Assembly (NCBI RefSeq): GCF_029263575.1
Contig: NZ_JAJUFV010000012.1
Location: forward strand, 1-32,988
Source: Microbacterium sp.
Lineage (GTDB): Bacteria; Actinomycetota; Actinomycetes; Actinomycetales; Microbacteriaceae
Direction: 5' to 3'
DNA: 32,988 nt
Shown here: positions 1 to 32,988 of the stretch, one piece after another
How the letters are laid out: each line of letters begins with the position of its first letter
How positions within the stretch are numbered: the first letter of the stretch is position 1
Position numbers and translations under genes: made by a program
The notes under the pieces: model-generated
Seen by the model: only the letters and a program-made list of their open reading frames with translations
Databases searched by the model: none
What the model was told of the DNA's origin: nothing

Positions 1-1206
1 AACATCGCCAATCCGCTGCTCGTGCAGGCCGCGGCATCCGCCAGCGTCACGCTGCTCGCCTTCGCCGGGCTGTCATTCCTCGGACTCGGCGTGCAAGCAC
101 CCGAGTACGACTGGGGACGTCTGCTCAACGAGGGCCTGGGGCACCTCTACACCAACCCGATGGCAGCCATCGGCCCCGGCATCGCCATCGTGTTCGCAGG
201 TGTCGTGTTCACGATGATCGCCGAGGCTATCGCCGAGCAGCCCGGGCAGGGACTCAGCGCTGTCGCCAAAGCGAGCCGTGTCGCCGCCCTCGCCCGTGTC
301 GCGCGGCGCTCTGACGCCGCGGTGCAGTCACCACGCACTGACGCCGATGCGCCGCTTGCCGAGGTACGCGATCTGCACGTGTCGTTTCCCGATCGCGACG
401 GTGGCCTCGTCGAGCGCGTCAAGGGCGTCAGCCTGCGCGTCGATGCCGGTGAGGTCGTCGGAATCGTCGGCGAATCCGGTTCGGGCAAGTCGCTCACGGC
501 GATGGCTCTCGTCGGGCTGCTGGAGGCTCCGGCTGTGGTCGAAGCCGAGACACGTCGATTCGATGACATCGACCTCGCGGACAAGCTCACCCCCGCCGAC
601 CGCAAGCGGCTCGGTGTCGAACTCGGCGTCATCTTCCAGGACCCGCTCACTTCGCTGAACCCCGCGCTGACCATCGGCCGCCAGCTGACCGAGGTGCCGC
701 AGCAGCACCTGGGCATGACGCGCAAGGAGGCTCGCGCACGCGCGATCGACGGGCTGGATGCCGTCGGGATCCCGGAGCCTGCCGAGCGGCTCGGTGACTA
801 CCCGCACCAGTTCTCGGGCGGCATGCGCCAGCGCGCCATGATCGGCATGGCGCTGACCGGCCACCCGCGGTTGATCATCGCGGATGAGCCGACGACGGCG
901 CTCGACGTCACGGTTCAGAGGCAGGTGCTGGGTGTGCTGCGCCGGGCACAAGAGGCGACAGGCGCCGGCATCGTGTTCATCTCGCACGACATCGCCCTGG
1001 TCTCGGGATTCTGCGACCGCGTCGTCGTCATGAAGGACGGCGAGATCGTCGAAGAGCTGGATGCCGCGCACATCAAGGAGCAGGCGACCCACCCGTACAC
1101 CCGCGGGCTGATCGCCTGTCTGCCCGACATGGCCTCTGACCGTACGCGCCCACTGCCTGTCATCGATGATCAGTTGGGGTCACAGCTCGAGGAGGTGTCG
1201 TCATGA
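1..1206 (+). CDS. Peptide ABC transporter permease/ATPase fusion (5' partial)
   Basis: The gene is cut by the left edge; 401 residues are visible. The first ~80 residues are the end of a DppC/OppC-type permease: a hydrophobic segment at ~11-30 with the family motif [10 protein letters not shown], and another at ~47-70. A short linker then leads to a complete DppD-type ABC ATPase from ~120, with Walker A GESGSGKS (157-164), signature FSGGMRQR (~271), Walker [13 protein letters not shown] (~291) and H-loop ISHD. The C-terminal HPYTRGL motif is typical of oligopeptide ATPases. Permease and ATPase are thus one polypeptide in the inner membrane, an arrangement seen in actinobacterial di/oligopeptide (or nickel) systems. 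The stop overlaps the next start (ATGA). Substrate cannot be read from sequence; the downstream amidohydrolase suggests peptides or N-acyl amino acids. Confidence 0.9.
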
Positions 1207-1976
1207 ACGCACTGGAGATCGAAGACCTGCAGGTCAGGTACGGTCGCCGTGAAGTCGTCTCCGGCGTCTCACTCGAGGTGCCGGCCGGCCGCACGCTGGG
1301 ACTCGTCGGAGAATCCGGCTCAGGCAAATCCACGATCGCGAACGCTGCGGTCGGACTCGCGGGTATCCACGCCGGCGACATTCGCGTGCACGGCGTGAGC
1401 TCTGTCGGTCGGCGTCGTGAGGCGAAGGCGGCGCGCCGCCGCATCCAGATGGTCTTTCAGGATCCGTTCTCGGCGCTGGACCCGCGGATGCCGATCGGAG
1501 AGTCCATCGCTGAGGGGCTCAAGGCGACCGGGCGAGAGCTGCCGAGATCCGCGCGCCACGAACGCGTCGCCGAGCTGTTGCGGCAGGTCGACCTCGACCC
1601 GGGCCGCGCCGATGAGCTGCCCCGATCGTTCTCTGGCGGGCAGCGTCAGCGCATCACGATCGCCCGTGCGCTCGCCGCGGATCCCGAGATCCTCATTGCC
1701 GATGAGGTGACCAGCGCACTTGATGTCTCGGTGCAGTCGACCGTGCTGAATCTGCTGCGTGAGCTGCAGCAGAAGCTGGGGCTGACGATGCTGTTCATCT
1801 CGCATAACCTTGCCGTCGTGCGCTATATCAGCGACGACATCGCCGTCATGCGCGACGGTCGACTGGTCGAGACAGGCGAGACAGAAGCGCTGCTGGCGAA
1901 TCCGAGCGATGCCTATACGCGGGAGCTGTTGGATGCTGTCCCCGTGCTGGGGCAGCGGATGCAATTCGATGTGTGA
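1203..1976 (+). CDS. Oligopeptide ABC transporter ATPase, DppF/OppF type
   Basis: The 257-residue protein is a second ABC ATPase: Walker [10 protein letters not shown] at ~36-44, Q-loop VFQDPFSALDP, signature SFSGGQRQR at ~142, Walker B ILIADEVTSALD and H-loop ISHNLAVV. The QDPFSALDPRM motif is typical of the DppF half of the peptide ATPase heterodimer, which would pair with the ATPase domain of the upstream fusion. It starts at an ATGA overlap with that gene and is followed after 14 bp by an amidohydrolase, so all three are probably co-transcribed. It is slightly shorter than many DppF proteins because the C-terminal oligopeptide extension is brief. Confidence 0.92.
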   Translation: MNALEIEDLQVRYGRREVVSGVSLEVPAGRTLGLVGESGSGKSTIANAAVGLAGIHAGDIRVHGVSSVGRRREAKAARRRIQMVFQDPFSALDPRMPIGESIAEGLKATGRELPRSARHERVAELLRQVDLDPGRADELPRSFSGGQRQRITIARALAADPEILIADEVTSALDVSVQSTVLNLLRELQQKLGLTMLFISHNLAVVRYISDDIAVMRDGRLVETGETEALLANPSDAYTRELLDAVPVLGQRMQFDV

Positions 1977-1990
1977 AAGGAACTGCTCTG

Positions 1991-3187
1991 ATGACGCGTT
2001 TCGAAGCAGCCGCTGAGGCTCTGCAGAGTGAGTTGGTGGCTGTCCGGCGGGAACTGCACCGGGCCGTAGAGCTCGGTCTTGATCTGCCGCAGACTCAGCA
2101 GATTCTGCTGCGTGAGCTGAGCGACCTGGGGCTTGAGATCACAACCGGAACCGCGTTGACGTCGGTGACGGCGGTGCTTCGCGGGGCGCTGCCCGGACCG
2201 GTCGTGCTGCTGCGCGCCGACATGGACGGGCTCCCCGTGCATGAGGCGACGGGGCTGGATTACGCGTCCGCCTCGGGGCGCATGCACGCCTGCGGACACG
2301 ATCTGCACATGGCCGGGTTGCTCGGCGCCGTCCGGCTGCTGGTCGCCCGCCGCGAACAGCTTCCCGGCACGATCATCTTCATGTTTCAGCCCGGCGAAGA
2401 AGGTCAGGCCGGCGGCCGCATCATGCTGGAAGAGGGCGTGTTGGATGCCGCGGGCGAGAAGCCCGTCGCCGCTTATGCGATCCATGTCGAGTGCACCGTG
2501 CCGCGCGGCCAGCTCGTCACCCGCGCGGGCTCGATGATGGCCAGTGCCAGCGCGCTGCGCATGACACTGCGCGGCACCGGCGGCCACGCGGCCTTCCCGC
2601 AGAATGCGATCGACCCCGTTCCCGTTGCCGCCCAGCTGATCCTCGCGGTGCAGAGCTTCGCCGCGCGACGCCTGCCGGCGACCGACCAGGCAGTGATCTC
2701 GATCACGAAGCTCTACAGTGACTCGGCCGCCAGCAACGTGCTCGCCGCCGAAGTGCAGCTGGAGGCGAACATCCGCACGCTCTCGAAGGCGACCCTCGAC
2801 ATCGTGCGCGAACAGCTTCCACCCCTGCTGACCGGCATCGCCGAGGCCAACGGCTGCACGCTCGACGCCGAGTTCATCGCCTCGTACCCGGTGACCTACA
2901 ACGACCCGCGCGAGACGGAGTTCGCCTTCGGCGTGCTTGACGACCTCGTGGGGGTCGAGCGCGTTACGCGGCTGGAGGCGCCCTCGATGGCCTCGGAGGA
3001 TTTCGCGTACGTCCTCGAAGAGGTACCGGGAACCCTCGTGTTCCTCGGCGCGGCGCCCGACGGAGAGTCCGGCCCGTTGCACTCTGAACGCGCGGTCTTT
3101 GACGACAGTGTGCTGGGGCTTCAGGCATCCGTCCTCGCTGAGCTCGCCTGGCGACGCCTCGAGCGCGACGCCCCTCAGACGGCGTGA
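1991..3187 (+). CDS. M20-family amidohydrolase (N-acyl amino acid / peptide)
   Basis: 398 residues, normal for M20D amidohydrolases (hippuricase, IAA-amino acid hydrolase and N-acetyl-amino acid deacetylase relatives). Metal-site motifs are visible: RADMDGLPV (~75-83), HACGHD (99-104) and PGEEGQAGG (~135). A dimerisation domain follows (GTGGHAAFPQNAIDPV), then the late SEDFAYVLE motif. The enzyme should hydrolyse an amide bond in an acylated amino acid or small peptide in the cytoplasm. The ATG at 1991 is preferred because AAAGGA lies ~9 bp upstream; an in-frame GTG at 1973 overlaps the previous stop and lacks such a site. Position after peptide-transporter ATPases suggests it processes the imported substrate. 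Exact substrate unknown. Confidence 0.9.
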   Translation: MTRFEAAAEALQSELVAVRRELHRAVELGLDLPQTQQILLRELSDLGLEITTGTALTSVTAVLRGALPGPVVLLRADMDGLPVHEATGLDYASASGRMHACGHDLHMAGLLGAVRLLVARREQLPGTIIFMFQPGEEGQAGGRIMLEEGVLDAAGEKPVAAYAIHVECTVPRGQLVTRAGSMMASASALRMTLRGTGGHAAFPQNAIDPVPVAAQLILAVQSFAARRLPATDQAVISITKLYSDSAASNVLAAEVQLEANIRTLSKATLDIVREQLPPLLTGIAEANGCTLDAEFIASYPVTYNDPRETEFAFGVLDDLVGVERVTRLEAPSMASEDFAYVLEEVPGTLVFLGAAPDGESGPLHSERAVFDDSVLGLQASVLAELAWRRLERDAPQTA

Positions 3188-3198
3188 CCCAGCTGGTG

Positions 3199-3352
3199 TA
3201 GAATCGCCGGGTGCTGTACTCGATGAGCGCCCCGGCGGGGCGGAAGGCGGACGCAGGCGCATACAGCGCCGGCGGCAGAGGCTGAACATCAGCCGGCGAC
3301 GGAACACCGTCACCGGCACATTGTCATGCCCGGCATCCATCTGAGCGATGCC
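3199..3352 (+). promoter_or_regulatory. Putative structured leader of the FBP gene
   Basis: A -10-like TAGAAT lies at 3199-3204; no good -35 was found. Downstream are closely packed inverted repeats: CGCCCC/GGGGCG (3228-3242), GGCGC/GCGCC (3256-3270), GGCTGA/TCAGCC (3280-3294), a two-part stem GCCGG+GACGG with CCGTC+CCGGC (3292-3317, one C-A mismatch) and GGCATC/GATGCC (3332-3352). The third and fourth hairpins share bases 3292-3294 and cannot both form. No U-run follows, so a simple intrinsic terminator is not evident. In GC-rich DNA some hairpins occur by chance, so this is a hypothesis for an attenuator or translational switch ahead of the FBP gene. Confidence 0.4.
3211..3285 (+). CDS. Possible leaderless leader peptide (24 aa)
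   Basis: A GTG begins 6 bp after the TAGAAT box, where transcription would be expected to start, and opens a 24-codon frame ending in TGA at 3283-3285. The peptide (starts MLYSMSAPAG, ends GGRG) is small and basic and resembles nothing I know. Its stop codon lies inside the left arm of the GGCTGA/TCAGCC hairpin, so a ribosome sitting there would block that hairpin and favour the stronger one at 3292-3317. That geometry is what a translation-sensing leader would need. Evidence is positional only; chance is a real alternative. Confidence 0.3.
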   Translation: MLYSMSAPAGRKADAGAYSAGGRG

Positions 3353-3392
3353 GTCACTCACACCTTCCGAGCGTTACAGAAAGCACATCCTC

Positions 3393-3881
3393 ATGCGTCC
3401 CATCGACGAGCGCGAAATCCGCGCGTCCCTCATCAACGCCTCTCGCAAAGAGGCCTCCGTTCTCTCCCTTCCGCCCGCGCTCAGCGAGATCGACTTCGAG
3501 CAGCTCGACTTTCTCGGCTGGTCTGACGCGAAGTTCGCGCGCCGAGCGTACGTCGTCACCGAGGTCGACGGCGCGCTCACCGGCATTCTGCTGCAGCGCG
3601 CCGAGCAGCGTGTGCTGGCCCGAGCCCAGTGCTCGTGGTGCGAAGACGTCACACTGCGCCACGACGTGCAGTTCTTCTCGGCGCGCAAGGCCGGCCCGGC
3701 CGGACGCAACGGAGACACGATCGGCACACTCGCCTGCTCAGAGTTCGGCTGCTCGAAGAACGTGCGGCGGCTGCCGCCGCTCGCCTACGAGGGGTACGAT
3801 CGCGAGGCCGCCCGGCAGCTGCGCATCGAGAAGCTCGGTGAGAACGTTCGGGCTTTTGTGCGCGCGGTCGGGCGTGCATAA
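3393..3881 (+). CDS. FBP-type EF-G-binding zinc-finger protein
   Basis: 162 residues. The N-terminal half is helical (MRPIDEREIRASLINASRKE), and the C-terminal half has a treble-clef zinc finger with C80-x2-C83 and C115-x4-C120 (QCSWC; CSEFGC). This matches the FBP C-terminal domain family, related to FusB/FusC fusidic-acid-resistance proteins that bind elongation factor G and help release it from the ribosome. In actinobacteria these are housekeeping or accessory homologues whose role is not well known. The ATG at 3393 starts the conserved region; an upstream in-frame ATG at 3348 falls in the leader and adds atypical sequence. The ribosome site is weak (AGAAAG). It stands alone after a structured leader and ends at a strong terminator. 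Confidence 0.8.
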   Translation: MRPIDEREIRASLINASRKEASVLSLPPALSEIDFEQLDFLGWSDAKFARRAYVVTEVDGALTGILLQRAEQRVLARAQCSWCEDVTLRHDVQFFSARKAGPAGRNGDTIGTLACSEFGCSKNVRRLPPLAYEGYDREAARQLRIEKLGENVRAFVRAVGRA

Positions 3882-3890
3882 CTCCTCAAA

Positions 3891-3932
3891 AACGCGGCGG
3901 ACCGGGGCCGAATCGGCCCGGTCCGCCGCGTT
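3891..3932. terminator. Bidirectional intrinsic terminator
   Basis: Arms AACGCGGCGGACCGGG(G)CC and GGCCCGGTCCGCCGCGTT pair over 18 bp with one bulged G and a GAAT-type loop. The stem lies between convergent genes (FBP on +, alpha/beta hydrolase on -). The run CAAAAA just before it gives UUUUUG after the hairpin on the minus strand, so it best terminates the leftward hydrolase transcript, but the stem should also stop the FBP transcript. Confidence 0.85.
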
Positions 3933-3954
3933 CAGCCGAGGATTTTGCTGAGTT

Positions 3955-4022
3955 GTGCCCGGGCGGCCGGGCGCGCCGGCAGCCCGGCAACCCGGCGGCG
4001 GCCAGCAACCCGGGCGGCAGCC
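3955..4022. repeat. Low-complexity CCCGG-rich tract
   Basis: Irregular repeats of CAGCCCGG / CAACCCGG occupy the space between the terminator and the stop codon of the leftward hydrolase. There is no regular period, no spacers and no open frame of interest. It probably arose by slippage in GC-rich DNA. Confidence 0.5.
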
Positions 4023-4025
4023 CGG

Positions 4026-5114
4026 TCAGCCCGACGTCTGCGCGTCCAAGAACTCGATCGTCCGCTGCAGCGCGGTCTGCGCGTCGGGCAGATCGAGGTG
4101 GAACTGGTACTCGTGCGGCAGTGCCGGCTCATGGTCGGCTGGCCAGAACAGCGTCGTGACGTCGACGCCGAGCTCGGTCAACCGCTTCGACAGCGGAATC
4201 GACTGCAGCCAGGTGAGCCCGTCGCCGTTTCCGCCGGAGATATATGTGGTGGGGAAGTCTTCGGTCACCCAGTCGATCGTCGACATGGTTGATCCGGTCG
4301 AGCCCTCAGCCCAGGTCTTATCGCCCGCGTACGCCCACATCGCTGATTTCAGTCCCCAACCCTCGATGCCGCTGAGCGCGGCAAGTGCCGAGAGGTCGTA
4401 CACACCGCAGTTGAGCACCGTCGCCGCGACCTGATCCGCGCTCAGCGTCGGAGTCACCGACATGATCTCGGCGTAGTCGGGGTTCGTGATGAGCGTCGCC
4501 ATCTGGCTCGCAAGCTGGCCGCCCGCAGAATCTCCGGCCAGAACGATCTGCGAGGTGTCGACGCCCAGATCGGCGGCGTTGTCGTTGATGTAGCCCAGCG
4601 CGGTGTTGAGCTGGTGCACGGCCTTCGGGTAGAACCCCTCGGGTCCAAGCGTGTAGTTGACCGCGATGGTCGTGTATCCCTCGGCGGCGAGGATGCGCAT
4701 ATAGGGCCGCACATCTGTCTTCGAGCCCGAGATCCACGCGCCGCCGTGAATCCAGACGACGGTGGGCAGCGGGCCGCTCGCCGATTCGGGTGCGAACACG
4801 TCCATGGTGGTGTCGGCGCCGTCATCACCGTAGGCGACGTCGAGCTGTTCGGTGAGCTTGGCGTCGGGCACATGGCCTTCCATCTCGGATGCCGTCGCCT
4901 CACCGCCCTGTGTGAAAACGGCACGGATGACCATGGCTGATGGCCACGGCGTGATCGACCCGACGATCGCGATGACCACGGCGACGCCGATGATGACGAC
5001 CGCGGTGAGGCGCGCGCGCCGCCAGCGTCTCTTCGGCTTCCGCGGTGTGGCCTTCTCGGCAGCGTCGGTCTCGGCAGCGTCGGCAGAGCCAGTGTCCTGT
5101 TCAGGCGTCGTCAT
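4026..5114 (-). CDS. Membrane-anchored alpha/beta hydrolase (esterase/lipase)
   Basis: 362 residues. After a basic cytoplasmic N-terminus (KPKRRWRRARL) comes one hydrophobic segment at ~38-58 (VVIIGVAVVIAIVGSITPWP), then an extracytoplasmic alpha/beta-hydrolase domain of the BD-FAE/HSL type. The oxyanion motif WIHGGAW and nucleophile elbow GDSAGGQ are present, and a late WPADHEPALPHEY segment supplies the likely catalytic His. The ATG at 5114 has GGAGGG about 6 bp upstream. A TetR gene lies 52 bp upstream on the same strand, so the two are probably co-transcribed. It should hydrolyse carboxyl esters outside the membrane; substrate unknown. Confidence 0.88.
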   Translation of the reverse strand: MTTPEQDTGSADAAETDAAEKATPRKPKRRWRRARLTAVVIIGVAVVIAIVGSITPWPSAMVIRAVFTQGGEATASEMEGHVPDAKLTEQLDVAYGDDGADTTMDVFAPESASGPLPTVVWIHGGAWISGSKTDVRPYMRILAAEGYTTIAVNYTLGPEGFYPKAVHQLNTALGYINDNAADLGVDTSQIVLAGDSAGGQLASQMATLITNPDYAEIMSVTPTLSADQVAATVLNCGVYDLSALAALSGIEGWGLKSAMWAYAGDKTWAEGSTGSTMSTIDWVTEDFPTTYISGGNGDGLTWLQSIPLSKRLTELGVDVTTLFWPADHEPALPHEYQFHLDLPDAQTALQRTIEFLDAQTSG

Positions 5115-5166
5115 AGCACCCTCCGCGACTCAGTGTGGCAGAAGCCCGCGCCGCCGCGCGAGGCTC

Positions 5167-5691
5167 TCACGGAGTCAGACCGTCGAGTATCTTCCGAAGC
5201 CCGTACGTGAACGCCTGCTCGACGTCTCCGCCGAGGCGGAATGCGCCGGCGAGTTCCATGTGCACGAACCCGGTCGCCCAGGCGGTGAACAAGCGCGCAG
5301 CGTGCAGGGCGTCGACGTCGCCGACGACGGCGGCGGATGCGGCGAGCACGGGCGTCGCGGCATGATCCAGCGCGTCGAGCGGGGCGGAAGCGGTGAACAT
5401 CAGCCGGAACCCCTCGGCGTTCTCGTGTGCGAAGGCGCGGTAGGTCTCGGCGAGGGCGCTGAGGCTGTTCTCGGTGTCGGCGAGGCGGTCGGCGAGGTCG
5501 TTCACGACCGCTTCGGCCACTGCTGCGAGAAGGGCGTCGCGGTCGCGAATGCGCTTATACAGCGACGGTGCGCGCACCCCGCAGCGTATGGCGACGGCCT
5601 GCATCGTGAGCCCGGCCGGTCCGGACTCTTCCAGGATTGCGCGGCCAGCGTCGACGATCTCGGCGAGCGATGTGCGATCGGGGGTGGGCAT
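5167..5691 (-). CDS. TetR-family transcriptional regulator
   Basis: 174 residues from the ATG at 5691, which has AGGAGG 6 bp upstream; an in-frame ATG at 5730 would lie inside the operator and lacks a ribosome site. The N-terminus is a TetR helix-turn-helix (AEIVDAGRAILEESG, GLTMQAVAIRCGVRAPSLYK, residues ~8-45); the rest is a ligand-binding/dimerisation domain of the TetR_C_33-like type. It is divergent from the MBL hydrolase gene, and the region between contains AT-rich palindromes overlapping a good promoter. It therefore likely represses that gene and its own operon, with the alpha/beta hydrolase downstream. Inducer unknown. Confidence 0.9.
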   Translation of the reverse strand: MPTPDRTSLAEIVDAGRAILEESGPAGLTMQAVAIRCGVRAPSLYKRIRDRDALLAAVAEAVVNDLADRLADTENSLSALAETYRAFAHENAEGFRLMFTASAPLDALDHAATPVLAASAAVVGDVDALHAARLFTAWATGFVHMELAGAFRLGGDVEQAFTYGLRKILDGLTP

Positions 5692-5715
5692 CGCGTCCTC
5701 CTGATGGGCTGCTCG

Positions 5716-5760
5716 AATAGCTATTGACATTAGCCATGATAGCTAATTATTGTAGCCATG
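5716..5760. promoter_or_regulatory. Divergent promoter and TetR operator
   Basis: Rightward promoter for the MBL gene: perfect -35 TTGACA (5724-5729), 18-bp spacer, -10 TATTGT (5748-5753). Superimposed are a palindrome AATAGCTATT (5716-5725), an inverted repeat ATTAGC-N7-GCTAAT (5729-5734/5742-5747), and a direct repeat TAGCCATG at 5731-5738 and 5753-5760. The inverted repeat fills the spacer, an ideal place for a TetR repressor to block RNA polymerase. The stretch is much more AT-rich than its surroundings. Confidence 0.7.
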
Positions 5761-5787
5761 CAAGCATCCAGCCAGAAGGAGCCCGCC

Positions 5788-6495
5788 ATGCAGATCGCCC
5801 CGAACCTCTATCGCCTCGGCAATGATCTCGTCGCGTCGTACCTGATCGACACCCCAGAGGGCATCACCCTGATCGACGCGGGCATGCCGGGGCACTGGAA
5901 AGACCTGCACCGTGAGCTGAAGAGCCTGGGCAGAGCACCCGCTGACATCAGAGGTCTCATCCTCACGCACGGCGACAGCGACCACATCGGTTTCGCCGAA
6001 CGGCTGCGTCGCGAGCACGGCGTACCCGTCTTCGTGCACTCAGCCGATGCCGAGCGCGCCCGCACGGGCGAGAAACCCGATACTCCAATGGGGCCGAAGA
6101 AGCTCAGACCGCTGCTCGGCTTCTTCGCCTACGGCATCCGCAAGAAAGCGCTGCGCCCGATCTTCGTGTCCGAGGTCATCGAGGTCGCCGACGGCGACGT
6201 GCTCGATCTGCCTGGGTCGCCCCGGGTGATCGGCATGCCGGGTCACTCGCCCGGCAGTATTGCCGTGCATGTTCCGGTGGCGGATGCCGTCTTCATCGGC
6301 GACGCCTTCACGACGCGGCACGTCCTCACCGGCCGCGAGGGCGCCCAACCCGCGCCGTTCACCGACGACGCGGCGGAGGCGATGGCATCCCTCGACCGGA
6401 TCGCGAACGTTGACGCATCCTGGGTGCTGCCCGGCCACGGGGCGCCCTTCTTCGGCACGCCGGCCGAGGCAGCGGCTGCGGTACGCGCCGCGTGA
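5788..6495 (+). CDS. MBL-fold metallo-hydrolase
   Basis: 235 residues. Metal-binding motifs: THGDSDHIG (H61, D63, D65, H66), PGHSPGS (third His), FIGDAF (bridging Asp) and LPGHGAPF (last His). The usual HxHxDH motif is HxDxDH here, with Asp in place of the second His, a variant seen in other actinobacterial MBL proteins. General hydrolase (lactonase, thioesterase or esterase); substrate not predictable. The ATG at 5788 has AAGGAG 6 bp upstream; the in-frame ATG at 5758 would be at the transcription start and lacks a site. Expression is probably controlled by the divergent TetR protein. Confidence 0.85.
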   Translation: MQIAPNLYRLGNDLVASYLIDTPEGITLIDAGMPGHWKDLHRELKSLGRAPADIRGLILTHGDSDHIGFAERLRREHGVPVFVHSADAERARTGEKPDTPMGPKKLRPLLGFFAYGIRKKALRPIFVSEVIEVADGDVLDLPGSPRVIGMPGHSPGSIAVHVPVADAVFIGDAFTTRHVLTGREGAQPAPFTDDAAEAMASLDRIANVDASWVLPGHGAPFFGTPAEAAAAVRAA

Positions 6496-6502
6496 CACGA
6501 AC

Positions 6503-6569
6503 GCAGGAGGGTGTTGCGTCCGTCGGAAGAATCTCGCGAGAAACTCCGACAGATGCAACACCCTCCTGC
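6503..6569. repeat. 67-bp near-perfect inverted repeat, possible bidirectional terminator
   Basis: Arms 6503-6527 and 6545-6569 pair at 23 of 25 positions; the outer 15 bp (GCAGGAGGGTGTTGC) are perfect. The loop holds a second palindrome, TCTCGCGAGA (6532-6541). It sits between the convergent MBL (+) and GMC oxidoreductase (-) genes, as a bidirectional terminator would, but has no T-run on either side and is longer than the other terminators here. A REP-like or MITE-like element is the alternative. Confidence 0.7.
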
Positions 6570-6585
6570 AGGTGCAACAGCGTGA

Positions 6586-8148
6586 TCAGCTGCCCGAACG
6601 AATCATCTCCGCACACTTCTCACCCATCATCATCACCGTGATGTTCGGGTTGACCGTGGTGATCTCCGGCATCGCCGAGGCGTCCACGACGCGCAGCCGC
6701 GAGACGCCCTTCACCCGCAGCTGCGGGTCAAGCGGCGACATCTCGTCATCGACAGGGCCCATCCGCACCGTGCCCACCGGGTGGTAGACGGTGTTGTGCG
6801 TCGCGCGGATGTAGGCGGCGAGATCTTCGTCGGTCACGGCATCCGCACCGGGGGCCAGCTCGCGCCCCGCCCACTCGGCCATCGCCGGCTGCGCGACGAT
6901 CTCACGGGCCTTGCGGATGCCGTCGATCATGACGCGCATGTCATGACCCTCGGGGTCAGTGAAATAGCGCGGGTCGACCTTGGGCTTGTCGCGGTAATCA
7001 ATCGAGCGCAGCCGCACCGTGCCGCGCGAGCGCGCATGCGTGACGTTCGGGGTGAGGCAGATCATCTCCTCCGCGGTGGGGTAGCCCGCACGGTAGGTGT
7101 GCATGTCGAACGGCACAGATCCGTAGTGCATCATCAGGTCGGGGCGGTCGAGACCGTCCTGTGTGGGTGTGAAGATGCCGATCTCCCACCACTGGGTCGA
7201 TTCGCGGGGCATCGGCTTCTTCGACTCCCACTGCACGACGCCCTCGGGGTGGTCGGCGAGGTTGGATCCGACTCCGGGGGAGTCGACGCGCACGTCGATG
7301 CCGACCTCGCGTAGGTGATCGGCCGGACCGATGCCCGACAGCATGAGCAGCTGCGGGGTGTTGATCGCACCGGCGGAGACGATGACCTCGCGCGTGGCGG
7401 CGATGTGCGACGGGCGCGCGAACGGGTTGTCGACGCTGATCACGCCGGTGCAGGCACCGGCGTCGTCGAACGTGAGCTGCGCGACGTGCTGCCCGGTGAG
7501 GATCGTCAGATTCTCGCGGTCGAGGATCGGATGCAAGTACGACACGGATGACGACGCACGGGTGCCGTCGGCCTGACGGTTCACCTGGAAGAAGTTCGCG
7601 CCGTTGATGACCGTCTCGCCGGAGTTGAACTGCACGCGCGGAATGCCGGCCTGCTCGCAGGCATCCAGCAGGGCGATGCCGCACGGGTCGACAGCGGGCA
7701 CGTTCATCAGGTGCACCGGGCCGTCGTGGCCGTGCAGGTCGCCGTCGAGCTCGTTCGTCTCGAGCTTCTTGTACAGCGGGTAGGTCTGCTCGGACTCCCA
7801 GCCGGTCGCGCCGTGCGCGCTCGCCCACTCATCGAGGTCCTCGCGCGGCGCCCAGAAGGCGATGCATGAGTTGTGTGAGGAGCATCCGCCCAGCACCTTC
7901 GCGCGAGCGTGCCGCATGAACGAGTTGCCGTTCTCTTGCGGCTCGATCGGGTAATCCCAGTCGAAGCCGGACTCGAGCAGCTCCATCCAGCGGTTCAGCT
8001 GCAGCACGACCTGTTCGTCGGTGTCGGAGGGGCCCGCCTCCAGCAGGCCCACCGTGACAGCGGGGTCTTCGCTCAGCCGGGCGGCAACCGCCGCACCGGC
8101 AGAGCCGCCACCGACCACGACGTAATCGAAAGTGTGTGTCGTCTCCAT
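6586..8148 (-). CDS. betA: GMC-family choline dehydrogenase/oxidase
   Basis: 520 residues, typical of GMC flavoproteins. The N-terminal FAD motif is YVVVGGGSAGAAVAARL (~9-25), followed by ARAKVLGGCSSHN (GMC signature 1) and SAGAINTPQLLMLSGIGP (signature 2). C-terminal catalytic segments are YHPVGTVRMG and TTVNPNITVMMMGEKCA, carrying the active-site His and Asn. Next to a betaine-aldehyde dehydrogenase and a BCCT transporter, the likely reaction is choline to betaine aldehyde. Sequence alone does not separate an oxygen-using oxidase (CodA) from an electron-transfer dehydrogenase (BetA). The ATG at 8148 has AGGAG ~10 bp upstream. It is the last gene of the operon. Confidence 0.88.
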   Translation of the reverse strand: METTHTFDYVVVGGGSAGAAVAARLSEDPAVTVGLLEAGPSDTDEQVVLQLNRWMELLESGFDWDYPIEPQENGNSFMRHARAKVLGGCSSHNSCIAFWAPREDLDEWASAHGATGWESEQTYPLYKKLETNELDGDLHGHDGPVHLMNVPAVDPCGIALLDACEQAGIPRVQFNSGETVINGANFFQVNRQADGTRASSSVSYLHPILDRENLTILTGQHVAQLTFDDAGACTGVISVDNPFARPSHIAATREVIVSAGAINTPQLLMLSGIGPADHLREVGIDVRVDSPGVGSNLADHPEGVVQWESKKPMPRESTQWWEIGIFTPTQDGLDRPDLMMHYGSVPFDMHTYRAGYPTAEEMICLTPNVTHARSRGTVRLRSIDYRDKPKVDPRYFTDPEGHDMRVMIDGIRKAREIVAQPAMAEWAGRELAPGADAVTDEDLAAYIRATHNTVYHPVGTVRMGPVDDEMSPLDPQLRVKGVSRLRVVDASAMPEITTVNPNITVMMMGEKCAEMIRSGS

Positions 8149-8164
8149 CGTCTTCTGCTCCTGA

Positions 8165-9637
8165 TCAGCGCTCGGGGAACCAGCCGGTGACGGCAGGGGT
8201 GAGGTTCTGATAGATGTGCTTGGCCTCCTGGTATTCGGCTAGGCCGGTCGGGCCGAGTTCACGCCCGAAGCCGGATTGCTTGAACCCGCCCCACTCGGCC
8301 TGCGGCAGGTAGGGGTGGAAGTCGTTGATCCAGATGGTGCCGTGACGCAGGCGCCGTGCGATGCGCTGAGCGCGTCCGGCATCCTGAGACCACACCGCCC
8401 CGGCCAGCCCGTAGATCGTGTCGTTGGCGATCGCGACAGCCTCGTCCTCGGTCGAGAACGTCTCGACGGTCACGACCGGGCCGAAGGCCTCATCGCGCAC
8501 GACGGACATGCCACGCTTCACCTGGTCGAGCACCGTCGGCAGATAGTAGAAGCCGTCGGCCAGGTCGCCCTCGGGCGCCTTTCCGCCGGTGCGCAGGCGA
8601 GCACCTTCGGCGACGCCAGCCTGGACATAGGCGTCGACCTTCTCGCGGTGCTCCGCCGAGATGAGGGGGCCGGTGTCGGCCGCGTCATCGAACGGCCCGC
8701 CGAGCCGGATGGCCTCGGCGCGCCGGACGAGCTCGTCCACGAAGCGCTCGGCGATCGACTCCTCCACGACCAGCCGGGCACCAGCCGAGCACACCTGGCC
8801 GGAGTGCACGAAAGCCGCGTTGAGCGCGTTGTCGACGGCGGCGTCGAAATCGGCATCCGCGAAGACCACGTTCGGGTTCTTGCCGCCGAGTTCCAGGGCA
8901 ACCTTCTTCACCGTGGCCGCGGCGTTCGCCGCGAGCAGCCGCCCGGTCACCAGGCCGCCGGTGAACGAGACCATATCGACATCGTCGTGCGTCGACAGCG
9001 GCCCACCTGCAGTCGCGCCTGCCCCGAGGATGAGGTTCGCGACGCCCGCCGGAAGGCCGAGCTCGTCGAGCACCTGCATCATCAGGATCGCGGTGTGCGG
9101 GGTCAGCTCGGCGGGCTTGAGCACGAACGTGTTGCCCGCGGCGATGGCCGGGGCGATCTTCCACGCGGCCTGCAGCAGCGGGTAGTTCCACGGCGTGATC
9201 AGCGCGCAGACGCCGACGGGCTCGTACTCGATGCGGCTGAGCACGTCAGAGCTGCCCGCGTCGACGATACGGCCGGCATCGTGGGCGGCGAGTTTTCCGA
9301 AGTAGTCGAAGCACGCGGCGATGTCGTCCATGTCGATGCGTGCCTCGACCATGCGCTTGCCGGTGTCGAGCGCTTCGGCGCGGGCGAACTCCTCCTTGCG
9401 CTCGCGCAGCCGTGCGGCCACGCGCAGCAAGAAGTCACCGCGCTCGGCCGCCGGAGTCGAACTCCACACACCGCTGTCGAAGGCGCGCCGCGCCGCGGCG
9501 ATAGCGGCGATCGTGTCGGCTTCAGTCGCCTCGTCGACCGTCGCGACGAACGACCCGTCGGCAGGGCAGTGGATCTGCCGGGTGCCGCCCTCGCTGGCCG
9601 AGGTCCAGGCGCCGTCGATGAAGAGTGTCGCGGTCAT
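8165..9637 (-). CDS. betB: Betaine-aldehyde dehydrogenase-type ALDH
   Basis: 490 residues, standard for NAD(P)-dependent aldehyde dehydrogenases. Motifs: ITPWNYPLLQAAWKIAPA (cofactor-binding region), FTGGLVTGR, catalytic Glu in ALELGGKNPN (read here as VALELGGKN), catalytic Cys in HSGQVCSAGARL, and EAFGPVV. It should oxidise betaine aldehyde to glycine betaine in the cytoplasm, second step after the downstream GMC enzyme. The start ATG at 9637 overlaps the stop of the BCCT transporter gene (ATGA) and has AAGGAGT ~6 bp upstream, so translation is coupled. The gap to the next gene is 16 bp. Activity on other aldehydes is possible; the call rests mainly on context. Confidence 0.88.
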   Translation of the reverse strand: MTATLFIDGAWTSASEGGTRQIHCPADGSFVATVDEATEADTIAAIAAARRAFDSGVWSSTPAAERGDFLLRVAARLRERKEEFARAEALDTGKRMVEARIDMDDIAACFDYFGKLAAHDAGRIVDAGSSDVLSRIEYEPVGVCALITPWNYPLLQAAWKIAPAIAAGNTFVLKPAELTPHTAILMMQVLDELGLPAGVANLILGAGATAGGPLSTHDDVDMVSFTGGLVTGRLLAANAAATVKKVALELGGKNPNVVFADADFDAAVDNALNAAFVHSGQVCSAGARLVVEESIAERFVDELVRRAEAIRLGGPFDDAADTGPLISAEHREKVDAYVQAGVAEGARLRTGGKAPEGDLADGFYYLPTVLDQVKRGMSVVRDEAFGPVVTVETFSTEDEAVAIANDTIYGLAGAVWSQDAGRAQRIARRLRHGTIWINDFHPYLPQAEWGGFKQSGFGRELGPTGLAEYQEAKHIYQNLTPAVTGWFPER

Positions 9638-11778
9638 GGGGACTCCTTCGCAGGGCTCTCACCGGACTCGGCGGACGCCGATCCGTTCGCCTCGGTTGCC
9701 GGATCGATGAAATCGTCTTGCCAATCGGTGATGATAGGCAGCGCCTCGGTGAAGACGGGCTCGGCGACATCGGCGGTCAGGCGCAGATACTCCAGATGCG
9801 ACTCGTAGCTGCTGAGCACGTCCGTGATCAGCTGGTCGGTGGTGTAGTTGTACACGTCGTAGCCGCGCGAGCCGATCGCCGAGAAGACCTCGAGACGGAA
9901 GTAGACGGCGGCATCGCTCACGCTCAGGTAGGCGTACGCGGGCAGCTCGTGCGTCACCGGGTACAGCTGGTAGGTGAAGTCCTCGCCGTCGTCGAAGTGC
10001 ACCGTGAGCATGAGCGAGGGCATGCTCAGGCTCTCGATCTCGATGCGCTCGACGGATGCCTTCACCCCTGCTTCGCACAGTTCGTCGGTGACGTCCTTCA
10101 GCGCGGGAGCGGCGACCGTGTCGAGGTAGGTGATCACCTGGTCACGGGTGGGGTAGGTGGTCGATCGCTTCAGACGCTGACGCCAGTTCGTCTGCGTCGG
10201 GCCGAAGCGGCCGGGGATCGCCGCGAGGTAGCCTTCGCGCCTCTTCTTCTCGGCCTGCAGTGATCGGTATAGCGAGATCATCACGAGGTACAGCAGCAGC
10301 GATACCGGCAGACCGATGATGAGCGTCGCGGCCTGCAACGTGGGTACGCCGCCGACCAGCAGCATGCCGAGGGTCAGCAGCCCCGTCGCCACCGCCCAGA
10401 AGACACGCTGCAGTTTGCCGGCATCCTGCTGGGGGTCTTCCATCTTCGAGGTCAGATTCGCCAGCACCAGCGCGCCGGAGTCGGCGGAGGTGACGTAGAA
10501 CAGCAGACCCGTCAGCAGCGCGACGCCGAGCACGACCGGGGCGGCGGGGTACTGCTGCAGCAGATCGAAGAACGCACGCTCGGGGGTGGCGACGGCCGCT
10601 TCGGCGAAGGCGGTGTCGCCGCCGAGGATGATCTCCAGGGCCGAGTTGCCGAAGATCGAGACGAAGATCGCGATGAAGGCGAAGGGGATCACCAACACGC
10701 CGACGATGAATTCGCGCAGCGTCCGTCCGCGCGAGATGCGCGCCAGGAAGAGTCCGACGAACGGTGCCCAGGCGACCCACCATGCCCAGAAGAACAGGGT
10801 CCATCCCTGCATCCAGTCATCCGGTCGGCTCCACGCGAACGTCTCCATCAGCAGGCTCGGGAAGGTGGCGACGAAGTCGCCGATGTTCATCACCAGGCCG
10901 TCGAGGATGCGGCGCGTCTGGCCCGTGATCGTGATCCACAGCAGCAGGGCGATGGCGAGGATGACATTGGCCTCGGAGAGGCGACGGATGCCTTTCTCCA
11001 CACCCGACACGGTCGAGATGGTGGCCATGGCCACCGCGAGCACGATCAGCGCGATCTGCATCGCGACGCCGTCGGGGGTGCCGAACAGCACGTGCATTCC
11101 GTAGCTGAGCTGCACGACGCCGATGCCGAGTGTGGTGGCGATGCCGAACACGGTGCCGAGCACGGTGAAGATGTCGACGCCGTGTCCGACCCAGCCGTTG
11201 GTGAACCGGCCGAAGATCGGCGAGAGCACCGAGCGAATCGTCAGCGGCTTGTTGAGGCGGTAGGCGAAGTAGGCGAAGGCGGCGCCCATCAGCGCGTACA
11301 TCGCCCAGCCGACGGGGCCGTAGTGGAAGAACGTCCACACGATCGCCTGGCGAGCGGCGGCGATCGTCTCGCCCTCACCGGTGGGCGGCGCCATGTACTG
11401 CGCGGCTGGCTCGGAGACGGCGAAGAACATCAGATCGATGCCGATTCCGGCGGCGAACAGCATCGACGCCCAGGTGAACATGCTGAACTGCGGCTTCGAG
11501 TGATCGGGGCCGAGCTTCGTGCGACCGACCGACGAGAACGCCACGATCAGGATGAACACGACCACGACCGCGGCGGTGAGGACGAAGTACCAGCCGAAGT
11601 TCGTCGCGATCCAGCCGACCATCACGCCGATGACCTCACCGGCGTGAACAGGGGCGAAGATCGCCCACAGTGCGATGGCCACAATCGCCACCGCCGATCC
11701 GATCAGCACCGGCCACCGTGGTGGCGGCGCAGCTTTGCGTTTGGCATCGGGCACGGGCGGGGCGATATCTTCGGGCAT
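9634..11778 (-). CDS. betT: BCCT-family choline/betaine transporter
   Basis: 714 residues with about 12 membrane segments. The BCCT signature region is clear: WTLFFWAWWVAWAPFVGLFLARISRGRT, which follows ETFAWSRPDDWMQG; DLMFFAVSEPAAQY is another conserved segment. A ~200-residue cytoplasmic C-terminal domain follows the last helix, as in E. coli BetT, where it is osmosensory. Likely import of choline driven by an ion gradient, feeding betB and betA. The open frame continues far upstream, but that part is antisense to the next gene. ATG 11778 is preferred; GTG 11820 is the alternative, with AT-richer codons. Neither has a good ribosome site. A near match to an extended -10 (TGCTATCGT) lies ~17-25 bp before the GTG, so an internal promoter is possible. 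Confidence 0.87.
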   Translation of the reverse strand: MPEDIAPPVPDAKRKAAPPPRWPVLIGSAVAIVAIALWAIFAPVHAGEVIGVMVGWIATNFGWYFVLTAAVVVVFILIVAFSSVGRTKLGPDHSKPQFSMFTWASMLFAAGIGIDLMFFAVSEPAAQYMAPPTGEGETIAAARQAIVWTFFHYGPVGWAMYALMGAAFAYFAYRLNKPLTIRSVLSPIFGRFTNGWVGHGVDIFTVLGTVFGIATTLGIGVVQLSYGMHVLFGTPDGVAMQIALIVLAVAMATISTVSGVEKGIRRLSEANVILAIALLLWITITGQTRRILDGLVMNIGDFVATFPSLLMETFAWSRPDDWMQGWTLFFWAWWVAWAPFVGLFLARISRGRTLREFIVGVLVIPFAFIAIFVSIFGNSALEIILGGDTAFAEAAVATPERAFFDLLQQYPAAPVVLGVALLTGLLFYVTSADSGALVLANLTSKMEDPQQDAGKLQRVFWAVATGLLTLGMLLVGGVPTLQAATLIIGLPVSLLLYLVMISLYRSLQAEKKRREGYLAAIPGRFGPTQTNWRQRLKRSTTYPTRDQVITYLDTVAAPALKDVTDELCEAGVKASVERIEIESLSMPSLMLTVHFDDGEDFTYQLYPVTHELPAYAYLSVSDAAVYFRLEVFSAIGSRGYDVYNYTTDQLITDVLSSYESHLEYLRLTADVAEPVFTEALPIITDWQDDFIDPATEANGSASAESGESPAKESP

Positions 11779-11861
11779 CACATCAATTTCGTTCGGGGGC
11801 GAATAGTCACGATGGTTCACGTTAAGGACGGCTCTGACGATAGCAAATGCCTTCCTCCCGG

Positions 11862-12425
11862 TCAGGGGCTCCGGGTGGCGGATGCGAGCACGGACGCCGT
11901 ATCGGCGATCGTGAGCTGCGGTGGATACAGGCCCATGACGTGCAGCGCGGCGGCGTGATTCTCCGCCGTCGAGCCCGCGCAGGCGTCTGCGGCGATGGTC
12001 ACCCGGGCGCCGGCATCCGCGGCGGCCAGCGCCGTCGAGATCACACAACAGTCTGTCGAGACGCCGGTCAGGACGACCCGGGCGCCGATGCCGACGATCT
12101 CTTCCAGCGCCGACCACTTGCCGAACGTGGGCACATCGACACTCGGATGCCGCGACAGTCCGCTCGCGTCGGGAACCAGGTCGAACAGCGCATCCGTCGG
12201 CGGCTGATCGGCGAATGGCCAGGCGGTGAAGTACTCGCCCCACGAGGTCGAGCGGTCAGCGGTCGGCAGCCACCGGGTCACGAGCACGCGGTCGCCGAAG
12301 GCGTCAGCGAGGGATCGGATGCGCGGCATCACCTCCGCGAAGAACGGAGAACCCCATACAGAATCCGGCGAGGCGAAGATGTGCTGCGGGTCGACGACCA
12401 CCAGCCATCCGTCGCGCAAGGTCAT
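11862..12425 (-). CDS. Isochorismatase-like cysteine hydrolase
   Basis: 187 residues. The likely triad is present: Asp12 (VVVDPQH), Lys103 (FGKWSAL) and Cys127 (STDCCVISTA), with the family's TD.CV..TA pattern. Members hydrolyse amide, carbamoyl or vinyl-ether bonds (nicotinamidase, N-carbamoylsarcosine amidase, isochorismatase); this one cannot be assigned. The start at 12425 overlaps the permease stop (ATGA) with AGGAGG almost adjacent, so it is coupled to the permease. The open frame upstream of that ATG is a shadow of the permease gene. Lying between a permease and choline genes, it probably acts on a compound imported by the permease. Confidence 0.85.
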   Translation of the reverse strand: MTLRDGWLVVVDPQHIFASPDSVWGSPFFAEVMPRIRSLADAFGDRVLVTRWLPTADRSTSWGEYFTAWPFADQPPTDALFDLVPDASGLSRHPSVDVPTFGKWSALEEIVGIGARVVLTGVSTDCCVISTALAAADAGARVTIAADACAGSTAENHAAALHVMGLYPPQLTIADTASVLASATRSP

Positions 12426-13870
12426 GCCTCCTGCTGCCGAATCTTTCCGGCTCGCGCGAACCATGCCACCAGGAACGACAGCACGAGCGCGAAGAAGACG
12501 CCGAGGTTCGCGTAGGCCCAGTCGCCCTCGCGTCCGCCGATGAGGAACAGCAGGTATCCCTGCCAGTTGTTCCACGCAGCCTCGGCGGCGAAGTTGTTGA
12601 CGACGAGTCCCCAGCCGATCACGCTGGTGACGATCATGGTGATGATCGACGTCCAGTCCCAGGCGCCGTAGCGACCCGTGGCGTCGAACAGGGCGTTCTC
12701 GTCGTAGTCGCGTCGGCGGCGCAGGATGTCGGCGATGAGAATGCCGGCCCACGACGCGAGCGGCACACCGAGCGTGATGAGGAAAGACTGGAACGGCCCG
12801 AGAAAGTCTTCATTGCCGAACACGACGAAGATCGTGCCGAGGGTGAGGATGACACCGTCGATCGCTGCCGCGGTCGGGCGCGGAATGCGGATGCCGAGGC
12901 TGATGAGCGTCAGCCCGGACGAGTAGATGCCGAGCACGGCGCCCGAGACGAGGGCGAGCACCGCGGTCAGCAGGAACGGCACGAGCACCCAGATCGGCAG
13001 GATCGCAGCCAGCGCGCCGATCGGATCCGCCTGAACGGCGTTGAAGAGATTCTCGTCGGATCCGGCCAGCAGCAGACCGAAGATCACCAGAATGACCGGC
13101 GCGAGCGAACCGCCGATCGTGTTCCAGGCGACGATCGCGCCATCCGATGCTGTGTGTTTCTGATAGCGCGACCAGTCGGCTGCGATGTTGATCCAGCCGA
13201 GACCGAATCCGGTCATCACCATGACGAGGGCGCCGATGAGCTGGCCGAAACTGCCCTCTGGGCGAGCCATGACCGCCGCGAAGTCGATGTGCGGGAACGC
13301 GAGGATGATGTACAGGATGGTCACGGCGCCGGTGATCCACGTCAGCACCGACTGCAGCTTCATGATCGTGTGATAGCCGAGAACGGATGCCGCGACGATG
13401 AGCGCCGCGACGATCACCGTGGCGATGATCTTCAGGGCGACGCTGTCGCCGTCGCCGCCGAGCTGCGTGATGACGGTCGCGGTGGCGAGCACCGCCATGA
13501 TCGCGAGGAACGTCTCCCACCCGATCGAGGTGAGCCACGAGACGATGCCGGGCACCTTCTGGCCGTGCACGCCGAAAGCCGCGCGCGAGAGCACCATCGT
13601 CGGTGCGGAGCCGCGCTTCCCGGCGATCGCGATGAGGCCGCAGAGCAGGAACGACACGACGATGCCGATGATCGAGACGACCGTCGCCTGCCAGAACGAG
13701 ATGCCGAAGCCGAGCACGAACGACCCGTACGACATGCCGAAGACCGAGACGTTCGCCGCGAACCACGGCCAGAACAGATCACGTGGTTTCGCAGTGCGCT
13801 CGGACTCGGGAATGACCTCGATCCCGGCGCGCTCGATCAGCCCCGGCGCCGTTGCAATCTTCTCGCTCAT
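12422..13870 (-). CDS. NCS1-family purine/cytosine-type permease
   Basis: 482 residues and ~12 membrane helices. The start (ERAGIEVIPESERTAKPRDLF, followed by WFAANVSVFGMSYGSF) is characteristic of NCS1 nucleobase:cation symporters, as is WINIAADWSRYQKH in the middle. Substrates of the family include cytosine, allantoin, hydantoin, thiamine precursors and purines. It heads a leftward operon with the cysteine hydrolase (4-bp overlap) and then the choline genes. The ATG at 13870 has only a weak ribosome site. Substrate not determinable; an amide- or carbamoyl-containing compound would fit the neighbouring hydrolase. Confidence 0.87.
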   Translation of the reverse strand: MSEKIATAPGLIERAGIEVIPESERTAKPRDLFWPWFAANVSVFGMSYGSFVLGFGISFWQATVVSIIGIVVSFLLCGLIAIAGKRGSAPTMVLSRAAFGVHGQKVPGIVSWLTSIGWETFLAIMAVLATATVITQLGGDGDSVALKIIATVIVAALIVAASVLGYHTIMKLQSVLTWITGAVTILYIILAFPHIDFAAVMARPEGSFGQLIGALVMVMTGFGLGWINIAADWSRYQKHTASDGAIVAWNTIGGSLAPVILVIFGLLLAGSDENLFNAVQADPIGALAAILPIWVLVPFLLTAVLALVSGAVLGIYSSGLTLISLGIRIPRPTAAAIDGVILTLGTIFVVFGNEDFLGPFQSFLITLGVPLASWAGILIADILRRRRDYDENALFDATGRYGAWDWTSIITMIVTSVIGWGLVVNNFAAEAAWNNWQGYLLFLIGGREGDWAYANLGVFFALVLSFLVAWFARAGKIRQQEA

Positions 13871-14006
13871 GCCATCATCTTGGCACTGACCGCGCCCGTT
13901 CGGGCCGGATTTCTCGTGAGCCGATCCGCTCCCGAGCGACGCGCGGAATGGTTTCCTCTAGCTTGGATGCCAGTTCGAAGACTCAAGCGTCAGATCGAGA
14001 GAAACA

Positions 14007-14140
14007 TTGGAGAAAGTAGATGATCGCACGGAAGAGAGTTCGAGCACGGATAGCGAGGCAGTGAGTGCAGAGGAGGTTTCCAGCGCTCTCGACAACCTGG
14101 ATGATGGGCTCCTCAAGGAATCTCCCTACCGAACGCATCG
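14007..14140 (+). pseudogene. N-terminal fragment of a frameshifted secreted-protein gene
   Basis: From a TTG at 14007 the frame reads an acidic Ser/Glu-rich segment (SAEEVSSALDNLDDGLLKES) and then runs into Arg-rich nonsense after ~14130. Shifting by -1 in the overlap 14105-14140 joins it smoothly to the longer frame starting at 14141 (PASTLESGAVAYP), consistent with loss of one base. A better ribosome site (GGAG) precedes an ATG at 14020 in a third frame, which encodes only 14 residues (MIARKRVRARIARQ), possibly the basic start of a signal peptide whose hydrophobic core is gone. I therefore read 14007-14683 as one decayed gene. A sequencing error is an alternative. Confidence 0.5.
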
Positions 14141-14683
14141 ATGTCGAAGCCGGCTAGCACTCTTGAGAGTGGCGCTGTCGCATACCCTTCGGTCGGCGAG
14201 AGCTCGGACGCTGTTATTCCGACAGAAGGCGGCGTGCAGCTCCTCTCCATTATCGATAGCGAGCGGGCATCGGAGTCGTACTCGTATGACTTGACGATGC
14301 CGACGGGGAACACGCTTGAGGCGACAGCCGATGGCGGCGCGCGAATCGTCGACGTTCAAGGCAACACCAAGGTGTTCTTTGAACCGGCCTGGGCGCGCGA
14401 CGCCAACGACAAGGCCATCCCGACCCATTACGTCGTAGAAGGCAACACGTTGACCCAGATCGTGCGTCACCAGGGGCTCAAGGACGTGGCATACCCGATC
14501 GTTGCCGACCCCGTTCCGGTCGTTGTCCTCGTCCTGACAACAATTGCGATGGTTGCCGTTGCCGCCGCCGTCCTCGGCGTTGCGACATGGATTGTCGTCG
14601 GCTGGTGGAACACTTGTCGGGCGATGGGGAAATACCCCGAATTGTCTACAAAGAACGGCTTCACCGCACGGTGCGTGAAATGA
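14141..14683 (+). pseudogene. C-terminal part of frameshifted actinobacterial hypothetical protein
   Basis: 180 codons from ATG 14141, which has no ribosome site. The sequence has a beta-rich part (YDLTMPTGNTLEATADGGAR), then FFEPAWARDANDKAIPTHY and NTLTQIVRHQ...YPIVADP, a pattern common in secreted actinobacterial hypothetical proteins. It is followed by one hydrophobic segment (~VVVLVLTTIAMVAVAAAVLG) and a short Cys-containing tail ending NGFTARCVK. The upstream fragment (14007-14140) completes the N-terminus in another frame, so the gene is probably broken, though this part could still be made. Base composition is clearly less GC-rich than the flanks. The stop overlaps the next start (ATGA). 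Function unknown. Confidence 0.5.
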
Positions 14684-15006
14684 TAGGTAAGCCTGGCTAC
14701 AGTTCCGTGACGACCAGGGCGGGCGTCGCGTTGATCGTCATCCATTCGTTCCTGATCTCGACTGGGCTTGTGCTCATCGCGGCGCTCCTCAGCGCAGCTG
14801 CCGCATTCGCGGGCGGAGTGACGGTCACGATTCCCCTAGTCGCCACCTTCCATGGTCTTTCGGAAATAGGCGACTCGCCGGCGATGACGATGACGGCTTC
14901 ATGGGGAGCGGCCGTAGTGCTGGTAGTTGCGTTGACGGTAGCACTCAGCCTGGTGATCATCAGTATTAGCTCGCACCTCAGAGGCAGCCATAGTTCTGAT
15001 TCTTGA
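14680..15006 (+). CDS. Small membrane protein, unknown function
   Basis: 108 residues from the ATG at 14680, which overlaps the previous stop (ATGA); an upstream in-frame start at 14587 lies inside the previous gene. It has two or three hydrophobic segments (~14-42 AGVALIVIHSFLISTGLVLI; ~45-60; ~76-98 AAVVLVVALTVALSLVIISI) and a short polar tail (SSHLRGSHSSDS). I do not recognise the family. Coupling to the preceding secreted/membrane-protein gene suggests the two products work together, perhaps in the envelope. Like that gene it has lower GC and less strict codon use than the neighbours, a hint of transfer. Confidence 0.6.
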   Translation: MIGKPGYSSVTTRAGVALIVIHSFLISTGLVLIAALLSAAAAFAGGVTVTIPLVATFHGLSEIGDSPAMTMTASWGAAVVLVVALTVALSLVIISISSHLRGSHSSDS

Positions 15007-15019
15007 TCCGTCTACACTC

Positions 15020-15062
15020 AACGCAGGTGGACTCGTGGCTCGTCTGCGAGGCCACCTGCGTT
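15020..15062. terminator. Terminator hairpin between convergent genes
   Basis: Perfect 11-bp stem AACGCAGGTGG / CCACCTGCGTT with a 21-nt loop, starting 13 bp after the stop of the small membrane protein; the tail TTCAATTGAATC is AT-rich. The leftward aminopeptidase gene ends 95 bp further on (15157), so it could serve both. The remaining ~90 bp to 15156 show nothing else. Confidence 0.65.
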
Positions 15063-15156
15063 CAATTGAATCATTCTCCTGTGCTATTGAGCCGGAACTA
15101 CGATGACCACGCGGAACCGGCTGGAACAGTCGGCTCCTCGCTGAGAAACAGCGGCG

Positions 15157-16449
15157 TCAGCCCGCGAAGAAGGCCTCCGCCACGCGTGCGAGATCGTGCA
15201 GATCACTGACGCCGGCGAGCTCACGCGCGGAGTGCATCGACAGGATCGGGATGCCGATGTCGACCGTGCGGATGCCGAGGCGCGTCGCGGTGATCGGCCC
15301 GATCGTCGAGCCGCATGGCACGGCGTTGTTCGAGACGAACTCCTGCGATGAGACATCCGCCGCCTCGCACCAGTTCGCCCAGGCGGCAGCGCCGACGGCA
15401 TCGGTCGCATAGCGCTGGTTGGCGTTGATCTTCAGGATCGGGCCGGACCCGAGCAGCGGCTGCACGACCGGGTCGTGCTTGTGCGGGTAGTTCGGGTGCA
15501 CCGAGTGCCCGACGTCGCTGGAGAGGTGCCAGGATGTCGCGAACGCGCGCCGCTGTTCGGTAGCGTCTGCGCCCAACCCGCCATATGCGCGAGAGAGAAT
15601 ATCTTCCAGGAAGGGGCCGGCGGCACCAGAGCGGGACGCGGAGCCAAGCTCTTCGTGGTCGAAGGCGGCGAGCACGGCGATGCTGCCCGAACCCTTCGAC
15701 AGGCTTAGGGATCGGTCGGTGAGTGCGACAACACCGGCGTGCACCGAGGCCAGGTCGTCCAACCGTCCGGCCGCGAAGAACGCGTCGTCCTTGCCGAACA
15801 CGGCGCCGCGGGCGGAGTCTGCCACGACCGCGTCGAAGCCACGCACGTCGGCAGCGCTCACCCCGGCCGATGCGGCGAGCTCGCCCAGCAGGTCTTCGTC
15901 GGTCGGGTCGCCGATGCCCCACACCGGCTGGGTGTGCAGCTGCTTGTCCAGCGCCAGGCCGCTGTTGGCTTCGCGATCGAGGTGCACGGCGAGCTGTGGC
16001 AGGCGCAGCAGGGCGCCGGTGTCGGCGAGCACTACGCGGCCGTCGGCGAGGGCGAGGCGTCCGGCCAGGCGCAGTTCGCGATCGAGCCAGGAGTTCAGCA
16101 GCGGTCCGCCGTAGACTTCGACGCCGGCCTGCAGCCAGCCGCGCGAACCCGTCGTCGGCTTCGGCTTGAGCTTGAAACCGGGGGAGTCGGTGTGCGCGCC
16201 GAAGATGTGCGCGGGCGTCGTGGCCGTGGCATCCGTCGGCACGACCCAGGCGATCACGGCGCCGTCGCGCACGACGACGAAGCGTCCGCCCGTCTGCTCC
16301 GGCCAGGCGTCCTCTTCACTGAGGCGGGTGAACCCGGCATCCTCCAGGCGGCGGGCGACCTCGGCGGCCGCGTGATAGCTCGACGGAGAGGCGGCGACGA
16401 AATCGGCGAGATCCTCGGCGTGGGCGAGGGCTGCTGCGGTGACGACCAT
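15157..16449 (-). CDS. M18-family aminopeptidase
   Basis: 430 residues, usual for bacterial M18 enzymes (ApeB/PepC-like). Zinc and catalytic motifs: GAHTDSPGFKLKP (H86, D88), GRLDDLASV (~229-237), FDHEELGS (D264, E266, E267), DVGHSVHPNYPHKHDP, and CGSTIGPI near the C-terminus with a late MHSARE His. It removes N-terminal residues from peptides in the cytoplasm, forming a large oligomer. Residues ~245-253 (DRSLSLSKG), just before the DHEELGS motif, are encoded by a copy of a dispersed repeat (see 15691-15719). The start ATG at 16449 lies 7 bp after a TACGAT -10 box (16462-16457 on the minus strand), so the mRNA may be leaderless. Confidence 0.9.
   Translation of the reverse strand: MVVTAAALAHAEDLADFVAASPSSYHAAAEVARRLEDAGFTRLSEEDAWPEQTGGRFVVVRDGAVIAWVVPTDATATTPAHIFGAHTDSPGFKLKPKPTTGSRGWLQAGVEVYGGPLLNSWLDRELRLAGRLALADGRVVLADTGALLRLPQLAVHLDREANSGLALDKQLHTQPVWGIGDPTDEDLLGELAASAGVSAADVRGFDAVVADSARGAVFGKDDAFFAAGRLDDLASVHAGVVALTDRSLSLSKGSGSIAVLAAFDHEELGSASRSGAAGPFLEDILSRAYGGLGADATEQRRAFATSWHLSSDVGHSVHPNYPHKHDPVVQPLLGSGPILKINANQRYATDAVGAAAWANWCEAADVSSQEFVSNNAVPCGSTIGPITATRLGIRTVDIGIPILSMHSARELAGVSDLHDLARVAEAFFAG
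15691..15719 (-). repeat. Intragenic copy of the CCTGAGCCTGTCGAAGGG repeat
   Basis: Read on the minus strand, 15719-15691 gives CCGACCGATCCCTAAGCC followed by TGTCGAAGGG, nearly the same as the units at 26370-26456 (CCTGAGCCT(G/A)TCGAAGGG preceded by CGGTC or GATCGGTC). It is in frame in the M18 aminopeptidase gene and encodes DRSLSLSKG. Confidence 0.75.
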
Positions 16450-16487
16450 GCCTTCAATCGTATCCGCGCATGGCGTTCACATCGGGA

Positions 16488-16610
16488 TGTTATGGTGTCG
16501 CCCGATAGTGCCTAGGGTTCCGGGGTTCACGCCCGACTGGTCCGAGCGGCACCACGGCGGGTTCTGGTGGATCGGCCGTCATCTGACAGGACAAAAGCCC
16601 GGAGGAGCCC
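16488..16610 (+). promoter_or_regulatory. ykkC-family riboswitch (guanidine-I type) with its promoter
   Basis: An extended -10 (TGT-TATGGT, 16488-16496) precedes an aptamer at ~16508-16610. The conserved ykkC landmarks occur in order: CCTAGGGTTCCGG (16511-16523), GACTGGTCCGAG (~16535-16546), CACGGCGGG (~16553-16561) and GGACAAAAGCCCGG (16589-16602). The loop between the first two is closed by CGGG/CCCG. GACTGGTCCGAG is as I recall it in guanidine-I (subtype 1) members and differs from the ppGpp/PRPP subtypes, but subtype needs a covariance model. The downstream transporter fits guanidine export. No other riboswitch class fits. Confidence 0.85.
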
Positions 16611-16643
16611 GTCTGTCGCGCCCGCTGACAGGCAGAAGGCTCC
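16604..16643 (+). promoter_or_regulatory. Expression platform sequestering the ribosome site
   Basis: GGAGCC (16604-16609) can pair with GGCTCC (16638-16643), and CTGTC (16613-16617) with GACAG (16627-16631). This hairpin covers part of the Shine-Dalgarno AGAAGG (16634-16639) of the exporter, whose ATG is at 16645. The same GGAGCCC (16604-16610) can instead pair with GGGTTCC (16515-16521) in the aptamer. The two pairings exclude each other, which suggests ligand-dependent release of the ribosome site. No U-run is present, so control is probably translational. Confidence 0.6.
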
Positions 16644-16644
16644 C

Positions 16645-17511
16645 ATGTCTGCGCTTGCTCTCGTCCTCGTCTTCTCTGCCGCTGTCGCACACGCGGTGTG
16701 GAACATCATCGCCCACGGCATCAGCCGTGCCGGCATCGTATTCCTGTGGTGCGGTGCGGTGGCCGGCGCTGTCATCTGGGGAGCGGCGATTCCGTTCACG
16801 GGCGGGTTGCAGCAGAGCGACCTGGCGGGCTTTGCCATCGGCGTCGGGGTGTCGGGCGTGCTCCACGTCGCCTACATGCTCGTGCTGCAGCACGGTTACC
16901 GGGTGGGCAATCTCTCGACCGTGTACGCCACCGCACGCGGCAGCGGGCCGTTTCTTGCAGTGATCGCGGCGATCGTGCTGCTGGGTGAGCGGCCGTCGCC
17001 GGGCGCTCTGGTCGGGGTGCTGGCTGTCATCGCTGGCGTCGTGGCGCTCGGGCTGGTCGATCGTCCACCGCGCGGTGAGCGCCGCGGCGGTATTGACCCG
17101 TCGATCGTCTTCGGACTCCTGACCGGAGTCGCAATCGCCACCTATACGATCTGGGACACGCATGCAGTGCGGGAATGGTCGCTGGCGCCGATTCCGTACA
17201 TGGTCGGCACCTGCGTGATGGAGATCATCGTCTACTCGATCATGTTGCGCGGGCGGTGGGGTGAGACCATGGCATTCGCGCGGCGTGAGTGGCGTCGCGT
17301 CGTCGTGTTCGGGTTCCTGTCGCCGCTGTCGTACATTCTCATCCTCATCGCGGTGACGCTCGCGCCGGTGGCGCTGGTGGCTCCGCTGCGCGAGGTGAGC
17401 GTCGTGCTGGTGAGCCTGTTCGGCGTCTTCGCGTTGAAAGAGGGCAGGCCCGCCTGGCGCCTGGCCGCCGCAGCCGTCGTCGTGGCCGGTATCGTCCTGC
17501 TCGCGCTGTGA
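16645..17511 (+). CDS. EamA/DMT-superfamily transporter under a ykkC riboswitch
   Basis: 288 residues with ~10 membrane helices in two repeated EamA halves. The N-terminus (SALALVLVFSAAVAHAVWNI) and the middle helix FLAVIAAIVLLGERPSPGAL, with the family LGERP motif, are typical of drug/metabolite transporters. The second half ends RLAAAAVVVAGIVLLAL. The ATG at 16645 is preferred over one at 16567, which lies inside the riboswitch; AGAAGG is ~6 bp upstream. The DMT superfamily also contains the SMR guanidinium exporters usually found behind guanidine riboswitches, so guanidine or guanidinium-compound export is a reasonable inference. It is followed by phosphonate genes after 145 bp, with no clear link. 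Confidence 0.88.
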   Translation: MSALALVLVFSAAVAHAVWNIIAHGISRAGIVFLWCGAVAGAVIWGAAIPFTGGLQQSDLAGFAIGVGVSGVLHVAYMLVLQHGYRVGNLSTVYATARGSGPFLAVIAAIVLLGERPSPGALVGVLAVIAGVVALGLVDRPPRGERRGGIDPSIVFGLLTGVAIATYTIWDTHAVREWSLAPIPYMVGTCVMEIIVYSIMLRGRWGETMAFARREWRRVVVFGFLSPLSYILILIAVTLAPVALVAPLREVSVVLVSLFGVFALKEGRPAWRLAAAAVVVAGIVLLAL

Positions 17512-17542
17512 AGACGACGCTACCCGGGCCGGTTTCGTCGAT

Positions 17543-17631
17543 GTTAACCCAGGCGAGGAGCCGGTTAACGGCAGGCAAACTCTTCTCGGAACGGCGCAGT
17601 TCCCGTACCGCGAGATGTGACAGTTGTGTGA
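17543..17631 (+). promoter_or_regulatory. Direct repeats upstream of phosphonate catabolic genes (possible PHO box)
   Basis: Two GTTAAC copies (17543-17548 and 17564-17569) are 21 bp apart, about two helical turns. Closer to the gene, TGTGA occurs at 17616-17620 and 17627-17631 with an 11-bp period (GATGTGAC-agt-TGTGTGAA). An 11-bp direct repeat is the layout of actinobacterial PHO boxes; TGTGAA is the core reported for Corynebacterium PhoR and is the complement of TTCACA. Agreement is weaker than at phnD (30589-30610), and the -10 is not obvious. Nothing else was noted in 17512-17656. Confidence 0.4.
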
Positions 17632-17656
17632 AAGAGCTCAGAGGCGAAAGGTCGTC

Positions 17657-18808
17657 GTGAAGATGCATGCAGAGGCGGCGACCGCCGATCTTGTCATCGT
17701 CGGCGCGGGCATTGTCGGGCTCGGGGCCGCGTATGCCGGCATCCGTCGCGGTCTGCGAGTGGTCGTGATCGACCGCACCGATAGGCCTGTCGGCGCCTCG
17801 ATCAGGAACTTCGGCCACCTCTGCATTGGGGCACAGGGCGGTTCCGCTCGGGAGTTCGCCGACGTATCGCGGGAGATCTGGTTGCGGCTGGCGAAAGACG
17901 CGGGTTTCTGGCTCCGCGAGTCGGGCACGCTGGTTGCCGCGCAGAGCGACGACGAGATCGAGATTCTTCAGAGCGCGGCCGCTGATGGCGACGTGCGGAT
18001 GCTTGACGCAGACGAGTTGCTGCAGAACGCTCCGCTGCGTCGCGACGCGATCGTCGGCGGCGCTCTCATCACCCCCGACCTGCAGACGAACCCCCGCGAG
18101 GCGATCTCCGCACTCGTGGCGCATCTGGGCTCGCTCGGTGTCGAGTTCCGCTTTCGCACGGCGGTCACGGCTGTCTCGGCGAAGCGCGTCGAGACCACGC
18201 GCGGTGCCATCGACGCGGGTGTCGTGATCGTGGCGACAAACCACGACGTCGACCAGTTGCTGCCGGAGCTCGCCGAGCGCGCGGGTCTCGTCCGCTGCGC
18301 GCTCGACATGATGCGGGTGTCGGTGTCTGTTCCCCGGTCGCTCGCGGCTCCTCTCCTCACCGGGTGGTCGCTGGTGCGCTACGGCCGCTTCGATGCATAC
18401 GCTGCCACGGCGCGCCTTCGCGAGCGCCTGCACGGAGACCATCCCGAGCTCGCCGCGCTCGATCTGAACCAGATGTACACGCAGCTGCCGGATGGCTCGC
18501 TCATCATCGGCGATTCGCATACGAAAGCGGGTCAGCCTGATCCCTTCCAGCCGGAGGCGGCGTTCGATGCCTTTCTCAGCGAGATGCGCGGCCTGTTCGA
18601 CATCGACCGCATCGACGTGCTCGAACGCTGGCAGGGGATCTACGCCGCGGCTTCGAAGCCGTTCTTGATCGATGAGCCGGAACCGGGCCTGTACGTGATC
18701 GCTGCGACCACGGGTATCGGCATGACCTGCGGTCTGGGACTGGCCGAGCACACACTTCAGAACGCATTCACGCGGGCACCGCAGCTCGCACAGGGAGGAA
18801 ACCCATGA
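17657..18808 (+). CDS. FAD-dependent oxidoreductase of phosphonate catabolism (TIGR03364-like)
   Basis: 383 residues. The N-terminal Rossmann motif is DLVIVGAGIVGLGAAYAG (GxGxxG at 16-21), followed by a DAO-type (glycine/D-amino-acid oxidase) fold; the C-terminal FAD segment is VIAATTGIGMTCGLGLAEH. The family is known from phosphonate clusters, and members have been reported to oxidatively deaminate aminoethylphosphonate or its N-methyl form to phosphonoacetaldehyde. A phosphonatase-like gene directly follows (ATGA overlap), exactly the enzyme that would use that product. GTG 17657 is chosen because GAAAGG ends 5 bp upstream; ATG 17663 is the alternative. No PhnW-type transaminase is present, so this enzyme probably replaces it. 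Confidence 0.82.
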   Translation: MKMHAEAATADLVIVGAGIVGLGAAYAGIRRGLRVVVIDRTDRPVGASIRNFGHLCIGAQGGSAREFADVSREIWLRLAKDAGFWLRESGTLVAAQSDDEIEILQSAAADGDVRMLDADELLQNAPLRRDAIVGGALITPDLQTNPREAISALVAHLGSLGVEFRFRTAVTAVSAKRVETTRGAIDAGVVIVATNHDVDQLLPELAERAGLVRCALDMMRVSVSVPRSLAAPLLTGWSLVRYGRFDAYAATARLRERLHGDHPELAALDLNQMYTQLPDGSLIIGDSHTKAGQPDPFQPEAAFDAFLSEMRGLFDIDRIDVLERWQGIYAAASKPFLIDEPEPGLYVIAATTGIGMTCGLGLAEHTLQNAFTRAPQLAQGGNP

Positions 18809-19515
18809 CCGCTATCGAACTCGTCGTGCTCGACATGGCCGGAACAACGGTGCTCGACGACGGCATCGTCGAGCAGGCCTTCCAGCGTGCAGCTGAGCGC
18901 ACCGGCCTCGCCGAACGGATGCCGTGGGACGAAGCCCTGAACTATGTACGCGACACCATGGGAATGTCGAAGATCGAGGTGTTCACCCACCTCTCCGGCG
19001 GCGATGCCGACGCCGCCCATGCTGCCACCGCGGCCTTCGAAGACGCGTACGCCGAGATCGTGGCCGAGCAGGGCGTCGCAGAGATTCCGGGTGCGGCGGC
19101 ATCTATCGCCGAACTCCGGGATGCTGGCATCCAGGTGGCTCTGACGACCGGTTTCGCCCCGGTCACCCGCGATGCCTTGATCGATGCTCTGGGTTGGCGC
19201 GACCTCGTCGATATCGTGCTCTCACCCGTGGATGCCGGGCGCGGCCGCCCCGCCCCCGACCTCGTGCTCACAGCGCTGCTGCGCACCGGAGCGTCGTCCG
19301 TGCAGGCGGTTGCCGTCGCCGGCGACACCCGCAGCGACGTGCTCTCGGGACGCCGCGCCGGTGTCGGTCTTGTCGCGGGCGTGCTGAGCGGAGCGCACGA
19401 TCGTGCGACGCTGAGCGAGGCTGGCGCGGATGTCGTACTCGACGACGTCACGCACCTGCCTGCCGCGCTGACGCAGCGCGTGCGCGACGGTGCCGTTCTC
19501 ACCCCGGGGGTCTGA
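18805..19515 (+). CDS. Phosphonatase-like HAD hydrolase (PhnX-like)
   Basis: 236 residues. The start VVLDMAGTT has the nucleophile Asp10 and, two residues on, Ala instead of the usual HAD acid; DxAGTT is a hallmark of phosphonoacetaldehyde hydrolase. Lys56 in TMGMSKIEVF aligns with the Schiff-base lysine of PhnX (MGLLKID in the Bacillus enzyme). GRGRPAPDLV and AGDTRSDVLSGRRAG supply the remaining HAD motifs. It matches the phosphonatase-like subfamily (TIGR03351 type) rather than classical PhnX, being shorter with a different cap. Likely reaction: phosphonoacetaldehyde + water to acetaldehyde + phosphate. The start overlaps the oxidoreductase stop (ATGA) with GGAGG upstream; the dehydrogenase follows 1 bp after the stop. 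Confidence 0.85.
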   Translation: MTAIELVVLDMAGTTVLDDGIVEQAFQRAAERTGLAERMPWDEALNYVRDTMGMSKIEVFTHLSGGDADAAHAATAAFEDAYAEIVAEQGVAEIPGAAASIAELRDAGIQVALTTGFAPVTRDALIDALGWRDLVDIVLSPVDAGRGRPAPDLVLTALLRTGASSVQAVAVAGDTRSDVLSGRRAGVGLVAGVLSGAHDRATLSEAGADVVLDDVTHLPAALTQRVRDGAVLTPGV

Positions 19516-19516
19516 G

Positions 19517-20605
19517 GTGCGCACGCTGTTGCCGTACGATGAGCGCGAGGATGTGACGCTCAGGCCCGCGGCTGTCGCCAAGGTCTGGCTCGGTGTCGGC
19601 CAAGCGCACGAGACCGTCGCCGTGCCGGGCGTCGGGCTGGGCCGCGGCGACGTGCTCGTCGCGATCGAGCTGTCGACCGTCTGCGGGTCGGACGTGCACA
19701 CGGTGCAGGGGCACCGCACCGCGCCGACCCCGCTCGTGCTCGGACACGAGAGCGTCGGTCGTGTCATCGCCGTGTCGACTGACGGAGCGTTCGCCGCCGA
19801 CGGCGCGCAGCTGCGCGTCGGTGACCGTGTGGTCTGGTCGGTGACCGTCTCGTGCGGCACCTGCGATCGATGCGCGGCCGGGTTCACGCAGAAATGTCGC
19901 GCACTGGCGAAGTACGGCCACGAGCGCATCGGCCCGCGCTGGGAGCTGACCGGAGGATTCGCCTCGCACGTGCACCTGCGCTCTGGCACAGCGATCGTGC
20001 GCGTGCCCGAGATGCTGCCCGCCGCGGTGCTCGCCCCGGCATCGTGTGCGACGGCCACAGCGTGGGCAGCGGTCACGCGCGGCGCGGCCGGGCGCACGCT
20101 GGAGAGCGCGCGCGTTCTTGTCTACGGCGCTGGCCTGGTCGGACTGTCGGCCATCGCGATCGCGGCGGATGCCGGTGCCCAGGTCGCCGTCGTCGACCCG
20201 TCACCCGAGCGACGAGCCTTCGCCGAGCGCTTCGGCGCGACAGCCGCGACGACCGACTCTGCCCCGGCGGACATCGTGATCGAGGCATCCGGTCACGCCG
20301 TGAGCGACGCCATCGCCGCAGCCGACATCGGCGGCGCCGTCGTACTCGTGGGCAGCGTGTTCCCTGCCGACCCGGTGCCCGTCGACGCCGAGAGCATCGT
20401 CCGACGCCTCGTGACGGTCACGGGCGTGCACAACTACACAGCCCGCGAACTGGTCGGCGCTGTCGCCTTTCTCACCGGCCCCGGTCGCGGTTACCCCTTC
20501 GCCGAAGCTGTCGGCGCGGTGCATCCGCTCAGTGAGGTCGATGCTGCGCTCGCCGCGGCATCCGCCCCTGGTGCGCCGCTGCGTGTCGCGCTCGACCCGC
20601 GCTGA
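19517..20605 (+). CDS. Zinc alcohol dehydrogenase associated with phosphonate catabolism
   Basis: 362 residues of the medium-chain dehydrogenase family. Catalytic zinc ligands lie in TVCGSDVH and LGHESVG; structural zinc cysteines in SCGTCDRCAAGFTQKC; the nucleotide-binding motif is VYGAGLVGLSA. The combination and gene order match the putative phosphonate-catabolism alcohol dehydrogenase (TIGR03366 type). Its substrate is not established: acetaldehyde from C-P cleavage, or a hydroxy-phosphonate intermediate, are possibilities. GTG 19517 is taken as the start because it lies 1 bp after the HAD stop and restores the usual family N-terminus; an in-frame start at 19490 would overlap. It ends 9 bp from the convergent LuxR gene without an obvious terminator. 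Confidence 0.8.
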   Translation: MRTLLPYDEREDVTLRPAAVAKVWLGVGQAHETVAVPGVGLGRGDVLVAIELSTVCGSDVHTVQGHRTAPTPLVLGHESVGRVIAVSTDGAFAADGAQLRVGDRVVWSVTVSCGTCDRCAAGFTQKCRALAKYGHERIGPRWELTGGFASHVHLRSGTAIVRVPEMLPAAVLAPASCATATAWAAVTRGAAGRTLESARVLVYGAGLVGLSAIAIAADAGAQVAVVDPSPERRAFAERFGATAATTDSAPADIVIEASGHAVSDAIAAADIGGAVVLVGSVFPADPVPVDAESIVRRLVTVTGVHNYTARELVGAVAFLTGPGRGYPFAEAVGAVHPLSEVDAALAAASAPGAPLRVALDPR

Positions 20606-20614
20606 CAGCCGGCA

Positions 20615-21442
20615 CTAACGCGACAGAACGAGCGCGGTCAGCTCGGCTCGCGTGCTGGCGCCGACCTTTCTCAGCAGATTCGAGACGTGGAACTTGACCG
20701 TGTTGGGGCTGATGCCCAGCTGCACGGCGATCGTCTGATTGCGCTCGCCGCCGGCGACCAGGCGCAGCACGTCATGCTCGCGCGCGGTCAGTGCGACGCC
20801 GTCGACGAGGGGCTCGGTGGCAGATCGCGGGTCGAGCGGAAGGCGCACGTCGACAGCTGATCCCCATCCGGGCGTGGAATCGACGCTCAGCACGCCGTCG
20901 AGCGAGGTGACGCGTTCGGCGATCGGTCGCAGCGTGTCGTCGTGCACGGTGAGATCGCCGCGTCCGTCGTCGCGGATGCTGACGAGCAGGTTCAGCCCGT
21001 CGCAGTCCCACTGCACCCGGACGCGACTGACTTCGCCGCGGTCGACCAGCCCGAGGATCGTGTTGCGCACGATGGCCCGCGCTGCGTGAGCGACCTCGCT
21101 CGGCAGTGCCCGGCCCGTCGCCGGCGGCTCGACGAACTGGATATCGAGCGTGCCGAACCGCTCGAGCGGGTGGAGGTCACGTCTGAGGCGCGCGAAGGCG
21201 CCGACGACAGGTTCGAGCATGGAGCGTTGCTGCTCATCCGCCGCCGTCCGCAGGCGCACGAGCGCCGAGGTCACGGTGTCGATCGCTGTGCGCCGCGCCG
21301 CGCGATCGTCGAGGCGCGGCGATCGCAGGATCGCGAGCAGCGATTCGAGCTCGAGAGCATGGCGATCGGCCTGGTCGGAGACGGTGCGGTCGAGATCGAC
21401 CAGGAGCTGACGCGAGCCGGACGAAGCTTCTTCGCTCATCAT
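20615..21442 (-). CDS. HATPase-LuxR fusion transcriptional regulator
   Basis: 275 residues. Residues ~1-75 are helical. From ~110 comes a histidine-kinase-type ATPase: N-box HAARAIVRNTILGLVDRG, G1-box RDDGRGDL, and a G2-like PGWGSAVDVRLPL. The last ~65 residues are a NarL/LuxR helix-turn-helix (LTAREHDVLRLVAGGERNQT, then ISPNTVKFHVSNLLRKVGAS). So an ATP-binding sensor module is joined directly to a DNA-binding domain, with no receiver domain and no obvious phospho-accepting His. ATG 21442 or the adjacent 21439 may be used (GGA upstream). The HbpS/GlcG gene lies upstream on the same strand, separated by a terminator hairpin; the pair may sense haem, redox or a small metabolite. Confidence 0.8.
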   Translation of the reverse strand: MMSEEASSGSRQLLVDLDRTVSDQADRHALELESLLAILRSPRLDDRAARRTAIDTVTSALVRLRTAADEQQRSMLEPVVGAFARLRRDLHPLERFGTLDIQFVEPPATGRALPSEVAHAARAIVRNTILGLVDRGEVSRVRVQWDCDGLNLLVSIRDDGRGDLTVHDDTLRPIAERVTSLDGVLSVDSTPGWGSAVDVRLPLDPRSATEPLVDGVALTAREHDVLRLVAGGERNQTIAVQLGISPNTVKFHVSNLLRKVGASTRAELTALVLSR

Positions 21443-21456
21443 CGTTCCAACCTACC

Positions 21457-21490
21457 CGCCTGCCCCCGCCCCGATGGGTGGGGGCAGGCG
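21457..21490 (-). terminator. Terminator between hbpS-like and luxR-type genes
   Basis: Perfect 11-bp stem CGCCTGCCCCC / GGGGGCAGGCG with a 12-nt loop containing a further CCC/GGG, 8 bp after the HbpS/GlcG stop on the minus strand. It has no U-run. It probably ends or attenuates transcription before the regulator gene 15 bp further on. Confidence 0.7.
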
Positions 21491-21498
21491 GACCCGGC

Positions 21499-21900
21499 TC
21501 AGAGCGCTGCCGCGCCGGCTTCGGCGACCGAGTGATCCTGCTCACCCGATCCGCCGCTCACGCCGATCGCGCCGATGACGGCGCCCTCGCGCATGAGCGG
21601 GATGCCGCCGGCGAAGATCGCGACCTTGCCGCCGTTGGTGTTCTGGATGCCGAAGAACTGCTGATTCGGCTGCGAGTTCTCGCCCAGATCCTTTGTCGAG
21701 ATGTCGAAGGCCTTCGACGTCCAGGCCTTGTTGATCGAGATGTTCACGCTGCCGATCCAGGCGCCGTCCTGGCGGACGTGCGCGACGAGGTTGCCGCCCG
21801 CGTCGACGACGGCGATGTTCATCGGCTGGCCGATCTCAGTGGCCTTCTGCTCGGCGGCGGCGATCACGCGGCGTGCATCTTCAAGAGTGGTCGTGCTCAT
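21499..21900 (-). CDS. HbpS/GlcG-family (haem-binding-like) protein
   Basis: 133 residues covering the whole GlcG/HbpS domain: a helical start (LEDARRVIAAAEQKATEIGQ), the core MNIAVVDAGGNLVAHVRQDGAW, and the C-terminal GGIPLMREGAVIGAIGVSGG and EQDHSVAEAG. Streptomyces HbpS binds haem and modulates the SenS/SenR two-component system; other members occur in glycolate or diol utilisation operons with unclear roles. No signal peptide is seen, unlike secreted HbpS, so this one is cytoplasmic. AAGGAG is ~7 bp before the ATG at 21900. It precedes the HATPase-LuxR regulator, which could be its partner. The 127 bp upstream (21901-22027) show no clear feature. Confidence 0.88.
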   Translation of the reverse strand: MSTTTLEDARRVIAAAEQKATEIGQPMNIAVVDAGGNLVAHVRQDGAWIGSVNISINKAWTSKAFDISTKDLGENSQPNQQFFGIQNTNGGKVAIFAGGIPLMREGAVIGAIGVSGGSGEQDHSVAEAGAAAL

Positions 21901-22027
21901 GGGTGCTCCTTGCGACGGTGGTTGGGGTCGTCTCCAGCCTGTCGTGGGAGGACCGATCGCGACACCTGCGCCCGGACTGTCTCGGCCTACCCGAACAGGC
22001 AGGCCGCCGTCACCCGGACGGACACGA

Positions 22028-22774
22028 TCAGGCGGGGTGCGGCAGCGGATAGCGCCGCCGCAGCACCACGCGCTGGACGAGCGTCCAGGTGACCGTGACG
22101 GTGAGGTAGAGGCCGGCGGCCAACGGCACGAACACCGCGAACACGGCGGTGAGATAGTGCAGGGCGCTCATCATGCGCAGTATCGTCGGCGACGACATCG
22201 GCGAATCATCCACGGCGACCGGCCGGAACACCCGCCGCGTGATCTCGGCGACCACGATCATGATCGCGATCAGCGCCGCGTACACCGCGAGAGTGGGCAG
22301 CGAGAACGGCCCCGTCGTCAGCATGTGCACCAGGCTCGTGCCCAACGGAGCGCCGAACAGATCATGCGTGAGCAGGTCGTTCGAATGCCCCGCGATCTCG
22401 GTGCGCAGAAACAGCGTGTAGAGGATGCCGACGACGGGAGCCTGTGCGAGCACGGGGAGGCAGCCGGCGAGCGGTGAGGTGTTCTCGTCTTTGTACAGCT
22501 GCATCGTCTCGCGCTGCAGGCGCTCGGGATTCTTCTTGTGCCGTTTCTGCAGCACGCGCAGCTTCGGCGCGAGCCGTGCACGGGTCTGCTCGGCCTTTGC
22601 CTGCGAGATTCCGACGGGGATCAGCAGCGCACGCACGAGCAGGGTGACGAGGATGACGGCGGATGCGGCGGCCGCCGTGCCGGTGAATGGTTCGAGGAAG
22701 GCCGACAGGCCCGTGAGGGCGCCGTAGGCGAGGTCGAGGATCGCCGCGATGGGCGGAAAGGCAAAGATGTCCAA
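22028..22774 (-). CDS. YidC/Oxa1-like membrane insertase paralogue
   Basis: 248 residues with five hydrophobic segments and the YidC core: ALTGLSAFLEPFTG, then VTLLVRALLIPVGISQAKAE containing the conserved Arg in the second helix, a basic cytoplasmic hairpin LAPKLRVLQKRHKKNPERLQ, and TSPLAGCLPVLAQAPVVGIL. It lacks the long basic tail of the main YidC, and no rnpA or rpmH genes are nearby, so this is an accessory copy. Start TTG at 22774 has a weak GGA-type site; no better start exists. A DUF6412-like gene lies 63 bp upstream on the same strand and is probably co-transcribed. Clients unknown. Confidence 0.85.
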   Translation of the reverse strand: MDIFAFPPIAAILDLAYGALTGLSAFLEPFTGTAAAASAVILVTLLVRALLIPVGISQAKAEQTRARLAPKLRVLQKRHKKNPERLQRETMQLYKDENTSPLAGCLPVLAQAPVVGILYTLFLRTEIAGHSNDLLTHDLFGAPLGTSLVHMLTTGPFSLPTLAVYAALIAIMIVVAEITRRVFRPVAVDDSPMSSPTILRMMSALHYLTAVFAVFVPLAAGLYLTVTVTWTLVQRVVLRRRYPLPHPA

Positions 22775-22837
22775 GGGAAGTCCGTTCTCAGTGGCGGGAA
22801 AGTCGGCGTCTGCCGTGTTCCCGTCACAGACGGACGA

Positions 22838-23125
22838 TCACACGGCGGGCACGACTCCCGGCGCTCGCGGACGCGGGTGGCCCGCCGCATCCGGGTCACT
22901 CTGAGAAAGCAGGATCGACACGTCGATGGCCCGCAGCGGATGCGGTGACGAGCCCCGCCCCGCGGGAACGATGCCGAGCACGAGCGCGACGACGACGGTC
23001 GTGACAGCGAGAACTGCGAGCGCGAGGCTCAGCGCGGTGACATCGAGGGCGGCCAGGTCAGGCATGTTGAGCACGCCGAGCGCGGCCAGCATCAGCTGCA
23101 CCATCTGCTCGAACCAGTCCGCCAT
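22838..23125 (-). CDS. DUF6412-like small membrane protein
   Basis: 95 residues: one long hydrophobic stretch (~28-52, ALSLALAVLAVTTVVVALVL) followed by a polar tail with HPLRAIDVSILLSQSDPDAA and GHPRPRAPG. The SQSDPDA.G..RPRAPG ending is typical of a small actinobacterial family (DUF6412 as I recall it) usually found beside YidC-like genes, as here. Function unknown; perhaps a partner of the accessory insertase. The ATG at 23125 has only AAAGA upstream. Three 18-bp tandem repeats begin 5 bp upstream and may contain the promoter. Confidence 0.7.
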   Translation of the reverse strand: MADWFEQMVQLMLAALGVLNMPDLAALDVTALSLALAVLAVTTVVVALVLGIVPAGRGSSPHPLRAIDVSILLSQSDPDAAGHPRPRAPGVVPAV

Positions 23126-23129
23126 GTCT

Positions 23130-23183
23130 TTGAGGCTAGCACCGTCGTTGAGGCTAGCACCGTCGTTGAGGCCAGCACCGTCA
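23130..23183. repeat. Three 18-bp tandem repeats
   Basis: Units TTGAGGCTAGCACCGTCG at 23130-23147 and 23148-23165 are identical; the third (23166-23183) differs at two positions. The array sits in the 98-bp divergent space between the DUF6412-like gene (-) and the nitronate monooxygenase gene (+), so copy number could affect leftward expression. Each unit on the minus strand contains TGCTAGCCT, a weak extended -10-like string. Confidence 0.9.
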
Positions 23184-23189
23184 CGGAGA

Positions 23190-23217
23190 TTGCCAGCGCC
23201 AGCCGGAGGCGTAGCCT
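23190..23217 (+). promoter_or_regulatory. Leaderless promoter of the nitronate monooxygenase gene
   Basis: -35 TTGCCA (23190-23195), 16-bp spacer, -10 TAGCCT (23212-23217), then 6 bp to the ATG at 23224, so transcription should begin at or near the start codon. A GGAGG at ~23204 is too far from the ATG to act as a ribosome site. Confidence 0.5.
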
Positions 23218-23223
23218 CGAAGC

Positions 23224-24276
23224 ATGAGCGATCTGTGCGAACTTCTCGGCATCCGTCATCCGATTCTGCTCGGCGCGTTCGGCGGGCTGTCGTCTGTCGC
23301 GCTGACGGCCGCCGTCAGCGAGTCGGGCGGCCTCGGAGCCTATGGGCTCTACGGCTATGACGGTGCACGTATCCGCTCGACGGCGGCGGCGCTGCGTGCG
23401 GCGACGTCGGCTCCGTTCGCACTCAACATCTGGCTGCCCACGGGCGACGAGGTCGAACCCGGCCCGCAGCACACGGTGTTCGCACAGGCGCTGGAGCCGT
23501 TCTATGAGGCGGTCGGCGTTGAGATCCCAGCTCGACCGGAACGCTACCTGCCGTCGCTCGATGAGCAGTTGGAGGCGATCTGGGATGCCTCGCCCGCCAT
23601 GCTCAGCGTTGTCTACGGCGTGCCATCGGCAGACCTCGTCGACGAGGCGCATCGCCGTGGCATCCGCGTCATCGGCACGGCGACGACGGTCGCTGAAGCC
23701 GTCGCGCTCGAAGCCGGGGGAGCGGATGCGGTCATCGCCAGCGGTGCGGAAGCAGCCGGGCACCGCGTGTCGTTTCTCCGCCCGGCCGCGGATTCGCTCG
23801 TGGGAACCTTCGCGCTCGTGCCACAGGTGGCCGATGCCGTGTCGATTCCGGTGATCGCGGCCGGTGGGGTCGCCGACCGGCGCGGGGTGGCCGCAGCTTT
23901 CGCGCTGGGCGCGGCGGGGGTGCAGGTGGGCACCGCGTTCCTCGCTGCGCGGGAGTCTGCCGCGAATGACGCCCATCGCACCGCGATCCGTTCGACGGCT
24001 GCGGATGAGAGCGTGCTGACTCGCGCGATGAGCGGACGCCTGGCCCGCGGCGCTCGCAACCGAACAGTGCGCGCGATCGAGGCCAGCGGAACCATCGCGC
24101 CCTTCCCGATGCAGAACTGGCTCACCGGACGTTTCCGCGCTGCGGCAGGGGAGCAGAACCTCGGCGAGCTGCAATCGCTGTGGCTAGGTCAGGGTGCGCC
24201 GCTCGCCCGGCGTGACACGGCGTCGGAGGTGTTCGCCGAGCTGGTGGCTGGGCTGGGCAGCTCAGCCGACCATTGA
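23224..24276 (+). CDS. Nitronate monooxygenase (2-nitropropane dioxygenase family)
   Basis: 350 residues, an FMN-binding TIM barrel. The N-terminus CELLGIRHPILLGAFGGLSS is the usual family start, with SESGGLGAYG, the middle GADAVIASGAEAAGHR (family pattern Q/S-GxEAGGH), and the phosphate-binding IPVIAAGGVADRRGVAAAFA and GAAGVQVGTAFL. The C-terminal FPMQNWLTGRF is also typical. The enzyme oxidises alkyl nitronates such as propionate-3-nitronate, probably for detoxification. Transcription is likely leaderless (see 23190-23217). Family members include enoyl reductases and others, so the natural substrate is uncertain. Confidence 0.87.
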   Translation: MSDLCELLGIRHPILLGAFGGLSSVALTAAVSESGGLGAYGLYGYDGARIRSTAAALRAATSAPFALNIWLPTGDEVEPGPQHTVFAQALEPFYEAVGVEIPARPERYLPSLDEQLEAIWDASPAMLSVVYGVPSADLVDEAHRRGIRVIGTATTVAEAVALEAGGADAVIASGAEAAGHRVSFLRPAADSLVGTFALVPQVADAVSIPVIAAGGVADRRGVAAAFALGAAGVQVGTAFLAARESAANDAHRTAIRSTAADESVLTRAMSGRLARGARNRTVRAIEASGTIAPFPMQNWLTGRFRAAAGEQNLGELQSLWLGQGAPLARRDTASEVFAELVAGLGSSADH

Positions 24277-24301
24277 ACTTAGCCAGATATCTGGCTAAGT
24301 T
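24273..24301 (+). promoter_or_regulatory. Toxin-antitoxin promoter with perfect 26-bp palindromic operator
   Basis: -35 TTGAAC (24273-24278), 17-bp spacer, -10 TAAGTT (24296-24301), then 6 bp to the antitoxin ATG at 24308. A perfect 26-bp palindrome (24276-24301; half-site AACTTAGCCAGAT) covers the spacer and -10. This is the layout expected for an autoregulatory operator bound by the antitoxin or the antitoxin-toxin complex, and the mRNA should be leaderless. Confidence 0.8.
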
Positions 24302-24307
24302 GGTCTC

Positions 24308-24565
24308 ATGTCCACCTACAGTGTCCTAGATGCGCGGAACAATCTGTCACGCCTGATCGCGGACGCGCAGTCTGGAATTGAAGTCACGATCACGAACAGG
24401 GGTGTTCCTGTGGCTCAGATAACGCCGATAGCTCCGGTTGACGTGCCGCTCACGGGTGCCATGCTCGCAGAATGGCTCGATGAGCATCCGCTGCCTGCGC
24501 GGCTCGTGCGCCCATCTGACGAAATAGAAGAACAGATTCAGCAGGCGCGTGACGCATGGGAATGA
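24308..24565 (+). CDS. Phd/YefM-type antitoxin
   Basis: 85 residues. The N-terminal half is a Phd/YefM DNA-binding fold (STYSVLDARNNLSRLIADAQ, then VTITNRGVPVAQITPI); the C-terminal half (residues ~50-85, ending EIEEQIQQARDAWE) is the acidic toxin-binding tail. It should neutralise the following PIN toxin and repress the operon at the upstream palindrome. The ATG at 24308 is 6 bp after the -10 and has no ribosome site, consistent with a leaderless message. Its end overlaps the toxin gene. Confidence 0.9.
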   Translation: MSTYSVLDARNNLSRLIADAQSGIEVTITNRGVPVAQITPIAPVDVPLTGAMLAEWLDEHPLPARLVRPSDEIEEQIQQARDAWE

Positions 24566-24951
24566 TCTATCTCGACAGTTGCATTCTTATCTATGCGCTC
24601 GAGGATGCAGGTGCTCGGGGCGATCGCGCTCGCGTTCTGTTGAGCGGCGTCAACGACACTCTCGTGGCGAGTCCTTTGGTGTTGCACGAGTGCTTGGTGA
24701 AGCCGATTCGCGACGGTGACAACGAAATGCGACGACGAATCTCCGGTGTGTATGACCGTATGGAGCATGTCGACCTCGATGCCTCGGTGTTCGTCGAGGC
24801 GGCCGAGCTCCGCGCCAGGTTCGGGCTGAAAGCTCCCGATTCGCTCCATCTGGCGGCAGCTCAGGCGGCCGGATGCGAGCAGCTGTGGACGAACAACAAG
24901 AGGCTCGTCGCGGCATCCAGAGGTCTCGCCGTCGACGTCATGAACTCGTAG
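24562..24951 (+). CDS. vapC: VapC-type PIN-domain toxin
   Basis: 129 residues from the ATG at 24562, which overlaps the antitoxin stop (ATGA); an ATG at 24556 is the alternative. PIN acidic residues: D5 (MIYLDSCILIY), E43 (VLHECLV) and D93 (KAPDSLHLAAA). The fourth position, usually Asp in TND, is Asn here (WTNNKRL, N112), a variant found in other VapC proteins. It would act as a Mg-dependent ribonuclease on tRNA, rRNA or mRNA when the antitoxin is degraded. The gene pair is compact and self-contained, typical of a mobile or accessory module. Confidence 0.9.
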   Translation: MIYLDSCILIYALEDAGARGDRARVLLSGVNDTLVASPLVLHECLVKPIRDGDNEMRRRISGVYDRMEHVDLDASVFVEAAELRARFGLKAPDSLHLAAAQAAGCEQLWTNNKRLVAASRGLAVDVMNS

Positions 24952-24971
24952 CGTTCTGGGCGGCTGACGCG

Positions 24972-25835
24972 CTAAAGGATGACGGTCGAGTGTCCGTGCA
25001 CGATCACGCGGTCCTCAGCGTGCCACTGCACGGCCCGGGCGAGCACCTGGCGTTCGACGTCCGCGCCGCGGCTCTGCAGCTCGGCCGCGGAGTCGGCGTG
25101 CGAGGCGCGCGTGACATCCTGCTCGATGATCGGGCCCTCATCGAGGTCGGCCGTGGCGTAGTGCGCCGTCGCGCCGATCAGCTTCACACCGCGCTCCTTG
25201 GCGCGGGCATAGGGGTTCGCACCGATGAAGGCGGGCAGGAACGAGTGGTGGATGTTGATGATGGGCGCGCCGACCTGTTCGATGAAGTCATCGGTGAGGA
25301 TCTGCATGTAGCGGGCCAGTACGACAAGATCGACATTTCCCTGCAGCAGTTCGAGCTGGCGCTGCTCCATCGCGTGCTTGGCGTCGTCCCCCGTGCCGCG
25401 CGAAATGTGCATGAAGGGCACACCGAACGCGCGCACCGAGTCTGCGAGGTCGGGGTGGTTGGAGATCACCATCGTGATATCGATGTCGAGCTGTCCGCGC
25501 TGCTGACGCCACAGCAGCTCGAGCAGACAGTGGTCGTACTTCGAGACGAAGATCGCCACGCGCTTGCGGCGTGAGGCGTCGTGCAATGACCACTCCATGT
25601 CGAAGCGCTCACCGACCTCGCCCAGGGTCGCCTCCAGGGCCGGCCGTGCGGCAGCGAGACCATCCAGGTGGAGCACCGTGCGCTGGAAGAAGCGTCCGCC
25701 CGCGGCATCCGTCGAGTGCTGGTCGAGCGAGATGATGTTCGCGCCGTGCGAGGCGAGAGCCCCGGCGACGGCCGCGACGATTCCCGGCTGGTCATCGCAG
25801 GCGATGAGCAGGCGTGCGGTATCGGTCTGAGACAT
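24972..25835 (-). CDS. purU: Formyltetrahydrofolate deformylase
   Basis: 287 residues, usual for PurU. The N-terminal ACT domain (~1-85: LLIACDDQPGIVAAVAGALA, ISLDQHSTDAAGGRFFQRT) is followed by a formyltransferase-fold catalytic domain with SNHPDL, LARYMQILTDDF, the catalytic INIHHSFLPAFIGANPY and LDEGPIIEQDV. It hydrolyses 10-formyl-THF to formate and THF, balancing one-carbon pools and supplying formate for purines; the ACT domain in E. coli senses Met/Gly. AAGGAG is ~7 bp before the ATG at 25835. It stands alone; its end lies 20 bp from the convergent toxin gene. Confidence 0.95.
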   Translation of the reverse strand: MSQTDTARLLIACDDQPGIVAAVAGALASHGANIISLDQHSTDAAGGRFFQRTVLHLDGLAAARPALEATLGEVGERFDMEWSLHDASRRKRVAIFVSKYDHCLLELLWRQQRGQLDIDITMVISNHPDLADSVRAFGVPFMHISRGTGDDAKHAMEQRQLELLQGNVDLVVLARYMQILTDDFIEQVGAPIINIHHSFLPAFIGANPYARAKERGVKLIGATAHYATADLDEGPIIEQDVTRASHADSAAELQSRGADVERQVLARAVQWHAEDRVIVHGHSTVIL

Positions 25836-25897
25836 GGAAGCTCCTTGCAGGGGTGTGCATCGATTCTGCCCCGTTCGGGTCGGCAGTGACGAATCGA

Positions 25898-25903
25898 TAC
25901 GCT
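25898..25903 (+). promoter_or_regulatory. -10 box for a leaderless start at 25910
   Basis: TACGCT followed by 6 bp and the ATG at 25910. No strong -35 is seen (TTCGGG 16-17 bp upstream is poor), and no ribosome site precedes the ATG. Confidence 0.4.
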
Positions 25904-25909
25904 GAACGG

Positions 25910-26374
25910 ATGACGACCGCCGCTGAACTGCTCGATGACGCGCGGGTCGCGCTGGCCGGTTTCCCGAAGGAAGGGCTCGGTGAAGAGCGCTCCTCGCGCT
26001 GGCGCGGTGAGCGGATCGTGCGCATCGGCGAGGCCTGGCATGTGGGAGTGCTGCTGCTCACGACAGAGCACACCTTCGCGACCGCCGAGGTGCTGCGCGC
26101 TGCCGACCCCGGACGCCGGGGGTACACAGCCGAATCGGCCAGACAGCGGGCCGACCGGCGCCAGATGGCGCTGAAGGGCGGCTTCGACGTAGGCGAGGTC
26201 GCGCACGTCGGGTGGAGCGTCGTCGACGTGGATGCGGTGGATGCCGGCGGCTCGTCCGGCCCGCTCGCGATGCGCGACGGCATCGTCGCGGTGCGGTGGT
26301 CGGGGGTAGCGTATCGTCCGCTCGAGGAATACCTGCGCGAGCAGCTCGAGCTCATGCGCACCCCCGGCGCCTGA
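25910..26374 (+). CDS. Conserved actinobacterial hypothetical protein
   Basis: 154 residues from the ATG at 25910; an upstream in-frame start at 25814 would run into the purU 5' region and adds unrelated sequence. No signal peptide or membrane segment. Visible features are SSRWRGERIVRIGEAWHVGV, a Trp/Arg-rich strand, then LRAADPGRRGYTAESARQRA and a C-terminal YRPLEEYLREQLELMR helix. I recall similar proteins in other actinobacteria, sometimes named glutaminase without good reason; I see no catalytic motif to support that. It is divergent from purU. Its stop codon is formed by the first unit of a repeat array. Confidence 0.7.
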   Translation: MTTAAELLDDARVALAGFPKEGLGEERSSRWRGERIVRIGEAWHVGVLLLTTEHTFATAEVLRAADPGRRGYTAESARQRADRRQMALKGGFDVGEVAHVGWSVVDVDAVDAGGSSGPLAMRDGIVAVRWSGVAYRPLEEYLREQLELMRTPGA

Positions 26375-26456
26375 GCCTGTCGGTCCCTGAGCCTGTCGGT
26401 CCCTGAGCCTGTCGGTCCCTGAGCCTGTCGATCGGTCCCTGAGCCTATCGAAGGGC
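26370..26456. repeat. Array of five CCTGAGCCTGTCG(GTC/AAGGG) repeats
   Basis: Units: 26370-26385, 26386-26401 and 26402-26417 are identical 16-mers (CCTGAGCCTGTCGGTC); 26418-26437 has a 4-bp ATCG insertion; 26438-26456 is CCTGAGCCTATCGAAGGG plus C. The array lies between convergent genes, and its first unit supplies the TGA stop of the upstream gene. The core resembles a dispersed intergenic repeat (TCGACAGGCTCAGGG) common in actinobacterial genomes. There are no unique spacers, so it is not a CRISPR array. Confidence 0.9.
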
Positions 26457-26474
26457 CCGTCGCGGCGCGGCTGG

Positions 26475-27188
26475 CTACCCGACGACGCCCGCGAAGCGGC
26501 GGAGCAGGTCTGAGCCGCTGACCGTTGCGGCGAGCACGTCGGCCTCGACGGCCGCGAACTGCGCGGCGTCGAAGTAGCCGTTGTTGCGGTAGAACGTCAT
26601 GCGGTCGGCGAAGTCCTGCGGGGTCGGCTCCGGATGGAACTGTGCTGCATACAGCCGATCTCCCACGCGGTATGCCTGCACCGGGCAGTCGGCGTTCGTC
26701 GCGAGCAGCGTCGCGGTGGGCGGAACGTCGGCTGCGCTCTCCTTGTGCGCGGTGAAGACGCGCAGTACCGGCGCGCTGGGGCCGAAGACCGGGTCGGATG
26801 CCGCGGCATCCGTCGTCTGGATCTCGGTCGCGCGCGTCGATTCGGGGTGGTCGAGCGTGAGGGTGCCGCCGAGCATCCGGGTCACGACGCCGATGCCGTA
26901 ACAGGTGAACAGCGCGGCGGCGGTGCCGTCGAGTGCCCGTGCGGCGACGCGCTCGAGGTCGGCTTCGACGCGTTCCTGCAGCGGGGTCTTCACGGCGTCG
27001 GTGACGTTGAACGGGGAACCGCCGATCACGAACCCGCTGTGCCTGTCGAGCGCGGCCGGGGTGAGTGGTTCCGAGACGAGATCGAGCTGGTCGAGCTCGG
27101 CGATGCCCAGACCTCGCAGAAACGATGCGTGCTCCGCGTCGGCGGCGCCGCGCTCGGGACGCACGCAGATGTAGAGGATCGAGGCCAT
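26475..27188 (-). CDS. Class I glutamine amidotransferase (GMP synthase-like)
   Basis: 237 residues. Class I GATase residues: Cys96 in AALFTCYGIGVV and the His/Glu pair in AAQFHPEPT (~186-190); GFVIGGSPFNV is the oxyanion-region motif. Related stand-alone proteins act as gamma-glutamyl hydrolases or transfer ammonia to a partner not encoded nearby. The substrate is unknown. The ATG at 27188 lies 6 bp after a TAGAAT box (27200-27195 on the minus strand) and has no ribosome site, so the mRNA may be leaderless. Confidence 0.85.
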   Translation of the reverse strand: MASILYICVRPERGAADAEHASFLRGLGIAELDQLDLVSEPLTPAALDRHSGFVIGGSPFNVTDAVKTPLQERVEADLERVAARALDGTAAALFTCYGIGVVTRMLGGTLTLDHPESTRATEIQTTDAAASDPVFGPSAPVLRVFTAHKESAADVPPTATLLATNADCPVQAYRVGDRLYAAQFHPEPTPQDFADRMTFYRNNGYFDAAQFAAVEADVLAATVSGSDLLRRFAGVVG

Positions 27189-27194
27189 CTCACG

Positions 27195-27200
27195 ATTCTA
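27195..27200 (-). promoter_or_regulatory. -10 box for a leaderless start at 27188
   Basis: TAGAAT on the minus strand, then CGTGAG, then the ATG at 27188-27186. The -35 region is not convincing. Spacing of 6 bp matches other probable leaderless starts here (23224, 24308, 25910). Confidence 0.5.
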
Positions 27201-27235
27201 TTCGTCGCATCGGGAATACCATCGCCGGGGACGCG

Positions 27236-27261
27236 TTGAACCTGAGCGTAGTTCACTCAAC
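27236..27261 (+). promoter_or_regulatory. HAIR-like HspR operator and -35 of the Clp ATPase gene
   Basis: CCTGAGC (27241-27247), 7 bp, ACTCAAC (27255-27261). This matches the HspR-associated inverted repeat CTTGAGT-N7-ACTCAAG at 11 of 14 positions with exact spacing. A -35-like TTGAAC (27236-27241) abuts it. AGGAGG (27268-27273) and the GTG start (27278) follow closely, so a bound repressor would block transcription initiation. Confidence 0.65.
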
Positions 27262-27277
27262 TTTTCAGGAGGACACA

Positions 27278-29812
<2,535 letters not shown>

Positions 29813-29830
29813 GCGGCCGGGTTTCGCGCG

Positions 29831-30562
29831 TCAGCGGGATGAGTTGGCGGTGCGGCCGCGGACGATGCCGATGAACGTCTCGACGTCTTCGGTGGTGCGC
29901 TCGCGCGCCCACGCCAGGCCGACAGACGAGGTCGGCCCGTCCACCAGCGGCCGATAGTCGACGTCTTTGCGCTGGTGCAACCGCGCCAGCGACATCGGTA
30001 CGACGACGATTCCGACGCCCGTCGCGGCCGTGGCGATAGCATCCGCCGTCGTTTCCAGAGCCGCGAAACGCGGCTCGACGGTTGCCAGGCCGAGTGGGCC
30101 GAGCACGTCGTCGAGCGGTGTGATCAGCACTTCACCGGCCAGGTCGTGGCCGGTCACCTCGTCGACGGCCATGAGATGGGACTCGACGGATGCCACGACC
30201 ACCGGCACCTCGTCATACAACGAGATCACATGCAGGCCCTCATCAGTGAGCGGAAGACGGATGAGCGCGGCATCCACCTCGTCGATCGAGTCGCGTTGTC
30301 TCTGCGCGTCGAGGGGGACGAGTTCGAGCGGTACGTGCGGCATCCGCTGCTTCCACGTGTCGATCCATCTGCCCGGGGTCGCACCGGCGACGGCTCCGAG
30401 CCGGAATACGCGCGGTTCGGGCCGTGGCGCAGCCTCGGACGGGGCCGGTTTCTGGCCGGGGCGATTCGACTCGCGCTTCGGCGTGCGTTTCGCTGGCGTG
30501 CGCTTCGAACGAGCAGGTCCGCCCTGCGCGGCGCGCTGACGAGGTCTGCCAGATTGTGCCAT
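29831..30562 (-). CDS. LysR substrate-binding-domain protein lacking a DNA-binding domain
   Basis: 243 residues. Residues ~1-50 are a disordered Lys/Arg/Pro-rich tail (QRAAQGGPARSKRTPAKRTP). From ~52 the sequence follows a LysR-type effector domain: VFRLGAVAGATPGRWIDTWK, then VPLELVPLD, DAALIRLPLTDEGLHVISLY, EVPVVVASVESHLMAVDE, and the second lobe with TGVGIVVVPMSLARLHQRKD. The winged helix-turn-helix normally at the LysR N-terminus is absent, and no frameshifted remnant is visible upstream. The basic tail might bind nucleic acid non-specifically. Convergent with the Clp gene and divergent from the phn transport operon. Function unknown; ligand sensing is inferred. Confidence 0.8.
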   Translation of the reverse strand: MAQSGRPRQRAAQGGPARSKRTPAKRTPKRESNRPGQKPAPSEAAPRPEPRVFRLGAVAGATPGRWIDTWKQRMPHVPLELVPLDAQRQRDSIDEVDAALIRLPLTDEGLHVISLYDEVPVVVASVESHLMAVDEVTGHDLAGEVLITPLDDVLGPLGLATVEPRFAALETTADAIATAATGVGIVVVPMSLARLHQRKDVDYRPLVDGPTSSVGLAWARERTTEDVETFIGIVRGRTANSSR

Positions 30563-30588
30563 GGGTTCAGGCTACTCGCGTCTCGGAT

Positions 30589-30618
30589 ATTCACGTCTCG
30601 TTCACGTTGTCGTATGAA
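30589..30618 (+). promoter_or_regulatory. PHO-box-like promoter of the phn transport operon
   Basis: Two direct-repeat units with an 11-bp period: ATTCACGTCTC (30589-30599) and GTTCACGTTGT (30600-30610). This is the arrangement of actinobacterial PHO boxes (GTTCACC-type units every 11 bp). A -10-like TATGAA (30613-30618) follows, with TTCACG (30590-30595) at the -35 distance (17-bp spacer), so the repeats overlap the -35 as in activator-dependent promoters. The leader to the phnD ATG is ~95 nt. Confidence 0.6.
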
Positions 30619-30716
30619 TCTCGCCCCGTGCTGGTCGTCGGTGCGGCCTTAGCTCGTCACGTCGGCTGATCGGCCGCTCTCATCACCCTGCACCCGCACC
30701 TTCGAAAGGTTCTCCC

Positions 30717-31664
30717 ATGCAGTCCACCATCAAGCGCGGTCTCGCGATCGCCGCTGGTCTCACGCTCGCCTTCGGCCTCGCCGCCTGCGCCTCATCGCCC
30801 GCCGACTCGGCAACGGGCGACGGCGACGCAGCCTCCGGTGAAGGCGCCTTCGCCTCGGGCAACTCCGACACGCTTGTTTTCGCCGTTCTTCCCGACCACG
30901 AGGGCGCTGATCAGGACGCTCAGCCGATCGCCGACTGGATCTCCGCGATCACCGGCAAAGAGGTCGAGTTCTTCCAGGCGACCGACTACACCGCCGTGGT
31001 GCAGGGACTCGCCGCCGACCAGATCGACATCGCGCAGATCTCGGCGTTCACCTACTTCCAGTCGCAGAACGCCGGTGCCGACATCGAGCCCATCGGCGCG
31101 CAGATCACCCAGGACGGTGCTGAGCCGGGCTACTACTCCGTCGCAGTCAAGAACCCGGCTGCGACCGAGGTGTCGTCGCTTGAAGACTTCGCCGACCGCC
31201 CGGTCTGCTTCGTGAACCCGACCTCGACCTCTGGCTTCGCGGTACCGATGGGCGGTCTGCTCGAGGCCGGTGTCACGGTCGCGGAGGACAACCGCTTCTT
31301 CGGCGAGGAGCACGACCTCAACGCCCGCAAGGTCGCCGAGGGCAGCGACTGCCAGGTCGGCTTCGCGCAGGACATCGACGCCGACCCGCTGATCGAGTCG
31401 GGCGAGCTCGAAGAGGTCACCCGCGTTCTCGTCCCGGCGGCTCCGATCGTCATGCAGGCAGCTCTTCCGCAGGACGTCAAGGACCAGCTCACCGACGCTC
31501 TCGCCGACAGCACGCAGGCTGACCTCACCGACGCAGGTGTTGAGCTCAACGAGTTCCTCACCGACGGATGGTTCGGATTCGGCGCGGTCGATGACGCGTA
31601 CTACGACCTGATCCGCACCCTGTGCAGCGAGATCGCAGACGAGGTCGAGGCCTGCCGGGCCTGA
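30717..31664 (+). CDS. phnD: Phosphonate ABC transporter substrate-binding lipoprotein
   Basis: 315 residues. A lipoprotein signal (KRGLAIAAGLTLAFG, lipobox LAAC with the modified Cys at 23) precedes a Ser/Asp/Gly linker and a PhnD domain: TLVFAVLPDHEGADQDAQPI, VEFFQATDYTAVVQGLAADQ, IDIAQISAFTYFQSQN, and CFVNPTSTSGFAVPMGG, where PTSTSG is the phosphonate-binding loop. It captures phosphonates (or phosphite) outside the membrane for PhnC/PhnE. GAAAGG is ~7 bp before the ATG at 30717. The gene is the first of the operon behind a PHO-box-like promoter, indicating induction by phosphate limitation. Confidence 0.93.
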   Translation: MQSTIKRGLAIAAGLTLAFGLAACASSPADSATGDGDAASGEGAFASGNSDTLVFAVLPDHEGADQDAQPIADWISAITGKEVEFFQATDYTAVVQGLAADQIDIAQISAFTYFQSQNAGADIEPIGAQITQDGAEPGYYSVAVKNPAATEVSSLEDFADRPVCFVNPTSTSGFAVPMGGLLEAGVTVAEDNRFFGEEHDLNARKVAEGSDCQVGFAQDIDADPLIESGELEEVTRVLVPAAPIVMQAALPQDVKDQLTDALADSTQADLTDAGVELNEFLTDGWFGFGAVDDAYYDLIRTLCSEIADEVEACRA

Positions 31665-31706
31665 CCTGTGCGCTGACCGACCGACCCATCAACCGGAGCA
31701 ATTGAC

Positions 31707-32603
31707 ATGACGAACAGCGACACCCCCGCCGTCCAGATCACCGATCTGGGAAAGACATATCCAGGAGCCACAGAGCCAGCTCTGTCGGGGGTGTCGCTGT
31801 CGGTCGATCCGGGCGAGATCGTCGTCCTGCTCGGCCTCTCCGGGTCAGGAAAATCGACGCTGCTACGCCACGTGAACGGTCTGGAAGCGCCGACGGAGGG
31901 CGCTGTCGTCGCACTGGGTGAATCCGTCAACCGACTGCGAGGTCGAGACCTTCGTGCCCTGCGCGGTCGCATCGGCTTCATCTTTCAGCAGTTCGAGCTC
32001 GTCGGCGCCGTCACGGTGCTCGAGAACGTGCTCACAGGTGGTCTGTCGACGCTGCGCGGACCGCGCGTGGGCATCATCTCCTATCCGCGCTCCCTGCGAG
32101 AGAAGGCCCTCGGACACCTTGATCGCGTCGGGCTGCTCGACTTCGCCTACAAGCGGGCCGACACTCTCTCGGGTGGGCAGCAGCAGCGTGTGGCGATCGC
32201 CCGCGCCCTCATGCAGGACCCGGAGATTCTGCTCGCCGACGAGCCCGTGGCCTCCCTCGACCCTGAGTCGAGCGGGCAGATCATGTCGCTCATTCGTGAG
32301 ATCGCGGCCGAGCGATCGCTGACCGTCATCTGCTCGCTGCACCAGGTCGACCTGGCGCTGAGCTGGGGTGATCGGATCCTGGGCCTTCGCGCTGGCGAGG
32401 TCGTGCTCGACACCCACACTGACGGCTTGAGCCGCGAAGAGGTCATGGAGATCTACGGCCGCGTAGCCACGACCACGAGCGAGATCGCCGCACTCGAAGA
32501 TGAGCTCGCCGAGGCTCGTGAGCAGGTGCTGAGCAACGAGGTGCGCCGCGCCGCCGCTCGTGAGCGCTTCGCCGAAGACCTCGCGAACGAGGAGCCCGCG
32601 TGA
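31707..32603 (+). CDS. phnC: Phosphonate ABC transporter ATPase
   Basis: 298 residues. Walker A GLSGSGKS (43-50), Q-loop FIFQQFELVGAVTVLENVL (typical PhnC), signature LSGGQQQRVAIARAL (~152), Walker B ILLADEPVASLDP and H-loop CSLHQVDLAL. The last ~40 residues (EIAALEDELAEAREQVLSNE onward) form a charged heptad-like helix not found in most PhnC proteins, which usually end near residue 260. It powers phosphonate uptake with PhnD and PhnE. GGAG is ~8 bp before the ATG at 31707, and its stop overlaps the phnE GTG (GTGA). Confidence 0.93.
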   Translation: MTNSDTPAVQITDLGKTYPGATEPALSGVSLSVDPGEIVVLLGLSGSGKSTLLRHVNGLEAPTEGAVVALGESVNRLRGRDLRALRGRIGFIFQQFELVGAVTVLENVLTGGLSTLRGPRVGIISYPRSLREKALGHLDRVGLLDFAYKRADTLSGGQQQRVAIARALMQDPEILLADEPVASLDPESSGQIMSLIREIAAERSLTVICSLHQVDLALSWGDRILGLRAGEVVLDTHTDGLSREEVMEIYGRVATTTSEIAALEDELAEAREQVLSNEVRRAAARERFAEDLANEEPA

Positions 32604-32988
32604 CCACGCTCGCCGAACGCCCCTCGACACTCGCCGAGCGCATTGCGCTCGTGCCACACCCCGCACCCCGACTGTCGACCGTCGTCTCGTACGGCGTCAT
32701 CGTCGCCATCCTCGCGCTCGGCGTCTGGTCGTTCATCGGTCTCGACTACAGCCTCAAGAGCCTGGAGACCACGGGCAGCAACATCTCACGCTTCCTCGGT
32801 ATGGCGCTGCCCATGCAGTGGCCCGGCTGGGAGGTGACCGCCGAGGTCGGCGCCGGCGGTGCCAAGATCTACACGACCACATGGGTCGGTTTCGAGCCGA
32901 TCTGGGACATGTTCCTGACGATCGTCATCACCCTCACCCTTGTCGTCGCGGGAACCGCGCTCGCCGCTGTTCTCTCGGTCCCGGTCGC
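32600..32988 (+). CDS. phnE: Phosphonate ABC transporter permease (3' partial)
   Basis: 129 residues are visible before the window ends. The GTG at 32600 overlaps the phnC stop, with GAGGAG 6 bp upstream. A charged start (TTLAERPSTLAERIALVPHP) is followed by a membrane segment (~29-47, VVSYGVIVAILALGVWSFIG), an external loop with DYSLKSLETTGSNISRFLG and WPGWE, and the start of the permease core, FEPIWDMFLTIVITLTLVVA, as in PhnE. The remaining helices and EAA loop lie outside the window. Confidence 0.88.
   Translation, partial: MTTLAERPSTLAERIALVPHPAPRLSTVVSYGVIVAILALGVWSFIGLDYSLKSLETTGSNISRFLGMALPMQWPGWEVTAEVGAGGAKIYTTTWVGFEPIWDMFLTIVITLTLVVAGTALAAVLSVPV

What the first reader, a model, noticed from the sequence alone, without database searches (positions are those of the whole stretch)
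16488..16645. ykkC/guanidine-I-type riboswitch controlling an EamA transporter
All conserved ykkC blocks (CCTAGGGTTCC, GACTGGTCCGAG, CACGGCGGG, GGACAAAAGCCCGG) are present in order before an EamA/DMT exporter gene, not the more usual SMR exporter or urea carboxylase. GGAGCC can pair either with GGGTTCC in the aptamer or with GGCTCC over the ribosome site, giving a clear switching model. If guanidine is the ligand, the EamA protein is a candidate guanidine or guanidinium exporter from a different DMT branch.
Basis: partly seen in the sequence, partly recalled or inferred. Interest (0 to 1): 0.72.

Follow-up and report, generated by a model that had tools for sequence, protein, structure and literature searches.

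The report
Orphan ykkC riboswitch before phosphonate-linked transporter
This stretch encodes an RNA of the ykkC riboswitch family that fits the subtype whose ligand was listed as undetermined in 2020 rather than the guanidine-binding one; it lies directly before a transporter gene and next to phosphonate-breakdown genes, and it likely turns the transporter on when a compound, probably a phosphonate, binds.

Summary
The RNA is real: window 16504-16606 is a ykkC-architecture aptamer followed by a hairpin over the ribosome site of an EamA gene. It fits the published description of ykkC subtype 2d, an orphan class before phn_DUF6/EamA and TauE genes. A covariance model from 64 relatives scores the window at 146.5 bits and ten over-cut-off guanidine-I RNAs at 22-50. 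The platform hairpin covaries. In Microbacteriaceae the RNA is in 24 of 249 genomes; 24 of 24 carry the TIGR03364 aminophosphonate oxidase, against 45 of 225 others, and in 17 of 24 that gene is nearby. In the window EamA is followed by TIGR03364, PhnX-like and TIGR03366 genes. Best reading: a translational ON switch for a transporter of the aminophosphonate pathway, with a phosphonate-type ligand likely but untested. The association was not replicated outside Microbacteriaceae. Guanidine export is not supported.

The parts
16488..16496 (+). extended -10-like element TGTTATGGT; transcript predicted to start at about the first base of the aptamer
   Evidence: TANNNT lies 12 or 13 nt before GAYAG in 75 of 75 loci; G of the extended -10 in 61 of 72 distinct upstream sequences. 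Promoter function is inferred.
16504..16606 (+). ykkC aptamer, subtype 2d-like (5' tail GATAG, P1-P1b-P2-P3, 3' tail GGAGGA)
   Evidence: RF00442 46.5 bits; R1 146.5 bits at 16502-16653; covariation
16547..16547 (+). C at the base that is A46 in guanidine-I
   Evidence: C in 24 of 24 Microbacteriaceae copies; A in 9 and G in 1 of 10 over-cut-off guanidine-I RNAs; role of the base from PMC6031431 passages
16553..16561 (+). CACGGCGGG, a look-alike in the 5' strand of P2, not the conserved block
   Evidence: sequence and alignments
16578..16588 (+). junction GTCATCTGACA before P3, in place of CACGG of guanidine-I
16604..16643 (+). platform hairpin: P4 16604-16609 with 16638-16643, P5 16611-16619 with 16624-16633
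   Evidence: pair probability 0.71-0.73 for P4, 0.91-0.99 for P5; 63 of 70 own partners fully paired against 31% of swapped
16634..16639 (+). AGAAGG, likely ribosome site, its GG inside P4
   Evidence: sequence; assignment as ribosome site is inferred
16645..17511 (+). EamA transporter gene (288 aa), phn_DUF6-like
   Evidence: PF00892 49.6 bits; TIGR03340 101.7 bits, below its cut-off of 288.15
17624..18808 (+). FAD-dependent oxidoreductase, TIGR03364 (start codon uncertain)
   Evidence: 354.8 bits, cut-off 285.1
18805..19515 (+). phosphonatase-like HAD hydrolase, TIGR03351
   Evidence: 233.5 bits, cut-off 218.9
19490..20605 (+). alcohol dehydrogenase, TIGR03366 (start codon uncertain)
   Evidence: 360.1 bits, cut-off 328.1

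Best explanation
Window 16504-16643 is a ykkC RNA that fits subtype 2d, not guanidine-I, and would act as a translational ON switch for the phn_DUF6-like EamA transporter gene starting at 16645, with a phosphonate-pathway compound (for example 2-aminoethylphosphonate, its N-methyl form, or phosphonoacetaldehyde) as the likely ligand. Shown by calls or sequence: the aptamer architecture, the subtype-diagnostic base, a hairpin (P4) that covaries in relatives and covers the last bases before the start codon, a promoter-like element just upstream, the EamA gene, and the adjoining TIGR03364, TIGR03351 and TIGR03366 genes. Inferred: without ligand, GGAGCC at the end of the aptamer pairs with GGCUCC and blocks the ribosome; with ligand, the conserved tail GGA is held by the aptamer and the site opens. 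Inferred and least certain: the ligand itself, and that EamA moves it or a side product out of the cell.
For: Subtype: RF00442 below cut-off; C at the diagnostic base in 24 of 24, CACGG in 0 of 24; EamA directly after in 24 of 24 family loci; of 51 strict copies among 80 listed pattern loci, 44 have EamA, 5 TauE, 2 end at the contig end, as published for 2d. Structure: 18 of 36 pairs with changes on both sides, 0 of 500 shuffles. Platform: own partner 63 of 70 fully paired against 31% of 2,624 swapped pairs. Phosphonate link: TIGR03364 in 24 of 24 genomes with the RNA and 45 of 225 without, Fisher 1.4e-15; by genus 14 of 14 against 18 of 71, p 1.2e-7; FAD gene within the fetched stretch in 17 of 24; PhnD/PhnC/PhnE-type genes between. 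G045 has an EamA orthologue in the same full cluster without any ykkC RNA, so EamA is tied to the pathway on its own. A TIGR03364 member oxidises N-methyl-AEP and AEP to phosphonoacetaldehyde (PMC10590968 passages). Pocket: G, C and C that hold the 5'-phosphate of PRPP (G48, C49, C78; PMC6031431 passages) appear retained by my hand alignment. 16 of 72 related promoters carry a PHO-box-like tandem repeat, 0.16 expected.
Against: No ligand test exists. The phosphonate link was not replicated outside Microbacteriaceae: 7 of 17 genomes with 2d-like or related RNAs have TIGR03364 (7 of 10 strict copies, 0 of 7 others), where Mycobacteriaceae background is 69 of 151; the single strict copy in 151 genomes of that family lacks it; ten neighbour genes scanned outside the family belong to no phosphonate family. 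Relatedness of genomes makes the Fisher values too small. Seven of 24 family loci have no FAD gene nearby, and in some loci a reverse-strand GntR gene follows EamA, so control of the whole cluster is unproven. 45 genomes have TIGR03364 and no RNA. EamA is below the TIGR03340 cut-off. The window's promoter is not among the 16 with a tandem repeat. Free energy is not unusual (z 0.42, 127 of 200 shuffles as stable), and a fold with the aptamer tail held did not free the ribosome site. The discoverers found 2d most similar to guanidine-I and proposed a small toxic compound akin to guanidine.
Confidence: 0.55

Rival explanations
1. It is a guanidine-I riboswitch and EamA exports guanidine.
For: The overall fold and most blocks are shared; RF00442 is the only Rfam family with a meaningful score; EamA is of the DMT superfamily and has a weak SMR match (EbrA, 21.6 bits, cut-off 160).
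Against: Below the gathering score; C instead of A46 in 24 of 24; no CACGG before P3 in 24 of 24; 0 of 249 family genomes over the Guanidine-I cut-off; R1 separates it from ten over-cut-off guanidine-I RNAs.
Confidence: 0.05
2. It senses a small amine or other toxic cation akin to guanidine, for example methylamine released when a TIGR03364 oxidase acts on N-methyl-AEP, and EamA exports it.
For: [quoted passage not shown] TIGR03364 enzymes release methylamine, dimethylamine or ammonia (PMC10590968 passages); a lone exporter behind the RNA outside Microbacteriaceae fits detoxification.
Against: TauE/SafE, the alternative gene behind 2d (PF01925 in three of three scanned), is named for sulfite/anion export (recalled); pocket bases that hold phosphate in the PRPP aptamer appear kept.
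Confidence: 0.22
3. It binds one of the known subtype-2 ligands (ppGpp, PRPP, nucleoside diphosphates) or inorganic phosphate, and reports phosphorus or nucleotide status.
For: Subtype-2 base at the diagnostic site; a PHO-box-like repeat in 16 of 72 related promoters.
Against: Gene context differs from that of 2a-2c (amino-acid and purine genes, NUDIX/HAD hydrolases). R1 gives 105 bits or more to strict copies and to TauE-linked L133, but 33-63 to the other subtype-2 RNAs tested, apart from two EamA-linked ones, L130 (70.8) and L023 (65.9). The window's own promoter is not among the 16.
Confidence: 0.1

Closest known systems
ykkC subtype 2d orphan riboswitch candidate (PMC5912903; PMC7266159)
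   Same: ykkC fold, non-A at the A46 site, EamA/phn_DUF6 or TauE directly downstream
   Different: No difference shown; the published 2d alignment was not held here, so base-by-base identity with it was not tested. Added here: link to TIGR03364, covarying translational platform, promoter position.
Guanidine-I riboswitch (RF00442)
   Same: P1-P2-P3 architecture, CTAGGGTTCC, CTGGTCCGAG, GGACAAAAGCC
   Different: 46.5 bits against 63; C for A46; no CACGG before P3; different downstream gene
PRPP, ppGpp and NDP riboswitches (ykkC subtypes 2b, 2a, 2c)
   Same: Pyrimidine at the A46 site; ON switches in print for 2a and 2b
   Different: Junction before P3 and gene context differ; R1 scores of the subtype-2 loci other than strict 2d, L133, L130 and L023 are 33-63 bits. 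Assignment of single loci to 2a-2c rests on their downstream genes.
TIGR03340 phn_DUF6 (phosphonate utilisation associated membrane protein)
   Same: Best NCBIfam match of EamA over its whole length, 101.7 bits; beside phosphonate genes
   Different: Well below the family's cut-off of 288.15 bits

Membership tests
ykkC RNA (any subtype) | P1-P2-P3 architecture with the conserved CTAGGGTTCC, CTGGTCCGAG and GGACAAAAGCC blocks | tested here: met
   RF00442 full length, E 1.6e-7; R1 and pair counts
Guanidine-I riboswitch (ykkC subtype 1) | Rfam gathering score of 63 bits | tested here: not met
   46.5 bits; nothing at gathering threshold in the window
Guanidine-I riboswitch (ykkC subtype 1) | A at position 46 | tested here: not met
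   C at 16547; 24 of 24 relatives C
Guanidine-I riboswitch (ykkC subtype 1) | CACGG before P3 | tested here: not met
   0 of 24, 10 of 10 over-cut-off guanidine-I RNAs have it
Guanidine-I riboswitch (ykkC subtype 1) | binds guanidine | not testable with these tools
   needs in-line probing
ykkC subtype 2d | not A at the diagnostic base | tested here: met
ykkC subtype 2d | phn_DUF6/EamA or TauE gene directly downstream | tested here: met
   EamA at 16645; 24 of 24 family loci; EamA 44, TauE 5, contig end 2 of 51
ykkC subtype 2d | match to the published 2d consensus | not testable with these tools
   the 2d alignment was not held; text only
ykkC subtypes 2a-2c | amino-acid, purine, NUDIX or HAD hydrolase gene directly downstream | tested here: not met
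   EamA directly downstream; the TIGR03351 HAD gene is third in the row
TIGR03340 phn_DUF6 | curated cut-off of 288.15 bits | tested here: not met
   101.7 bits
Aminophosphonate breakdown gene set | TIGR03364, TIGR03351 and TIGR03366 genes over their cut-offs | tested here: met
   354.8/285.1, 233.5/218.9, 360.1/328.1 bits
PhoP-regulated promoter | tandem 11-nt GTTCACC-type repeats (PMC4415409 passages) | tested here: not met
   window not among the 16 of 72 with score 12 or more of 14

The most novel reading that the evidence does not exclude
ykkC subtype 2d is a phosphonate riboswitch: it binds an aminophosphonate or phosphonoacetaldehyde through the phosphate-holding part of the ykkC pocket and opens translation of an EamA or TauE export valve, a riboswitch for C-P metabolism of which my searches found no earlier report.
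Probability: 0.32. Interest if true: 0.82.

Novelty: new member of a known kind. Interest (0 to 1): 0.57.

Why it matters
Subtype 2d was the one ykkC class left without a ligand in the 2020 review (PMC7266159, section 16), and its discoverers proposed a guanidine-like toxin. The nested co-occurrence with the aminophosphonate oxidase in one bacterial family gives a short, concrete ligand panel and a good group of test organisms. If right, RNA would be shown to sense C-P compounds, and a set of unassigned EamA/TauE transporters would gain a substrate class.

Tried and rejected
Guanidine-I membership: rejected on three tests. A first regex for the diagnostic base failed; it misfired on 3 of 24 sequences (L004, L010, L023: hits inside P1b) and caught a wrong stretch as junction in several guanidine-I rows; corrected and checked by eye. 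The first alignment A1 mixed strands and was dropped. The first ORF picking after the aptamer put 23 loci with EamA downstream in a cluster of wrong-frame ORFs; replaced by tblastn.

Replication of the TIGR03364 association in a second family failed: R1 matches 4 of 151 genomes, of which G628 is strict 2d and lacks TIGR03364, G669 and G692 are guanidine-I over the cut-off and G322 is an over-cut-off guanidine-I hit. Ten neighbour genes of 2d-like or related RNAs in mycobacteria, alphaproteobacteria and Nonomuraea are of no phosphonate family.

PHO box: 16 of 72 related promoters have a tandem GTTCAYC-type repeat at -39/-40, 0.16 expected from shuffles, 0 of 72 in a control stretch 300 nt upstream. 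The window is not among them, so this is no claim for the window.

EamA without the RNA: 44 of 249 family genomes have an EamA match at E 1e-30, 24 of them with the RNA. Of the other 20, 6 have TIGR03364. I fetched the EamA region of 9 of the 20; none has a ykkC RNA.

Window fold with the aptamer tail held unpaired: did not release the ribosome site, not informative without tertiary contacts. MFE against shuffles: z 0.42. Solved relative of EamA: none at E 0.01. Five-of-six pairing in P4 is uninformative (70 of 70 own, 97% swapped); the full six discriminate. Rows dropped: of 75 strict copies, L072 and L132 had no partner found (L132 ends at the contig end) and three identical segments were merged, leaving 70; 64 of these 70 were passed to A2, four with their 3' ends trimmed.

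Full report
WHAT IS THERE. The finding's interval 16488-16645 runs from a -10-like element to the first base of the EamA start codon. Rfam at gathering thresholds finds nothing in the window. At relaxed thresholds the only meaningful match of 16440-16700 is RF00442 Guanidine-I, 16501-16606, full length, 46.5 bits, E 1.6e-7, gathering score 63; two lncRNA matches are weak and on the other strand. In the Rfam alignment the consensus CACGGagGGAu before P3 is matched by a UCUGACAGGAC stretch; the wider junction reads GUCAUCUGACAGGAC.

WHICH SUBTYPE. PMC6031431 (passages) states that guanidine aptamers have a conserved A46, that subtypes 2a and 2b have a pyrimidine there, and that sorting by this base alone separates guanidine gene contexts from others. 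The window has C. Among 24 Microbacteriaceae copies found with the Guanidine-I model, and so not selected for this base, 24 have C and none has CACGG before P3. The 10 over-cut-off guanidine-I RNAs of a phylum sample have A in 9 and G in 1, and CACGG in 10. PMC5912903 (passages; section 4) and PMC7266159 (passages; section 16) describe subtype 2d as the ykkC RNAs before a transporter 'phn_DUF6', later annotated EamA, and TauE, with ligand undetermined. The window fits that description. I found no later report of the ligand in the held library: listings, and passages of PMC12186494. Most subscription papers are not held.

OWN MODEL. From relatives I aligned 64 sequences (A2) and built R1 with a structure named by me. 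On A2, 95.7% of cells pair, 18 of 36 pairs have a change on both sides, and 0 of 500 shuffles reach any of the five measures; slid partners give 31-47%. MAFFT places some P4 strands one base off, so probably understates P4. R1 scores the window 146.5 bits (a training row). Of sequences outside training, L124 gets 145.5, L072 112.4, L133 105.6, L130 70.8 and L023 65.9; the ten over-cut-off guanidine-I RNAs get 22-50, and other subtype-2 RNAs 33-63. In 249 Microbacteriaceae genomes R1 finds the same 24 genomes as RF00442, at E 6.4e-14 or better, and one weak extra (G194, 26.4 bits).

PLATFORM AND PROMOTER. The conserved tail GGAGGA runs into GGANCC, which pairs with GGNUCC just before the start codon. 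With the own partner, 63 of 70 sequences form all six pairs (30 of 70 all Watson-Crick), against 31% (3.4%) of 2,624 combinations with a partner from a sequence whose fourth base differs. In the window this is 16604-16609 with 16638-16643, pair probability 0.71-0.73, covering the GG of AGAAGG upstream of ATG 16645. GGA of the tail is invariant in A2, which suggests a second role in the aptamer; this mutual exclusion is my inference. ON polarity follows the guanidine, ppGpp and PRPP classes (PMC6031431 passages). TANNNT lies 12 or 13 nt before GAYAG in 75 of 75 loci, with G of an extended -10 in 61 of 72 distinct sequences, so the transcript is predicted to start at about the aptamer.

GENES. 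EamA (PF00892) has TIGR03340 as best NCBIfam match but below its cut-off. It is followed on the same strand, after a gap of about 110-150 nt, by TIGR03364, TIGR03351 and TIGR03366 genes, all over their cut-offs. PMC10590968 (passages) shows that PbfD1, annotated as TIGR03364, oxidises N-methyl-AEP to phosphonoacetaldehyde and methylamine, and AEP with release of ammonia. The chain oxidase, PhnX-like hydrolase, alcohol dehydrogenase is therefore predicted to take an aminophosphonate to an aldehyde, phosphate and alcohol. EamA follows the RNA in 24 of 24 family loci; the FAD gene lies within the fetched stretch (mostly 4 kb upstream to 11 kb downstream) in 17 of 24. Clustering of neighbour ORFs gives a PhnE-like family in 16 and a PhnD-like one in 15 of 24 loci, named from one representative locus. 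The window lacks these; the own assembly has a PhnE match just over the cut-off on another contig, C47 (217.9 against 216.7).

ASSOCIATION. TIGR03364 is in 69 of 249 Microbacteriaceae genomes: in 24 of 24 with the RNA and 45 of 225 without, Fisher 1.4e-15; by genus 14 of 14 against 18 of 71, p 1.2e-7. Relatedness makes these values too small, but the nesting in this sample is complete. Two genomes, G045 and G072, have close EamA orthologues (61% and 57%) with no ykkC RNA upstream by R1 without filters or by Rfam. G045 keeps EamA, GntR, PhnD, PhnC, PhnE, FAD, HAD and ADH, and in both a TANNNT sits a few bases before the start codon. EamA is thus tied to the phosphonate genes apart from the RNA.

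LIMITS. Outside this family the link is weak or absent: 7 of 17 genomes reached by handle (7 of 10 strict copies, 0 of 7 others) against a Mycobacteriaceae background of 69 of 151; the one strict copy in those 151 genomes lacks TIGR03364; ten scanned neighbours are of no phosphonate family. A ligand common to all 2d RNAs need not be a phosphonate. The pocket argument (G48, C49, C78 retained) rests on published contacts in the PRPP aptamer and on my hand alignment of a junction of different length. EamA-linked RNAs of alphaproteobacteria (L081, L096, L111, L135) differ in the junction and may be another class.

VERDICT. The ykkC call is right and the subtype is wrong. The element is a new member of a known orphan class with an unusually informative gene neighbourhood. 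I put 0.55 on the full statement including a phosphonate-pathway ligand as likely, 0.22 on a guanidine-like cation, 0.1 on a known nucleotide ligand or phosphate, and 0.05 on guanidine.

Noticed in passing
L062-L064, L068, L074, L094, L114, L117, L118, L138 (alignment A3): A further ykkC subtype-2 group before a different EamA lineage (best NCBIfam TIGR00950, no TIGR03340 match, in the five of ten scanned): junction GCACCUCA, then CCUCGAGGGG and a conserved GUCGGCAC hairpin; named members include Acidimicrobiia, Actinomadura and Desertimonas. Possibly another orphan class.
   Followed up: partly
L081, L096, L111, L135: ykkC RNAs of Afipia, Bradyrhizobium and Methylobacterium before a phn_DUF6-like EamA (three of four scanned), junction CACCCGAG, with GAGA/UCUC that could pair over the ribosome site; no TIGR03364 in the four genomes.
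   Followed up: partly
L190 (G045), L191 (G072): EamA orthologues without the RNA; a -10-like TANNNT sits a few bases before the start codon, as if the leader had been deleted and the mRNA were leaderless.
   Followed up: partly
upstream of 16 of 72 strict 2d copies, at -39/-40: Tandem 11-nt GTTCAYC-type repeats that look like PhoP boxes; they would add phosphate-starvation control above the riboswitch. Not in the window.
   Followed up: partly
G106:C1:594581-595437: EamA of a same-genus genome matches in two overlapping pieces, so it is split between frames or misread.
   Followed up: no
L071 (Mycobacterium tilburgii contig): Strict 2d RNA with a TauE match of only 32 aa downstream, so the gene looks decayed.
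   Followed up: no
window 12422-13870 (-), 15157-16449 (-), 20615-21442 (-), 23224-24276 (+): Other genes: NCS1-type nucleobase permease, M18 aminopeptidase divergent from the riboswitch, LuxR-type regulator, nitronate-monooxygenase family protein.
   Followed up: no
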